From Rubrivirga marina (GTDB lineage: Bacteria > Bacteroidota > Rhodothermia > Rhodothermales > Rubricoccaceae), in assembly GCF_002283365.1 (NCBI RefSeq), contig NZ_MQWD01000001.1:807694-871693 (forward strand): a DNA stretch of 64,000 bases. The letters are read 5' to 3'. The translations under genes were made by a program, and so were the position numbers. The number at the start of each line of letters is the position of its first letter. The stretch's first letter is position 1. Positions 1-64,000 of the stretch are shown here, piece by piece. The notes under the pieces are model-generated. The model was not told where the DNA came from and searched no databases. It was given only the letters and a program-made list of their open reading frames with translations.

Positions 1-193
1 TCCGTCGTCGAGAGCGGGCCGAGGGCGCTGAGGATTGTGGCAACGGTCATAGTAGGGGGGGGACGACCGGATAGAGGCAAGCTATCACCCGGCACCTCTA
101 CAGACGGGCAAGAGGCGTACCAGATGCAGCGAGCGGCCGGTCCGCACCGACCGTTCACCTGGCGCTCGGGCCCGTTCGGGGAATCTCCCGACC

Positions 194-218
194 TCGGCCT
201 CGGCGAATCCGAGGCCGA
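194..218. terminator. hairpin downstream of hflX
   Basis: A perfect 10-bp inverted repeat (arms 194-203 and 209-218) with a 5-nt loop lies five bases beyond the hflX stop codon. No T-run follows on either strand, so it may stabilise the 3' end rather than act as a classic intrinsic terminator. Nothing else was recognised in bases 1-222. Confidence 0.5.
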
Positions 219-222
219 AACG

Positions 223-1626
223 CTACGCGCCGTCGTCGTCCGCCAGCGTGGCGGACTGCGCGGCGCCGTCGCCTGACGGCACGTCGGCGGCCGTTTGCCA
301 GCGGAGGTTGCCGTAGCGCTCGAGCATCCGATCGAGGTCGGGCGCGTTCTTCGTCGAGGCCCGGAAGTGGAGGCGGACCACAGCGACGGGTGGCGCGCTG
401 GCGTCGTAGGCGTCTCCGGCGAAACCGACTTCCTCCTCGATCACCTCGGCCACGCTGTGGATGTGGGCCCGGGCTTTCGGCTTCGCGACGGGCAAGAGCG
501 CTACGCGGTCGACGTAGTCCGCCTCGACGAGGGCGAGCGTACGGGTGCGGAGTTCGTCGAGCCCGATGCCGCGCGCGGCCGAGATGAACACGGCGTCGTC
601 GTAAGCCTGCTCGAGTTGGTCCAGAAGGCCGGGGTCGTCCAGGGCGTCCACCTTGTTGAACACCATGAGCGTCGGCTTGTCCTGAGCCCCCAACTCGGAG
701 AGCGTTTCGTTGACCACGCGGACGTGGTCCTCGGCATTTGGGTGCGTCACGTCGACGACGTGGAGCAGGAGGTCAGCCTCGCGGACCTCGTCGAGCGTGC
801 TCTTGAAGCTCTCGACGAGCGCGTGCGGCAGCTTCCGGATGAACCCGACGGTGTCGGCCAGGAGAACGGCTTTGTTCGTGTCGAGGTCGACCTGGCGGGT
901 CGTGGCGTCGAGCGTGGCGAAGAGGCGGTCTTCGGCGAAGACCGTCTCGTCGGCGAGCGCGTTCATGAGCGTGCTCTTGCCAGCGTTGGTGTACCCGACG
1001 AGCGCGACGCGGGTCTGGTCGACGCGGCCCTTCCGCTGCGTGGTCCGCTGGCGGTCGATCCGGTCGAGGTGATCCTTGAGCACGGCGATCCGCTTGCCGA
1101 TGAGGCGGCGGTCGGTCTCGATCTGCGTCTCACCCGGCCCGCGCATCCCGATGCCGCCCTTCTGGCGCTCGAGGTGGGTCCAGGCCCGCGTGAGGCGGCT
1201 CCGGAGGTACTGGAGCTGCGCGAGTTCGACCTGTGCCTTGGCCTGCGCCGTCCGCGCGCGGTCGGCGAAGATGTCCAGGATGAGGCCGGACCGGTCGACC
1301 AGCTTGACCGCGTTGTCCTCCGACTTCAGCGCCTTCTCCAAGTTGCGGACCTGGACCGGCGAGAGGTCGTCGTCGAACACCACGAGGTCGGCCTTGTGCT
1401 TCTCGACGGTCTTGCGGAGCTCCTCGACCTTCCCTTTCCCGATGAACGTCGCGCCGTGGACGCGCGGGAGATTTTGGGTGATGCGGGCGGCCGTGTCGGC
1501 GCCGGCCGTATCGGTGAGGAGTTCGAGTTCGTCGAGGCCGTCGCGGAGTTCGGCGGGCGTCGTGTCAGGCGTCTGGACACCGACGAGGACGGCGGTCTCA
1601 CGTCGGCGGGAGGTCGGTTGCGTCAA
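223..1626 (-). CDS. hflX: GTPase HflX
   Basis: This is the ribosome-associated GTPase HflX, which splits stalled or stressed 50S/70S ribosomes in the cytoplasm. The protein (467 aa from a TTG start) has the HflX N-terminal domain and the glycine-rich linker GIGMRGPGETQIE near residue 158. The G domain follows, with G1 GYTNAGKST (about 211-219), G3 DTVG (258-261) and G4 NKVD (324-327). An ATG at 1767 would add 47 low-complexity residues. I prefer TTG 1626 because a promoter-like TAGCTTTC lies between the two and the family N-terminus aligns from about there. It is transcribed alone, convergent to nothing visible on the left. Confidence 0.9.
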   Translation of the reverse strand: MTQPTSRRRETAVLVGVQTPDTTPAELRDGLDELELLTDTAGADTAARITQNLPRVHGATFIGKGKVEELRKTVEKHKADLVVFDDDLSPVQVRNLEKALKSEDNAVKLVDRSGLILDIFADRARTAQAKAQVELAQLQYLRSRLTRAWTHLERQKGGIGMRGPGETQIETDRRLIGKRIAVLKDHLDRIDRQRTTQRKGRVDQTRVALVGYTNAGKSTLMNALADETVFAEDRLFATLDATTRQVDLDTNKAVLLADTVGFIRKLPHALVESFKSTLDEVREADLLLHVVDVTHPNAEDHVRVVNETLSELGAQDKPTLMVFNKVDALDDPGLLDQLEQAYDDAVFISAARGIGLDELRTRTLALVEADYVDRVALLPVAKPKARAHIHSVAEVIEEEVGFAGDAYDASAPPVAVVRLHFRASTKNAPDLDRMLERYGNLRWQTAADVPSGDGAAQSATLADDDGA

Positions 1627-1691
1627 AAGGCGATCTGTAGGCGTCGGAGGTCTGAACGCGGCGGGCCGGGGGAACGGTGCCTCTGCTGTGT

Positions 1692-1699
1692 GAAAGCTA
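1692..1699 (-). promoter_or_regulatory. -7-like promoter element TAGCTTTC upstream of hflX
   Basis: On the minus strand the octamer TAGCTTTC lies about 65 nt before the preferred hflX TTG. It matches the Bacteroidota -7 consensus TAnnTTTG at 7 of 8 positions and is identical to the element before glyA. No TTG -33 element is obvious at the usual spacing. Confidence 0.45.
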
Positions 1700-1951
1700 G
1701 AGTGGAACGGCGGCGGATTCGTGGGGAGGCCCTTGAATTCGTCTCTCGCGCGCCTCCGCCTAGACATCGAGACGGAAGGGGCTGGTTTGGACAGACATCC
1801 CGCTCGCCCGGCGTGTCGCCGCTACGAATCGTGGAATCACAGGACGCGCCGCCCCCGATCTCGGCGCGATTCTGGACCTGTCGGCTGCGACTCGCTCCCT
1901 CCTTTCCCCGAGGGTCCGCCGATGGGTTCCGTGTGCTGGGACGGCACGCCG

Positions 1952-1984
1952 GCCCCTCTGTCCCGCCTCACGGGACAGAGGGGC
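1952..1984. terminator. 14-bp hairpin in the BatA-hflX gap
   Basis: A perfect inverted repeat has arms 1952-1965 and 1971-1984 and a 5-nt loop CCTCA. It lies about 90 bases beyond the 3' end of the BatA-like gene, in the gap before hflX. It probably ends the leftward BatA transcript. There is no T-tract. The remainder of 1627-2076 holds the hflX promoter element and nothing else recognised. Confidence 0.6.
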
Positions 1985-2076
1985 TGATCGTCCCGGATCG
2001 GACTTCTGTCGTTTTGTGGTGGAGCGGCAGGGGCGTGGGCGGAGGAACTTTCGGGGTCCTCCGTCCCATTGTCGGG

Positions 2077-4149
2077 TCACGCCCCAGGGGCTGCCCGCCA
2101 GCGTGTCGTCACGAGCGTCTCGGCGACGAGGCACGTGAGGGCGAGCGCCAGGAAGAGGGTCCACAGCGGCATCCCGCTCGGCTCGCCCGAGGCGGACAAA
2201 TCCGCGGCCCCCTCGACCACACGGACCGGCCGGTCCGTCGCGGCCTCCAGCCGACGCGCAGCCTCCGCCGGATCCAGTTGTGCCGGGTCCGACTCGCGCG
2301 CGTCCTCATTGACGGCGACCACGCGGAGCGTCCGCCCGCCTTGCACGACGCGGTACAGACCCGCCCGCGCGACGGCATCGCCCACGTCGAGGACGACGGC
2401 GCCCGGGACCGTCCGCTGGAGTGGCGTCAACGCCGTTCCGTCCGGCCCCACAAGGCGGAGTGCCGCGCCCGCCTCGACGCCCTCGACGCGGACGGTTCCC
2501 CCTTCCCTTGCGACCAGCTCGCCCGAGTCGGCGACCGACGACCCGGCGGCGAGGTACGCGGCAGCGCGGTACAGGAGGGGAACGAACAGGCCGCGCTGCG
2601 GGAGGTCGCTCCACCTGAGGTCCGGCGCGACGCCGAACAGGAGCACGCTGCCCTCGCCGCGCCGGATCTCCTGGAGCATCGGCGCGCCCGTCTGTGTCTT
2701 AATGAGCGTCGACTCGTCGGCGCCGCCCGGACGGTAGCGGGCGATGCGGCGTACATCGGCCGCCTCGGGCGTCGGGCGGGCCGCGTCGAAGACCCCCGCG
2801 AAGAGCGGGTGGTCCAGGTCGAGATCGGTCGTGCGACCAATGGCCTCGCCGTCGGACTCCCCGAGTGCGCCGTCGATCCGGCCCGCGCCGAGCGCAGAGA
2901 GAAGCGGGTTGAGCGACTCCGGATCCGTCCCGGGGAACGCGAGGACGCCGCCGCCCTCGGCCACGAACGCGGCCAGCCGCCCCGGGTCGGCCACCGAGGC
3001 AGGGCCGACGAGCACGACGGCGTCGTAGTCGCTCAGATCCGCGCCGGCCAGCGCGCCCTCGGCGACCTCATTGAGCGCGACGCCGCCCGACTCGGCAGCG
3101 ACGCCCAGCGCGAGCGTTACGAGGTCGGCCCGCTGGCCGTCGCCGCGGACCACGAGCACGCGCGGCGGCGGCGGCACGCGGAGGGCGAAGTAGCGCGCGT
3201 CGTCCCACTCGGCACCGTCGGCCTCGATGCGGACCTCGCCGCCGAGCCACCCGCGGGCGGGAGGCGTGACCGTGAACGGGACACGCACAGGCGTGTTTGG
3301 AACCACGTCAACGGCCGTTTCGGCGACGCGCTCACCATCGAGCAGGAGCGCGGCGCCAACCGTCCCGGGGCGTCCTCCGTAGCGAGTCACTGTCGCCTCG
3401 ATCTGTACCGGCCGGCCGGGCTCCACGATTCGGCTCACGACCTCCACGTCCGTCACGGCCGTGTTGACCTGCCGACGTGCGCCGAGCGGAAGGAGCGTCA
3501 CGTCGACGTCGTCGGGGAGTGCGGCGCTGGCGGAGTCGGTAAACGTCGCGGCCTGGAAGTCGCTCACGACGACGATCTCACGGCGCGGATGCGCCGCGCC
3601 CTCCAACAGGCTTCCGGCCCGAGCAACGGCGGCCGTCAGGGGCTCGGCGCCTGCGAGGGACGGCGTCGCGGCGATGGCGTCGAGGACCGGTCCGGCCGTT
3701 GCGTACGGCACCGCCCGGAACTCGGGTGGGCGGGCGACTGGGAGGAGCGTCCGCTCGTCGCCGCGGCCCGTCGCCTCGACGACCGTCCCGCCGAGCGTGC
3801 GCGCCTGGTCGATGAGGGCGCCCTGCGCGTCGCGCAGCGTCATCGACCGGCTGTTGTCGAGGACGAGGACGAGGCTCCGGGCCGCACCCTCCTCGAACAC
3901 TCCGGCATCGGCCGTCCGCGTCGGGCGTGCGAAGGCGAGCACGAGGAACAGCACGGCGAGCGTCCGGAGCGCCAGCAGCAGCCACTGGCGGATGCGGACG
4001 CGGCGCATCGAGGTCGCCTCGATCTCGCGCACGAACCGGAGCGTCGAGAAGTCGACGCGCTGCGGCCGGCGGAAGTTGAAGAGGTGGACGACGATCGGGA
4101 TCGCCGCCGCCGCGAGGCCGACCAGGAGGAACGGATTCAGAAAGCCCAT
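2077..4149 (-). CDS. BatA/VWA-domain membrane protein
   Basis: This is an inner-membrane protein of the BatA (aerotolerance N-terminal) family, 690 aa. An N-terminal membrane segment (about 5-24, with the family-typical PIVVHLFNFRRP following) and a second one (57-74) precede a von Willebrand A-like domain. The metal site DNSRS (D98, S100, S102) is intact. A long periplasmic part follows, with a gatase-like stretch around 330-440, and a last membrane helix lies near 658-680. In Bacteroidota such proteins sit with MoxR, DUF58 and DUF4159 genes. Here it stands alone, although a DUF4159 gene lies at 47.2 kb. Its exact substrate or partner is unknown. Confidence 0.8.
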   Translation of the reverse strand: MGFLNPFLLVGLAAAAIPIVVHLFNFRRPQRVDFSTLRFVREIEATSMRRVRIRQWLLLALRTLAVLFLVLAFARPTRTADAGVFEEGAARSLVLVLDNSRSMTLRDAQGALIDQARTLGGTVVEATGRGDERTLLPVARPPEFRAVPYATAGPVLDAIAATPSLAGAEPLTAAVARAGSLLEGAAHPRREIVVVSDFQAATFTDSASAALPDDVDVTLLPLGARRQVNTAVTDVEVVSRIVEPGRPVQIEATVTRYGGRPGTVGAALLLDGERVAETAVDVVPNTPVRVPFTVTPPARGWLGGEVRIEADGAEWDDARYFALRVPPPPRVLVVRGDGQRADLVTLALGVAAESGGVALNEVAEGALAGADLSDYDAVVLVGPASVADPGRLAAFVAEGGGVLAFPGTDPESLNPLLSALGAGRIDGALGESDGEAIGRTTDLDLDHPLFAGVFDAARPTPEAADVRRIARYRPGGADESTLIKTQTGAPMLQEIRRGEGSVLLFGVAPDLRWSDLPQRGLFVPLLYRAAAYLAAGSSVADSGELVAREGGTVRVEGVEAGAALRLVGPDGTALTPLQRTVPGAVVLDVGDAVARAGLYRVVQGGRTLRVVAVNEDARESDPAQLDPAEAARRLEAATDRPVRVVEGAADLSASGEPSGMPLWTLFLALALTCLVAETLVTTRWRAAPGA

Positions 4150-4203
4150 GGCCGGCGAACGTAGCCACGCCCGCCGGTCGCGCGCGGGCCAGGAGGTTCT
4201 CCG

Positions 4204-5352
4204 CTACCGCCCCCTCTCGAAGACCGCCCGCCCCGCCTCGACGCCGTCGCCCCCGAGGTGGGGCAGGTGGGCGTCGGCGTCGGGGAAGACGACGCGCGTC
4301 CGCGGGAGCGCCTCCGGGTGCGTCTCGCGGAGCCACGCCAGCAGCTTTTCCCGCACCTCGCACCGCAGCTCCCACGCGTGGTCGGCGTTCGAGGCCGTCA
4401 TGAGGGCGCGCATCTCGACGCCCCGCTCGCCGAGGTCGGTCACGTGGAGCCGCCACGTCTCGCCGTCGAAGTGCTCCGAACCCCCGACGATCCGCCCCAC
4501 CGCCTCGCGCACGTCCTCGACCGGGACGGTGTAATCGGTCCGGAGGTAGACCGTGCCGATCACCTGCGACGACGACCGCGTCCAGTTCTGGAACGGCGTC
4601 TCGATAAAATACGAGATCGGGAGGACGAGCCGCCGGAGGTCCCAGATCCGCACGACGACGTAGGTCAGCGTGATCTCCTCGACGCGCGCCCACTCGCCCT
4701 CGACCACGACCACGTCGTCGACGCGGATGGGCTGGGTGATGGCGATCTGGATGCCGGCGAACAGGTTGCCGAGCACGCGCTGCGCCGCGAAGCCGAGCAC
4801 GATGCCGGCCACGCCCGCCGAGGCCAGCAGCCCCGCGCCGATCCGCCGGACCGACTCGAAGTGGAGCAGGATCGCCGCCAACGCAACGACGATCACGACC
4901 ACGTTGATGAGCCGCTGCAGCAGCCCGACCTGCGTGAGGATCCGCCGTTCGGAGAGGTTGTCGGCCTTCTGGAGGTCGAGCCGGTCGCCCAGCGACATCC
5001 GGACGGCCTTGACGCTCCGCATGATGAGCCACGCCGACGCCAGCACGATGCTGATGTAGAGGGCGGTCGCGAGGTGGGGCGCGGTCGCCTCCGCCGCCTC
5101 GGGCGGGAGTTGGGGCAGAACGAGCCGGAGCGCGAGCAGCGCGAGCGTCCACCGTGCGGGCCCCTCGGTCTGGAGCACGAGGTGACCCCGGAGCGGGAGC
5201 CGCTCCGGTGCCGTCCGCCGGATCCGGTGGAGCGAGCCGTAGACGACCGCGTGGAGCAGGAGCGCTCCGCCCAGCGCGAGCCCGAGCCCCACCGCGAAGG
5301 CGGGCCAGGGCTCGAGCGCGGCGAGCGGGGCGATCTGGAAAAGTTCGATCAT
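4204..5352 (-). CDS. MscS-family mechanosensitive channel
   Basis: This 382-aa protein is a small-conductance mechanosensitive ion channel that would release solutes on hypo-osmotic shock. It has N-terminal membrane helices (about 15-35, 65-85, 95-112), then a helix pair near 150-195. The pore-lining glycine/alanine-rich TM3 reads GLLASAGVAGIVLGFAAQ and is followed by the NLFAGIQI signature. The beta domain contains VDDVVVVEGEWARVEEITL, and an alpha/beta C-terminal domain completes the protein. The length fits the short MscS class. It is separated from the BatA gene by 54 bp and is divergent from uvrA. Confidence 0.88.
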   Translation of the reverse strand: MIELFQIAPLAALEPWPAFAVGLGLALGGALLLHAVVYGSLHRIRRTAPERLPLRGHLVLQTEGPARWTLALLALRLVLPQLPPEAAEATAPHLATALYISIVLASAWLIMRSVKAVRMSLGDRLDLQKADNLSERRILTQVGLLQRLINVVVIVVALAAILLHFESVRRIGAGLLASAGVAGIVLGFAAQRVLGNLFAGIQIAITQPIRVDDVVVVEGEWARVEEITLTYVVVRIWDLRRLVLPISYFIETPFQNWTRSSSQVIGTVYLRTDYTVPVEDVREAVGRIVGGSEHFDGETWRLHVTDLGERGVEMRALMTASNADHAWELRCEVREKLLAWLRETHPEALPRTRVVFPDADAHLPHLGGDGVEAGRAVFERGR

Positions 5353-5547
5353 GGGACGTCAACGCACACCGCCCCTCCGCGAGTTGCCTCACCTCGGCGT
5401 GACACCGCTTCCAGTCACGCGCTCTCCACACAAGGCCTGCTGACACCACGGTTTCACACGCCCGGGGGCATCTTCCCTGCCTGCGCCGCGTTGCTCTCCG
5501 TCCCGCTGGCGGAGTGCCCCGCCGGCGTCTCGGCCCCACACCACGCG

Positions 5548-8475
<2,928 letters not shown>

Positions 8476-8523
8476 CCGCGGAGCGCCGGGCGGTCGGCAT
8501 GGGTATCTCCTAGCTCCTCCTCC

Positions 8524-9696
8524 GTGTGCCCCGTGCCGCCCCTCCGCATCGCCCTGTTCACGGGCAACTACAACCACGTCGAAGACGGCGTCTCCCGAAC
8601 GCTCGGCCGCCTCGTCGGCCACCTTCTGGATCAGGGCCACGACGTGCTGGTGTTCGGCCCGACCATCGACGACGCGCTCGATCAGCCCGGCCGGTTCGTC
8701 GCGGTTCCGTCGGTCGCGGCGCCGGGCCGCCCCGAGTACCGCGTGAGCACTCGGTTTCCTGCCGAGGCGCGGCGTGAGGCGACCCGGTTCGCCCCTCACG
8801 TCGTCCACATCGCGACGCCGGACGTGTTGGGACACAAGGCCTTGCGCTGGGCACGCGCCCTCGGCATCCCCGTCGTCTCGACCTACCACACCCACTTCGC
8901 CTCCTACCTCGATTACTATCACCTCGGGCTAGCCGAGAAGGCTCTCTGGGGGGCGCTCCGTCGGTTTTACGACCGCTGCGACGAAGTCTACGTACCGACG
9001 CCTACAATGCGTGACGCTCTGGTCGAGCATGGCATTGCGTCTACGATCCGCCTGTGGCCACGCGGTATTGAGCTCGACCGATTCTTTCCTGACGCACGCT
9101 CGACCGAATGGCGTCAGTCGCATGGGTTCGCACCCGATGAGGTCGTGGTCTCATTCGTCAGTCGGCTGGTCAAGGAGAAAGGCCTGGACGTGTTTGAGGA
9201 GACCGTCCGTGCCCTGCAGCGGGAAGGACGCCCCGTCCGAGCACTCGTCGTCGGTGAGGGGCCAGAGCGGGCATCACTCGAGGCCGAACTGCCCGATGCC
9301 GTGTTCACTGGCCACCTCTCAGGCGACGAGCTCTCCACGGCCTACGCATCCTCCGACGTCTTCCTTTTTCCGAGTGAGACCGAGACGTTCGGAAACGTGA
9401 CGCTGGAGGCCATGGCCTCCGGACTCGGCGTCGTCGCGGCCGACGCCGCCGGCACCGCCAGCCTCATCGACCCCGGCCGGACCGGCCTTCTCTGCCCGCC
9501 CCGAGACCGGGACGCGTTCCTCAATGCGACCCGTCACCTCGTCGACGATGAGGATCTCCGTCACCGCCTCGGCGCGGCTGCGCGCGAGGCCGCCCGGCGC
9601 TACAACTGGCCCGACGTGCTGGGTCGAATGGAGACGTACTACCGAGACGTGGCAGATCCCGCTTTCATGGGCGGAAGCGGCGCAAATGGAGGCTAA
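8524..9696 (+). CDS. GT4-family glycosyltransferase
   Basis: This 390-aa GT-B glycosyltransferase of family 4 resembles GDP-mannose-dependent alpha-mannosyltransferases (MgtA/PimB type). The N-terminal Rossmann domain begins LRIALFTGNYNHVEDGVSRT. The donor-binding C-terminal domain shows VSRLVKEKG, VGEGPE and the E-x7-E signature region ETFGNVTLEAMASG (about 284-300). It probably decorates a lipid or surface glycan at the inner membrane. The acceptor cannot be read from the sequence. GTG 8524 is used, and GTG 8533 is equally possible. It follows uvrA by 48 bp and converges with the MMPL gene. Confidence 0.85.
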   Translation: MCPVPPLRIALFTGNYNHVEDGVSRTLGRLVGHLLDQGHDVLVFGPTIDDALDQPGRFVAVPSVAAPGRPEYRVSTRFPAEARREATRFAPHVVHIATPDVLGHKALRWARALGIPVVSTYHTHFASYLDYYHLGLAEKALWGALRRFYDRCDEVYVPTPTMRDALVEHGIASTIRLWPRGIELDRFFPDARSTEWRQSHGFAPDEVVVSFVSRLVKEKGLDVFEETVRALQREGRPVRALVVGEGPERASLEAELPDAVFTGHLSGDELSTAYASSDVFLFPSETETFGNVTLEAMASGLGVVAADAAGTASLIDPGRTGLLCPPRDRDAFLNATRHLVDDEDLRHRLGAAAREAARRYNWPDVLGRMETYYRDVADPAFMGGSGANGG

Positions 9697-9824
9697 TCGA
9701 ACGTTTACCCATCTCTATATCGCTTATCGCAACAACGGTTTAGCCAGAATCGATTGACTAAACACTCGTTCACACAAGACAGGGAGGCCGCATGTCCGTA
9801 CGGTTTTGGCCATGTATGGAGCCG
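9697..9824. other. low-GC convergent intergenic patch
   Basis: This 128-bp gap between two convergent genes is visibly poorer in GC than its surroundings. It contains weak inverted pairs: GTTTAG/CTAAAC around 9740-9765, and GGAGC/GCTCC at 9818-9832, which overlaps the MMPL stop. It may serve as a bidirectional terminator. No gene is visible. Confidence 0.4.
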
Positions 9825-12416
9825 TTAGCTCCCCATCGACTGCTCACCCCCTGGATGGAGTTTGAACGTCGGATGAAGGATCGCATCGGGATCTCCAAGG
9901 TCATACCGCCGCCGCCGCCGTCGGCGCCGGTCGAGCCACCGGTTATCCTCGAGCACCTGAAGAAGCGCGGGGTAGAACACGAGCGTCGCCGCCAACGTGG
10001 CCCCGATGCCAACGACAGCGAGGACGCCGATCGACCGGAGGCCCGGGTGTGACGACAACAGGAGCCCGCCGAATCCGACGAGATTCGTGACGGCCCCCAT
10101 CGTCACGTGCTCGCCCGTCGATCGGAGCACGCGGCGAATCGAGCCTCTCCCCTCTTCCCGGTACCGATGCGTCAGGTGGACGCCGCCGTCATTGCCGATG
10201 CCGAGGACGGTCGGCAAGACGACGAGGTTGTAGAATGTGAGCTGGACGCCAAACAGCACCATGATGCCGAGCATCCACACGAGGCCTACGAGGAGAGGCA
10301 CCACGGCCACGAACGTCCACTTGGCAGACCGGAATGAGAGGAAGACGAGGACGAACACGAGCAAGAACGTTACCCCGACCATGAGCGGGCTCTCCTCCTG
10401 CATCAGCCGGAGCATGTCGGCCGCGACGAGTTGGGTCGACGCCGCGTAGTAGGCGCTCCCCTCCGGAGTGGTGACCTGACCGATGAGTTCTGCGAATCGA
10501 ATCGAGCGACGCCCATCGGCCATGTTGCCACGGGGGAAGACGATCACGAAGTCTCCGATCTCTCCGCTCTGCGTGGTGAACGGGCGCGTTAGGAAAGGCG
10601 GGACGCTGTCGAGAGGGATCGGCTCCGTCGCCGAGGCGGCCCGCCGAAGCCGTTCGATCTGGCCCGTCGTGTCGGCTCGAAGGAAAGGATCGTCGAGCAC
10701 CTCCCGGATGTCCGCCAGTCGCTGGAGCTTGATCGACGCCCCCACGCTATCGGTCGGGAACCGCTCCTGCAAGCTCTCGACCGCCAGGATCAGCGAGTCC
10801 TGCTCGGCGAGCGTTTCGACCGCCTCGGTGACAGCCTGGACGCTCTCCGGCGAGTCGAGCAAGATGTACGCAGGGTTCCGCCGCTCACTCTGTCCAAAGA
10901 CCGGTTCGAGCGCCTGCGCTCGTCGGTAGTATTCGTCGTACTCGGGCTCCAGGTTCGAGAAGTTGTACTCGAACGAGACCTTGGGGATGGCGAGGGCGCA
11001 AACCACGGTCAACGCGATGCAGCCGACCACGATCGTCCGTGAAAACGGGAATCGGGGGTCGAGTTCGACGCGCGAGGCCTCGCCGCGTAGCCGAAGGTTC
11101 AGCGCTCCCGTCCGCTCTGCGATGCTGAGAAGCGCCGGGAGGACGGTCAGCATCGAGATCACGGCGAACAGGATGCCGAGGCCGCCGATCAGCCCGAACT
11201 CGCTGAACCCGCGGAAATCAGCGAGTTGGAGCACGAAGAGAGCGAACGCCGTCGTGAGCGCGGACACCGCGATGCCCTGACCGGTGCTCACGAACGTCTC
11301 TTCGACAGCGTCAGCCACGCCCTTCCCGGTGCCCCGCTCTTCTGCGTAACGGGCGTAGAAGTGGATCCCATAGTCGATGCCGAGACCGAACAGGACGAGC
11401 CCGAGCGTCGACGTCATGAGGTTGAGCGTCCCGAAGGTGACTGCCGCGACGCCGCCCGCCCACGACAGGCTCACGAGCAACGGGACCGTCAGTAGGATCG
11501 CCGTGACGGGCGTCCGGAGGAGTTCACTCCCGACGACGCTCCACACGAGCCGTCCGCCCGTCCGCGCTTGGATGGACTTGTAGAGGAAGTACAGCACGAC
11601 GGCCAGCACCACGGACAGCACGCCGGCCCCGAACGAGTTCTGGACGTCGCTCGTGATCGACTGGACCTCAATGGTCTGACGCAGCAGCCGACCAGCGGCC
11701 GTGACTTCCATGTCGGGGTGGTACCGCTCAGGCTCGAGCGCCGCGATCTGAGCGTCGAGGTCGGCGTACAGACGTTCGACAAAGCCGATGTTCGTTTGCG
11801 ACCCGGTCGGGTAGAGCTTGACGACGAGTGTCGTCGAGTCAGGGCTCAGGAAGTACTCCGTGAGCGCCAGTTGAGCGAGGTCGGCGCGGAGACGGTCCCC
11901 CTCTTCCTGCCGCGCCATCTGCGCGCTGGCAGCCGTCGCATTGAAGAGGTCCATCTGAAGTGGGTCCGTCGCGGACCGCACCTGCTGAGCCTGGCTCCGA
12001 AGGAACGTCTCGAGCCGGTCGAGCTCTTCGAATGTGGCGAAATAGAGTGCGTTCTCAGAGACGAATCGGACGTCTCGTCGGAAGTCCGCCCGGGTGAAGT
12101 AGGGCCCGTCCCCGTCCGCGCGCTCCATGTCGAGGGCCGAGTCGACGAGCGCCTGCCCAAACGCGACGTTCCTCTCAAACGACGGACTGTGAATGGCGAT
12201 GTCGACCGTCGTTTCGGCGCCGACCGTCTCCTGGAGTCGCTTGATTGCTTGAACACTCGTGTACTCCGACGGGAGCAGGGTCACGATGTCGGTATCGATC
12301 CGTAGCTCCGTGGCTTTCCACAGGCCCAGTCCAGCCAGCGTGAACGCCAGAAGCACGACCGCCAGCGGATGGGCGACGGTCCATCGAGGAATGACGCGGA
12401 GGCGGCTGAATACCAC
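9825..12416 (-). CDS. MMPL/RND-family transporter
   Basis: This 863-aa inner-membrane transporter belongs to the MMPL branch of the RND superfamily, whose members export lipids or hydrophobic molecules. It has the duplicated layout: one TM, a large periplasmic loop, then five TMs, twice. The TM4 motif GLGIDYGIHFYARYAEE and its second-half counterpart GIGNDGGVHLTHRYREE carry the acidic residues of the proton relay. The C-terminus ends in an eight-arginine run followed by a short polar tail. No periplasmic adaptor or outer-membrane partner is adjacent. The cargo is unknown. Hopanoid or other lipid export is possible by family analogy. Confidence 0.85.
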   Translation of the reverse strand: MVFSRLRVIPRWTVAHPLAVVLLAFTLAGLGLWKATELRIDTDIVTLLPSEYTSVQAIKRLQETVGAETTVDIAIHSPSFERNVAFGQALVDSALDMERADGDGPYFTRADFRRDVRFVSENALYFATFEELDRLETFLRSQAQQVRSATDPLQMDLFNATAASAQMARQEEGDRLRADLAQLALTEYFLSPDSTTLVVKLYPTGSQTNIGFVERLYADLDAQIAALEPERYHPDMEVTAAGRLLRQTIEVQSITSDVQNSFGAGVLSVVLAVVLYFLYKSIQARTGGRLVWSVVGSELLRTPVTAILLTVPLLVSLSWAGGVAAVTFGTLNLMTSTLGLVLFGLGIDYGIHFYARYAEERGTGKGVADAVEETFVSTGQGIAVSALTTAFALFVLQLADFRGFSEFGLIGGLGILFAVISMLTVLPALLSIAERTGALNLRLRGEASRVELDPRFPFSRTIVVGCIALTVVCALAIPKVSFEYNFSNLEPEYDEYYRRAQALEPVFGQSERRNPAYILLDSPESVQAVTEAVETLAEQDSLILAVESLQERFPTDSVGASIKLQRLADIREVLDDPFLRADTTGQIERLRRAASATEPIPLDSVPPFLTRPFTTQSGEIGDFVIVFPRGNMADGRRSIRFAELIGQVTTPEGSAYYAASTQLVAADMLRLMQEESPLMVGVTFLLVFVLVFLSFRSAKWTFVAVVPLLVGLVWMLGIMVLFGVQLTFYNLVVLPTVLGIGNDGGVHLTHRYREEGRGSIRRVLRSTGEHVTMGAVTNLVGFGGLLLSSHPGLRSIGVLAVVGIGATLAATLVFYPALLQVLEDNRWLDRRRRRRRRYDLGDPDAILHPTFKLHPGGEQSMGS

Positions 12417-12860
12417 GGTTCAAACGAGGTGCAACGGAGAGTAGGCTCGAAACGATTGGCGCCCCGTCGTTCCACGTGAAACGTCAGATGGGAATGCTGG
12501 GGCCAGCCAGTACCTAGACCACGAGCCGGACCCAACCGTGAGACGGGCATCACGAGCGACGCCCACCGACGACAGGCCGGCCGGGGTGGGGACCCCGGGG
12601 TGCCCCTCGTGCACAGAGGGCCGATGCCCGATGCGCCGGCACAGCGGACATCAGGTTAACGGATGCCGTGCGCGCGGCGTCGGTGAGAGATGGCCTCATC
12701 GGATGCGGCGCTGGGGGAACCCGTGAGCGGAACGGCCGCGCAACGACCCGTGCCGACAAGACAACAACCGCGGCTCGGCCGACACGAGGCATGACCGACG
12801 CATCAGACGAAGGGGGCAGCGCGTAGTGGCGTGAGCGCACGGCTCATACCTCTTGAATCC
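12417..12860. other. gene-free interval with a parS-like site
   Basis: This 444-bp gap between the divergent MMPL and DCC genes holds one parS-like palindrome (12468-12483) and a 7-bp hairpin (12581-12587/12592-12598). It must also hold the promoters of both flanking genes. A TACCTCTT stretch 8 nt before the DCC start is a weak promoter candidate. No convincing reading frame was seen. Confidence 0.5.
12468..12483. promoter_or_regulatory. parS: parS-like centromere site 1
   Basis: The 14-base core GTTCCACGTGAAAC matches the ParB/Spo0J-binding consensus TGTTnCACGTGAAACA in all 14 inner positions. Only the two outermost bases differ (C and G). It is intergenic. Two more such sites follow at about 3-kb intervals, which makes chance occurrence unlikely. 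Confidence 0.75.
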
Positions 12861-13295
12861 ATGTCCGACCGGCCCATCCTCCTCTTTGACGGGGTCTGCA
12901 ATCTGTGCGACCGATCCGTCCAGTTCGTCCTCGACCACGATACCGAGGGCGTCTTCCAATTCGCCTCACTGCAGTCGGAGGTTGGGACCGCCATGATGAG
13001 ACGATGCGTGTTCAGGGCCGAGGCCATTGACTCCGTGGTCCTCGTCGAGGATGGCCAGTGCCACATCCGCTCCGAGGCGGCGTGGAGGATCGCGACTCGG
13101 CTTAACGCGCCGTGGCGGTGGCTCTCCGCCACCCGCTTTGTCCCTCGCCCCGTGCGCGATGTGGTGTATGACTGGGTCGCACGGAATCGATACCGCTGGT
13201 TCGGGATGCGGGAGGCATGCCGCATCCCGACTTCGGATGTTCGCGCGAGGTTCTTAGACGCGGCTGAACTGGCACCGAGTGAGGCCCCGTCGTAG
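12861..13295 (+). CDS. DCC-family thiol-disulfide oxidoreductase-like protein (DUF393)
   Basis: This 144-aa protein is of the DCC family (DUF393), named for its Asp-Cys-Cys motif. The motif is visible near the N-terminus as FDGVCNLC (D10, C13, C16), the thioredoxin-like active-site region. The VQFVLDHD stretch and the C-terminal RYRWFG segment are typical of the family. ATG 12861 is chosen because the motif normally starts within ten residues. The physiological substrate is unknown. It may be cotranscribed with the MaoC gene 26 bp downstream. Confidence 0.85.
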   Translation: MSDRPILLFDGVCNLCDRSVQFVLDHDTEGVFQFASLQSEVGTAMMRRCVFRAEAIDSVVLVEDGQCHIRSEAAWRIATRLNAPWRWLSATRFVPRPVRDVVYDWVARNRYRWFGMREACRIPTSDVRARFLDAAELAPSEAPS

Positions 13296-13321
13296 CCTCC
13301 TGCGCCTCCCCCTCTCTACAG

Positions 13322-13744
13322 ATGGCCCACACCTTCGATTCCCTCTCGGTCGGCGACAGCTTCTCGTGGTCGCGCGTCCTCACAATGGACGATGTTCGCC
13401 TCTTCGCAGAGGTCACCGGTGACGACAACCCGATCCACATTGACGAAGAGGCCGGGCGGCAAAGCCGATTCGGGCAAGCCGTCGTCCACGGGGTCTACAT
13501 CCTTGGGCTCGCTTCGAAAGTGCTCGGCCGCGATTTCCCGGGCCCCGGATCCATCGCCGTCTCCCTCTCGGCCAAGTTCCTCCGCCCGGTCCCGGTCGGT
13601 GAGGAGGTGACGATCGAGGTGAAAGTGGCAGAGAAGCTGGAGCGGCACGGGCACGTCAAAATCCGGATGTACGCATACTGCAAGGGGAAGATGGCGCTCG
13701 GCGGCGAGGCCGTCGTGATCCCTCCACCCGCCGGGGAGGCCTGA
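13322..13744 (+). CDS. MaoC-like (R)-specific enoyl-CoA hydratase
   Basis: This 140-aa single hot-dog-fold protein matches (R)-specific enoyl-CoA hydratases of the MaoC family. The active-site loop TGDDNPIHID carries the catalytic Asp34 and His39, spaced as in PhaJ-type enzymes. FGQAVVHGVY follows as the conserved helix. It would hydrate trans-2-enoyl-CoA or enoyl-ACP in fatty-acid or polyester metabolism. No PHA or beta-oxidation genes are adjacent. A strong hairpin follows the stop codon directly. Confidence 0.85.
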   Translation: MAHTFDSLSVGDSFSWSRVLTMDDVRLFAEVTGDDNPIHIDEEAGRQSRFGQAVVHGVYILGLASKVLGRDFPGPGSIAVSLSAKFLRPVPVGEEVTIEVKVAEKLERHGHVKIRMYAYCKGKMALGGEAVVIPPPAGEA

Positions 13745-13749
13745 ATGAA

Positions 13750-13782
13750 GCGGGGCCCAGACGTCCAGCGTCTGGGCCCCGC
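13750..13782. terminator. bidirectional hairpin between MaoC and M48 genes
   Basis: A perfect 14-bp inverted repeat (13750-13763/13769-13782) with loop TCCAG starts 5 nt after the MaoC stop. It lies 21 nt from the end of the convergent M48 gene, so it can end transcription from both sides. Confidence 0.75.
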
Positions 13783-13803
13783 GAACCGCTCCGCCTCGGT
13801 CTG

Positions 13804-15294
13804 TTATTCGGGGAGCTTAACGGACTCGCCGGCTGGGAGCCGACTCGTGAGATCTGTCTGGTTCATGATGGCGATCTCCAAGTCGGAGAGCCCGAGCGGC
13901 ATCGTCCGACCCTGCAGCAAGGCCTGCAAGGTGGTGCCGGCGGGCGCCCGCATGACCTCGAGGCGGGACGGCTGGCGGTTGAGGTAACGGCTCTCGGTGA
14001 GACGGGCGAAGCTGCCGGCGGTCGAGCGGAACTGGTTCCCGTACGTGCCGAAGCCATTCACGGAGGTCAGTCCGAGAATCTGGTAGACGTTGCCACCGTA
14101 CTCGATGAAGGTGGCCGAGAACGCCGCGGTCCCGTTCTGCTGCTGCGCCGTCCCCTCTACCCGGTAAGCCGAGTTGCCGTTGATGGAAAGCGCACCGGCC
14201 GCCTGTGCCTGCACACCCTGCTGAGACCGGAGCGCCTGCCCGGCCGCCTGGGCTGACTGGGCCTGCGCGAGCGTGAGCTGCATCACTGCCTGGCCGTTGG
14301 GCTCCCCCATTAGGAAAGCCGCCGGCGAGTTCTGCGTCTGCCAGCCATTCGGATAGTCGAGCAGAAAGCGAAGCTCGGGGTGATAGAAGACGCCGTTCTC
14401 AGTGAACCCCTGGCGCGGGTCCTCACCGAGCACGATTCCCTCGATCTGAGACATGTACCCGGCCTCGTTCACTTGAGTGCCCCGCGGATCGTACTGCGAG
14501 GCGAGCTGCGGGATCGTCTGGGCGCGTTCGTCCGGGTCCGGGTGCGACGACAGGAAGTTGGGAACGCTCTGCCCAGCCTGCTCGCTGAGACGCCGGAGCG
14601 ACACGAAGAAGCGGGCGGCCTCGGCAGCATCGTAGTCCGCAAACTCAGCGTAGGCGACTCCTGCCCGGTCTGCTTCTCGCTCCGCGCCGCGGCCATACTT
14701 GAGTTGGAGGAGTTGGAGGCCTGTGCCTCCGTAGTTCAGAATGCCCTCCGCGACCTGGCCGCCGCCGAGCACGCCGCCGAGTACGGCCGCCCCCAGGAGA
14801 CCAAACTGATTGAGTTGTGCCCGGGCGGCCTGCTCCGACGAGTGACGCCCGAGCACGTGCCCGATCTCATGCCCGAGCACGACGGCCAATTGAGCCTCGT
14901 TCTCGAGGTAGGCCAGCAGTCCCCGAGTGACATAGACGTACCCGCCCGGCAACGCGAATGCGTTGACGACGGGCGAGTCGAGGATCCGAAACGTGAACGG
15001 CGTGTTCCGAATCTCGGCGGGCGTGTTGGGGTCCGTGTACGCACTCGTGCTGAGCACGTCACGGGCCACCCGCTCGACGTACGCTGTGAGGGACGCGTCC
15101 TCTCCATAGACTCCGAACTGGGCCTGGATCTGCCGGTCCGCCTCGGTACCGAGTTGGACCTCCTGAGCCCACGTGTACGCCCCGCGCTGCTCTTCGCCCG
15201 TGACGTAATTGACGTTCGTCGTGCCGCACGCGGCGAGGATGAAAACGAGAAGCGTGAGGACCGCCGGGCGGGATACGGCACGGATGGGCGTCAT
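13804..15294 (-). CDS. M48-family metalloprotease lipoprotein (BepA-like)
   Basis: This is a periplasmic zinc metalloprotease of family M48, related to the outer-membrane quality-control protease BepA/YfgC. The 496-aa protein has a lipoprotein signal ending in lipobox LAAC (Cys23). The zinc motif HEIGH (142-146) lies in GHEIGHVLGRH, and the third-ligand region EREADRAGV follows. A C-terminal domain of unknown function (after about residue 300) contains an alanine/glutamine-rich stretch. Its ATG overlaps the recF stop (ATGA), so it is probably translated from the recF transcript. Confidence 0.9.
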   Translation of the reverse strand: MTPIRAVSRPAVLTLLVFILAACGTTNVNYVTGEEQRGAYTWAQEVQLGTEADRQIQAQFGVYGEDASLTAYVERVARDVLSTSAYTDPNTPAEIRNTPFTFRILDSPVVNAFALPGGYVYVTRGLLAYLENEAQLAVVLGHEIGHVLGRHSSEQAARAQLNQFGLLGAAVLGGVLGGGQVAEGILNYGGTGLQLLQLKYGRGAEREADRAGVAYAEFADYDAAEAARFFVSLRRLSEQAGQSVPNFLSSHPDPDERAQTIPQLASQYDPRGTQVNEAGYMSQIEGIVLGEDPRQGFTENGVFYHPELRFLLDYPNGWQTQNSPAAFLMGEPNGQAVMQLTLAQAQSAQAAGQALRSQQGVQAQAAGALSINGNSAYRVEGTAQQQNGTAAFSATFIEYGGNVYQILGLTSVNGFGTYGNQFRSTAGSFARLTESRYLNRQPSRLEVMRAPAGTTLQALLQGRTMPLGLSDLEIAIMNQTDLTSRLPAGESVKLPE

Positions 15295-16445
15295 GAGGAG
15301 AGGGGAGCGGAGAGGGGGGAATTGAGACGGGTAACGCCGCCGCGTTCCACGTGAAACACGGCGTGCGCGTCGTCCTCGAACGGCACGACCCCCTCGAAGG
15401 GTTCTGCCCGCGCTGCCGTCACGAACGACTGCCCGAGTTCGCCCGAGGCGAGGAGACCAAGAACCACCCGGGTCCGGTCGGGGTCGAGAGGGCCGAACAC
15501 GTCGTCTAGGAGGAGGAGCGGCGGCTCGTCGGAGCGCTCCCGGAAATAGAGAGCCTGCGCCACACGAACGGCCAATGCGAACGTCCGATGCTGCCCCTGC
15601 GATGCGTACGGGCGGAGATCGAAGCCGTCGAGCTGGAAAAGAACCTCGTCCAGGTGGGGACCGACCAGTGTGCGCCCGAGGTCGCCACTCCGGCTCCGGG
15701 TCCGAACTAGCGACCGCCGCATGCCGTCCACGTCCGACTCGGAATCGGAGCCGCTCGACGGCTGGTATTCGAGCGTCGGCGTACCGCCCGGCGTGCCGAG
15801 CAGGTCATACGCCTCCAGCAAGAGATCCGCGAACCGGTCGAGGAAGATGCGACGACGCTCCACGACGCGCCCGCCGAGCATGGCGAGCTCTTCGTCCCAC
15901 GCTTCCATGGTCCCGGGGGTGAGCGCCCGACCCTTTCGGAGTTGCTGGAGCAACGCGTTCTTCTGCTTCAGCGCCCGCCGGTACTTCAGAAGATCGTCGA
16001 GGTAGACAGGGAATGCCTGGCTGAGCGTGGTGTCGAGTAGACGCCGTCGCTCGCTCGGACCGCCGGCGGTAAGGTCCCGATCGTTCGGTGACAAGATCAC
16101 CACAGGCACGCGGCCCACGAGGTCCGCCAGCCGATCGAGCGAACTGCCGTTCGAGAATCCTCGCTTCCCCTCCCTCGGCACGAACGCGAGGCGGAGACGG
16201 ACGTCGGGCCGGTCCTCCCCTTCAAACGTTCCTTCGACTGTGAAATGCGGCCCACCGCGCTGAAGAACCGTGGCGTCCGAGGCGCCCAAGAAGCTCTTCC
16301 CGAGACAGAGGTAGCCGATGGCCTCAATGACATTCGTCTTCCCCGCGCCGTTGGGGCCTACGAGGAGGTTGACGCGAGGGGCAGCTTCGACCTCGGTGCG
16401 CGTGTGGGCACGGAAGGACGAGAGAGAAAGGTGGCGGAGGCGCAC
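15291..16445 (-). CDS. recF: DNA replication and repair protein RecF
   Basis: RecF is an SMC-like ATPase that helps load RecA at gaps with RecO and RecR. Walker A is GPNGAGKTN, just after the family-typical start RLRHLSLSSFRAH. The signature region is around SPNDRDLTAGGPSERRRLLD, and the Walker B-like segment LLLLDDVFGPLD lies near the C-terminus. I use GTG 16445 (384 aa), which gives the classic RecF N-terminus. ATGs at 16511 and 16532 would add 22 or 29 residues, and the latter would overlap the start of the divergent CHAT gene. recF is commonly linked to dnaA/dnaN, but neither is present here. A parS-like site is embedded in its 3' end. Confidence 0.95.
   Translation of the reverse strand: MRLRHLSLSSFRAHTRTEVEAAPRVNLLVGPNGAGKTNVIEAIGYLCLGKSFLGASDATVLQRGGPHFTVEGTFEGEDRPDVRLRLAFVPREGKRGFSNGSSLDRLADLVGRVPVVILSPNDRDLTAGGPSERRRLLDTTLSQAFPVYLDDLLKYRRALKQKNALLQQLRKGRALTPGTMEAWDEELAMLGGRVVERRRIFLDRFADLLLEAYDLLGTPGGTPTLEYQPSSGSDSESDVDGMRRSLVRTRSRSGDLGRTLVGPHLDEVLFQLDGFDLRPYASQGQHRTFALAVRVAQALYFRERSDEPPLLLLDDVFGPLDPDRTRVVLGLLASGELGQSFVTAARAEPFEGVVPFEDDAHAVFHVERGGVTRLNSPLSAPLSS
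15343..15358. promoter_or_regulatory. parS: parS-like centromere site 2
   Basis: The sequence CGTTCCACGTGAAACA matches TGTTnCACGTGAAACA at 15 of 16 positions. It lies inside the last codons of recF. It would be a ParB loading site from which ParB spreads and recruits SMC. Confidence 0.8.
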
Positions 16446-16524
16446 GGTCGGCAGGAGGCGGCCGACTCGTACCGGCCCTCGGTCGCGATGTTCGCTAATC
16501 TCGGCAGGCATCCTCCCCCCGTCT

Positions 16525-19185
16525 GTGTCCATCTCCAGCCGTACGTGTTTACTCGTTCTCCTGCTCGTCGCAGCGGGGGGCGCGGTGTGGGGCCAGGCCG
16601 ACGCCGAAGCGACCTGCGAACGAGAGCGGGCGGAGTTGTTCGACGAAGTCCGTCAACGACGGTCTGAGGGCACAGAAGTGCGCCAGGACCTGATCGACCG
16701 CCTCCGCTCCTTGATAGAGCGCTACCCCGGGAGTGCTCCAATCTGCGTCGGCCGATCGCGGGAGCACGAGGCGTACCTGTACGTGATGGACCGTCGCTAC
16801 GAAGAGTTGGTGTCAATCACAGGACGCTACCTGGAAGGTCCAGGGCAGCATACTTCGGTTCGCTCGCGGGTTCTGCTACTGATGCAGAGAGGCTATGCCC
16901 TAGACCAACTCGGACGGACGCTCGAGTCCGCCTGGTCGTTCTACACCGCAGCGAGCATGGCCGACGAAGCCCCGGTGATGTATGGGGGCCGAGCGCTCAT
17001 CGAGGCGGGCCGAGTCGCTCGCGTGCTCGGCGAGTTCCGCGAGTCCGAGTCCTACTTCCGAGCGGCCCTCGACCTGATCGACGACAGCCTCGGCGTCGCG
17101 CCCGAGCTTCCTGACCTGAAGGGCCATGCCTTGACCAGCTACTCCATCCTGACGGACCTACAACTGCGGAGTGCGGTAACGGACGCCGAGCGTGACTCCT
17201 TGGTCGGCCTTCTCGCTACACGGACCAGCGACGCGTTGGACGTCCTCTCCAAGACGGGCCAATCGGCGGGCTACCGATCGGTCGTCCTAAGCTTGAGCGC
17301 CGTCGCGGCTGCCCATCAGGGCGATTTCGACAGGGCGCGGGCTCACGTTCGGCAGGCGCCCCCCCTCGCACGCGAGGCCGGCCTCTTGGCTCCCGAGGCT
17401 CCGTTCGAAGCGCTCATAGCCGAAGGACGCATCGCTGAAATCGCCGGCGATCTAGAGGACGCGGCCGAGGCGTACAACCGAGGTCGGAAGGAGGCCCTTC
17501 GGAATCAGTCGCCGAGGAGCGAGGCGTTGGCGCTGGAGCACCTGGGACAGCTGGCGGAGCGTCGAGGACGATGGGCCGAGGCCGCCGACTACTTCGAGCA
17601 GGCGGTCGAACGGCGGGAGATCGAGCGCGACCGCCTCGGCCTCGACGACTGGAGCTCCTCCGCATTCGCCACCATGCAAGGGCCCTACCGAGGCCTCGTC
17701 CGGACGCAACTCGCGACGGGGGACGTCCGGGGGGCCTTCCAGACTCTCGACCGGACACGCGCACGCTACCTCCGCGACCTCCTTCACTACCAAGACGTGC
17801 GCGAAACCCTTCGACCGGACACCCGGAATCAGATTGACAGCGTAGTCGAAAAGCTCTCCGCAACGCGGTTGGCATACCTCCAAGCCTCGTCGGCATCCGA
17901 TCGAGCAGCACGGCGGTTGGAGACCTCAGCTTATCAGCGTCAAATCGAGGAACTCACAGCATCCGGACCGGAGGCTCGGCAGATCGCAGACCTCGACCTC
18001 GGCGCATTGAAGCGACGACTCGCCACGGAAGAACGGACGCTCATCACCTATTTCGTGGACGACACGAGGAGCACCGCGTTCGTCCTCTGCCGCGACACCC
18101 TCGTGAGCGTCCCTCTCCCCGTAACGAGAGCGATGGTGCGAGAGCGCCTCGAAGCCATCGGCTGGCCATGGCGGCCGGGTCACCCCGATCCCGCTTACGC
18201 CCTCCCTCCCCTCTACGAGCTCTACGATCTCCTCATCGCCCCCGTCCGCCCGTGGGTCCCGACGCAGAAGGTGACAATCATTCCGGACATCGACGTCGCG
18301 ACGGTCCCCTTCGCGGCGCTCCTGACGGCTCCGGCGGACGACTACGCGACCGCCCCGTACCTCCTGCATGAGTGGACGCTGACCACGGAGTTGGCGGCAG
18401 CACTCATCGCCACCGACGAGCCTCCCGACAAGACGACCGAGGCGCATCCCCTCGATGTGCTCGCCTTCGGGCGCAGCACGTTCGGCGACGACCGTTCCAC
18501 GTGGAACACCGGCGCGACGATCGACCTCCCGAACGTGGAGCGAGAGGTGCGACGCGTCGTCTCCCACGGCGACGCCGAGATGTTCGTCGACGCAGAGGCG
18601 ACGGAATATCGCTTCCGACAACGCGCAGGCGACGCGGACGTCGTGCACCTGGCGTCGCACGCCGAGGCGAATGCGACGCTCCCCCTCTATTCGCGAATCG
18701 CGTTACGGGAGGACGACCAGGACGACGGCATCGTCCACCTCTATGAGTTGCTCGACCTCCGAATCGATGCCCACCTCGTCGTCCTGAGTGGGTGCTCAAC
18801 TGCGGGGGGCGGGCGGAGGGGTGGAGAGGGACTCATCGGGTTGCAGTACGGGATGCGCGCGGCCGGGGCGGAGGCCACCGTCGCGACGCTGTGGCCCGTC
18901 GCCGATGGCGCCACGGCCGAGATCATGGGCGCGTTCTACGACGGGCTTGCGGGTGGGCATGGGAAGGACCGCGCGCTCCAAGACGCGCAACGGACGTACA
19001 TCGCGACGCATGACGGCATCGAGGCCAGCCCGTTCTACTGGGCCGCACCGGTGCTCTCAGGGGCGCCAACCCCGATCCCGTTCGAGTCAGGGGTACCGTG
19101 GTGGGGCCTCGGCCTCGGCGCCGCAGCAGTCGCTCTTGGAGCCTGGCTAGCTTGGCGTCTCCGCTTCCTCCCGGCCCATGCCTGA
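16525..19185 (+). CDS. TPR-CHAT caspase-like protein with signal peptide and C-terminal TM
   Basis: This protein of about 886 aa begins with a hydrophobic signal-like segment (CLLVLLLVAAGGAVWGQA), then has helical TPR-type repeats to about residue 450. The C-terminal CHAT domain is a caspase/separase-like peptidase. The catalytic pair is visible as HLASHAEA (His712) and LSGCSTA (Cys757), and the conserved GAEATVATLWPV segment follows. A single membrane helix (about 858-880) closes the protein. The predicted topology places TPR and CHAT outside the cytoplasm. The GTG at 16525 is the closest start that includes the signal sequence. The gene overlaps murQ by 8 nt. Targets are unknown. Confidence 0.82.
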   Translation: MSISSRTCLLVLLLVAAGGAVWGQADAEATCERERAELFDEVRQRRSEGTEVRQDLIDRLRSLIERYPGSAPICVGRSREHEAYLYVMDRRYEELVSITGRYLEGPGQHTSVRSRVLLLMQRGYALDQLGRTLESAWSFYTAASMADEAPVMYGGRALIEAGRVARVLGEFRESESYFRAALDLIDDSLGVAPELPDLKGHALTSYSILTDLQLRSAVTDAERDSLVGLLATRTSDALDVLSKTGQSAGYRSVVLSLSAVAAAHQGDFDRARAHVRQAPPLAREAGLLAPEAPFEALIAEGRIAEIAGDLEDAAEAYNRGRKEALRNQSPRSEALALEHLGQLAERRGRWAEAADYFEQAVERREIERDRLGLDDWSSSAFATMQGPYRGLVRTQLATGDVRGAFQTLDRTRARYLRDLLHYQDVRETLRPDTRNQIDSVVEKLSATRLAYLQASSASDRAARRLETSAYQRQIEELTASGPEARQIADLDLGALKRRLATEERTLITYFVDDTRSTAFVLCRDTLVSVPLPVTRAMVRERLEAIGWPWRPGHPDPAYALPPLYELYDLLIAPVRPWVPTQKVTIIPDIDVATVPFAALLTAPADDYATAPYLLHEWTLTTELAAALIATDEPPDKTTEAHPLDVLAFGRSTFGDDRSTWNTGATIDLPNVEREVRRVVSHGDAEMFVDAEATEYRFRQRAGDADVVHLASHAEANATLPLYSRIALREDDQDDGIVHLYELLDLRIDAHLVVLSGCSTAGGGRRGGEGLIGLQYGMRAAGAEATVATLWPVADGATAEIMGAFYDGLAGGHGKDRALQDAQRTYIATHDGIEASPFYWAAPVLSGAPTPIPFESGVPWWGLGLGAAAVALGAWLAWRLRFLPAHA
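18493..18508. promoter_or_regulatory. parS: parS-like centromere site 3
   Basis: CGTTCCACGTGGAACA contains a perfect 14-bp palindrome GTTCCACGTGGAAC. It departs from the usual parS consensus by one base in the right half. It lies in the CHAT coding region, about 3.15 kb from site 2. Confidence 0.6.
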
Positions 19186-20107
19186 CCGCCCCGCCCTGTT
19201 CGACGAGCTCCAGACGCTCACCACCGAGACGCGCAACCCGCGCACGATGCAGATCGACGTCGCGCCGCTTGCCGAGGTCGTCCGACTGCTCCACGAGGAA
19301 GACCAGATCGCCGTCGACGCCGTAACGCCCGAGCTCCCGTATGTGGCACAGGCGGTCGAGATCGTCGAAGACGCGTTCCGCACCGGCGGGCGTCTCTTCT
19401 ACTGCGGCGCTGGGACGAGTGGTCGGCTTGGCGTGCTCGACGCTGCCGAATGCCCGCCGACCTTCGGCACGCCTCCGGACCTCGTGCAGGGATTGATCGC
19501 GGGCGGCAAGGCTGCCATGTTCGTCGCACAGGAAGGAGCCGAGGACCACGAGTCGAACGGCGCCGCCGCGCTCGACGAAGCCGGCGTAACCGACAAAGAC
19601 GTGGTGTGCGGCATCGCCGCATCGAGGCGGACGCCCTACGTCGTGGGGGCCGTAAAGCGGGCCCGCGAGATCGGGGCGCGGACGCTCTTCGTGACGTGCA
19701 ACCCGCGCAGCCAGTTCACGCTCGATGTCGACGTCGCAATCTGCCCGGACGTCGGCCCGGAGCCGATCATGGGCTCGACGCGCATGAAGAGTGGGACGGC
19801 CACCAAGCTCGTCCTCAACATGATCTCGACCGCGACGATGATCCGCCTCGGGAAGGTCTACGAGAACATGATGGTCGACCTCCAGATGACGAACCTCAAG
19901 CTCGTAGAGCGCTCGAAGCGGATCGTCATGACCGCGACGGGGGTCAACTACGACGAGGCGGCCGCGACTCTCGACGCGGCGGGCGGACACGTCAAGACCG
20001 CGTTGGTGATGCTGCTGGCTGGCGTCGACGCCGAGGCAGCCCGGGAGCGCATCGAACAAGGCGGAGGGTTCGTTCGCCACGCCATCGCGGGCACCACGCC
20101 GGACTGA
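19178..20107 (+). CDS. murQ: N-acetylmuramic acid 6-phosphate etherase
   Basis: MurQ cleaves the lactyl ether of MurNAc-6-phosphate to give GlcNAc-6-phosphate and lactate during cell-wall recycling in the cytoplasm. The 309-aa protein has the SIS-fold signature GAGTSGRLGVLDAAECPP, with the catalytic Glu at about position 91. AQEGAEDHE carries the second acidic site, and GSTRMKSGTATK is highly conserved. The length is typical. Its ATG overlaps the end of the CHAT gene, which implies cotranscription. No anmK or MurNAc transporter is nearby, although a ROK kinase lies at 37.8 kb. Confidence 0.95.
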   Translation: MPDRPALFDELQTLTTETRNPRTMQIDVAPLAEVVRLLHEEDQIAVDAVTPELPYVAQAVEIVEDAFRTGGRLFYCGAGTSGRLGVLDAAECPPTFGTPPDLVQGLIAGGKAAMFVAQEGAEDHESNGAAALDEAGVTDKDVVCGIAASRRTPYVVGAVKRAREIGARTLFVTCNPRSQFTLDVDVAICPDVGPEPIMGSTRMKSGTATKLVLNMISTATMIRLGKVYENMMVDLQMTNLKLVERSKRIVMTATGVNYDEAAATLDAAGGHVKTALVMLLAGVDAEAARERIEQGGGFVRHAIAGTTPD

Positions 20108-20251
20108 GGAGAGACACACGGGTGGCAGTCGTGAGAGAGAGACTCCTCCCTTCCCGTAAGAAGGGCGAGGCCCGATGGGGCCCACCCGGAGATGTCGAGG
20201 AGGCGGCCCTCGCGGGGAACAGCCGCCTGCCAGGACGATTCGCTCTCTCCC

Positions 20252-20734
20252 ATGTGGATTCTCTCTCTCGCCCTCATTCTCGCCTGCGCCGCCGACACCA
20301 CCGACGATCGGCGGGCGGACTTGCTCGACGCGGTCGCCCGCTACGCCGACCCGCTCAGCCTCGCCTGGGACTCGACCTCCACCCGAGTCGCCTGGACAGA
20401 CCTGAACGGGGACGGACGGGACGACGCCCTCGTGTACCTCACCGGCGCTGACTGGTGCGGGTCGAGCGGGTGCACCGTCCTCGTGTTCGAGCAACTTGAC
20501 GGGATCGACGCGGACGAGTTCGGGCGCTTCCGGGCGGCGGCTGAGATCAGTCTCGTCAGCGGCCCGGTCACGGTCGTGGAGGGGCGTGGGTACTGGCGGG
20601 ACCTCGTGGTCGACAGCGACGCCGGCCCGCGCCGGCTTCAGTTCGACGGCGAGACGTACCCCATGAGCCCCGCTGGAGGACTCCGCGTGGATGGCCCGGT
20701 GAAGGGCACGACGCTCTTCGCCGACGGCCGCTGA
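20252..20734 (+). CDS. small putative lipoprotein
   Basis: This 160-aa protein from ATG 20252 starts with a short hydrophobic segment ending in a lipobox-like LILAC. It contains an FG-GAP/EF-hand-like segment (WTDLNGDGRDDALVYL) and two cysteines in ADWCGSSGCTVLVF that could pair. The function is not recognised. The family resembles small secreted proteins that report calculated load or structure values, but nothing specific can be assigned. It stands between murQ and mfd in the same direction. Confidence 0.65.
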   Translation: MWILSLALILACAADTTDDRRADLLDAVARYADPLSLAWDSTSTRVAWTDLNGDGRDDALVYLTGADWCGSSGCTVLVFEQLDGIDADEFGRFRAAAEISLVSGPVTVVEGRGYWRDLVVDSDAGPRRLQFDGETYPMSPAGGLRVDGPVKGTTLFADGR

Positions 20735-20801
20735 CCGACGGCTCCTCTTCCCTCTCTCCGCCCGGGTCCTGACGGATTCGGGCGGCTCGCGTGCGCGCTC
20801 T

Positions 20802-23800
20802 GTGACTCTGATTGACCTCCGCGACCGACTCTCGGCGCTCCCCTTCTTCGCCCAGGTCCGTGACGAAACCGAATCGCTGGCGCCCGGCATGGCGCTCCGG
20901 CTGAAGGGCACCGTCGGGTCGCTCCCGGCCTTCGTGCTGGGGGACCTCCTCGACCAGGCGGGCGGGCCGATCGTCGCGCTCCTCGCCGAGAGCGAGAGCG
21001 CCGACTACCTCCGCTCCGACCTCGAGCAGCTCTTCGGCTCGGACGACCGCGTCCTCTTCCTCCCCCCCACCGGCCACGAACCGTACGACCCCGAGCAACT
21101 CACCGACACGCTCCCGCTCGTCCAGCGCGCCGACGCCCTCGGCCGGCTCCGAGAGGGATTCGACGGGATTCTCGTCACGAGCGTCGAGGCCATCTCAGAG
21201 TTGGTCCCGCTCCCTGAGAGGGTCGGCAATGAGACCGTGACGATCCGCATCGGCGAGGAGGTCCCACCGGAGGAGTTGATGGAGCGGCTGACGGGACAGG
21301 GCTTCTTGCCAGTGGAGTTCGTCAGCGAGCCCGGCGAGCTCGCGCTTCGAGGTGGCATCCTCGACGTGTACCCGTTCGCCGGCGGCTACCCCATCCGCCT
21401 CGAGTTCTTTGGCGACGAGGTCGACCAGATCCGAGAGTTCGACCCGCAGACGCAGCGGTCGGTCAGCCGCTTGGAGACGGCCCGGCTCGTGCCCAACCTC
21501 GGGGCCGAGAAGTACACCGCCAGTGGCCACGTCACGGCGCTCGACTACCTCCCGACCTCGACGCCGCTCGCCCTCTTCGACAGCCAGCGACTCGTCGAGT
21601 CGGCACAAGAACGCTTCGAGGCGGCCCAGGCCGCCCACGCCGCCCGCCTCGGCGAGGTGGCAGACGGCGAAGAGGAGCCGGCCGCTCCCGAGAGCCAGTA
21701 TCTGACGGGCGACGCCTTGTCGACGCTCGTTGAATCCAGGCCGGTGCTCCTGTTCGGCACGTTCTCGGGTGAGGGCGATCTGACCGTCGAGCTTCAGGCG
21801 ACGCCTCAGCCGTCGTACAACGGAGACCTCAAGCGGCTGCGGACCGACATCGAGCGGAAGAGCGGGACCCAGTTCGTGATCCTCTGCGACAGCGCCTCTC
21901 AGAAAAATCGGCTGTGGGAGTTGCTGGGCGGCGATCTCGAAACGGGCAAGCCGCCGCCGGCCGACCTCGTCGTCGAAAGCCTCCACGAGGGGTTTGAAGT
22001 CCCCGAGGCGGACCTCGCCGTCTACACCGACCACCAGCTCTTCGATCGCTACCACCGGCCGACGGCGCGCAAGAGACGGAAGGCGCGCGGGGGCCTGTCG
22101 CTCCGCGAAGTCAAGGCCCTCCGCCCCGGCGACTTCGTGGTCCACGTGGACTACGGGATCGGACAGTTCGCCGGCCTTCAGACGATCACGGTGCGCGAGC
22201 AGAAACAGGAGGCCGTGCGCCTGCTGTTCTCTGGCGGCGACGAGTTGTTCGTCAACGTGGCGGCGCTCCACAAGCTGCACAAGTACACCGGTAAGGAGGG
22301 CCACCAGCCGAAGCTGACCAAGCTGGGGACCGGCGCGTGGGACCGGCTCAAGGCGCGGACGAAGAAACGCGTCAAGGACATCGCCCGCGACCTCATCAAG
22401 ATCTACGCGGCGCGGCGGGCCTCTCAAGGCTTCGCATTCAAGGGGGACACCGTCTGGCAACGCGAGCTTGAGGCCTCGTTCCAGTTCGAGGAGACGCCAG
22501 ACCAAGCGACCGCCATCGAATCAATCAAGGAGGACATGCAGCAGCCCGTCCCGATGGACCGCCTCGTCTGCGGGGACGTCGGCTTCGGGAAGACCGAGGT
22601 GGCCGTCCGCGCGGCGTTCAAGGCGATCCAGGACGGGAAGCAGGTCGCCATCGTCGTCCCCACGACCGTCCTCGCGCGGCAGCATACCGAGACCTTCGAG
22701 AAGCGGATGGGGCGCTTCCCCATCGAGATCCGCCAGCTCTCGCGGTTCGTCACGACGGCCGATCAGAAACAGGTCATCGCTGGCCTCGGCGATGGGACGG
22801 TCGACGTCGTGATCGGGACACAGCGGGTGCTGTCCAAGGACGTCGCGTTCAAGGACCTCGGCCTGCTCATCGTGGACGAGGAGCAGCGGTTCGGTGTCGG
22901 CGCGAAGGAGAAGCTGCGGAAGCTCCGCCCGAACGTCGACACGCTCACGCTGACGGCGACGCCGATCCCGCGGACGCTCCAGTTCTCGCTCCTCGGCGCG
23001 CGCGACCTCTCCCTCATCCAAACGCCGCCGGCCAACCGCCAGCCGGTCATCACCGAGATCCACACGTTCGACCGCGACCTGATCCGAGACGCCATCCTCT
23101 ACGAGGTCAACCGAGGCGGGCAGGTCTTCTTCATCCACAACCGGGTCCAGACGATCGACGAGATGGCCGCCATGATCCGGGCACTCGTCCCCGACGTGCG
23201 GATCCGGACGGCGCACGGCCAGATGCCAGCGAAGACGCTGGAGAACACGATGATGGACTTCATGGACCGTGAGTTCGACGTGCTCGTGTCCACGACGATC
23301 GTCGAGTCCGGCCTCGACGTGTCGAACGCCAACACGATGATCGTCAACCACGCCGAGCGCCACGGGCTGGCGGACCTCCATCAGCTCCGCGGGCGAGTCG
23401 GACGGAACGACCAAAAGGCCTTCTGCTACCTCCTCGTCCCGAGTGTCCACTCGTTGACGAAGGAAGCGAGGCAGCGATTGCAGGCGGTCGAGGAGTTCTC
23501 CGACCTCGGCGCCGGGTTCAACCTTTCGATGCGCGACCTCGACATCCGCGGGGCCGGCAACATGCTCGGCGCGGAGCAGTCGGGGTTCATCGAAGACGTC
23601 GGGTTCGAGACGTACCACCAGATCCTCGACGAGGCCGTCCAGGAGCTCCGCCACGAGGAGTTCGCCGAGGTCTTCGCCGATCAGGACACCGCCCCTCCCC
23701 CGCCCGAGCCGACCGTCGACGTGGAGGACGACGTGTTCATCCCGCAGAACTACGTCACGAACCCCGTCGAGCGCCTCAACCTGTACCGCCGGCTGGCCGA

Positions 23801-24197
23801 CCTCGAGAGCGCCGAAGACATCGACGCGTTCCGCGCAGAGTTGGAAGACCGATTCGGGCCCGCTCCACACGAGATCGACACGCTCCTCCGGCTGGCCGCG
23901 ATGCGCCCGCTGGCGATGCGCCTCCGACTCCCGCGCGCGACGTGGAAGAACGAGCGGCTCTTTCTCTCGATTCCCGAGCCGTCCGACGACCCGTACTTCC
24001 ACCAGAAGCTGTTCAACCCACTGTTGGAAGCGCTGAACGGACTCGACCGGCGCTACGTGCTGAAGGACAGCCGGCGAACCGGGAAGCTCCGCGCCATCGT
24101 GCAGGACGTGGCGACCCTGAAGGACGCGCAGGACGTGCTCGCGCGCCTCGGCGACACCGTCGACCGGGCGGCCGAGGCGGAGAAGGAGGCCGCCTAG
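20802..24197 (+). CDS. mfd: transcription-repair coupling factor
   Basis: Mfd removes RNA polymerase stalled at lesions and recruits UvrA. The 1131-aa protein shows the UvrB-homology N-terminal part and the CarD-like RNA-polymerase interaction domain (LRPGDFVVHVDYGIGQF, about 439-455). The RecG-like translocase follows, with Walker A CGDVGFGKTE (about 590), DEEQ box IVDEEQRFG (about 689-697) and motif III TATPIPRTL. The C-terminal TRCF domain is present. A GTG start is used. A polar EEE-rich insert near 290-300 interrupts the N-terminal domain. Confidence 0.96.
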   Translation: MTLIDLRDRLSALPFFAQVRDETESLAPGMALRLKGTVGSLPAFVLGDLLDQAGGPIVALLAESESADYLRSDLEQLFGSDDRVLFLPPTGHEPYDPEQLTDTLPLVQRADALGRLREGFDGILVTSVEAISELVPLPERVGNETVTIRIGEEVPPEELMERLTGQGFLPVEFVSEPGELALRGGILDVYPFAGGYPIRLEFFGDEVDQIREFDPQTQRSVSRLETARLVPNLGAEKYTASGHVTALDYLPTSTPLALFDSQRLVESAQERFEAAQAAHAARLGEVADGEEEPAAPESQYLTGDALSTLVESRPVLLFGTFSGEGDLTVELQATPQPSYNGDLKRLRTDIERKSGTQFVILCDSASQKNRLWELLGGDLETGKPPPADLVVESLHEGFEVPEADLAVYTDHQLFDRYHRPTARKRRKARGGLSLREVKALRPGDFVVHVDYGIGQFAGLQTITVREQKQEAVRLLFSGGDELFVNVAALHKLHKYTGKEGHQPKLTKLGTGAWDRLKARTKKRVKDIARDLIKIYAARRASQGFAFKGDTVWQRELEASFQFEETPDQATAIESIKEDMQQPVPMDRLVCGDVGFGKTEVAVRAAFKAIQDGKQVAIVVPTTVLARQHTETFEKRMGRFPIEIRQLSRFVTTADQKQVIAGLGDGTVDVVIGTQRVLSKDVAFKDLGLLIVDEEQRFGVGAKEKLRKLRPNVDTLTLTATPIPRTLQFSLLGARDLSLIQTPPANRQPVITEIHTFDRDLIRDAILYEVNRGGQVFFIHNRVQTIDEMAAMIRALVPDVRIRTAHGQMPAKTLENTMMDFMDREFDVLVSTTIVESGLDVSNANTMIVNHAERHGLADLHQLRGRVGRNDQKAFCYLLVPSVHSLTKEARQRLQAVEEFSDLGAGFNLSMRDLDIRGAGNMLGAEQSGFIEDVGFETYHQILDEAVQELRHEEFAEVFADQDTAPPPPEPTVDVEDDVFIPQNYVTNPVERLNLYRRLADLESAEDIDAFRAELEDRFGPAPHEIDTLLRLAAMRPLAMRLRLPRATWKNERLFLSIPEPSDDPYFHQKLFNPLLEALNGLDRRYVLKDSRRTGKLRAIVQDVATLKDAQDVLARLGDTVDRAAEAEKEAA

Positions 24198-24238
24198 CGC
24201 CCTCGCTGGGGCAAACGTGTGAAGGACGGGCGAAGCAA

Positions 24239-24246
24239 CTAGCTTG
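24239..24246 (+). promoter_or_regulatory. -7-like promoter element before the pnt operon
   Basis: TAGCTTGC lies 22 nt before the pntA ATG in the 71-bp gap after mfd. It shares the TAnCTT core seen before hflX, nusB, glyA and DUF1800. No obvious -33 TTG was found. Confidence 0.4.
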
Positions 24247-24268
24247 CGTGCGCCCATCCCGCTGCGCC

Positions 24269-25441
24269 ATGCCCCTTCAGATCGGAGTCCCTCGCGAGAC
24301 CGCGCCGGGCGAAGCGCGCGTTGCGCTCTCGCCGGACGCGGTGCGCCGGCTCAAGCGGAGCGACGTGGAGGTCGTCGTCGAGCGGGGCGCGGGCGACACC
24401 GCATTCATGGGCGATGCGGCATTCGAGGCCGCAGGCGCCCGCCTCGGCAGCCGCGCCGACGCACTCGGCCAGCCGGTGGTGGCGACGGTCCGCGGCCTCC
24501 CCGAGGCCGACCTCAGCGCGCTGGCGGAGGGGGCCGTCGTAATCGGCTTGCTCCGGCCGCTCGACGAGCCCGAGGCGTTCGACGTGTTCGCGCAGCGCGG
24601 TGCGACGACGATCGCGATGGAGCTCGTGCCGCGCACGACACGCGCGCAGAAGATGGACGCGCTCTCGGCCATGAGCACGGTCGCGGGCTACCGAGCCGTG
24701 CTACTGGCGGCCGAGCGGCTGCCCAAGTTCTTCCCGCTCCTGACGACCGCGGCCGGGACTGTCCGCCCCGCGAAGGTGCTGATCCTCGGCGCCGGTGTGG
24801 CGGGTCTCCAGGCCCTCGCGACCGCCCGTCGGCTGGGCGCGGTGACCTCGGCGTACGATGTCCGCACCGCGGCGCGCGAGCAGGTCGAGTCGGTCGGCGC
24901 GAGGTTCGTGGAGCTCGACCTGGAGGCCGGCGACGCCGAGGACGCGCGCGGCTACGCGAAAGCGCTCGACGAGGACCAGCAGGCCCGCCAAGTCGCTGCC
25001 CTGGCGACGCACATCGCGGAGCACGACGTGGTCATCACGACGGCGCTGATTCCGGGCCGGCCCGCCCCCAGCCTTATCACGACCGAGGGCGTCGAGGGCA
25101 TGGCGCCCGGATCGGTGATCGTCGACCTCGCGGCCCCCAACGGCGGCAACTGCGCCGCGACCCTCCCGGGCGAGACCGCCGAGCATGCCGGCGTATCGAT
25201 CCTCGGGCCGCTCGACCTCGCGGCCGAGATGCCGCTCCACGCGAGCGAGATGTACGCCCGCACCGTCGCCGCCCTCATCCAGGAGTTCGCCACCGACGGC
25301 GTGTTTCGCGTCGACCTCGACGACGAGATCCAGCAGAGCGCCGTCGTCACGCACGGCGGCGCCATCGTCAACGTGCGCGTCCGGTCCGCCCGCGGCCTCG
25401 CCGAGGCGGACGCACCCGCCTCGGCGCCAGCGGGCGAGTAG
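24269..25441 (+). CDS. pntA: proton-translocating NAD(P) transhydrogenase, alpha-1 subunit
   Basis: This is the NAD(H)-binding dI component of proton-translocating transhydrogenase, which couples the proton gradient to NADPH formation. The 390-aa protein starts MPLQIGVPRETAPGEARVAL and has the NAD-binding motif LGAGVAGLQALATARRLGA (about 173-191). The mobile-loop region follows near 225-245. It lacks the membrane helices of the single-chain E. coli PntA. Those are encoded by the next gene, so the subunit is split as in Rhodospirillum and many Bacteroidota. ATG 24269 gives the family N-terminus. Confidence 0.94.
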   Translation: MPLQIGVPRETAPGEARVALSPDAVRRLKRSDVEVVVERGAGDTAFMGDAAFEAAGARLGSRADALGQPVVATVRGLPEADLSALAEGAVVIGLLRPLDEPEAFDVFAQRGATTIAMELVPRTTRAQKMDALSAMSTVAGYRAVLLAAERLPKFFPLLTTAAGTVRPAKVLILGAGVAGLQALATARRLGAVTSAYDVRTAAREQVESVGARFVELDLEAGDAEDARGYAKALDEDQQARQVAALATHIAEHDVVITTALIPGRPAPSLITTEGVEGMAPGSVIVDLAAPNGGNCAATLPGETAEHAGVSILGPLDLAAEMPLHASEMYARTVAALIQEFATDGVFRVDLDDEIQQSAVVTHGGAIVNVRVRSARGLAEADAPASAPAGE

Positions 25442-25473
25442 CTCGTTTCCCCTGCCCCCTTGCCCATCGTCCG

Positions 25474-25779
25474 ATGAGCCTCGCCCTCTTCATCGTGTTC
25501 GTCCTCGCCTCCTTCGTCGGGGTCGAGGTCATCTCGAAGGTGCCCGCCACGCTCCACACGCCTCTCATGTCCGGGTCGAACGCGATCTCCGGCATCACCA
25601 TCGTCGGCGCGCTCGTGGTCGCCGGGGGCGTCGAGGCGCCGTGGGCGAAGTGGGTCGGCGTGGCCGCGCTCGTGCTGGCGACGATCAACGTGGTCGGCGG
25701 CTTCCTCGTCACGGATCGCATGCTGGAGATGTTCAAGCCTCGTGAGAAGGCCGTCGCAGAGACCAATGGACGCGCGTAG
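25474..25779 (+). CDS. pntA2: transhydrogenase alpha-2 membrane subunit
   Basis: This 101-aa protein carries the membrane helices (about 3-20, 33-52, 57-77) of the split alpha subunit, part of domain II that forms the proton channel with PntB. The segment TPLMSGSNAISGI is the family hallmark. It lies 32 bp after pntA1 and 44 bp before pntB in the same operon. A CCTCGG/CCGAGG mini-hairpin (25789-25802) lies in the gap to pntB. Confidence 0.92.
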   Translation: MSLALFIVFVLASFVGVEVISKVPATLHTPLMSGSNAISGITIVGALVVAGGVEAPWAKWVGVAALVLATINVVGGFLVTDRMLEMFKPREKAVAETNGRA

Positions 25780-25823
25780 CCCTTCCCACCTCGGGACCGA
25801 GGCGGCCCCGCTCCCCTACTGAC

Positions 25824-27302
25824 ATGATCGACGGCCTCGTCACGCTCGCCTACCTCGTCGCGGCGTCGCTCTTCATCCTCGGGCTGAAACGCCTGTCGTC
25901 GCCGCGGACGGCGCGCGCGGGCAACCGGATGGCCGCCGTCGGCATGCTCATCGGGGTGGTGGCGGCGCTGCTGTCGGAGCAGATCCTGAACCCGGTGGAG
26001 CTCGTGGGCGGCCTCGCCGTGGGCAGCGTGATCGGCGTGTTCCTCGCGCGGCGGACGCCGCTGACGGAGATGCCGGAGTTGGTGGCCGCGTTCAACGGGT
26101 TCGGCGGGGCGGCGTCGGCGCTGGTGGCCGCGGCGGAGGTGCTGCGCGAGATGGAGCCGCCGCTGCGCGACATCTCGGCGGCCGGCGAGACGGTGGTCAA
26201 CGCACCGGGCCTGGGGATGGCGGAGGTCGCTGTCGTGGCCGCGTCGGTCCTCATCGGCTCCGTCACGCTCTCGGGGTCGTTCGTAGCGTGGGGCAAGCTG
26301 AAGGGCAAGAGGGGACTGAGCGGGTTCCCCGGGCTCCGGATGGTCTCGATCCTCGTCGGCCTCGGCGTGCTCGCAGTCGGGGCGCTGTTCGTGACGAGCG
26401 GAGACGTCGGCGTCGTCTTCCCCGCGACCGGCGCGTCCAGCGACGGGACGATGCTATGGCTGGCGGCACTCGGAGTGCTGTCCCTCGTCCTCGGCGTGCT
26501 CCTCGTGCTGCCCATCGGTGGGGCCGACATGCCCGTCGTGGTCGCGCTCCTCAACGCGTACTCGGGGCTAGCGGCGGCGGCGACCGGGTTCGTCCTAGGC
26601 AACTACGCGCTCGTGATCTCCGGCGCGCTCGTGGGCGCGAGCGGACTAATCCTCACCCGGATCATGTGCGAGGCGATGAACCGGTCGCTCGCGAACGTCC
26701 TCCTCGGCGGCTTCGGGGCCGCGGCGACCACCAGCAGCGGAGGCGGCGACTCCGATCAGCCGCCCGTCCAGTCTACCACGGCCGACGACGCGGCGGTGAT
26801 GATGGCTTACGCCGGCCGCGTCGTGATCGTCCCGGGCTACGGGCTCGCCGTCGCGCAGGCCCAGCACGAGGTCCGCGAGTTGGTCGACCTGCTCCAGAAG
26901 GAGGGGGTCGAGGTGAGCTTCGCGATCCACCCGGTCGCCGGGCGGATGCCGGGCCACATGAACGTGCTCCTCGCCGAGGCCAACGTGCCGTACGACCAGC
27001 TCATTGAGATGGACGAGATCAACCCTGAGATGGGGCAGGTAGACGTCGTCCTCGTCGTCGGCGCGAACGACGTCGTGAACCCGGCCGCGCGCGAGGACGA
27101 GACGAGCCCGATCTATGGCATGCCCATCATCAACGTCGACGAAGCGCAGCAGGTCATCGTCCTCAAGCGCTCGATGCGGACGGGCTACGCGGGGATCGAG
27201 AACCCGCTGTTCTTCAAGCCCAACACGCAGATGCTGTTCGGCGACGCGAAGGAAACCGTCAAGGCCGTGATCGGCGAGCTGAAGACGCTCCAGGCGGCGT
27301 AG
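25824..27302 (+). CDS. pntB: transhydrogenase beta subunit
   Basis: PntB (492 aa) supplies the remaining domain II helices (eight to nine hydrophobic segments to about residue 300) and the NADP(H)-binding dIII. In dIII, VPGYGLAVAQAQHEV (about 337-352) binds the dinucleotide, and the later segment VVGANDVVNPAA is conserved. The loop between membrane domain and dIII contains a serine/glycine/aspartate-rich linker (TTSSGGGDSDQP). It is the last gene of the pnt operon. Confidence 0.95.
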   Translation: MIDGLVTLAYLVAASLFILGLKRLSSPRTARAGNRMAAVGMLIGVVAALLSEQILNPVELVGGLAVGSVIGVFLARRTPLTEMPELVAAFNGFGGAASALVAAAEVLREMEPPLRDISAAGETVVNAPGLGMAEVAVVAASVLIGSVTLSGSFVAWGKLKGKRGLSGFPGLRMVSILVGLGVLAVGALFVTSGDVGVVFPATGASSDGTMLWLAALGVLSLVLGVLLVLPIGGADMPVVVALLNAYSGLAAAATGFVLGNYALVISGALVGASGLILTRIMCEAMNRSLANVLLGGFGAAATTSSGGGDSDQPPVQSTTADDAAVMMAYAGRVVIVPGYGLAVAQAQHEVRELVDLLQKEGVEVSFAIHPVAGRMPGHMNVLLAEANVPYDQLIEMDEINPEMGQVDVVLVVGANDVVNPAAREDETSPIYGMPIINVDEAQQVIVLKRSMRTGYAGIENPLFFKPNTQMLFGDAKETVKAVIGELKTLQAA

Positions 27303-27531
27303 CGCGGAGGGCGCGAGGTCCGTCGCCTCGACGGGGTCAGGGAAGAGGTCACCGAGGCGGGCAGACCGAGCCCCGGGCGAGCGGAAGGCGTCCAGCGATT
27401 GACGCCGCCTGCGAGGGGGATTCGCCCAGACTCCGACCGGGCAGAGTCGAACGCCTCCATGTTGAGGGGGAGCCCGCGTCGTCGCGGCGGGCCGCTCGCG
27501 CGACTTCACGGCGTCCCCTCTCCCCTCTTCG

Positions 27532-28773
27532 ATGACCAAGGACTTCTTCAGCAAGTACGGACTCTCGTTCGTGATGGTGGCCAGCTACTTCGGGGCTGGC
27601 TCGATCTTTATCGCCTCCGACGCCGGCGTCCGGTTCGGGTACACGCTCATCTGGGCCGTCGTGGGCGCCGTCGCGCTCGGGTTCATGGGACAGGACATGA
27701 GCGCCCGCGTCGGCATCTTCGGCTCGACGCTGACGTCGTTCATGCGGAAGAAGCTGGGCAGAGGGCTCTCACTGGCCCTTTCCTTGTTCCTCTCCGTCGG
27801 CTGCGTCCTGTGGTGCCTCGAACTGACGGCGGCGGTCGGCAAGGGGCTGGAGCTCCTGTTCGGGCTGGAGGAGGGCATGTGGAAGCCGCTGGCCTACGCG
27901 ACCGGCGGCATCGCCATGGTCACGGGCGTGCTGGACTACGCCAAGGCCGAGAAGGTCATGACGTACATGATGTTCATTCTGCTCGCGCTCTACGTGGTCG
28001 TCGCGGTGGTGAGCGGACCGGCGCCGATCGAGCTCGCGGCGGGCTTCCTCCCGCGGATCACGAGTGAGGGCGCGCTCCTATCGGCCGTCGCCATCCTCGG
28101 GACGACGGCGCTGTGGCCGAACTTCTTCTTGGAGTCGACGCTGGTGAAGGAGAAGGGCTGGACGAAGGCATCGGACATCCCGCACGTCCGGCGCGACCTT
28201 GCGCTCGGCTATGCCGTGGGCGGCATCATCACCATCGCCATCATCGTCGTGGCGGCGGCCGTGCTCCGGCCGGCCGGGTACACGCAACTCGACACGTTCC
28301 TGACGCCGGGCCTCGCGCTCGAGGAGATCCTCGGCCAGTGGGCCCGCATCGCGTTCCTGGTCGGCGCCGTCGCCGCGGCCTTCAACAGCATCATCCCGAT
28401 CATGTGGACGCCGGCGTACATGGTCATGCGGTCGCTCGACAGAGACCCGGAGGGCGGCTCGAACCGGACCTTCAAGTGGATCTATGCCGCCGGAATCCTG
28501 CTCGGCAGCCTCTCTCCCATCGTCAGCGAGGTGTTCGGGCTGAGCGTAGTGGACATGATCATCCTGTTCCCGGCCTACAACGGCGTCGTCGGGTTGCCCA
28601 TCGCGGCGATCCTGCTGTTCTGGGCCGTCAACAGCAAAGACGAGATCGGCGCGCACCGCAACGGATGGAAGATGAACGTGGTGAACAGCCTCCTCGTGGT
28701 GCTGTCGTTGTACGCGGCGTACCGCTCGGGCCCGGTCATCTTCGACGCCATCTTCGGCGGCGGCCTCTCGTGA
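27532..28773 (+). CDS. Nramp-like transporter with altered metal-site motifs
   Basis: This 413-aa polytopic membrane protein has the Nramp/SLC11 (LeuT-fold) length and pattern, with about eleven hydrophobic helices. The two unwound metal-binding segments are not canonical. The TM1 motif DPGN aligns with GAGS (residues 21-24). The TM6 motif MPHN in GxxVMPHNLxLHS aligns with LWPN in GTTALWPNFFLES (190-202). It therefore may not carry Mn2+ or Fe2+. The substrate is unknown. Its stop overlaps the GTG of the TauE/SafE gene (GTGA). A 229-bp leader with several small hairpins precedes it. Confidence 0.75.
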   Translation: MTKDFFSKYGLSFVMVASYFGAGSIFIASDAGVRFGYTLIWAVVGAVALGFMGQDMSARVGIFGSTLTSFMRKKLGRGLSLALSLFLSVGCVLWCLELTAAVGKGLELLFGLEEGMWKPLAYATGGIAMVTGVLDYAKAEKVMTYMMFILLALYVVVAVVSGPAPIELAAGFLPRITSEGALLSAVAILGTTALWPNFFLESTLVKEKGWTKASDIPHVRRDLALGYAVGGIITIAIIVVAAAVLRPAGYTQLDTFLTPGLALEEILGQWARIAFLVGAVAAAFNSIIPIMWTPAYMVMRSLDRDPEGGSNRTFKWIYAAGILLGSLSPIVSEVFGLSVVDMIILFPAYNGVVGLPIAAILLFWAVNSKDEIGAHRNGWKMNVVNSLLVVLSLYAAYRSGPVIFDAIFGGGLS

Positions 28774-29534
28774 GCCAAACCGTCCTGCTGGTCCTCGTCG
28801 CCCTCATCGGCGGCATCGCGATCACGCTCCTCGGGCCCGGCGGCATCTTCGTGACCGTCGCGCTGCACGCGCTCGGCTACTCCGCCGCGACGGTCGCGGG
28901 CACGGCGAGCGCGGCGTTTGTCGGGACCGGGATCGTCGGGAGCGCGGCCTACTGGCGGTCCGGCGAGCTCGCCGCGCCGGGCGTCCGCCGCGACGCGCTC
29001 GTGCTGACCGCGGCGAGCGTTCTGGGCGCACTGGGCGGCAGCGCCCTGAATGCTGTGCTCGACCGCCAGTCGTTCGGCGTCGCCCTCGGCGTGTTCGTGG
29101 GGGCGACGGGCCTGCTCGTGTTTGCCCGCCAGCGGGGACTGCTCAAACCGGCGACGGCGCTCGACGCGGGGTCGAGGCGGGCACAGTGGCTCATGCTCGG
29201 CCTCGGCGTCGCCGTCGGCGTGCCCGGCGGGGCGCTGGGGGTCGGCGGGCCGGTGCTGGCCGTGCCGCTCCTCGTGCTGTGCGGCGTCCCGATGCTGACG
29301 GCTGTGGCGATGGCGCAGGTCCAGTCGGTCGCGATCGCCGGGTTCGCGACGCTCGGCTACGTGGTGCGCGGCACTGTCGACTGGCCGCTCGCGCTGCTGA
29401 TCGGCGTGCCCCTCGTGATTGGCACCGTCATCGGCTGGCGACTGGCCCAGAAGACGCCGACGGAGCGGCTGACGACGCTCCTCGCTACCGTCCTCCTCGT
29501 GATCGGCGTCTACCTCGTGGCAACGGCCGTCTGA
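28770..29534 (+). CDS. TauE/SafE-family permease
   Basis: This 254-aa membrane protein of the TauE/SafE (sulfite exporter, DUF81) family has the internal repeat of two four-helix halves. The glycine-rich motifs LLGPGGIFVTVAL and GGALGVGGPVLAVPLL mark each half. The family moves sulfite, sulfoacetate or similar anions. The GTG 28770 start is fixed by the overlap with the upstream transporter stop, which implies translational coupling. A second paralogue is encoded at 54.1 kb. Confidence 0.85.
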   Translation: MSQTVLLVLVALIGGIAITLLGPGGIFVTVALHALGYSAATVAGTASAAFVGTGIVGSAAYWRSGELAAPGVRRDALVLTAASVLGALGGSALNAVLDRQSFGVALGVFVGATGLLVFARQRGLLKPATALDAGSRRAQWLMLGLGVAVGVPGGALGVGGPVLAVPLLVLCGVPMLTAVAMAQVQSVAIAGFATLGYVVRGTVDWPLALLIGVPLVIGTVIGWRLAQKTPTERLTTLLATVLLVIGVYLVATAV

Positions 29535-29582
29535 GGCCGCCCACCCCGGGCTCCGCGGCACCAAGGCGGGTGGGGTCGGTGT

Positions 29583-30017
29583 TCAAAGCCGAATGGGCTC
29601 GCGGCGGAGGTAATGGTCGAGGGCGTACCGGCCGGCGCCGGCGATCAGGAGCGCGACGAAGGCCACCAAGAAGAGGAACGGCTTCTCCATCCCGGAGAAC
29701 GGCTCCCCTCCGTGCCGCACAAACGCGGCGACGGCCATCGTGAAGCCGGCGAAGACGGCTGCGGGACGCGTCAGCAGGCCCGCGGCGATCAACAGTCCCC
29801 CGACGAACTCACTGAGCGCCGCGGCCCAGGCGAACAGGGTTGGGAGGGGGAAGCCCATCTCGGCCGTCCCAGCGATGAAGCCCTCGGAGGGAGGCAGCTT
29901 GCCGAGGCCGTGCCCAAAAGCGAGCGACAGCCCGAAACCGAGGCGGAGGATCAGTAGCCCGAGGTCGGTGGCGCGGGAGGTGTCGCCGGTGCCGAAGAGA
30001 AGCGCGCGCGTCGTCAT
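29583..30017 (-). CDS. DoxX-family membrane protein
   Basis: This 144-aa protein of the DoxX family has four membrane helices. The family hallmarks are LRLGFGLSLAFGHGLGKL in TM1 and FVGGLLIAAGLLTRPAAV in TM3. DoxX relatives are linked to thiosulfate:quinone oxidoreduction or thiol stress, but most are uncharacterised. ATG 30017 is preferred; an alternative at 30044 adds nine residues. It converges with the TauE/SafE gene across 48 bp. Confidence 0.85.
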   Translation of the reverse strand: MTTRALLFGTGDTSRATDLGLLILRLGFGLSLAFGHGLGKLPPSEGFIAGTAEMGFPLPTLFAWAAALSEFVGGLLIAAGLLTRPAAVFAGFTMAVAAFVRHGGEPFSGMEKPFLFLVAFVALLIAGAGRYALDHYLRREPIRL

Positions 30018-30137
30018 GGAGTCGAGTGGTGGGGCGGGCTCCAACCCGCTGCACGGTGAAAGGATCGGCGATCCACGGCAGGATCATGAGAGCCCGGACG
30101 ACGTCGGGTAGCTTGCCGATCCACCGCTCCCTCGCCC

Positions 30138-30440
30138 GTGTCCGACCTCACCTCCAAGCAACGCGCTCACCTCCGCGGCCTCGCCCACCCCCTCAAGCCG
30201 ACCGTCCACATCGGAAAGGAGGGCGTGACGGACGCCGCCGTTGACAACCTCCTCGAGACGCTGGCTGGCAGCGAGCTCGTAAAGGTCCGCGTGCTGGAGG
30301 CCGCGCCGCAGAGCGCGAAGGCGACGGCACACGCGCTGGCGGCGAAGGTCGCAGACGCCGTCGTGATACAAGTGATGGGCCGGAACGTGACGCTGTACCG
30401 GCCCGACCCAGACGAGCCGGAGATCCGACTCCCTCGCTGA
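30138..30440 (+). CDS. yhbY: YhbY/CRM-domain RNA-binding protein
   Basis: This 100-aa single CRM-domain protein is homologous to E. coli YhbY, which associates with pre-50S ribosomes. The diagnostic GxxG loop is in HIGKEGVTDAAVDNL, and the N-terminal LTSKQRAHLRGLAH helix is typical. The GTG start at 30138 gives the full domain with nothing extra. It converges with the malic enzyme gene 40 bp away. Confidence 0.9.
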   Translation: MSDLTSKQRAHLRGLAHPLKPTVHIGKEGVTDAAVDNLLETLAGSELVKVRVLEAAPQSAKATAHALAAKVADAVVIQVMGRNVTLYRPDPDEPEIRLPR

Positions 30441-30480
30441 CCCTTCCGCCTGGCGCGGCGACCGGCCGACCGAGGCGGGC

Positions 30481-31809
30481 CTAGACGGAGGCCGCGGCCC
30501 GGACGGCCTTAATCACGTGCTCGTGGACGTCGGGGTGGAACGGGCTCGGCACCAGCTCCTCGTCCGGCGCGAGCGCGCTGATGGCCTCGGCCGCCGCCAC
30601 CTTCATCGCGCTCGTAATGGCCGGTGCGCCCACGTCGAGCGCCGCCTTGAACAGGCCCGGGAAGGCGAGCGCGTTGTTGACGCTCCGCCCGTCGGCGGCG
30701 AAGGCGGCCCCGGCGGCGAGGGCCGCCTCGGGCGTGATTTCGGGCACCGGGTTCGACAGCGCAAGGACGATCTGGCCGGGCCGCACGAGCTCCGGCGTGA
30801 TGAGCCCGATGACGCCCGTCGTGGCGATGAGGATGTCGGCCTCAGCCGCGGCGCCCTCCAGGCTGGCCGTCCGCCCGCCGCGGGCTTCGAGCCGTCGGCG
30901 CGCGTCCTCGCCGGGATCGACCCCGACGACCTCGAAGCCGGCATCCAACAACAGCCGCGCGATCGCGAGACCGGCGGCGCCGAGGCCGACCTGGGCGCAG
31001 ACGAGGTCGCGACGCCCCTCCCGGCCCGTGTGGCGGAGCGCGCTGAGGACGGCCGCCAGCAGGACGGTCGCCGTCCCGTGCTGGTCGTCATGCATCACCG
31101 GCTGCGGGAGCCGGCGGATCAGCTCGTCCTCGATCCAGAAGCAGTCAGGCGTCCGGATGTCCTCGAGGTGGATCCCACCAAAGCTCGGCGCGATCCGGCA
31201 AACGGTGTCGACGAACGCCTCCGGGTCGGTCTCGTCGATGACAATAGGGACGGCGCCCAAGCCGACGAACCGGTCGTACAGCACCGACTTGCCTTCCATC
31301 ACCGGGAGGCTCGCCAGCGCGCCGATGTTGCCCAGCCCGAGCACGCGCGTCCCATTCGTAAAGATGCCGACCGTCCGCCCGACGGCCGTGTACTGACGAG
31401 CGAGCGCCGGGTCTTTCTGGATGGCACGGCAGACGCGGGCGACGCCGGGCGTGTAGATCGTCCGGAGGTCTTCGAGGCGTTCGACCTCCGTCGTACGGAC
31501 CGTCCGGATCTTGCCCCCCGCGTGCCGCTCGAACACGAGGTCCTTGACGTCGACGATCACCGTGTCGGTGTCCGTGCGGATGGCCGCCAGCACCTCCTCG
31601 AGGTGCTCCTCGTCGAACACCGACAGCGTGACGTCGCGAACGAAGTGGTCTCGCCCGATGTAGCGCGTCTCGATGTCGCCCACGAGCGCGCCGAGATCCC
31701 CAACGAGCCCGAGCAACCGCCCGATCATCCCGGGGCGCTGCGGGTTTCGGACCGTCAGGACGACGTCGTAGTCAGGGAGGGCCGGGCGGCCAGGGATGTC
31801 GGTGCGCAT
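30481..31809 (-). CDS. NAD(P)-dependent malic enzyme with N-terminal ACT domain
   Basis: This enzyme oxidatively decarboxylates malate to pyruvate and CO2. The 442-aa protein has an ACT-type regulatory domain (about 10-85, DVVLTVRNPQRPGMIGRLL) fused to the malic N-terminal domain (IYTPGVARVC). The NAD-binding domain contains VGLGAAGLAIARLLLDAG. The catalytic stretch EDIRTPDCFWIE and the DDQHGTA motif are intact. The ACT module implies allosteric control by a small ligand, perhaps an amino acid. With transhydrogenase it would set the NADPH supply. ATG 31809 is preferred over GTG 31815, which overlaps the promoter element. Confidence 0.92.
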   Translation of the reverse strand: MRTDIPGRPALPDYDVVLTVRNPQRPGMIGRLLGLVGDLGALVGDIETRYIGRDHFVRDVTLSVFDEEHLEEVLAAIRTDTDTVIVDVKDLVFERHAGGKIRTVRTTEVERLEDLRTIYTPGVARVCRAIQKDPALARQYTAVGRTVGIFTNGTRVLGLGNIGALASLPVMEGKSVLYDRFVGLGAVPIVIDETDPEAFVDTVCRIAPSFGGIHLEDIRTPDCFWIEDELIRRLPQPVMHDDQHGTATVLLAAVLSALRHTGREGRRDLVCAQVGLGAAGLAIARLLLDAGFEVVGVDPGEDARRRLEARGGRTASLEGAAAEADILIATTGVIGLITPELVRPGQIVLALSNPVPEITPEAALAAGAAFAADGRSVNNALAFPGLFKAALDVGAPAITSAMKVAAAEAISALAPDEELVPSPFHPDVHEHVIKAVRAAASV

Positions 31810-31813
31810 GGGC

Positions 31814-31821
31814 ACAAGCTA
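31814..31821 (-). promoter_or_regulatory. -7-like promoter element at the malic enzyme start
   Basis: TAGCTTGT on the minus strand ends only 4 nt before ATG 31809. If it is used, the transcript would be essentially leaderless. Confidence 0.35.
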
Positions 31822-31888
31822 TCCCGAGCCAGGCCGCTGCCCCGCCGGGCAACGCCTCTTCACGAGAGGCTCAGGCTCTGATCCGTGT

Positions 31889-32104
31889 CTACTCCGTCTC
31901 GGTCAGCCGGGGCAGGTTGTACGTCCCGCGGCCGACGCGTTGGATGCGGCCCCGCTTGACCATCTTGCTCAGCACGCGGCCCGCGTAGTCCTTCGACGTC
32001 CCCGCCGCCTTCGCGAGGTCGTCGCGGTGGACGGCGCCCGGTGTGCGGGCGAGGTGGAACAGGAGCGTCTGGGCGACAGAGTTCGGCTCGTAGGACGTCG
32101 ACAT
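31889..32104 (-). CDS. small winged-helix DNA-binding protein
   Basis: This 71-aa protein is little more than one winged helix-turn-helix. TLLFHLARTPGAVHRDDLAKA and SKDYAGRVLSKMVKRGRIQRV form the helices and recognition helix, and GRGTYNLP forms the wing. It resembles the DNA-binding half of small regulators or antitoxin-like proteins, but no partner gene adjoins it. It stands between the malic enzyme and ychF genes in the same direction, so it could be autoregulatory. Confidence 0.7.
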   Translation of the reverse strand: MSTSYEPNSVAQTLLFHLARTPGAVHRDDLAKAAGTSKDYAGRVLSKMVKRGRIQRVGRGTYNLPRLTETE

Positions 32105-32211
32105 GGAGAGAAAGAAGCACCGGGGGCGGGCGGGGTCCCGACGGGATCGCTACCGTTGTCCGCCAAGGGCTTCTACCGGTTCCAGGCGTCAGCGTTTCAC
32201 GCGCCTCGTCA

Positions 32212-33306
<1,095 letters not shown>

Positions 33307-33388
33307 GACGATGCGAGAGTGGTTCGGCGACGAGTCTACCGACCGCGTTCCCGAGGCGGGCGGAGCGGGGGCGAAGAGTGGAAGCGAG

Positions 33389-33396
33389 TAGCTTCA
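33389..33396 (+). promoter_or_regulatory. -7-like promoter element TAGCTTCA
   Basis: TAGCTTCA ends 5 nt before the ATG at 33402. It resembles the other TAnCTT elements and would imply a leaderless or very short-leader transcript. Confidence 0.3.
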
Positions 33397-33401
33397 TCCC
33401 G

Positions 33402-33932
33402 ATGCGCCGTGCCCTCCCTCTCCTCCTCGCTCTGCTGGCGGCGCCCGTCGTCGCGGCGCAGGTCGGGCCCGACCCGCTCGGGAGCCGGCCGCGCGTCTAC
33501 GTCGGGGGCGGGTTCGGGCCTGGCTTCGGCGGCGTCGCGATGGGGACCGATCCGGTGTTCACGGTCTTCACCCGCGAGGTCGCCGTCTACGCCGACTACG
33601 TGCCGCGCGTGACGGGCGGGAGCGGGCGCCTGCTCACGGCCGTCGGCCTCGGGGGGGCCATCCGCACGCTCCGGATCGCCGACATCGCGCGGAACCAGGA
33701 CCCGGGGGCACTCGACGTCGACCTCGGGCTACGGATCGGCCCGTCGTTCTACACGGCCTTTTTCGAGCAGTCGGCCGAGAGCCGGTCGCGGGCGTTCAGC
33801 GTCATGATCGACCCGTTCGCTCGCGTCACGCTCCGGCGGGAATCGGGTCGCGTGTTCTTCGCCGAGGTCGGGACGCAGGCGCCGGCCCTCCGCGCCGGAC
33901 TGTCGACCTCAATCCGCTTCCCCGGACGCTAG
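33402..33932 (+). CDS. secreted, probably outer-membrane, protein
   Basis: This 176-aa protein has a clear signal peptide (MRRALPLLLALLAAPVVAAQ) and a body with alternating hydrophobic strands and many glycines (YVGGGFGPGFGGVAMG). It suggests a small beta-barrel, as in outer-membrane beta-barrel domain proteins of Bacteroidota. No specific family is recognised. Its stop TAG shares the palindrome CTAG with the stop of the convergent phosphatase gene (4-nt overlap). Confidence 0.7.
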   Translation: MRRALPLLLALLAAPVVAAQVGPDPLGSRPRVYVGGGFGPGFGGVAMGTDPVFTVFTREVAVYADYVPRVTGGSGRLLTAVGLGGAIRTLRIADIARNQDPGALDVDLGLRIGPSFYTAFFEQSAESRSRAFSVMIDPFARVTLRRESGRVFFAEVGTQAPALRAGLSTSIRFPGR

Positions 33933-34633
33933 CCGGAGACGTCGTCGACCGTCGCGACGGACAGGAACCGGCGGTCGGGCAGCGAGACGGCCGTGAGCCG
34001 CCCGAGGCCGGGCCGGTGGACGAACACGGCCCCCGTGTCGATGTCGATGAGATGCGGCGTGTCGATGGGCTCCGAGACCGGCGTGTGGCCGCAGACGACC
34101 GGCTTCTCCCACTTCGAGAGGTCCGCGTCGAGGTGTTGGCGTGTCCAGAGCGCGATGTGCGGGTCGGGATCGGCGATGTTCTGGGCCACCGTCTTGCGCG
34201 TGTCGAGTCCGGCGTGGACAAACGCGAAGCCCTCCCCGTCGGCGACGAGCTCCGTGCGGCGGAGGAACTCGACGTGCTCGGGCGGAAGGCGACGGTCGCC
34301 GCGCGCCTCGTAGGCCGCCAGCGTCGAGTGCCCGCCGTTGACCCACCAGAGGTCCGCGTCGCCGACGCCCTCCGCATAGTCGAGCATCATCTGGTCGTGA
34401 TTCCCGCGGAGGAAGACGCAGCATGGGCCGGTGCCCCGCACCGACGCCGTCTCCATCTCGATCATCCGGTCGAGGACCTCCGGGCTCGACGGGCCGCGGT
34501 CCACGTAGTCGCCCACAAACACGAGCACGTCGTGCGAGCCAAGCGTCCCGCCGGCGTCCTCCGCAAGACGGTCCAGTAGGGCGTCCAGCGTGCGCACGCA
34601 CCCGTGGACGTCGCCGATCGCGTACCACGCCAC
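33929..34633 (-). CDS. PP2A-like metallophosphoesterase
   Basis: This 234-aa calcineurin-fold phosphatase is related to bacterial serine/threonine phosphatases (PrpA/lambda phosphatase) and symmetrical Ap4A hydrolases. The metal motifs GDVHG (7-11), GDYVDRG (41-47) and RGNHD (75-79) are present, with later histidines in FVHAGLD and VCGHTP. The substrate may be phosphoproteins or dinucleoside polyphosphates, which the sequence cannot separate. It follows nusB by 4 bp on the minus strand. Confidence 0.88.
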   Translation of the reverse strand: MAWYAIGDVHGCVRTLDALLDRLAEDAGGTLGSHDVLVFVGDYVDRGPSSPEVLDRMIEMETASVRGTGPCCVFLRGNHDQMMLDYAEGVGDADLWWVNGGHSTLAAYEARGDRRLPPEHVEFLRRTELVADGEGFAFVHAGLDTRKTVAQNIADPDPHIALWTRQHLDADLSKWEKPVVCGHTPVSEPIDTPHLIDIDTGAVFVHRPGLGRLTAVSLPDRRFLSVATVDDVSG

Positions 34634-34637
34634 GGCT

Positions 34638-35129
34638 CTAGGCGCTGTCGCTCCGGTTGCTCGACTCGACGAGGCCGCGGCCCGACTTCTTCATCCGGTC
34701 GGAGTCACGGAGCTCGCGGAGAACCGCGTCGAGCACGCCGTTGACGAACGCCGGGCTGTTGTCGGTCCCAAACGCTCGGGCCACCTCGAGCGCCTCGTTG
34801 AGCGTCACCTTGGGCGGGATGTCCTCGAAGTAGAGGAACTCCGCGATCGCGATCCAGAGGACGAACCGGTCGGTCCGAGCGATCCGGCTGAGGTCCCAGT
34901 TCTCGACGTGCCGGTCGATGAGGACGTCGGCCTCGGTCCGGGCGTCGGCGGCCTTCAGGAATAGGCGCTCGGCGAAGCGGAGGTACGTCCGATCACCCTC
35001 GAACGCGGGCCGGATGATCGTCGCCAGGACGTGGTCCACCGAGTCGCCGCTGGCCTCGTAGGCGTACAGGGCCTGGAGGACGCGCTCGCGGACTTGGCGG
35101 CGCTTGCTCAGACGGGGCGGCTGGGACAC
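34638..35129 (-). CDS. nusB: transcription antitermination factor NusB
   Basis: NusB binds boxA RNA with NusE/S10 and supports rRNA antitermination. The 163-aa all-helical protein starts with the basic RRQVRERVLQALYAYE segment. It ends with the conserved IPPKVTLNEALEVARAFG and FVNGVLDAVLRE motifs. A charged C-terminal tail of about 15 residues is extra. The phosphatase gene follows 4 bp later in the same transcript. Confidence 0.94.
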   Translation of the reverse strand: MSQPPRLSKRRQVRERVLQALYAYEASGDSVDHVLATIIRPAFEGDRTYLRFAERLFLKAADARTEADVLIDRHVENWDLSRIARTDRFVLWIAIAEFLYFEDIPPKVTLNEALEVARAFGTDNSPAFVNGVLDAVLRELRDSDRMKKSGRGLVESSNRSDSA

Positions 35130-35154
35130 AGGACGTGAGAGAGCGAGGGAAGAG

Positions 35155-35162
35155 ACAAGATA
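35155..35162 (-). promoter_or_regulatory. -7-like promoter element before nusB
   Basis: TATCTTGT on the minus strand lies 25 nt before the nusB ATG, within the divergent nusB-comEC gap. It fits the TAnCTT pattern shared with six other genes here. Confidence 0.35.
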
Positions 35163-35241
35163 CCCGGGCCGGGCGAACGAACCCGGTCAAGAGGAGGCGA
35201 AGCGGGGGTTGCACGGAACGGGGCGCCGGGTCTAGGCCGTC

Positions 35242-37725
35242 ATGCCGCTCGCGCCTCCTCCCCCGCCGCTCCGCCTCGCGACCCGGCCTGCCCTCGCGCT
35301 GGCGGCGCTCGTCGCGGGGGGCATCGGCCTCGGCCGCCTCGTCTCTGGCGTCGACCCGATGACGTGGGCCGTCGGCGGGCTCGCCGTCGTCAGCCTCGCG
35401 GTGGGCTACGTGGTCGTCACGCGTCGGCGCCTCGTGTCGCTCGGACCGGTCGCGCTGGCGCTTGCCGTCGGCGGAGCCGCACTGACCCTCGGCGCGGCCC
35501 GCGACGCGGCGTCGCGAACGGCACGCCCCGACGGCATCGAGCGCATCGCCGAAGCGGCGTGGGAGGCCGACAGCCTGGGCGACCGGGCGCCGATCACGGT
35601 CTGGGCGACGGTCCTCGACGCGCCGGAAGCGACGTGGTCGATCCGCTTCACCGCCGCTGTGGACTCGGCGGCCCGAGGCGACACGCACGGCGTGGTGAGA
35701 GGCCGGGTCCTGGTCTCACTCCTCGTCGGCGACGCGGGCGCCGTCTACCCCGTCCTCCGCCCCGGCGACCGCGTGCGCCTCACTGGACGCCTCGAACGTT
35801 TGCCCAGGCGTCGCAACCCGGCGCAGTTCGACTACGGTGCGTACCTCCGCCGCCAGGGCGTCGGCGCGATGCTGACGGTGGAAAGTGAAGCCGACGCGGC
35901 CTTCCTCGCCCCGAGCCGCCAGCCGACGGACCGCATCGCCAACGGGGTCCGGGTCCACATCGAGACGGCGCTCGCCCGCCACGTCCAGGATGCCGAGGTC
36001 CGCGCGCTCTTGCGGGCGCTCCTCTTGGCCGACCGCAGCGGCATCGAGGCGGGCACCCTCGACGCGTTCCGAGAGACCGGCCTGATGCACCTGCTCGCCG
36101 TCTCGGGCTTGCACGTCGGCCTCGTCGGGCTCACACTCTACGTGCTGCTGAAGCCGCTCCTCGGCCGCCTCGGGGTCCGGCGACGGCGACTCGAAGCGGC
36201 GCGCGCGATCGCGACGCTCGCGGTGCTGGCGGTGTACGTGGTCGTCGCGGGCGCGTCGGTCTCGATCGTCCGAGCGTTCGTGATGGTCGCCCTCGTGATC
36301 GCGGGACGCGCGCTCGACCGGCGATCCGACACACTCAACGCGCTCGGGATAGCGGCCTTTTTACTCCTCGTCCACCGTCCGGCCGCGCTGTTCGATGTCG
36401 GCTTCCAGCTGTCGTTCGGCGCCGTCTTCGCCCTCGTCACGCTCACGCCGCTGTTGACGTCGGCCGTTCCCGAACGGGTTCGCCAGTCGAAAAGCGGGAC
36501 GTTCGTCGTCGGGTCGATCGTGACGTCGGTGGCCGCGACGATCGGGACGGCGCCAGCACTCCTCTACCACTTCGGGCGCCTGCCGATCGGCGGGCTCGTC
36601 CTCAACGTCGTCGCCATCCCGCTCACGGCGGCGACCCTCGGCGCCGGGCTCGGGTGTGCCTTGACGGCGTGGGTACCTCCGCTGGCGGCGACGTTCGGCG
36701 CGCTCGCGACGGCGACCGGCGGCCTCCTCCTCGGGACGACCGAGGCGGGCGCGGACACGCTCGGCGGCATCGCCTACGACGGCTTCCTCGACTCGGCCTC
36801 GGTGCTGATCGCGCTGTTGCTGGGCATTGCCATCATGGCACTCTGGCGTCGGCCGGTCGCCCGGACGCGGCTGGCGCTGGCGGCGCTCGGCTGCCTCGCC
36901 ATCGGGACGTGGACGGGCTTCGCAACCGGCGACGGACGCCCCGCTCTCGACGCCGTGTTCCTCGACGTCGGCCAGGGCGACGCGACGCTCCTCTCGACGC
37001 CCGGCGGCCGCCACGTTCTGATCGATGCCGGCCTCAAGTCACCGTATGTCGACGAGGGCAAACGGACCATTCTTCCCCATCTCGAGAGGTTCGGCATCGC
37101 CCGCCTCGACGCGCTCGTGCTCACCCACGCCGACGCGGACCACGTCGGCGGCGCGCGGTCGGTCCTCGAACACGCCGAGGTCGGCCGGCTGATCGTCAAC
37201 GGCCAGGACGGCACGACCGATCTCTGGACCAGCGTGCTCCATGTGGCCGACTCGCTCGGCGTGCCGGTCCAGGCTGTCAAAGCGGGGGATACGCTCGCAG
37301 TCGACCCGGCGATTAGGCTCCGCGTGCTCGGACCTGGCGGGCCGATGGACTCGCCGAACGACGCCTCCGTGGTCCTCCTCGCGGAGTACGGAGCGACCCG
37401 CTGGCTGCTGACCGGCGACGCCGAGGTCGCCGGCGAGGCCGCCCTCGTCCGTCGGTTCGGAGAGCACCTCGAAGTCGACGTCGTCAAGGTGGGCCACCAC
37501 GGCTCGCGGACGTCCTCCACGCCCGCCCTGGTCCGAGCGGCACGCCAACCGGAGTTCGCTGTGGTCTCGGTCGCGCGCCGGAATCGCTACGGCCTGCCCA
37601 ATGAGGAGCCGATTGCGCGTTGGACCGCGGCCGGCGCCGCCGTTCTCCACACGTCGACCGAGGGCGCGGTCTGGCTCCGCTCCAACGGTGAAGCCGTCGA
37701 ACGCATCGACTGGCGCCGTGAGTGA
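35242..37725 (+). CDS. comEC: ComEC/Rec2 DNA-uptake channel protein
   Basis: ComEC forms the inner-membrane channel for single-stranded DNA in natural transformation. The 827-aa protein has the N-terminal DUF4131/OB region (about 20-190) and the Competence membrane domain (LLAVSGLHVGLVG near 280, with many helices to about 560). A C-terminal metallo-beta-lactamase domain has FLDVGQGDATLL, HADADHVGG (about 628) and GHHGS. All three domains are intact, so it is likely functional. No comEA or pilus gene is in the window. Confidence 0.93.
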   Translation: MPLAPPPPPLRLATRPALALAALVAGGIGLGRLVSGVDPMTWAVGGLAVVSLAVGYVVVTRRRLVSLGPVALALAVGGAALTLGAARDAASRTARPDGIERIAEAAWEADSLGDRAPITVWATVLDAPEATWSIRFTAAVDSAARGDTHGVVRGRVLVSLLVGDAGAVYPVLRPGDRVRLTGRLERLPRRRNPAQFDYGAYLRRQGVGAMLTVESEADAAFLAPSRQPTDRIANGVRVHIETALARHVQDAEVRALLRALLLADRSGIEAGTLDAFRETGLMHLLAVSGLHVGLVGLTLYVLLKPLLGRLGVRRRRLEAARAIATLAVLAVYVVVAGASVSIVRAFVMVALVIAGRALDRRSDTLNALGIAAFLLLVHRPAALFDVGFQLSFGAVFALVTLTPLLTSAVPERVRQSKSGTFVVGSIVTSVAATIGTAPALLYHFGRLPIGGLVLNVVAIPLTAATLGAGLGCALTAWVPPLAATFGALATATGGLLLGTTEAGADTLGGIAYDGFLDSASVLIALLLGIAIMALWRRPVARTRLALAALGCLAIGTWTGFATGDGRPALDAVFLDVGQGDATLLSTPGGRHVLIDAGLKSPYVDEGKRTILPHLERFGIARLDALVLTHADADHVGGARSVLEHAEVGRLIVNGQDGTTDLWTSVLHVADSLGVPVQAVKAGDTLAVDPAIRLRVLGPGGPMDSPNDASVVLLAEYGATRWLLTGDAEVAGEAALVRRFGEHLEVDVVKVGHHGSRTSSTPALVRAARQPEFAVVSVARRNRYGLPNEEPIARWTAAGAAVLHTSTEGAVWLRSNGEAVERIDWRRE

Positions 37726-37796
37726 GAGACGGGTCCCCAGGTGACACGCCGCGACCATGGCGGTACCCTTCGCCCCTCACTCGGCACCCACCCGCA

Positions 37797-38702
37797 ATGC
37801 GCATCGGAATCGACCTCGGCGGCACCAAGATCGAAGGCCTCGCCCTCCTCGACGACGGCACCGAGGCGGTTCGCCAGCGCGTAGAGACCCCGCGGGCCTA
37901 CGATGCGACCATCGAGGCCATCTCCGGGCTGGTGGAGGAGATCGAACGCGAGGTCGGGGCGAGCGGGACCGTCGGGGTCTGCATTCCGGGCGCCATCGAC
38001 GCGCAGACGAGCACGGTCAAGAACGCCAACTCGACCTGGCTCAACGGCCGTCCGTTTCGCGACGACTTGAGCGGCCGCGTCGGTCGCGAGGTGCGGATGA
38101 CGAACGACGCGAACGCCTTCGCTCTGTCGGAGGCCAGCGACGGGGCCGGCGCGGGCGCCGAGGTCGTGTTCGGCGTGATCCTCGGAACGGGCGTCGGCGG
38201 GGGGATCGTGGTGCGCGGCGAGGTTCTCGACGGTGCCAACCGGATCGCGGGCGAGTGGGGCCACGTCCCGCTGCCGTGGCCAGCGGACCGCGAGCGACCC
38301 GGCCCGATGTGCTACTGCGGCAAGCGTGGCTGCATCGAGACGTTCCTCTCCGGCCCGTCGTTCGCCCGCGACCACGAGGCCCACACGGGCAAGGCCCTCA
38401 CGACGCGCGAGATTGTCGAGCGCGCGGAAGCCGGCGACGCCGACGCCGACGCCCGCGCCACGCTCGACCGCTACGTCGCCCGCCTCGGGCGTGCGCTGGG
38501 CCAGCTCGTGACGATCCTCGACCCCGACGTGGTCGTGCTCGGCGGCGGCATGTCGAACCTGCCCCGACTGGCAGAGCGTGTCGAGACCGAGTTGAAGCCG
38601 TGGGCGTTCTCGGATCGTGTCGTTACACGCGTCCGGCGAAACGTCCACGGCGATTCAAGCGGGGTGCGGGGAGCGGCCTGGCTGTGGCCTCTGCCCGGGT
38701 AA
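37797..38702 (+). CDS. ROK-family sugar kinase
   Basis: This 301-aa cytoplasmic hexose kinase of the ROK family resembles glucokinase/fructokinase/NagK. The ATP phosphate-binding motif is IGIDLGGTKIEG, the sugar-binding and catalytic region is NDANAFAL, and the second phosphate loop is LGTGVGGG. The zinc motif CYCGKRGCIE is intact. The exact sugar is unknown. With pgi at 44.2 kb it may feed glycolysis. ATG 37797 gives the family start. It converges with a lipoprotein gene across only 3 bp. Confidence 0.9.
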   Translation: MRIGIDLGGTKIEGLALLDDGTEAVRQRVETPRAYDATIEAISGLVEEIEREVGASGTVGVCIPGAIDAQTSTVKNANSTWLNGRPFRDDLSGRVGREVRMTNDANAFALSEASDGAGAGAEVVFGVILGTGVGGGIVVRGEVLDGANRIAGEWGHVPLPWPADRERPGPMCYCGKRGCIETFLSGPSFARDHEAHTGKALTTREIVERAEAGDADADARATLDRYVARLGRALGQLVTILDPDVVVLGGGMSNLPRLAERVETELKPWAFSDRVVTRVRRNVHGDSSGVRGAAWLWPLPG

Positions 38703-38705
38703 ACG

Positions 38706-39488
38706 CTAGCCGACTTCGGCACGGAGCCAGCGCGTGATCGTTGCGATGTCGAGCCCGTCGGGTTCGAGGGCGGGTCCCTCCGGCGGAGGCATCGGGCGGT
38801 CGTCGTCGCCCACGGTGGTGGGGCGCGGCTGGCGGGACCGCATCATGGCCTCGCGGCGTGTGCTCTGGGCATCCAGCAGCTCGATCCCGAGGCCGATGGC
38901 GTCGCCCGCGGCCGTCTCCAGCAGGCCCGGCGCCGCCACGAGGGGGATCCTCATCTCGACGACCAGCCCACGCGAGCCCCACGTCGACTCGGCTTCGAGG
39001 CCGCCGAAGCCGCCGTCCGCCGACGCCCGTTGCGTGAGTACGCCCCGCGTGACCTCGACCTGGTCGAGGCCCGACTCGAAGCGTCGCCGGAGCCGCGTCG
39101 GGTCGGCGTCGTCGATCGCGCCGCCGCGGAGGGGTCCGCTCCGCGCCACCGAGCGGGCGTCGGGGGCGGGCGGGGCCGGGTACCGGACGCCGAGCACCCG
39201 GTCCGTACCGCCTGTTGGGTCGACCCACAGGCGAAGGCCGCCGACGGCGATCCGCCGCGCCTGGCGATCGTCGCTGGCGATGACGACCACGATGAGGTCG
39301 TCGCCGTCCCGGCGGAGCCCGAGGCTAAGGCCGGCCTCCTGGGGGACGGGCCGAAGCGCGGCCGGCCACTCGGCCGCCTCGCCATCGACGACGGTCTCCG
39401 GGGTGGCGGCCTCGGCGAAGTAGTCGGGAGGGGCCGAGCCGCACCCAGCGGCGACGAGGGCGAGGGTGGCGGCGAGGAGCGTGCGCAT
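38706..39488 (-). CDS. putative lipoprotein, CBM9-like region
   Basis: This 260-aa protein starts with a lipoprotein signal (lipobox VAAGC, Cys16). The body begins VVDGEAAEWPAAL and continues in a pattern like CBM9/DOMON domains of Bacteroidota surface proteins (TPETVVDGEAAEWP, GLRLWVDPTGG). Later it has an arginine/proline-rich stretch. No catalytic motif was recognised. It may bind a surface ligand, which is inference only. Confidence 0.65.
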   Translation of the reverse strand: MRTLLAATLALVAAGCGSAPPDYFAEAATPETVVDGEAAEWPAALRPVPQEAGLSLGLRRDGDDLIVVVIASDDRQARRIAVGGLRLWVDPTGGTDRVLGVRYPAPPAPDARSVARSGPLRGGAIDDADPTRLRRRFESGLDQVEVTRGVLTQRASADGGFGGLEAESTWGSRGLVVEMRIPLVAAPGLLETAAGDAIGLGIELLDAQSTRREAMMRSRQPRPTTVGDDDRPMPPPEGPALEPDGLDIATITRWLRAEVG

Positions 39489-39638
39489 TCGGTCGGGGAA
39501 AGGATGCGGGGCGGCGGAGCGTCCACAACGCGTCGGGATCGTTCACGTTGCCCCCCGGCCCGGGCTGAAATCCGTCCCGGTGCCGGGGGAGCCTCCCCCC
39601 CCGCCCTCGCGTTCACGCCGCCCCCTGCCCACACCGCC

Positions 39639-41072
39639 ATGATCACCGCCGCCGACCTCCGCACGATCGACGTGTTTTCGGACCAGGACGAGGCCGCGCT
39701 CGACTGGCTGGCGTCGGTCGCCGAGGAGCAGACCATCGCGGAGGGCGAGAAGCCGTTCCAGCGCGGCGCGCGGGCCGAGTACCTGTTCGCCGTCGTCGAG
39801 GGCGGCGTACAGATCTTTACCATCCAGGGCGAGAAGCGGACCCTCTTCGGGGCGATCCGCCCCGGCGAGATCTCGGGCCTCCTCCCGTACTCGCGGATGG
39901 AGACGTTCGCCGGCGAGGGCCTCGCCATCGCCGACAGCCGGATCGCGCGGATCCACCAGGACCACTTCACCGAGATGCTCGCGCGGATGCCCGAGGTGGG
40001 CAAGCGGCTCGTCGCGCGCATGACCGACCGCGTGCGCGAATCGTCGCGGACGGAGGTCCAGCGCGAGAAGATGATGTCGCTCGGGAAGCTCTCAGCCGGG
40101 CTCGCCCACGAGCTCAACAACCCGGCCGCCGCCATCCGCCGCTCCGTGGCCGACCTCCGGGCCCGCCTCGAGATGATGCCGAAGATGGTGACGCGCCTCA
40201 CCGGCCACGGCCTCACGCCCGACCAGGTCGAGGCCGCCCGCGGCGCGCTCATGACCTGCACCGCGCCCACGCCCGGCACGCTCACGGCTGTCCAGCGCGG
40301 CGAGAAGGAGGACGAGCTGGCCGACTGGCTCGACGACCACGACGTCCCTCACGCCTACGTCGTGGCCGAAGTGTTGGCCGACGAGGGCGTCACGACGAAG
40401 GCGCTCACCCACATGGCCGAGCACGTCGACGAGACCGCGCTCGCCGACGTGATCTTGTGGATTGAAAAGGGGTTGGCGGCCGACCGGCTCCTCGCCGAGA
40501 TCGAGCGGGCCGCCGGCCGCATCTCCGACCTCGTGGCGTCGGTGAAGGGGTACACGCACCGCGACCAGGCCCCCGACCGCCAGCGGGTCGACGTCCACGC
40601 GGGCCTCGACCAGACGCTGACGATGCTCGGCCACGCCATCAAGGTCAAAAACATTCACGTCGCCCGCGACTACGGCGACGACGTCCCCGAGGTCTGTGTC
40701 TTCCCCGGAGAGATCAACCAGGTCTGGACGAACCTCCTCGACAACGCGTTCGACGCCATCGGCGAGGGCGGCGAGGTCCGCCTCGGCACGCGCGTGGAGG
40801 GGGCCCTGGTGTGCGTCACCATCGCCGACGACGGGCCGGGCATCCCGGCCGACGCGCAGGAGCAGATCTTCGAGCCGTTCTTCACCACCAAGGAGCCGGG
40901 CAAGGGGACGGGCCTGGGCCTCGACATCGCCCGGCGGATCGTGATGCAGCACGAGGGCCGGATCACGGTCGAGAGCGAGCCGGGGCGGACCGTCTTCGAG
41001 GTCTGCCTCCCGATCGACGCGCCCAAGGCCTCCGTGACGCCGCTCGACGCACTCGAAGGGGTGGAGGCCTAA
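39639..41072 (+). CDS. cyclic-nucleotide-domain sensor histidine kinase
   Basis: This 477-aa soluble protein fuses an N-terminal cNMP-binding-type domain (about 1-120, with a phosphate-cassette-like RPGEISGLL) to a histidine kinase. The phospho-acceptor is His157 in GLAHELNNPAAA. The ATPase domain shows the N box NLLDNAFDAI, G1 ADDGPGIP, the F region and G2 GTGLGLDIARRI. There is no membrane segment. No response-regulator gene is adjacent, so its output partner is elsewhere. It could act like thioredoxin-reductase-associated CNB kinases. ATG 39639 starts the domain. Confidence 0.85.
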   Translation: MITAADLRTIDVFSDQDEAALDWLASVAEEQTIAEGEKPFQRGARAEYLFAVVEGGVQIFTIQGEKRTLFGAIRPGEISGLLPYSRMETFAGEGLAIADSRIARIHQDHFTEMLARMPEVGKRLVARMTDRVRESSRTEVQREKMMSLGKLSAGLAHELNNPAAAIRRSVADLRARLEMMPKMVTRLTGHGLTPDQVEAARGALMTCTAPTPGTLTAVQRGEKEDELADWLDDHDVPHAYVVAEVLADEGVTTKALTHMAEHVDETALADVILWIEKGLAADRLLAEIERAAGRISDLVASVKGYTHRDQAPDRQRVDVHAGLDQTLTMLGHAIKVKNIHVARDYGDDVPEVCVFPGEINQVWTNLLDNAFDAIGEGGEVRLGTRVEGALVCVTIADDGPGIPADAQEQIFEPFFTTKEPGKGTGLGLDIARRIVMQHEGRITVESEPGRTVFEVCLPIDAPKASVTPLDALEGVEA

Positions 41073-41151
41073 ACACGGCACGCGCGGGCGACACAAGCAG
41101 TGTCAGCGGGCCGAGAGGGAACGCGGGAGGGGCGGCAGCGATAGGCCGGCC

Positions 41152-42609
41152 ATGGACCTTGGCACCTTCGACCTCGGCCTCGCCGGCTGGGGCCTCTTCG
41201 TCGTCTACGCCGCGGGCGTGCTCACGGCCGTCGATGCGGTCATGAACGCGCGGACGCCGCAGGGCGCGACGGCGTGGGTGTTCGCCCTCGCCACACTGCC
41301 TCTCGCGGCGCTCCCGCTGTACTGGATCTTCGGGCGGTTCAAGTTCGAGGACTACCTCACCACGCTCCGCGACTTCGACTCCGAGATCGCGGACGGGCTG
41401 GCAAAGGCGAAGGAGGGGCCGCTCCGACCGTTCCTCATACGTGATAAGCGGGAGAGCGACGGACGCGAGGTCGGCGAAATGCGGGCGTTCGACGAGATGG
41501 CGACGCTTCCGTTCACGCGGGGCAACGACGTCCGCCTGCTGATCAACGGCGACGCGACGTTCGAGGCGCTCTTCGAGGCCCTCGACGCCGCCGAGGACTA
41601 CATCCTCACCCAGTTCTACATCGTCCACGACGACGACATCGGGCGGCGCTACAAGCGGCACCTCCTCGACGCCGCCCGCCGCGGCGTGACCGTCCGGTTC
41701 ATGTACGACACCGTCGGGTGCTGGAAGCTGCCGAAGGCCTACAAGCGCGAGCTCGAGGACGCCGGCGTGTGCCTCTGCCCCTTCACCGGCCCGCGGAACT
41801 GGCTCAAGAAGCTCCGGCTCAACTTCCGCAACCACCGCAAGATCACCGTCGTGGACGGCCGGATCGGGTTCGTGGGCGGCCACAACGTGGGCGACGAGTA
41901 CCTCGGCAATACGGAAGACTTTCCGCACTGGCGCGACACGCACCTCCGCGTCGAGGGGCCGATCGTGCAGGGCCTCCAGTTGTCGTTCGCCCGCGACTGG
42001 TACTACGGGACCCGCGAGGAGCTCGACGGCCTCGTGTGGGCCCCCGAGGCGGCCGGGGCCGACCGCACGGCGCTCGTGATGTCATCCGGCCCGGCCGATG
42101 AGATCGAGACGTGCGGCCTGCTGTACACCCACGCCATCGAGAGTGCGGAGAAGCGCGTTTGGATCGCGACGCCGTACTTCGTGCCCGACGGCCGCGTGCT
42201 CGGCGCCCTCCAGCTGGCGGCCCTCCGCGGCGTCGACGTCCGGGTGATCATGCCGCGGACGAGCGACAGCGTGCTCTTCAAGTGGGTCCCCTACGCGTAC
42301 CTCCCCGAGGTCGAGCGCGCCGGCGTGAAGGTCTACCTCTACGAGCCGGGCTTCATGCACCAGAAGGTCGCCCTCGTCGACGACGACTTCGCCATCGTGG
42401 GCACGGCCAACTTCGACAACCGCTCGTTCCGGCTCAACTTCGAGACGACCGTCGTCACGCGCGACGCCGAGATTTGTGGCGAGGTCGCGTCGATGCTGGA
42501 GCGCGACATCGAGCGCGCCACGCGGATCACGCGCGAGGACCTCGCCGACAAGTCGTTCGCCTTCCGGTTCGCGGCCAACGCCACGCAGCTCCTGGCGCCG
42601 GTGCTCTGA
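41152..42609 (+). CDS. cls: cardiolipin synthase (PLD type)
   Basis: This enzyme joins two phosphatidylglycerols into cardiolipin at the inner membrane. The 485-aa protein has two N-terminal membrane helices (about 10-28 and 38-62, the PLDc_N region) and two phospholipase D HKD motifs. These are HRKITVVDG (His228) and HQKVALVDD (His403), each followed by the GSxN-like segments GFVGGHN and IVGTANFDNRS. All active-site residues are intact and the length is typical. A hairpin follows the stop. Confidence 0.93.
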   Translation: MDLGTFDLGLAGWGLFVVYAAGVLTAVDAVMNARTPQGATAWVFALATLPLAALPLYWIFGRFKFEDYLTTLRDFDSEIADGLAKAKEGPLRPFLIRDKRESDGREVGEMRAFDEMATLPFTRGNDVRLLINGDATFEALFEALDAAEDYILTQFYIVHDDDIGRRYKRHLLDAARRGVTVRFMYDTVGCWKLPKAYKRELEDAGVCLCPFTGPRNWLKKLRLNFRNHRKITVVDGRIGFVGGHNVGDEYLGNTEDFPHWRDTHLRVEGPIVQGLQLSFARDWYYGTREELDGLVWAPEAAGADRTALVMSSGPADEIETCGLLYTHAIESAEKRVWIATPYFVPDGRVLGALQLAALRGVDVRVIMPRTSDSVLFKWVPYAYLPEVERAGVKVYLYEPGFMHQKVALVDDDFAIVGTANFDNRSFRLNFETTVVTRDAEICGEVASMLERDIERATRITREDLADKSFAFRFAANATQLLAPVL

Positions 42610-42620
42610 GGCGCCGGGGT

Positions 42621-42644
42621 GCCCGCCTCGGCATCGAGGCGGGC
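42621..42644. terminator. terminator hairpin between cls and the stress-protein gene
   Basis: A perfect 10-bp inverted repeat GCCCGCCTCG/CGAGGCGGGC (42621-42630/42635-42644) with loop GCAT lies between two convergent genes. It contains the GAGGCGGGC motif found in many gaps of this window. Confidence 0.7.
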
Positions 42645-42648
42645 GCGG

Positions 42649-43503
42649 TCAGTGGTACAGGAACAGCGGGACCGTCGCCTCCTCGAGCAGCCGCGTCGCG
42701 CTCGACCCGAAGATCATCTTGCGGAAGCCCGACTTGGCGTAGGCCCCGGACACGACGAGGTCGGCGCGGTCGCCCTGCGCCAGTTCGAGGATCCGGTCCG
42801 ACGCGTGGGTGCTCTCGATGCCAGTCGTCGTGACGGTTTCAAATCCGTGGGCCGTGAGGTAGGCCGCGGCGTCGGCGCGGAGCCGCTCGCTGGCCAACCG
42901 GTCGGCCTCGCTGCTTCCGCGGACGTGAACGATCTCGACGGCGAGGTCGGTCCCGAACGGCGCGAGGTGGGCAAACTTCTGGAGCGCCCGCGCGGACGGC
43001 GCGCTGCCGTCATAAGCGACGGCGACCCGGGACACCGCTGGGCGCGTCTGGCCGACGATCAGTGTCGCCGCGGCGGCCTCCTGGAGCACCTTGCCCAGCG
43101 TGTGCGTCCGCTTCTCGGGTTCGGCGTAGTAGAAGTGGCTCTCCCGGCCGGTCACCAGCAGGTCGTGTGTCCGCATCTCGTCGAGCAGGCTCTTGACGAG
43201 CTCGCCCTCCCCAACGCGGTCGCCCGTGTGACGGACGCCCTCTGCCTCGACGCGCTCGGTGAACTGGGCGATGAGTTCGTTCGCTCGCTGGCGGGTTTCC
43301 TCGGTGAGCCTCTCCCGGAGCTTCTCGGCGTAGTACATCGACCCGATGCCCCCGCCCGTGGCCTCCTGCCCGATGGAGTCCTTGTCGACGAACGCGAGCC
43401 CGGTGAGCTCTCCGTCGGTCCGTTTGGCGATGTCGATGGCCGTCTCCGTCGCGATGGGCGTGTCGGAGTCAGGGTCGAGAACGACGAGGATGCGCTGAGT
43501 CAT
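42649..43503 (-). CDS. tandem-domain universal stress protein
   Basis: This 284-aa cytoplasmic protein has two UspA-type domains. The N-terminal one starts RILVVLDPDSDTPIA. The C-terminal one starts VSRVAVAYDGSAPSARAL and ends with a nucleotide-loop pattern (VSGAYAKSGFRKMIFGSSA) like ATP-binding Usp proteins. ATG 43503 is chosen over 43548, which adds 15 unrelated residues. Its upstream region is the edge of the putative replication origin and includes the palindrome TGGTATACCA (43589-43598), a possible operator. Confidence 0.88.
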   Translation of the reverse strand: MTQRILVVLDPDSDTPIATETAIDIAKRTDGELTGLAFVDKDSIGQEATGGGIGSMYYAEKLRERLTEETRQRANELIAQFTERVEAEGVRHTGDRVGEGELVKSLLDEMRTHDLLVTGRESHFYYAEPEKRTHTLGKVLQEAAAATLIVGQTRPAVSRVAVAYDGSAPSARALQKFAHLAPFGTDLAVEIVHVRGSSEADRLASERLRADAAAYLTAHGFETVTTTGIESTHASDRILELAQGDRADLVVSGAYAKSGFRKMIFGSSATRLLEEATVPLFLYH

Positions 43504-43654
43504 GGCCAGGGGGAGAAGGGACTCGAAGGTACGCGAGGAGAGCCCCAAGGCGTTCCGACTGACAGCCTGTCACGGACTGGTCTACGAGTGGTATACCAGA
43601 GGCGATCAGTGGTCTATCCCGTCGGTCGCCCTCCTCCGGTTCCGTCCACACCCC

Positions 43655-43700
43655 TCTGTATTACTCTGTATGAAAGAATAGAATGCTGAAGAAGTAGTAG
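43655..43700 (+). other. candidate DNA unwinding element with DnaA-trios
   Basis: This AT-richer stretch ends in the trinucleotides AAG-AAG-TAG-TAG (43689-43700). A GC-rich GGC and two successive boxes (43704-43712, 43713-43721) follow immediately. The order AT-rich, trios, GC spacer, DnaA boxes is that of the basal unwinding system described for Bacillus subtilis. Confidence 0.7.
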
Positions 43701-43915
43701 GGCTGTGGATCCCGTGGACAACCCTGGAGGCCGGTGTGCTGTGGAGAGCCGTGGACAACACCCCCCACCCATCCACAGCGGCGTCCACGACGTCCGTGTC
43801 GAATCCAGTCGCTGGAGAGGCCGTCTGGGGCGATCGGGGGGGTGCCGTCCACATCTCCACACTCGTCCACAGCAAGGCGGCGCGTCTAGCCCGTTCGGTG
43901 GAAGGGCAGAGAGGG

Positions 43916-43924
43916 TGTGGACAA
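43916..43924 (-). promoter_or_regulatory. perfect DnaA box TTGTCCACA
   Basis: The minus strand reads TTGTCCACA, the high-GC form of the DnaA box. It sits in the middle of the box cluster, about 195 nt from the unwinding region. Confidence 0.75.
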
Positions 43925-44123
43925 GAGGTCGCACAGCCCGTGGGCGGTCTGGGGTTGACGAGAGGCCCAGGTCCCCCACCATCGGGAGCGTCCACAGGGC
44001 TTCCCAGTCCGGCTGGGGTTTTCCACACCTCCATCCACAGTGTGGATAGCCTTTTTCAGGGCGTTTGAGCCGGTCGGTGGATGGCCTCGGTCCGACAGCG
44101 ACACGGAATGAGCCCGAACAGAG

Positions 44124-44157
44124 GCGGGGCCGCGCCGACACATCGACACGGCCCCGC
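44124..44157. terminator. hairpin downstream of pgi, bordering oriC
   Basis: A perfect 9-bp inverted repeat GCGGGGCCG/CGGCCCCGC (44124-44132/44149-44157) with a 16-nt loop lies 25 nt past the pgi stop. It could stop pgi transcription before it enters the box cluster. Confidence 0.5.
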
Positions 44158-44181
44158 GGGAAATAAGACGTTCGGAGTCTG

Positions 44182-45462
44182 CTACGGCCGGCCGAGGAGG
44201 GAGAACATCTTCTGCTTATAGGTCTCGACGCCCGGCTGATTGAAGGGGTCGACGTCCAGCATCGTCCCGCTCACGGCGACGGCGTGCTCGTAGAAGTAGA
44301 GGAGGCGCCCGAGCGTCTCGGCGTCGAGGCGTGAGAGCGTGAGCGTCCAGTTGGGGACGCCGCCCTCAGCATGGGCCTCGGCCGTCCCCTCGTAGGCCTT
44401 CTCATTGACGAAGCCGTAGGGCTTGCCGGCGAGGTAGTTCAGCCCGTCCGGGTCGCTGTCCTCCTCCTTCACCGCCGGGCCGTCGTCGGCGTCGTCGATG
44501 CGGAGGAACGTCTCGACGAGCACGCGCTGGCCCTGCTGGACGTACTGCCCGACCGAGTGGAGGTCGGTGGTGTACTGGAGCGTGACCGGGAACAGACCCT
44601 TCCCCTCTTTCCCTTCGCTCTCGCCGAAGAGTTGTTGCCACCAGTCACCGATGCCGGTCAGCCGCGGGTCCATCGAGGCGAGGACCTCCGTCTTGTAGCC
44701 GGACTCGTGGAAGGCGTGGCGGTCGGCGGCGTACTGGAGCGCCGGGTGGGAGGCGTCCGCCTCGGTGAGCTCGCGGGCTTCGGCGACGGCGCCGTAGAAC
44801 AGCGTCCGCACGTCGACGCCCGAGGCGGCGATGGGCAGGAGGCCGACCGGCGTGAGGACCGAGAACCGTCCGCCGACGTCGTCCGGCACCACGTAGCGGC
44901 GGTAGCCGCGCTCGACGGCGAAGTCGTGGAGCGTGCCCCGCTGAGCGTCCGTCGTGGCGATGATCCGTCGGTCGGCGTCGTCGAACCGATCCTCCAGGAA
45001 CCGGCGCGCGAGGCGGAAGGCCAGCGCCGGCTCCAGCGTCGTCCCCGACTTGGAGATGATGTTGATGTAGACGCTCTTGCCGTCGAGGTACTCGAAGAGG
45101 CGTCGGTGGTAGTCCGGTCCGAGGTGGTGGCCGGCGAAGAGGACCTCCGGGCCGTCATCCGAGAACGGCGGGACGAGCGCCTGCATGACGGCCTCGGCAC
45201 CGAGGTACGACCCGCCGATCCCGATGCAGAGGAGCGCGTCGGCCCGCTCGCGAATCTCGTTGGCCGTGTCGGCGACGCTTTCGAGGAGGGCGTCGTCGGG
45301 GTCGAGGAGCATCTGACGCCAGCCGAGCATCTCAGGGCTGGCGGTCTCACCGTTGAGGACACGCTGGTGAGCGGCGAGGACGTCACCGTCGAGGGCGTCG
45401 CGGTCGACGTCGAGCTCGGCGAGCGCGTCGGCGGCGTACTGGCGGTCGAAGTGGAGGGGCAT
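44182..45462 (-). CDS. pgi: glucose-6-phosphate isomerase
   Basis: PGI interconverts glucose-6-phosphate and fructose-6-phosphate. The 426-aa protein belongs to the shorter Bacillus/Bacteroidota-type PGI. It shows GIGGSYLGAEA (phosphate loop), SKSGTTLEPALAF and GGRFSVLTPVGLLP, plus the C-terminal catalytic lysine region near QPGVETYKQKMF. ATG 45462 gives the family start; an upstream in-frame ATG adds 45 unrelated residues. It runs toward the putative origin. Confidence 0.95.
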   Translation of the reverse strand: MPLHFDRQYAADALAELDVDRDALDGDVLAAHQRVLNGETASPEMLGWRQMLLDPDDALLESVADTANEIRERADALLCIGIGGSYLGAEAVMQALVPPFSDDGPEVLFAGHHLGPDYHRRLFEYLDGKSVYINIISKSGTTLEPALAFRLARRFLEDRFDDADRRIIATTDAQRGTLHDFAVERGYRRYVVPDDVGGRFSVLTPVGLLPIAASGVDVRTLFYGAVAEARELTEADASHPALQYAADRHAFHESGYKTEVLASMDPRLTGIGDWWQQLFGESEGKEGKGLFPVTLQYTTDLHSVGQYVQQGQRVLVETFLRIDDADDGPAVKEEDSDPDGLNYLAGKPYGFVNEKAYEGTAEAHAEGGVPNWTLTLSRLDAETLGRLLYFYEHAVAVSGTMLDVDPFNQPGVETYKQKMFSLLGRP

Positions 45463-45560
45463 GGGTCGGGTGGAGAGGGGCGGTGCGAACGCCCGCGGCC
45501 CGACGTGGTGCCGCAGTTGGGTCCAGGACCGGAGCCCGATCAAGCGGCCGCCGTCCCGAT

Positions 45561-46097
45561 TCAGTCCGCCTCGGTGAGACGGTCGAGGCGGGCGCACTGA
45601 CGCCGCGCGCGGGCGCGGACGGACGGCGCCGGGTGGTCGAGCGCGGCCTCGACGGATGGGCGAACCCGCTCGAGAAGGCTCGGATGCTGATGCACGACGG
45701 CGACGAGCGCGTCGAGTGCGTTCGCGCGGACCGCGGAGGGCTCGGTCCGCAACCAGTGGGCGGCGTGGTCGACCAGCCGGTGGGCGCTCTCGACGTCGAA
45801 CGGGACGCGCGACAGCAGAAGCGGGAGCAGTCGGCGGAGCGCGCCACCGGGTCGGTCGGCCTCGGCCGCGTCGAGGAGGGCTCCGGCGAAGGGCGCCAGC
45901 GGGCGCGGGTCGTGGCGCGCGGCCCGGTCGAGGGCGATCGCCGCGCGGTTGCGGAGGCCCTCCTCGTCGTGAGCCAGCGCGTCGACGAGGACCTCGACGA
46001 GGTCGGGATGAGTGACGACCTCCTCCGCGACGGCCCGGGCGTGGCCCAGGGTGCCGGGCGTGTCGCCCTCGGCGAGACGGAGGAGCACCGGGTGCAC
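45561..46097 (-). CDS. HEAT-repeat-like protein
   Basis: This 178-aa, almost wholly helical protein has repeated leucine/alanine/arginine helices (LVDALAHDEEGLRNRAAIAL, VEAALDHPAPSVRARARRQ) in the style of HEAT repeats. No signal or catalytic motif is present. It starts with GTG one base after the stop of the DUF1028 gene, so the two are translationally coupled. The function is unknown. A scaffold or regulator role is only a guess. Confidence 0.65.
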   Translation of the reverse strand: MHPVLLRLAEGDTPGTLGHARAVAEEVVTHPDLVEVLVDALAHDEEGLRNRAAIALDRAARHDPRPLAPFAGALLDAAEADRPGGALRRLLPLLLSRVPFDVESAHRLVDHAAHWLRTEPSAVRANALDALVAVVHQHPSLLERVRPSVEAALDHPAPSVRARARRQCARLDRLTEAD

Positions 46098-46098
46098 G

Positions 46099-47148
46099 CT
46101 ACCGGTAGCGGCCCTCGCGGAAGACCGACCGGATGTCCTCCAGCACCTCCCGGTCGATCCGGAGCGTCTCCCCCGCCGCGAGGTCGACGTCAGCGACCTC
46201 GTCGATGCGGAGGTCGTAGTTCTCCCAGCCCATGTAGTCGGTCAGGATCTTCTGGAACCCGGCGTCGACCTCGCCATCGGCTGGGCCGTCGTAGAAGTCG
46301 CGCTCGATCCAGATCTCCTGGAGCTCACGGGCGATCGCGGGCGTGACCTCGACCATGTCGGCCGGGTCGGAGTCGGTGAAGTAGAGGTCGTTGAGCGCGA
46401 CGAGCCGCTCGAGCTCGGCGAGCGGCGTCGGGTGGTCGTAGACCGAGATGTCGACAACGACGTCAGAGCCGTCGTAGCCTGCGCCCTGGCGGTGGACGAC
46501 GAGGGCCGCGGACTGCTCGCCGCGCTTGTCGCCGCCCGCGCGGCCGCCCGCGACGAGGGCCGCCGTGAGCCGTTGCGCGAGCGTGCCCGACGTCGCTTCG
46601 AATGTCTCCGCGATCGCGTCGACGGTGGCCTGCGAGACGAGGATGTTGCCCTGGGCCGCGTAGCCCTGTCCGACCGCGACCACGCCCGCCTCGGCGACGG
46701 CGTCGGAGCCGCCGACCCGCCCGCCGCGCCACTCGAAGGCGTCGGCGCCGGTGAACGTCGCGGCGTTGCCGTGCGCGTCGACCATCCCGACCTGCCGGAC
46801 GGCCGGGTTCGGGTCGTTGCGCATCGAGATGCGAAGGGCCTCCTCGGCCGTCGCGCCCTGGCGCATGAGCGCGATGCCCTCCGGACCGTACGCGAGGCGG
46901 GCGAAGCTCTGCGTCGCGACGGCGCCGACTCCGGCTTGGACGGTCGGCACCATGAATCGGACGTTCGGGAACTTCGACTGGACCGCCACGCCGATCTCGC
47001 CCGTCGTCGTGTCGACGGCGACGATCGAGAACGTCGACACGAGCGGGTCGTCGGTCACGACTCGCTCGGCCTCGAGCCCGCAGCCGCTGACAGCGAGCCC
47101 GACCAGTGCGACGAGGGAAACGAACAGGCGGGGGGCGGGCGTTGGCAT
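46099..47148 (-). CDS. DUF1028-domain lipoprotein
   Basis: This 349-aa protein has a lipoprotein signal ending in VSGC and a DUF1028 domain. The domain is an Ntn-hydrolase-like fold that begins right at FSIVAVDTTTGEIGVAVQSKFPNV and continues with the typical GVGAVATQSFA. A C-terminal part of about 110 residues carries a peptidoglycan-binding-like region in other members and is acidic here. The enzymatic activity is unproven. ATG 47148 is the only start that keeps the lipobox at the N-terminus. Confidence 0.85.
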   Translation of the reverse strand: MPTPAPRLFVSLVALVGLAVSGCGLEAERVVTDDPLVSTFSIVAVDTTTGEIGVAVQSKFPNVRFMVPTVQAGVGAVATQSFARLAYGPEGIALMRQGATAEEALRISMRNDPNPAVRQVGMVDAHGNAATFTGADAFEWRGGRVGGSDAVAEAGVVAVGQGYAAQGNILVSQATVDAIAETFEATSGTLAQRLTAALVAGGRAGGDKRGEQSAALVVHRQGAGYDGSDVVVDISVYDHPTPLAELERLVALNDLYFTDSDPADMVEVTPAIARELQEIWIERDFYDGPADGEVDAGFQKILTDYMGWENYDLRIDEVADVDLAAGETLRIDREVLEDIRSVFREGRYR

Positions 47149-47188
47149 CGGTGTCTGGTCCACGAAAGGGTTCCGTAGTCTAGCGCCC

Positions 47189-47869
47189 ATGCCCCTCACC
47201 CGTCCCGTCCGATTCCTCCTGCTCGCCGCCACCTTATGTATAGGGGCGGTGCCGGCCGTGGCCCAGGGCGAGGTCCAGATCGCCCGCGTCCAGTACGGCG
47301 GCGGCGGCGACTGGTACTCCGGCGACCCGCTCCCGACCCTGATCGCGTTCGCCCGCGAGCACTCGCTCCTCGACCTCGCGCCCGAGCCGATCACCGTCGA
47401 GCTGACGAGCGACCGGCTGTTCACGGTCCCGATCCTCTACCTCAACGGGCACGGCAACGTGGTCCTCACCGACGCCGAGGCGGGCCGCCTCCGGCGCTAC
47501 CTCGAGGGCGGCGGGTTCCTCATCGTCAACGACGACTATGGGCTGGACGAGGCCGTCCGCCGTGAGCTCCGGAAGGTGTTCCCCGAGCAGGAGCTCCAAC
47601 CGCTCCCGGCGTCGCACCCGGTGTACCGCGCCCACTACGACTTCCCGGACGGGCTGCCCAAGATCCACGAGCACGACGGCGAGCCGGCCGTCGGGTACGG
47701 GCTGTTCCATGAGGGACGGCTCGTCGTGTTCTACGCCCACGAGAGCGACCTCGGCGACGGGTGGGAGCCGGCGGGCGTCCACCCCGACTCGCCGGCGGCG
47801 CGCGAGGCCGCGCTCCGGATGGGCGTCAACCTCCTGGTCTACGCCATGACGCAGGGCGTCGTGCAGTAG
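47189..47869 (+). CDS. DUF4159-domain secreted protein
   Basis: This 226-aa protein has a signal peptide ([19 protein letters not shown]) followed by a DUF4159 domain. Hallmarks are [29 protein letters not shown] and a gatase-like [14 protein letters not shown]4159 genes usually accompany BatA, DUF58 and MoxR genes in Bacteroidota. Here the BatA-like gene is 43 kb away. The molecular role is unknown. It is divergent from the DUF1028 gene across 40 bp. Confidence 0.88.
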
Positions 47870-47877
47870 GCACGGCC

Positions 47878-47885
47878 TACCTTTG
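47878..47885 (+). promoter_or_regulatory. perfect Bacteroidota-type -7 element TACCTTTG
   Basis: TACCTTTG matches TAnnTTTG at every fixed position. It lies 56 nt before the ATG of the next small gene, directly after the DUF4159 stop. Confidence 0.5.
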
Positions 47886-47941
47886 GACGCGGCAAAACCG
47901 GCCGATACCCTCTGTCCGCCGTCTCCGAACCTGCCGGCCCC

Positions 47942-48283
47942 ATGACTCCCGGACGCGTCCTTTTCGTCGGTCTGATCCTGATCGCGGGCGTGCTATACCT
48001 GCTCAACCCGGGACCCGAGGCGTTCCAGGAGTTCCTCCAGGCCGAGGCGGCAGCGCGCGCCCGCGAGAGCGGCGAGTCGGGCAACAGCGTAACGGACTTC
48101 CTCGACGACCGCCTCGGCCGCCGCGCGGGCCGGGTCGACGTCGAGGACGTCGAGCGGGTGGACTACCACGTGGCGAGCGTTTATCGCGTCGACCTCAACG
48201 GGCGGTTCCCGGGGGGCGAGTGGGAGTACCTCGGCATCGCCGGCTGGTTCACGCCCATCGAGCAGCCGGGCGACGACCGGTAG
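47942..48283 (+). CDS. small membrane-anchored protein
   Basis: This 113-aa protein has one N-terminal membrane helix ([16 protein letters not shown]) and a soluble, mostly acidic remainder. Its last part ([30 protein letters not shown]) looks like a short beta domain. It resembles DUF4359-type proteins in layout, but I cannot assign a family with certainty. It precedes glyA, which has its own promoter-like element. Confidence 0.6.
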
Positions 48284-48346
48284 CGGGCGAGTCCGCAGGG
48301 CTCCCGAGGCGGGCCGTATCGGGCCATTCCTGCGTGGGCCGTGGGC

Positions 48347-48354
48347 TAGCTTTC
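48347..48354 (+). promoter_or_regulatory. -7-like promoter element TAGCTTTC before glyA
   Basis: TAGCTTTC lies 21 nt before the glyA ATG and is identical to the element before hflX. It is preceded by a copy of CCGAGGCGGGC at 48304-48314. Confidence 0.45.
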
Positions 48355-48375
48355 GGCGCCCCCGCCGAACGCTCC

Positions 48376-49695
48376 ATGACTGCCCTCCAGGACACCGACC
48401 CCGCCGTCTTCGACATCGTCCGCCGTGAGGTCGAGCGCCAGAACGACGGCCTCGAACTCATCGCCTCCGAGAACTTCGTGAGCCCCGCCGTGCTCCAGGC
48501 GATGGGCAGCCCGCTCACGAACAAATACGCCGAGGGCCTCCCCGGCAAGCGCTACTACGGCGGCTGCGAAGTCGTCGACGAGGTCGAGACGCTCGCCATC
48601 GAGCGGGCCAAGGAGCTGTTCGATGCCGACTGGGTGAACGTCCAGCCGCACTCGGGCGCGACGGCCAACAGCGCGGTCTACCTCGCCTTCATGGAGCCCG
48701 GCGACCGGCTCCTCGGGCTCGACCTCGCCCACGGCGGCCACCTCACACACGGGAGCCCGGTCAACTTCTCGGGCAAGCTCTATGAGCCCCACTTCTACGG
48801 CGTCGACACCGAGGGCGAGATGGCCGGGCGGATCGACCTCGACAAGGTCCTGGAGAAGGCGCGTGAGGTGAGGCCCCGGATGCTGTCGGTCGGCGCCAGC
48901 GCCTACAGCCGGGACTTCGACTACGCCACGATGCGCGAGATCGCCGACGAGGTCGGCGCGGTCCTCTGGGTCGACATGGCCCACACGGCGGGGCTCATCG
49001 CGGCGGAACTACTGAACGACCCGCTTCCGTACGCCCACGTCGTCACGACGACGACGCACAAGACGCTCCGCGGGCCGCGCGGCGGGATGATCCTCGTCGG
49101 GCCGAACGGCCCCTCCCCTACCGGCGAGACGCTCCGGAACGGGAATCCCAAGACGACCGGGCAGGTCCTCGACTCGGCCATGTTCCCCGGCACCATCGGC
49201 GGGCCGCTGATGCACGTCATCGCGGCGAAGGCCGTCGCGTTCGGCGAGGCGTTGCGGCCGGAGTTTGCGACCTATCAACAGCGGACGATCGAGAACGCGA
49301 CCGCGATGGCCGAGGCCTTCGTCGAGAAGGGCTACGCCGTCGTTTCGGGCGGCACGGACAACCACCTCGCCCTCGTCGACCTCCGCTCGAAGGAGTGCAC
49401 CGGCAAGGAGGCCGAGGCCTGGCTCGGCGAAGCGGCGATCACGGTCAACAAGAACATGGTGCCGGGCGACCCCGAGAGCCCGTTCGTGACGAGTGGCATC
49501 CGCGTCGGCTCGCCGGCGATGACCACGCGCGGGTTCGGCCCGGACGAGTTCCGCCGCGTCGTGGCCCTCACCGACCGCGTGATCGAGAGCCGCGGGGCCG
49601 ACGCCGAGGCCGTCCGCGTTGAGGTCCGCGCCCTCTGCGACGCGTTCCCGCTCTACGACGTCGACTCGCTGGGCGCCGAGCCCGTCGCGGCATAG
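48376..49695 (+). CDS. glyA: serine hydroxymethyltransferase
   Basis: GlyA converts serine and tetrahydrofolate to glycine and 5,10-methylene-THF. The 439-aa PLP enzyme shows the N-terminal [16 protein letters not shown], the tyrosine motif [15 protein letters not shown] and the PLP lysine in [14 protein letters not shown] (Lys229). The length and all key residues are standard. Relative to many GlyA proteins it has a somewhat longer region around 250-280 ([19 protein letters not shown]). It is followed at once by an unusually long hairpin. Confidence 0.96.
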
Positions 49696-49741
49696 TCCCC
49701 AGATCCCTCCACCTCGGGTCCGAGGTGGAGGGATCTGGGGA
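49696..49741. terminator. 21-bp perfect hairpin after glyA
   Basis: The first base after the glyA stop begins a perfect 21-bp inverted repeat (49696-49716/49721-49741) with a 4-nt loop. AAAA lies at its right foot rather than a T-run. It contains the CCTCGG/CCGAGG core seen in other gaps. The rest of the gap to 49957 holds a possible TACGTTCT promoter element (49812-49819). Confidence 0.75.
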
Positions 49742-49957
49742 AAACCCGCATCACGGCGGGTCGTTCTTTCGCCCGGCGCTCACGGAGCCGGCACGCGACC
49801 GCACGGCCCACTACGTTCTTGCGGCGCTGGGGCCCGGGAGATCCCGCAACTCCGGCGCTTGTCCGCCCGTCCCGCTCCGCGGCACGCCGCTTGCCGGCCG
49901 CCGCTCCGTATGTTGCCGCTCTCCGCGACGCGTCCGTCGCGGCCCGCCGTCGCCCCC

Positions 49958-50566
49958 ATGCCGAACGATTACAGCACCGTCCCCGAGTCGGCCCTGGCGA
50001 AGCTGGGGCACACGCTCTACCAGCGGGCGCTGGTCCGGCGTGAGGACGAGGCCATCACCGACCCGCGCGGCCAACCGATCGGCTGGCTCCTCGACACGCG
50101 GACCCCGATGCTCGACGGCGACGTGTTCCAGGAGGCCGGCACGGTCCTCGCTGAGCGGCTCCGCGCGCGCGGGATCGACCAGGTGGCCGGGTTCGGCTAC
50201 GGCGCGTTCCCGCTCGTGACGGCCGTCCTCCCGCACGGGACGCCGGAGCGGCCGTTCCGCGGCGGGTTCATCCGCGAGCGGCGGAAGGCCTACGGGCGGC
50301 GCCGGCTCGTCGAGGGCCCGCTCGACCGGAGCCGGCCGGTCGCGCTCATGGACGACATCCTCAACAGCGGTCGGTCGGCGGCGCGCGCCGCAGCGCTGCT
50401 CCGCAGCGACGGGTTCGATGTGGCCGGCGTCGTGACGCTGTTCAACTTCACGTGGAGCGGCGGCCGGGCCCGCCTCGAGGCCGAGGGCCTTTGGGTCGAG
50501 TCGCTCCTCGAGCTCAACCTCCGCGAGAGCGCCCGCGCCGCGACGCCATCGGGAGATACCGCGTAA
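49958..50566 (+). CDS. phosphoribosyltransferase-family protein (PyrE-like)
   Basis: This 202-aa protein is of the type I phosphoribosyltransferase fold. The PRPP-binding loop is VALMDDILNSGRSAA, and the flexible-loop region RERRKAYGRRRLVEGPL precedes it. The layout is nearest to orotate phosphoribosyltransferase (PyrE). The N-terminal segment WLLDTRTPMLDG replaces the usual FxLxSG motif. The substrate base may therefore differ, and a non-pyrimidine role is possible. ATG 49958 gives the shortest full domain. Confidence 0.7.
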   Translation: MPNDYSTVPESALAKLGHTLYQRALVRREDEAITDPRGQPIGWLLDTRTPMLDGDVFQEAGTVLAERLRARGIDQVAGFGYGAFPLVTAVLPHGTPERPFRGGFIRERRKAYGRRRLVEGPLDRSRPVALMDDILNSGRSAARAAALLRSDGFDVAGVVTLFNFTWSGGRARLEAEGLWVESLLELNLRESARAATPSGDTA

Positions 50567-50695
50567 GGTGACGAGGGAGGAGGACGGGGTGAAGGGCGCG
50601 CGGCCCTGAAGCCTTTCGTGCGGCTCGTACGTTCCCGAGATCCGGGAGGCCGGCGCGGACGTCCCCTCACCCATCACACCTCACCTTTCATTCGC

Positions 50696-51745
50696 ATGGA
50701 CGTTTGGCGCTCGCGGTCGCAGAGGGCGGCGGCCTCGTCAGGCGATGGTTCGACGTCGCTCACCACAGGCCCCTCGGCCGACCCGGTCCGTCTCGACCAG
50801 ACCCCGCCGCCGGCCCCTCCCTCGGGCGGCGTCCCGGAGCACATGCGGCCGGCGCCCGGCGAGATGCCGTTCCTCGACCACCTCGAGGAGCTCCGCTGGC
50901 GGATCCTGAAGTCGCTCGGCGCCATCCTCCTGTGCGTCGGGCTGTGCCTCTTCTTTACGGAGTGGATCATGGACGGCCTCCTTCTCGGGCCGACGCGGGC
51001 GTCGTTCTTCATGTACGACGTGCTCCGCCTGGACGCCATTGACGTGGTGCTCCAGAACCGGACGGTGACGGGTCAGTTCTTCGCCTTCTTCGGGACCGTC
51101 ATCGCGGCCGGCGTGGTGATCGGGTCGCCGGTGGTGGTGTACCAGACGTGGAAGTTCATCGAGCCCGGCCTGTACCCGGACGAGCGGCAGGGCCTCCGGT
51201 TCGCGGCCGTGTTCGCGACGTTCTTCTTCGCGCTGGGGATCTCGTTCGGCTACCTCATCATCGCGCCGGTCGCGCTCCAGTTCTTCGCCCAGTTCCAGAT
51301 CTCGGACTCGATCGTCAACGAGTTCGACATCTCGAAGTACTTCTCGATGCTCATCACGTGGGCGTTCGGGGCCGGGATCGTGTTCGAGCTGCCGGTCGTG
51401 GTGACGATCCTCGCGAAGGTGGGCGTGCTGACCCAGGCCATGCTCAAGGCGAGCCGGCGCTACGCCATCGTGATCGTCCTCGTCATCTCGGCGTTCATCA
51501 CGCCGCCGGACCCGTGGAGCCAGTTCCTCATGGCGATCCCGCTCATGGGTCTGTTCGAGCTCTCGATTGGGCTGACGGGCATCGTCGAGCGGCGCCGCGC
51601 GCGCGACCTGGCGGCGGAGGAGCGCCGCGAGGCGAAAGAGCGCGAGAAGCGGGAGGCCGAGGCGGCCCGCGCCACGACCGAGGCGGCCTCGGTGGAGCCG
51701 TCGGCAGCGCCCGGGCCCGAGCCGGAGAGGCCGGAATCCGAGTAG
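50696..51745 (+). CDS. tatC: Sec-independent translocase subunit TatC
   Basis: TatC recognises twin-arginine signal peptides of folded proteins at the inner membrane. The 349-aa protein has a proline-rich cytoplasmic N-terminal extension of about 60 residues, then the conserved MPFLDHLEELRWRI. Six membrane helices follow, and the FxxPGL-type motif is FIEPGLYPDE. The first periplasmic loop is long (about 30 residues, ASFFMYDVLRLDAIDVVLQN). A charged, alanine/glutamate-rich cytoplasmic tail of about 60 residues follows TM6. No tatA gene adjoins it. It would serve the Tat-type signal of the DUF1501 protein at 58.4-60 kb. Confidence 0.94.
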   Translation: MDVWRSRSQRAAASSGDGSTSLTTGPSADPVRLDQTPPPAPPSGGVPEHMRPAPGEMPFLDHLEELRWRILKSLGAILLCVGLCLFFTEWIMDGLLLGPTRASFFMYDVLRLDAIDVVLQNRTVTGQFFAFFGTVIAAGVVIGSPVVVYQTWKFIEPGLYPDERQGLRFAAVFATFFFALGISFGYLIIAPVALQFFAQFQISDSIVNEFDISKYFSMLITWAFGAGIVFELPVVVTILAKVGVLTQAMLKASRRYAIVIVLVISAFITPPDPWSQFLMAIPLMGLFELSIGLTGIVERRRARDLAAEERREAKEREKREAEAARATTEAASVEPSAAPGPEPERPESE

Positions 51746-51813
51746 GGCGGGCGTCGGGACTTTCCGGCCTGCGCCGGGCGGGCGAAGATGGCGCCCTCCC
51801 TCCCGCCTCCGCC

Positions 51814-52218
51814 ATGCGCTCCGTCGTCCTCTCGCTCCTCGCTCTGACCCTCGCCGCGTGCGACACGGCCGGCCCGGTGGTCGACCGCGACGACGTGAAC
51901 CTCTACGAGCTGAACCACGACGCCGGCGCGCTCGTCGGCAACTGGGAGCTCGTGAGGACGACGAACTCGGGTCAGATGGGACCGCCGCAGACCGTCGCCG
52001 TCGGGAAAGGCGAGCGGACGTCGTACGCGTTCGCTGCCGACGGTACGGTCGACATCGTCCGTCCTGGGCGCGCTACCGAGTCGACGACGTGGGTCGTGGA
52101 GCCGCCGAGCCACTTGCGGATCGGCTCACTCGGGATGTCCTTCGGGATCGACGGCGACCGGCTCTACCTCGACCGCCGGCCGATGGACGGGTCGTTGCTG
52201 GAGTTCGCGCGGCGGTAG
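51814..52218 (+). CDS. lipocalin-like small lipoprotein
   Basis: This 134-aa lipoprotein (lipobox LAAC, Cys16) has the body LVGNWELVRTTNSG and later LYLDRRP. This is the pattern of the lipocalin-like/DUF4488 proteins of Bacteroidota, which are short beta-barrels around GxW. The ligand is unknown. It follows tatC by 68 bp. Confidence 0.65.
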   Translation: MRSVVLSLLALTLAACDTAGPVVDRDDVNLYELNHDAGALVGNWELVRTTNSGQMGPPQTVAVGKGERTSYAFAADGTVDIVRPGRATESTTWVVEPPSHLRIGSLGMSFGIDGDRLYLDRRPMDGSLLEFARR

Positions 52219-52228
52219 CGCGAGTCGT

Positions 52229-52250
52229 CCCGCCTCGACGCCGAGGCGGG
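52229..52250. terminator. hairpin after the lipocalin-like gene
   Basis: A perfect 9-bp inverted repeat (52229-52237/52242-52250) with a 4-nt loop includes a CCGAGGCGGGC copy. It lies 11 nt past the stop. Confidence 0.6.
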
Positions 52251-52313
52251 CAGGGCGGAAGGCGCGAAGGGGCGGGGCGCGGCGTTAGCCTGTCGCTCCA
52301 TTTCGTTCGCCCC

Positions 52314-53945
52314 ATGCGCCGCTTCGTCCTCGCCGTTCTCGTCGCCTTGCCAGTCGCGGCGCCCGCCGTCGCCCAGACCGGCGTCGACTTTTTCGCCATC
52401 CGCAAGAGCTTCGGGCTCTACGGCGCCGTCTACGAGACGCTCGCCGGCGAGTACGTCGACGCCATCGACTCGGAGGCGCTGATGCGGAGCGGGATCGGGG
52501 CGATGACGGGCTCGCTCGACCCGTACACGGTGTACTACGACGAGGCGACGGCCGCCGCCAGCCGGCTCCAGCAGGGCGGCGACGTGGGTGGCGTCGGCGT
52601 GGTCGTGGCCGAGCGCGGCGGGCGGCTCGTGGTCGTCAGCGTCCTCGACGGCTCCGACGCCGAGCGGCAGGGGCTCCGGCCGGGCGACGCCGTCGTGACG
52701 CTGGCGGGGCAACCGGCCGAGGAGCTCTCGGCGCAGCGCGCGAACACGTTGCTGCGCGGCGAGCCGGGGTCGAGCGTCCCCGTCGAGGTCGCGCGGGAGG
52801 GCGAGCCCGACCCGCTCCGGTTCGTCCTCGTCCGCGCCGGCGAGCAGGAGAGCGAGGTGACGTACTCGGGCTACCTCGGCGACCCCGCCGACGGCGTCGG
52901 GTACGTCCGCCTCGGGCGGTTCATGCAGGACGCCGCGGGGCAGGTGGCCCGCGCCGTCGAGGCGCTGAAGGCCGAGGGCGAGCTCCGAGCGCTCTTGCTC
53001 GACCTCCGCGGCAACCCGGGCGGTCTGTTGGACCAGGCCGTCGCCCTCAGCGGCCAGTTCCTTCCGCAGGGGAGCCTCGTGACCGAGACGCGTGGCCGGG
53101 CGGCCGGCACCGACCAGAGCTACCGGACGCAGGAGGCGCCGACCCTGCCCGACCTCCCCGTCGCCGTCCTCGTCGATGGGACCAGCGCGTCGGCGAGCGA
53201 GATCGTGTCAGGCGCGCTGCAGGACCACGACCGCGGCGTGGTGGTGGGCGAGACGACGTACGGGAAGGGGCTCGTCCAGGTCATCCGCCCGATGCCGTAC
53301 GGGACGGCGCTCAAGCTGACCGTCAGCCGCTACACGACGCCGTCGGGCCGCGAGATCCAGCGCCTGGCCTACGCCCAGGGCCGGGAGGCGACGGAGGTCG
53401 GCGCGGGCGAGCGGACGTTCGAGACGACCGGCGGGCGGACGGTCCGCAGCGGCGTCGGGATCGAGCCGGACGTGGCGGTCACGGTCGGCGAGGAGAGCGA
53501 GCTCGAGCAGGCGCTCGTCCGGTCGGCCGCGTTCCTCCGCTTCGCCAACCGATTCGCGTCCGAGACACCCGACCTCCCGGAGGGCTTCCGTGTCGACGAG
53601 ACGCTCCTCGGCCGCTTCCGCCAGTTCGTCGAGGCCGAGGGTCTCGAGTATCGGACCGACGCCGAGCGGACCGCCGACGCCCTCGCGGACGAACTCGACG
53701 AGGCGGGCTATGAGGGCGCGGAGGGCGCGCTCGACGAGCTCCGCCAGGCCGTCGCGCGCGAGAAGGCGCAGGACTTCGAGCGCCACGCCGACCGGCTCCG
53801 GGCGCACCTCCGCCAGGAGATCCTGTCGCGCTACGTCGGCCAGGAGGCGCAGACGGTCGACGCGCTCTCCGAGGACCCCGTCGCGGCCGAGGCTCGGCGC
53901 ATCGTCCTCGACCCGTCCGAGTACGGGCGGATTCTCGGGCGATGA
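52314..53945 (+). CDS. S41-family carboxy-terminal processing peptidase
   Basis: This 543-aa periplasmic serine protease of the Ctp/Prc family has a signal peptide (MRRFVLAVLVALPVAAPAVAQ). A PDZ domain (about 85-160, GGVGVVVAERGGRLVVVSVL) precedes the S41 core. The nucleophile region is DGTSASASEIVSGAL (about 288-302) and the general base lysine is in GETTYGKG (Lys318). The region after about 400 is long, helical and rich in glutamate and arginine. It may process or degrade envelope proteins. Confidence 0.93.
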   Translation: MRRFVLAVLVALPVAAPAVAQTGVDFFAIRKSFGLYGAVYETLAGEYVDAIDSEALMRSGIGAMTGSLDPYTVYYDEATAAASRLQQGGDVGGVGVVVAERGGRLVVVSVLDGSDAERQGLRPGDAVVTLAGQPAEELSAQRANTLLRGEPGSSVPVEVAREGEPDPLRFVLVRAGEQESEVTYSGYLGDPADGVGYVRLGRFMQDAAGQVARAVEALKAEGELRALLLDLRGNPGGLLDQAVALSGQFLPQGSLVTETRGRAAGTDQSYRTQEAPTLPDLPVAVLVDGTSASASEIVSGALQDHDRGVVVGETTYGKGLVQVIRPMPYGTALKLTVSRYTTPSGREIQRLAYAQGREATEVGAGERTFETTGGRTVRSGVGIEPDVAVTVGEESELEQALVRSAAFLRFANRFASETPDLPEGFRVDETLLGRFRQFVEAEGLEYRTDAERTADALADELDEAGYEGAEGALDELRQAVAREKAQDFERHADRLRAHLRQEILSRYVGQEAQTVDALSEDPVAAEARRIVLDPSEYGRILGR

Positions 53946-54078
53946 AGCTCGGTTTGTCGTTCGGGAACGCGACGATCGTCTCTTCACGTCCCTCATCCCC
54001 ATGCGGTAGTGGCTCGGCGGGATCGGACCGCCACGCGCCCGGCCGCGTAGGCGCGGCTCCCCCTCCCCCGCCCGGCCG

Positions 54079-54891
54079 ATGCTTCTGATCCTCCTCGTCG
54101 CCGGCGCGCTCGGCGGGTTCGTGGCCGGGCTGGTGGGCGTGGGTGGTGGCGTCATCTTCGGGCCGGTCCTCTTCTTTGCGTTCCAGGCGGCCGGGATCGA
54201 GGACCCGATCCTGACGCCGCTGACGCTCGGGTCGAGCCTCCTCTGCACGTTCGCCGCCAGCGCCTCGGGCACGGTCGCGCAGCGAAAGGCCGGCGCCATC
54301 GACCAGCGGACGGCGCTCGTGGCGGGAGGTGTCGCGGCCGTCGCCGTCGTGCTCGTCGGGCGGTTCGTGACGACGCAGCCGTGGTTCGACAAGGAAATGT
54401 TTCAGCTCATCCTGGGCGTGTTGCTCGTGGTGGTGGTGGTGCGGATGGTGGTCAAGAAGGACCGCGTCGACACGCTCTCCACCGAAGGGGCGGAGCGGAG
54501 CCTCGGGCGGCTGGCCGTGACCGGGCTCGGGGCCGGGACGATCGCGTCGCTGGCCGGCGTCGGCGGCGGCGTGGTGATGGTGCCGGCGTTCAGTGGGCTC
54601 GTGCGGCTCCCGACGAAAGTGGCCGCGGGAAGCTCCACGGCCGCCATCACGATCATCACGGCCGTCGGCGTGGCGACGTACGCCGAGCTCGGATGGGGCG
54701 AGCCGGTGCCGAACGGCGCGCTGGGCTACGTCGACTGGCGGAGCGCGGCGTTGCTGGCCGTGCCGGCCATCGTGACGGCCCGCCTCGGCGTGGCGACGGC
54801 CCACCGGATCGACGTCCGTGCGGTCCAGCTCAGCTTCGCCGCGTTCGCGGCCCTCGTCGCCGCGCGGCTCCTCTGGAACGCGTTGGCCTGA
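54079..54891 (+). CDS. second TauE/SafE-family permease
   Basis: This 270-aa membrane protein of the TauE/SafE family has about eight helices in two related halves. They are marked by LVGVGGGVIFGPVLFF and SLAGVGGGVVMVPAFSGL. It is longer than and clearly different from the 254-aa paralogue at 28.8 kb, which is coupled to an Nramp-like gene. The substrate is unknown, probably a small sulfur-containing or other organic anion. Confidence 0.87.
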   Translation: MLLILLVAGALGGFVAGLVGVGGGVIFGPVLFFAFQAAGIEDPILTPLTLGSSLLCTFAASASGTVAQRKAGAIDQRTALVAGGVAAVAVVLVGRFVTTQPWFDKEMFQLILGVLLVVVVVRMVVKKDRVDTLSTEGAERSLGRLAVTGLGAGTIASLAGVGGGVVMVPAFSGLVRLPTKVAAGSSTAAITIITAVGVATYAELGWGEPVPNGALGYVDWRSAALLAVPAIVTARLGVATAHRIDVRAVQLSFAAFAALVAARLLWNALA

Positions 54892-54925
54892 GGGGGGTCT
54901 ACCGGCGATCCTACCACCCGCTGCC

Positions 54926-55162
54926 ATGCGCGCACTCCTCCTCCTCGCTGCGCTGGCATTCGTCGCCTGCGCGCCCGACGACGAATCCGACGACGTCACG
55001 GTCGACGGCGTCGACCCCGCCGAGTCCGACGCCGACCTCGCCCCCGACCCGACGCTCCAGCCGGGCAACCCCGGTCTCGCCCCGGAGGCCGACGTGACGC
55101 CGGAGCCGGGCCTCGCGCCCGACCCGACCGTCCAGCCCGGTTCGACGGGCACGCCCGAATGA
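54926..55162 (+). CDS. acidic proline-rich small lipoprotein
   Basis: This 78-aa protein has a lipoprotein signal (lipobox FVAC, Cys15) and a low-complexity body of Asp/Glu/Pro. It contains two near copies of LAPDPTLQPGNPGLAPE and LAPDPTVQPG. No family is recognised. Such short acidic lipoproteins are common in this phylum. It could be a surface linker. Confidence 0.55.
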   Translation: MRALLLLAALAFVACAPDDESDDVTVDGVDPAESDADLAPDPTLQPGNPGLAPEADVTPEPGLAPDPTVQPGSTGTPE

Positions 55163-55165
55163 GGA

Positions 55166-55195
55166 GCGCCCCGCCGGCCGGAGCCAGCGGGGCGC
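55166..55195. terminator. hairpin between convergent lipoprotein and dodecin genes
   Basis: A perfect 9-bp inverted repeat GCGCCCCGC/GCGGGGCGC (55166-55174/55187-55195) with a 12-nt loop lies just after the lipoprotein stop. A CCGAGGCGGGC copy follows at 55200-55210. Confidence 0.55.
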
Positions 55196-55217
55196 GACGC
55201 CGAGGCGGGCGGAGCCG

Positions 55218-55436
55218 CTAGCTCATGTCGCCTTTGTTCTGGACGACGAACGTCACCTTGCAGTGGACGCGGAACTTGCCGGCCTCGTCCTCGCCGGGCT
55301 CGTAGATGAAGTCCTGGACGTAGACGCTCTGCACGCCGCGGACCGTCTGCGAGACTTCGCTGTACGCCTGGCGAACGGCGTCGTCGAAGCTGTTGTCGGA
55401 GACGGCGGAGACCTCGATGATCTTTGCGATGGCCAT
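55218..55436 (-). CDS. dodecin-family protein
   Basis: This 72-aa protein has the dodecin fold, in which a dodecamer usually stores flavins. Markers are the N-terminal KIIEVSAVSDNSFDDAVRQA and the last strand KVTFVV. The position of the flavin-stacking tryptophan (xxWFEV in flavin dodecins) is VYVQDF here. The protein may therefore bind another ligand or ion, like the calcium-type dodecins. Its ATG overlaps that of the divergent methyltransferase in the palindrome CCATGG. Confidence 0.85.
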   Translation of the reverse strand: MAIAKIIEVSAVSDNSFDDAVRQAYSEVSQTVRGVQSVYVQDFIYEPGEDEAGKFRVHCKVTFVVQNKGDMS

Positions 55437-56127
55437 GGAAGGGAGGGTTGGTGAGAAGGGGAGCGCTCCAACGCCATCGGCGGGGGGAGAGGTCCGTCAC
55501 GGGCTCTGGCCGCGCCTCTTCGCGTGGATGCTCGCGAACGGCGACGACGCACAGCACCGGCTCTATGGCCACCGAAAGCGAGCGCTGTTCGCAGAGATCG
55601 ACGGGCGCGGTGGGCACCCACCCACCGTCGTCGAGATCGGTGCCGGGACGGGGCTCAACGCGCGCTACCTCCTGCCTGGCGCGGCGTGGATCGTGGTCGA
55701 GCCGAACGTCCACTTTCACGACCACATCCGCGCGGAGGCCGAGGCACACGGGCTCGACCTCGACCTCCGCGTCGGCACGTCCGAAAACCTGCCCGTCGCC
55801 GACGGCGAGGCGGATGCCGTCGTCAGCACGCTCGTCCTCTGCTCCGTCGGCGACGTGCGCCGGTCGCTGGCGGAGGCGCGTCGTGCGCTTCGACCGGGCG
55901 GGCGGTTCATGTTCGTCGAGCACGTCGCGGCGCCAGCGGGCTCGTCGCTCCGGCGGGTCCAGCGGCTCCTCCGCCGCCCCTGGGGCTGGGTCGCCGACGG
56001 CTGCCGGCCCGATCAGGACACGGAGCTCCTCATCGAGGCCGCCGGGTTCTCCGACGTCTGGATCGAGCGGTTCGACGCCGACCTCGGCCTCGTGGCGCCG
56101 CACGTCGCCGGCGTCGCCACGCGCTGA
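55435..56127 (+). CDS. class I SAM-dependent methyltransferase
   Basis: This 230-aa methyltransferase of the Methyltransf_11 type resembles small phospholipid or thiol methyltransferases. The SAM motif is VVEIGAGTGLNARYL, and post-motif elements are VVEPN and RPGGRFMFVEH. The segment LWPRLFAWMLANGDD is part of the family N-terminus. Only ATG 55435 (or 55429) is available upstream of it, so the start overlaps the dodecin start. The substrate is unknown. Confidence 0.8.
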   Translation: MEGRVGEKGSAPTPSAGGEVRHGLWPRLFAWMLANGDDAQHRLYGHRKRALFAEIDGRGGHPPTVVEIGAGTGLNARYLLPGAAWIVVEPNVHFHDHIRAEAEAHGLDLDLRVGTSENLPVADGEADAVVSTLVLCSVGDVRRSLAEARRALRPGGRFMFVEHVAAPAGSSLRRVQRLLRRPWGWVADGCRPDQDTELLIEAAGFSDVWIERFDADLGLVAPHVAGVATR

Positions 56128-56206
56128 TCCGTCCTGACCCAGCCCGCCTCGGTGATCCGACGGGGCGCCCGAGGCCGGCGCCCTCGGCCGGTCGTCCGCT
56201 CCGGGA

Positions 56207-57211
56207 TCAGTCTCGCGGGAACCAGACGTACTCGCCGTCCTCGTCGACGTAGCCCGTCTGGCCGTCCACGACGACGGCCGCCAGCCCGCCGGCGAAGTCC
56301 TCGACCTCGTCGAACGACGGGTCCCGGACGAGCGAGCCGTCCGGGCGGACGAACGTCCACATTCCACCGATCTCGACGGCCGCGCGGCCGCCCTCGAACG
56401 GCCGCGCCGTGTCGAACTGCGGCCCGATCACGCGGTCGCCGTCGGCGTCGATGTACTCCCAGGCGTTCTCGGTGCGGACCGGCGCGCGGCCCTCGGCGAA
56501 GTCGCCGGCCGAGATGAACGTCTGGCTCCCGAGCGGGCGGCCGTCGTCCTCGTCGATGTAGAACCACCGCTGGCCCTGGCGCACGGCCGCGCGGCCCTCC
56601 GAAAAATCGCGCGCGGCGTCGTAGACGGGCTGGATCGCGACCTGCCCATTCTGATCGAGGAAGCCGACCTTCCCGTCGCGCTCGAACCGGGCGCGGCCGT
56701 CGTGGAGGTCGCCGAGCTCGCCGAACTGCGGCTCCACGACGACGGAGCCGGAGCGGTCGAGGAAGCCCCACTGCCAACCGGTCGTCTTGACGCGGGCGCG
56801 GCCCTCCGAGAAGTCGCGGGCGTCGTTGAGGTACGGGTTGAGGAGGAACCGGCCGTCGAGGTCGACGAACGCGAACTTGCCGTCGGTGCGGACGCGGGCG
56901 CGGCCGTCGCGCGGCGCCCACGCCTCGTCGGCGACCACGGAGAAGGCGACCTCGCCGGAGTCCTCGAAGTAGTCCCAGACGTTTTGGCCGTTCGTCCAGC
57001 GACGAGCGGGGGTGAGGCCTTCGGCGCCCGGGCGGACGGCGCTGTACTCCCCGAGGTCGACGACGACGCGGCCGCTCCGGTCGATGAGCACGCGCTCGCC
57101 GTTCTGGACGGCCGGATACAGCCCGGCGCTGGCGGACTCGCCGCCGCCGAAGGCGTCGCAGCCGGCGAGCGCTAGCAGCAGCAGTAGGAGGATCGGGAAT
57201 CGTCGGGTCAT
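56207..57211 (-). CDS. WG-repeat lipoprotein A
   Basis: This 334-aa lipoprotein (lipobox LAGC) is followed by a series of WG-like repeats of about 40-45 residues (GFLDRSGSVVVEPQF, GFLDQNGQVAIQPVY, YIDADGDRVIGPQF). WG repeats form beta-strand-rich surface domains. Its N-terminus shares CDAFGGG with paralogue B upstream, which points to duplication. It is the last gene of the DUF1800 operon. ATG 57211 preserves the lipobox. Confidence 0.87.
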   Translation of the reverse strand: MTRRFPILLLLLLALAGCDAFGGGESASAGLYPAVQNGERVLIDRSGRVVVDLGEYSAVRPGAEGLTPARRWTNGQNVWDYFEDSGEVAFSVVADEAWAPRDGRARVRTDGKFAFVDLDGRFLLNPYLNDARDFSEGRARVKTTGWQWGFLDRSGSVVVEPQFGELGDLHDGRARFERDGKVGFLDQNGQVAIQPVYDAARDFSEGRAAVRQGQRWFYIDEDDGRPLGSQTFISAGDFAEGRAPVRTENAWEYIDADGDRVIGPQFDTARPFEGGRAAVEIGGMWTFVRPDGSLVRDPSFDEVEDFAGGLAAVVVDGQTGYVDEDGEYVWFPRD

Positions 57212-57234
57212 GGGGACTATGAGGCTCGAGGCGA

Positions 57235-57333
57235 TGTCATCATGAGCCACATGAAGGATCTCGTCTGACTCGTCAGGTGCGTCCGTCGGAGGGCCGAGGC
57301 GAGCGACACGAGATCGCTCCGCTCAGGATGACA
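57235..57333. repeat. palindromic repeat in the gap between the two WG genes
   Basis: The 137-bp gap holds a nested inverted repeat. TGTCATCATGAG (57235-57246) faces CTCAGGATGACA (57322-57333) with one mismatch. Inside it, GATCTCGT (57257-57264) faces ACGAGATC (57308-57315) perfectly. Both arms resemble, from memory, a repeat widespread in several phyla of the type GTCATCCTGAG...AAGGATCT. It is the only such copy in the window. It may fold into a long RNA hairpin that separates the two lipoprotein genes. Confidence 0.65.
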
Positions 57334-57348
57334 TGGTGTGAGGATGTG

Positions 57349-58356
57349 CTATCGTTGGGGCTCCCAGACAGGGGCGCCCTCGGCGTCGACGTAGCCGATG
57401 CGGAGGTTGTCGCCGCTGCCGGTCGTGACCTGACCGAGGCCGCCGCGGAACGGCGCGGCCGACGCGTAGGCCGGGCTGGCGACGATGAGGCCGTCGTCGC
57501 GCGAGACGTAGGTCCAGCGGTTGTTGAAGCGGACGGCTGCGAGGCCCTCCGAGAACGCGCTGGCCTCGGCCAGCTTCGGCCCGACGAGGAACGCCCCGTC
57601 GGTCCCGATGAAGCCCGTCCGCCCGCCGACGCGGACGGCGGCGTAGCCCTCCGAGAACGGCGAGGCGGCCTCGAACGTCGTGTTCAGCGCGATCCGGCCA
57701 GAGCGGTCGACGTACTTCCAGACCTCGCTGCCGGCCTCGCGGACCGGCGCCAGCCCGGCGGCCGAGAACGGGCCCGCCTCGGCGAACATCCCGCCGAAGG
57801 CGACGCTGCCGGAGCGGTCGACATACTGCCAGCCGTCGGCGGCCTGGACGGGCGCGAGGCCCTCGACGAACGGACCGGCCGCCGCGAACTGCGGCTCGAC
57901 CACGACCCCCCCCGACTCGTCGATGTAGCCCCACAGGAAGCCCTGGCGAACGGCCGCGCGACCGTCGGAGAACGGTTCGGCGCTGTCGTAGCCCGCGGCC
58001 CCGACACGTGCGCCGTCGCGGTCGATGTACGTCCAGCCCTCGGTCGCCGTGCGGACGGGTGCGAGATCGCCCTCGAACCGTCCGGCCGCCACGTATTGGG
58101 GCTCGACGGCGACCGACCCGTCCGGCCGCGCGTACCCCCATACGGCGCCCTGGCGGATCGCGGCCCGGTCGTTGAACACCTCGTCGGCGAAGTCGAAGGC
58201 CGGCGGGGCCACCAAGCGCCCGTCGGCGTCGATGAGGCCCCACCGGCCGTCGACGAGGACGGGGAAGGCCGCGGCGTCCTGACGGACGACGTCGCCGCCG
58301 CCGAAGGCGTCGCAGCCGACGACGGCGAGGAGGAGCGGGAGGAGCAATCGGCGCAT
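57349..58356 (-). CDS. WG-repeat lipoprotein B
   Basis: This 335-aa lipoprotein (lipobox VVGC) has about seven WG-type repeats (WGLIDADGRLVAPPAF, WGYIDESGGVVVEPQF, YVDRSGSVAFGGMF). The repeats are closer to the WG consensus than those of paralogue A. It starts 3 bp after the DUF1501 stop and is clearly in the operon. A surface or secretion-linked role fits but is inference. Confidence 0.88.
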   Translation of the reverse strand: MRRLLLPLLLAVVGCDAFGGGDVVRQDAAAFPVLVDGRWGLIDADGRLVAPPAFDFADEVFNDRAAIRQGAVWGYARPDGSVAVEPQYVAAGRFEGDLAPVRTATEGWTYIDRDGARVGAAGYDSAEPFSDGRAAVRQGFLWGYIDESGGVVVEPQFAAAGPFVEGLAPVQAADGWQYVDRSGSVAFGGMFAEAGPFSAAGLAPVREAGSEVWKYVDRSGRIALNTTFEAASPFSEGYAAVRVGGRTGFIGTDGAFLVGPKLAEASAFSEGLAAVRFNNRWTYVSRDDGLIVASPAYASAAPFRGGLGQVTTGSGDNLRIGYVDAEGAPVWEPQR

Positions 58357-58359
58357 GAG

Positions 58360-60015
58360 TCAGCGGACGACGGTGAGGGGGACGGTCCGCGCCGCGCGCG
58401 GTGTGCGGAGGCGGACGAGGTAGAGGCCGGCGGCGAGCCCACGGGCGTCGATCGAGAGGGAGCCCGAACCGGCCGGCCGCTCGGCGTCGAGGAGCACGCG
58501 CACGGTTCGGCCCTGGAGATCCACCACCTCGGCCACGACGGGGCCGCCGGTGGCGAGCGTGAACGGGACGGCCGCGCGACCCGCGACGGGGTTGGGCGAC
58601 GGCGCCCCGAGGCGGAGACCGTCGGCCTCGGGCGCGCGCTCGGCGGAGGTGATCGGCATCGACACGAGGCCGGAGAGCGGCGAGAACCCGCCGCCGAGCA
58701 CGGCCGACGTCTCCTCGCCCGGCATCCCGAACCAGTCGGTGAGGACGCTCGCGTAGACACGTCGGAAGTCGACCGACATCGGGAGCGCGTTCTGGTTGTT
58801 GCTGAGCCCATCGAGGACGGAGCCCGGCCCGTCGCCGTAGAGCCCGCCGCCGACGCCCCCGCCGAACACGAGGAGCGGCGACGCCTCGGCGTGGTCGGTC
58901 CCGAACGAGCCGTTCTGGCTGATCGTCCGGCCGAACTCCGAGAATGTCATGGTCAGGACCCGGTCCGCGTCGGCGCCGAGGTCGGCGTAGAAGGCCGCGA
59001 CGGACTCGGCGATCTGTCGGAGCAGGCCCGTCTGGCGGTCGAGCTGGTCCGAGTGCGTGTCGAAGCCTCCGATCGAGACGGCGAAGATCCGCGAGGCCAG
59101 CCCGCCCTTGATGAGCCGCGCGACCGACGCCAGCGACGACGCGAGCCCGCCGCCGGGGTAGCCCGCCTCGGCGGCGTTCTGGCCCGACTGGCTGGCGCTG
59201 TAGACGGCGTCGCGGTAGCGGAGGCCCGAGTTGTAGATCTCGCGGACGAACCGGAGCTCCTCGCCCGCCAGCGTCGCCGGCACGTCGCCCTCGTCGTAGA
59301 ACTGGCCCGTCTGCGCGAGCCGGTCGAACTGGCCGGGGTTGGAAAAGCTCATCCCGAGCGCGCCGCCCGCCCCGCGCGTCAGCAGCGACGACGCCCCGCC
59401 GATCCGCACCGCCACCGGGTACGGCAGCGGGTCCGAGACGTGGCCCGGGAACATCCGGTCGACGCTCCGGCCGGTCCAGCCGTCGTTCCAGGTCTGGTTC
59501 GCGGCCGAGCCCGACGCCCAGATGTCGGTCGAGCGGAAGTGCGAGCGGCTGTGGTTCGGGTAGCCCGCCGAGTGGACGACGGCGAGGTCGCCTTCGCCCC
59601 ACATCCCCTCCAGCGCGCTCATCGCCCCGTTCAGCCCGTAGTCGCCGTCGAGCGTCATGAGCGATGCGCCCGGCAGCCCGATCTGCGGGCGGCGCCGGTA
59701 GTAGGCGTCGCTCGTGTACGGGACGACCATGTTGAGCCCGTCATTTCCGCCTCCGAGCTGGATGATGACGAGCACGCGATCGGTCTCAACGCTCCCAAGC
59801 GACCGGAGCAGGGGCGTGTGCGACGACGCGCGGACGGTTCGGGCGTGGGCACCGCTCCCGAGGAGGAAGGCGCCGGCCGCGGCGGTCGTCGCCCCCGTCA
59901 GAAAATCGCGGCGGGACCAGGCGGCGTGGTCGCGGTCGTGGTCGCGACCGTAATCGAGCGAAATGGCGCGGCGCGTCCGTTCGGGCCGTGTCGACGCGTG
60001 ATGATGATCGCACAT
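58360..60015 (-). CDS. DUF1501 protein with Tat signal and T9SS sorting domain
   Basis: This 551-aa protein has an N-terminal twin-arginine signal with a long charged n-region (SRRDFL at 34-39, then an alanine/glycine h-region). The DUF1501 domain, a sulfatase/alkaline-phosphatase-like fold of unknown activity, covers roughly 75-440 (VIIQLGGGNDGLNMVVPY, GGGFDTHSDQ-like segments). The last 85 residues form a type IX secretion C-terminal sorting domain (PSPNPVAGRAAVPF to LRTPRAARTVPLTVVR). This implies Tat export, then T9SS passage to the surface. DUF1800 precedes it by 3 bp. Confidence 0.9.
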   Translation of the reverse strand: MCDHHHASTRPERTRRAISLDYGRDHDRDHAAWSRRDFLTGATTAAAGAFLLGSGAHARTVRASSHTPLLRSLGSVETDRVLVIIQLGGGNDGLNMVVPYTSDAYYRRRPQIGLPGASLMTLDGDYGLNGAMSALEGMWGEGDLAVVHSAGYPNHSRSHFRSTDIWASGSAANQTWNDGWTGRSVDRMFPGHVSDPLPYPVAVRIGGASSLLTRGAGGALGMSFSNPGQFDRLAQTGQFYDEGDVPATLAGEELRFVREIYNSGLRYRDAVYSASQSGQNAAEAGYPGGGLASSLASVARLIKGGLASRIFAVSIGGFDTHSDQLDRQTGLLRQIAESVAAFYADLGADADRVLTMTFSEFGRTISQNGSFGTDHAEASPLLVFGGGVGGGLYGDGPGSVLDGLSNNQNALPMSVDFRRVYASVLTDWFGMPGEETSAVLGGGFSPLSGLVSMPITSAERAPEADGLRLGAPSPNPVAGRAAVPFTLATGGPVVAEVVDLQGRTVRVLLDAERPAGSGSLSIDARGLAAGLYLVRLRTPRAARTVPLTVVR

Positions 60016-60018
60016 GGC

Positions 60019-61539
60019 CTAGACGAGCTGGTACTCGGGGAGGTTGACGAGGGCCGCCAGGAGGTGGCGGAGCCGCTCGCGGGCCACGGGCTCGGCCGAG
60101 ACGACGATCTCGACCCAGAACCCGCCCCGCTCCTCGCGGCTGTACGACATCGGCACGCCGTCGAGGACCGTCTGCTCGGCGAGCTCATCGGCCGCGGCGT
60201 CGGTGAGGGGGATCGCCAGGAGGTGGTCGGCGAGGTCGCGGGCGAGGCGGTACGGGTCGTAGCGGTCCGAGACCTGCTCGACGAGCGGGAGCGGGTCGTA
60301 GTCGGCGAAGCCGTCCTCGCCGTAGATCACGGCCTCGGCGAGGCCGCGGCGCTCGGGGATCGTCCCGGTCGTGACCCACGCGCGGTACTCGAGCGGGTCG
60401 TCGTAGCCGGGCCAGCCCTCGACGCTCGGCGGGTTCAGCACCTCCTGCCCGATCGACTGCGTCCGCATCCGGACCGTCTCGAGGGCCGCGGCGCTCGGCG
60501 TTACGCCAAGCTCGCGGAGCACGCCGACTGCCAGCTCCATCGGGCTTTTCAGCCGCGCCCCGACGACGGCCGGGTCGTAGAAGTGCGCGCTCGTGAGGAG
60601 CGCCCGGAGTGCGGTGGGGATGTCGAAGTTCGACTGACGGAGGACACCCGCCAGCGCCACGACGACGCCCGCGTTCGGGATGGGGTGGACGAACCACGCG
60701 TAGAGCTTGCCCGCGAGGAAGTGGGCGATGGCGTCGGCCCGCTCGTCGAACAGGATCTGGACGAGGTCGTCGTGGCCCCACGCGCCGGTCCGCCCGAGAA
60801 TGGTTTTGGCGCCCGCGTCGTGGCGCTCCGCACGGAAGCGGCCCCGGATGGCGCCCTCGTCCACGACCCAACCGGTGAGCGCGCGCGCGGCCTCGACCAC
60901 GTCGTCCTGCGTGTAGTTCGGCTGTCCGTCGGGGCCCGTGATCCCCATGGAGAACAGCTCCATGATCTCGCGGGCGTAGTTCTCGTTGAGGTTGCCCGCC
61001 TCGTTCGTGTCGTTGTCGAGGAACCGGAGCATTGCCGGCCGCTTCCCGATGCCCTCCAGGAGCGGCCGGAACCCGCCGACGGCCCGCTCGCGCAGGAACG
61101 TGAGGTAGTCGACGGCGAACGAGGCCTGCTCATAGGTGACCTGCGCCGTCGCGAAGTGGTCGTGCCAGAAGAGGGCCAGCTTCTCGCGGAGGCCGCCCTC
61201 CATCATCTCGGCGTACCACCCGCGCTGCCACTCGTAGAGCCGCTGAATGTTGGTCCCGCCGTTCGTCGTCGTCTGATTGGCCCAGCCCGGCTCGTCGGGG
61301 AGCGGTCTCGCGGTGGCGGCGCTCAACAGAGCGTCCACGGCCGCCTCGGCGCTGCCGCGGACGAGGGCGGAGACGACGTCGGCCCGCGCCGCGCCGAAGT
61401 GGGTCCGGCGGACGAGGTGGGCCGCGCGCGCGGCCGTCCACGCGCCCGAGACGGGCGAGAGGTCTGCCGAGGCGGAGGCGTGCGCGGGGTGGGGGGCCGG
61501 CGCGGGCCGGCGGCGCGTCAGGAAGGCGCGGCGGTCCAT
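60019..61539 (-). CDS. DUF1800-domain protein
   Basis: This 506-aa DUF1800 protein is a helical family of unknown function almost always found next to DUF1501. Family motifs are HLVRRTHFGA near the N-terminus and FWHDHFATAQ. The central LDNDTNEAGNLNENYAREIMELFSMG and later GWPGY are also typical. The start MDRRAFLTRR resembles a twin-arginine motif but has no hydrophobic core behind it. It is the first gene of the operon with DUF1501 and the two WG lipoproteins. Confidence 0.93.
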   Translation of the reverse strand: MDRRAFLTRRRPAPAPHPAHASASADLSPVSGAWTAARAAHLVRRTHFGAARADVVSALVRGSAEAAVDALLSAATARPLPDEPGWANQTTTNGGTNIQRLYEWQRGWYAEMMEGGLREKLALFWHDHFATAQVTYEQASFAVDYLTFLRERAVGGFRPLLEGIGKRPAMLRFLDNDTNEAGNLNENYAREIMELFSMGITGPDGQPNYTQDDVVEAARALTGWVVDEGAIRGRFRAERHDAGAKTILGRTGAWGHDDLVQILFDERADAIAHFLAGKLYAWFVHPIPNAGVVVALAGVLRQSNFDIPTALRALLTSAHFYDPAVVGARLKSPMELAVGVLRELGVTPSAAALETVRMRTQSIGQEVLNPPSVEGWPGYDDPLEYRAWVTTGTIPERRGLAEAVIYGEDGFADYDPLPLVEQVSDRYDPYRLARDLADHLLAIPLTDAAADELAEQTVLDGVPMSYSREERGGFWVEIVVSAEPVARERLRHLLAALVNLPEYQLV

Positions 61540-61853
61540 GGGTCGAGAGGCCAGGGCTCAAAGGGGCGCGGACGCCCCGGGAAAAAGCTATCGGCCGGTC
61601 CCGCGGCAGATTCAGACAGCCCCCCGCTCTGTCACGGCCCGATGCCGGCCCGAACCGTCGAAATCGTCGAATCGAGCCGATGTCCGTGGGTGGCCTGTCG
61701 GCGGATCCGGCCAATTCTCAGCCATTCCTAAGCCGTCTCGGCCCGGGGGATCGCGTTCTGTAGGCGAAGACCGGCATCCCGTCGCGGCGTGACGCTCCCG
61801 GGAGGATCCCGAGTCGAGGTCGGACTATCCTCCGGTTCGCCCCCCTCCGACGC
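61540..61853. other. intergenic region between the divergent DUF1800 operon and ArsM-like gene
   Basis: This 314-bp gap holds the DUF1800 promoter-like element (61583-61590). Toward the ArsM-like gene lies a GC-rich segment with GTCGAAATCGTCGAATCG-type direct repeats near 61655-61680. No reading frame or strong hairpin was recognised. Confidence 0.4.
61583..61590 (-). promoter_or_regulatory. -7-like promoter element before the DUF1800 operon
   Basis: On the minus strand TAGCTTTT matches TAnnTTTG at 7 of 8 positions and lies 43 nt before the DUF1800 ATG. It belongs to the TAnCTT set seen before hflX and glyA. Confidence 0.45.
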
Positions 61854-62915
61854 ATGGAACCGCCGACGCTCACGCACGACCAGGTCCGCACGTACTACGG
61901 CCAGACGCTCCAGTCCTCCACCGACCTCAAGACGAGCGCGTGCTGCTCCGACGAGGCCGTGCCCGAGCACCACAAGCCGATCCTGTCGCTCCTCCCCGAC
62001 GAGGTGCTGACCAAGTTCTACGGATGCGGCTCGCCCATTCCGCCCGCACTCGACGGGTGCACCGTTCTCGATCTCGGGTGCGGCACGGGCCGCGACGCGT
62101 TCGTGGCCGCGGCGCTGGCGGGGCCCGACGGCCACGTGATCGGGGTCGACATGACGCCCGAGCAGATCGAGGTCGCCCAGCGTCACCGCGAGGCCGTCGC
62201 CGACGCACTTGGACACGAAACCCCGACGACCGACTTCCGCCTCGGCGTGATCGAGGACCTCGGCGCGATCGGCATCGAGGACGCGTCGGTCGACGTGGTG
62301 ATCTCGAACTGCGTCCTTAACCTCGCGCCCGACAAGGAGGCCGCGTTTCGTGAGATCACGCGCGTGCTGCGGACCGGCGGCGAGCTCTATTTCTCCGACG
62401 TGTTCGTCGACCGGCGGCTGCCCCAGGCCGTGCGCCAGGACCCGGTTCTCGTGGGCGAGTGCCTCGGCGGAGCGCTCTACACCGAGGACTTCCGCCGCCT
62501 CATGGCCCGCCTCGGCTGGGCCGACGTCCGGACCGTCGCCGAGAGCCCCATTGAAGTGGAAGACCCCGCGCTCGCGGACAAACTCGGCAACGCCCGCTTC
62601 GTCTCCCGCACGATCCGCGCGTTCAAGCTGCCCGACCTCATCGAGGATCGCTGTGAGGACTACGGACAGGTCGCGATCTACCGCGGCGGCGTCGAGGGCC
62701 CACGCCACGCGTTCCGCCTCGACGACCACCACCTGTTCGAGAAGGACCGCCCGATGCTCGTCTGTGGCAACTCGGCGGCGATGGTCCAGGAGACGCGCTA
62801 CGGCCGCTTTTTCGAGGTCCTCGGCGACCGCTCGACGCACTTCGGCCTGTTCGACTGCGCCCCGGCTCCGGCGACCGGCGACGCTGAGGCGTCTGGTGGG
62901 GCCAGCTGCTGCTGA
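61854..62915 (+). CDS. arsM: arsenite methyltransferase (ArsM-like)
   Basis: This 353-aa SAM-dependent methyltransferase has the ArsM layout. YYGQTLQSSTDLKTSACC is at the N-terminus, the SAM motif is VLDLGCGTGRD, and the cysteines expected to bind arsenite are at C58 (FYGCGSPIP), C153 (SNCVLNL) and C203 (GECLGGAL). A C-terminal extension of about 80 residues ends in SCC. The family methylates As(III), sometimes for arsenosugar synthesis. No arsR, arsB or arsC gene is near. Confidence 0.82.
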   Translation: MEPPTLTHDQVRTYYGQTLQSSTDLKTSACCSDEAVPEHHKPILSLLPDEVLTKFYGCGSPIPPALDGCTVLDLGCGTGRDAFVAAALAGPDGHVIGVDMTPEQIEVAQRHREAVADALGHETPTTDFRLGVIEDLGAIGIEDASVDVVISNCVLNLAPDKEAAFREITRVLRTGGELYFSDVFVDRRLPQAVRQDPVLVGECLGGALYTEDFRRLMARLGWADVRTVAESPIEVEDPALADKLGNARFVSRTIRAFKLPDLIEDRCEDYGQVAIYRGGVEGPRHAFRLDDHHLFEKDRPMLVCGNSAAMVQETRYGRFFEVLGDRSTHFGLFDCAPAPATGDAEASGGASCC

Positions 62916-63000
62916 GGCTCGCTGCGCGGCAAGGGCGCCGTCGTCGTACCGAGCGTCGATGATCTGGCGAGCCCCCGCAGCCGCGTCGAGGCGGACGGGG

Positions 63001-64000
63001 TCAGCTGCCGCGCACGACGCTCTGCGGCAGCCTCAGGCCCTCGGCGAGCGCGAGGAACCGGTCGTGGAGGTCGGCGCGGCGGATGCGGAGGTCGTCGAGC
63101 TGGTGGTGGTAGCGCCAGCGCGCGACCCGGACCTTCACCGCCCGCCACGCGCCGATGGCGATCTCGGAGTAGAACAGCGCGGCGACGCCGCCGATCGCGC
63201 TCAGCAGCACGGTCACGAGGCCGACGACCACGGGCACCTCGGGCAACCCGGGGAGCGAGTCGCCGAGGCGGACGACGCCGCGCGCGGCCAGGACGCCGGC
63301 GGTGATCCACGCGAGCGGGAAGAGGACGAGCCCGCCGAAGATCTTGACCGTGGCCGCGTCCTTCTCGGCCTTCGCCGCCAGTCTCGCCAGCGGCTTCAGC
63401 AACCAGTATGGCGGTGCGTTGACGACGAACCCGACGACGAGGAGTGGGGGGAGCAGCAGCAGCACGGCGAGGGCCTGGAGGAGTGCCCCCACGACGAGGA
63501 CGCCTGAGCCGAGGCGCGGCGGGTGATCGAGCGCCGCGTCGTCCAGGCCGAGCCGGCGGAGTGACTCGTGGTACGCCGTCGTGGCCTCGCGGAGCGCCGC
63601 GATCTTTCCGGGGTGCGTCTCGGAGCGGACGCGGTAGCCCTCCCAGATCTGGGCAAAGCCGGTCGTCCGCGAGAGGACGGTCTCGGGCGCGGCGCGCTCG
63701 CCGCGGCGGGCGGCGGCCTCGGCCGCGATGAGCGTCCGCGCCCGGTGCATGAGCGCGTGGAGCTCCCACGACGCCGTCGGGTGGACGGCCCGCTCGAGCG
63801 CGTCCTCAATCGCCTCGGTAAGTCGCTCGGCCGTCTCGCGCGTGTTCGCGTCTGGGTCGATCCCGAGCGCGTCGAGGTCGAGCGGCGGGTGGTACGCCAC
63901 AAGGACGTCCGTTCGGAAGACGTCTTTGTCTTCGTAGTGGAGCCCGACCGGGAGGATGACGGGCGGTGGCTGGCCGGGCGGCGTCTGGGCACGGGCCTGG
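63001..64000 (-). CDS. PlsC-type acyltransferase, C-terminal part (partial at right edge)
   Basis: The frame stays open to the window's right edge, so the N-terminal catalytic part (HxxxxD) lies outside. Visible at the edge is the late PlsC-domain stretch PVGLHYEDKDVFRTDVLVAY, followed by LDALGIDPDANTRETAERLTEAI. A helical region, two or three membrane segments (about 63440-63500 and 63180-63260 in DNA terms) and a basic C-terminus complete it. This layout fits glycerol-phosphate acyltransferase relatives common in Bacteroidota. It converges with the ArsM-like gene across 85 bp. Confidence 0.8.
   Translation of the reverse strand, partial: QARAQTPPGQPPPVILPVGLHYEDKDVFRTDVLVAYHPPLDLDALGIDPDANTRETAERLTEAIEDALERAVHPTASWELHALMHRARTLIAAEAAARRGERAAPETVLSRTTGFAQIWEGYRVRSETHPGKIAALREATTAYHESLRRLGLDDAALDHPPRLGSGVLVVGALLQALAVLLLLPPLLVVGFVVNAPPYWLLKPLARLAAKAEKDAATVKIFGGLVLFPLAWITAGVLAARGVVRLGDSLPGLPEVPVVVGLVTVLLSAIGGVAALFYSEIAIGAWRAVKVRVARWRYHHQLDDLRIRRADLHDRFLALAEGLRLPQSVVRGS

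Follow-up and report, generated by a model that had tools for sequence, protein, structure and literature searches.

Does an intergenic interval crowded with DnaA boxes, 410 kb from the only dnaA gene of the genome (C1:442 kb), serve as the replication origin (oriC) of the Rubrivirga chromosome? A position next to dnaA is common for oriC without being a defining trait, and this interval does not have it. It lies in the window, the whole 64,000-nucleotide stretch that was analysed (C1:807694-871693, from a 4.98-Mb assembly with a main contig of 4.71 Mb). The interval is bounded by the start codon of a stress-protein gene (43501-43503, minus strand) and by the stop of pgi (44182, minus strand), whose sequence shares 92% identity with the pgi of a Rubrivirga MAG.

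42649-43503, minus strand: usp, universal stress protein gene with two Usp domains (PF00582), origin neighbour
43504-44181: usp-pgi intergenic region, 678 bp, predicted oriC
43642-44049, both strands: DnaA-box cluster of 408 bp, 14 9-mers differing from TTRTCCACA at no more than 2 positions
43916-43924, minus strand: perfect DnaA box TTGTCCACA, from the 9-mer scan
44182-45465, minus strand: pgi, phosphoglucose isomerase (PF00342), origin neighbour

The first-pass annotation had proposed a putative origin here on the basis of at least 14 DnaA-box-like 9-mers within about 400 bp, on both strands, one of them perfect and several matching at 8 of 9 positions. The rescan bears this out, with 14 sites in 408 bp (box starts from 43642 to 44041), the perfect box on the minus strand and five boxes with one mismatch (43713, 43750, 43863, 44019 and 44041). 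The interval contains 12 TCCACA cores, compared with a mean of 0.50 and a maximum of 5 in 5000 first-order Markov shuffles of the same sequence, indicating that boxes are far denser than chance, as for a bacterial chromosomal oriC. No other 500-bp stretch of the 64 kb comes close to these 12 cores, the next highest count being 2, and a 1.2-Mb sample of the remaining genome reached at most 6 cores per 500 bp. The interval does not look coding, because in an alignment of four Rubrivirga genomes invariant columns number 82 of 90 in the boxes as against 102 of 312 outside them.

The usp side of the cluster carries the features of a basal unwinding system, in a window of 70% GC overall.

43642-43650, plus strand: inverted DnaA box CCGTCCACA beyond the AT-rich element as seen from the tandem boxes, from the 9-mer scan
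43657-43696: AT-rich DNA unwinding element, 30% GC, the lowest-GC 40-mer of the 64-kb window
43689-43700, minus strand: DnaA-trios CTA-CTA-CTT-CTT, equal to 3'-GAT-GAT-GAA-GAA-5' on the plus strand, conserved across families
43701-43703, minus strand: GC spacer of 3 bp between the tandem boxes and the trios
43704-43721, minus strand: tandem DnaA-box pair TTGTCCACG, GGATCCACA, part of the unwinding element

The order on the minus strand is thus TTGTCCACG-GGATCCACA-GCC-CTA-CTA-CTT-CTT, followed by AT-rich DNA, the lowest-GC 40-mer starting at 43657. Basal unwinding systems are defined by a DnaA box, a spacer of at most 16 bp and at least three trios with a central A (PMC8287927); here, four trios could be read directly from the sequence, and the element was aligned in 12 genomes. 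The arrangement matches the B. subtilis type in its tandem boxes, short GC-rich spacer and AT-rich element, and in having 3'-GAT-5' as first trio, the most frequent one adjoining the box (PMC8287927). It differs from that type in lying between usp and pgi, not beside dnaA, and in having a further inverted box beyond the AT-rich element. Of 30 loci, 22 have such a box beyond the AT-rich stretch, at a distance of 40-100 bp from the last box (null from a Markov model, 0.033). Like E. coli oriC, the site is apart from dnaA, with a box cluster beside an AT-rich element; the neighbour genes are different, and the Rubrivirga trios are clear whereas E. coli oriC scores weakly for trios (PMC8287927). 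The first-pass annotation was silent on the unwinding element, as it was on the parS sites and the order-wide conservation described below.

To search for this element, a model named R1 was built from sequence only, using 12 genomes with our own sequence among them.

43661-43725 (C1:851354-851418), minus strand: R1 match, 39.5 bits, E=1.9e-9, the sequence itself being among the 12 training sequences

Our sequence belongs to the training set, so what is informative is that no second site matched and that R1 also matched genomes not used in training. R1 matched a single place in the 4.98-Mb genome, the usp-pgi interval, with no match at dnaA. It matched 41 of the 60 genomes searched, at a single site in all but three, and the element was not found in some relatives among these 60. 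Matches outside the training set include G002, G005, G007, G008, G017, G027, G029, G032 and G045. In the three exceptions, all of family f14 (G041, G047 and G059), the extra site lies on the opposite strand, overlapping or adjacent, within about 50 bp.

The alternative that survives best, although we consider it very improbable, is that the true origin is the region upstream of dnaA (C1:441.2-441.5 kb) and that the usp-pgi cluster titrates or reactivates DnaA, as datA or DARS do. The genes dnaA and dnaN are adjacent (C1:441.6-444.6 kb), with two perfect TTGTCCACA boxes and one TTGTCCACC upstream, and two relatives (G001 and G003) likewise carry two perfect boxes upstream of dnaA. However, the R1 search of the genome found no trio or unwinding element at dnaA. 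The first-pass annotation had regarded the distance from dnaA as unusual, a distance now put at 410 kb, and had named a better box cluster beside dnaA as a finding that would count against the interval; the region there has just three boxes and lacks an unwinding element. Autoregulation of dnaA is the most likely function of these boxes. The usp-pgi site shares with E. coli datA and DARS the presence of DnaA-binding sites away from dnaA, but trios beside an AT-rich element are not expected of titration sites. To our knowledge, datA and DARS have neither trios, nor a skew switch, nor parS nearby, in contrast to the Rubrivirga site. As a separate observation, several relatives encode two DnaA-domain proteins (G012, G020, G021, G026, G031, G032 and others), and in G032 the second one lies 25 kb from the predicted origin.

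Strand composition also separates the two locations. The whole-genome GC-skew check proposed in the first-pass annotation did not refute the proposal: raw GC skew in our genome showed no clear switch and, being too weak and confounded by gene strand, was set aside, while fourfold-site skew gave an interval of 790-860 kb that includes the cluster. For the latter, genes were called in sampled stretches by self-trained codon scoring, and the skew was fitted with gene strand (as covariate) and replichore as factors; a first, crude gene caller was dropped for its unstable strand fractions. The best origin was at 820 kb and the terminus at 3.25 Mb. In log-likelihood units, which are approximate as they treat genes as independent, the cluster (851.6 kb) lies at -0.72 and dnaA (441.5 kb) at -4.94 relative to the best fit, so that dnaA fits 4.2 units worse. 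This skew is weak (replichore coefficient 0.017); in a block bootstrap the cluster was preferred over dnaA in 89.5% of cases, and 9.5% had their best fit within 100 kb of dnaA, which is in favor of an origin at dnaA. The switch is strong in two complete genomes of relatives where dnaA is far. In G015, with dnaA 229 kb from pgi, the cluster scored -1.3 and dnaA -20.9 log units; in G032, with dnaA 170 kb away, the best fit was at 590 kb, the cluster at 0.0 and dnaA at -18.4 log units. Our genome and G015 thus have the cluster within the support interval, G032 has it at the best fit itself, and the two relatives strongly reject dnaA (by about 18-21 units). In G032 the raw skew changes sign as well: all stretches sampled over 20-582 kb gave negative values and those sampled over 590 kb-1.62 Mb positive ones. 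The switch is thereby confined to 582-590 kb, and the element is located at 586.3 kb. A single-switch fit to a contig of G001 was best at 1830 kb, near the element at 1818.7 kb; we do not take it as proof because its interval also reaches 1450-1550 kb.

Sites resembling parS are found on the usp side of the window.

12468-12483: parS-like palindrome, 2 mismatches, 0.02 expected in the window
15343-15358: parS-like palindrome, 1 mismatch, one of only two such in the genome
18493-18508: parS-like palindrome, 1 mismatch, the other of these two

These three sites are 25-31 kb from the box cluster, and none with at most 2 mismatches was found in 1.21 Mb sampled elsewhere in the genome. Where dnaA is far, parS stays with the cluster, which argues against an origin at dnaA: in G015 and G032, parS is 34-56 kb from the element versus 224-270 kb from dnaA, and the range becomes 34-60 kb when G041 is included. 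In G010, G019, G004 and G029, dnaA itself is near, and parS is 40-110 kb from the element and nearer to dnaA, a point against the usp-pgi interval, as are the relatives in which R1 found no element. The single 16S gene starts 26 kb away, at C1:877969 on the plus strand, co-directional with the fork leaving the cluster. The sole ParB-like gene found (L055, G000:C1:3762202) is at 3.76 Mb, separated from the parS sites by about 1.8 Mb of the circle. With a generic dif pattern there was one weak match, at C1:3659980, which was set aside.

A still less probable reading is that the boxes form a DnaA-responsive regulatory region of usp and not an origin. The cluster is directly upstream of usp, usp stays adjacent in many families, and the stretch from the AT-rich element to usp contains repeats and a 13-bp palindrome. 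This palindrome, TGACAGCCTGTCA at 43560-43572, upstream of usp, is invariant in four Rubrivirga genomes and is possibly an operator. The tandem repeat TATACCA-N4-TAGACCA (43578-43595, minus strand) follows the form TATAYCR-N3/4-TRTAYCR, which occurs once in the window and is present at the same place in 8 of 30 loci (families f1, f10 and f12; null 0.0018 per locus). We raise, as a doubtful suggestion, that an old pgi-usp origin address, separate from dnaA, includes these order-specific repeats, about one helical turn apart, as an extra part, and that a protein bound to them could make initiation, or the expression of usp, respond to stress or metabolic state. Against the reading as a regulatory region of usp and not an origin, such a role leaves skew and parS unexplained, and the element is kept without usp.

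Gene names in relatives come from reading translations, not from database calls, and a pgi-based search for related loci returned two loci. In most of the order's families the element follows pgi on the 3' side, and where pgi is not adjacent usp adjoins it (for example L208, L213, L222, L223, L227, L229 and L231); pgi, usp or both adjoin the same element across much of the order. In family f13 the order is pgi-element-comEC, without usp (L233, L234 and L237). In families f17 and f18, which belong to another group within the class, the element is beside dtd and purM (L235, L236 and L239-L242), which suggests a different conserved origin address in that group; a DinB-like gene is also beside the element at these loci. 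In family f4, the element is near a pyrG-like gene, adjoining neither pgi nor usp (L232, G011:C2:33796). Since the element is conserved beside differing genes across groups, it predates these neighbours, with pgi and usp as its address in this order. The cluster may regulate usp in addition to its probable role as an origin.

That it is left over from the origin of an integrated plasmid or phage we practically discount. Plasmid origins also carry box clusters, but a search for a plasmid match found none, and a single chromosomal address conserved in many families of the order, that is vertical conservation, already contradicts it.

Altogether, box density, unwinding element with its trios, uniqueness of the R1 match, conserved synteny, fourfold-site skew and parS sites all point to the usp-pgi interval as the oriC of the Rubrivirga genome, a reading to which we give a probability of about 95%. 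By analogy with other bacteria, DnaA, produced from a gene 410 kb distant, would bind the box cluster, and an ATP-DnaA filament would grow from the tandem pair (43704-43721) onto the single-stranded trios (43689-43700), melting the adjoining AT-rich element (about 43657-43696), with probable help from the inverted box on its far side. The helicase would be loaded at the melted element, the forks would leave both ways, one past usp and the other past pgi, and ParB bound to the parS sites 25-31 kb off would segregate the new origins.

We found no description of an origin in Rhodothermus, Salinibacter, Rubrivirga or Rhodothermota in the open-access literature. The element is of a known kind, at a conserved pgi-oriC-usp address distant from dnaA that we did not find described. 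It provides Rubrivirga with an origin backed by sequence evidence and its order with a search model; in this order, an origin placed by reference to dnaA would be off by tens to hundreds of kilobases. This bears on coverage-based growth-rate estimates, strand-bias studies, genome numbering and the building of replicating plasmids, and offers, for testing, a trio-based unwinding system that is GC-rich and far from dnaA.
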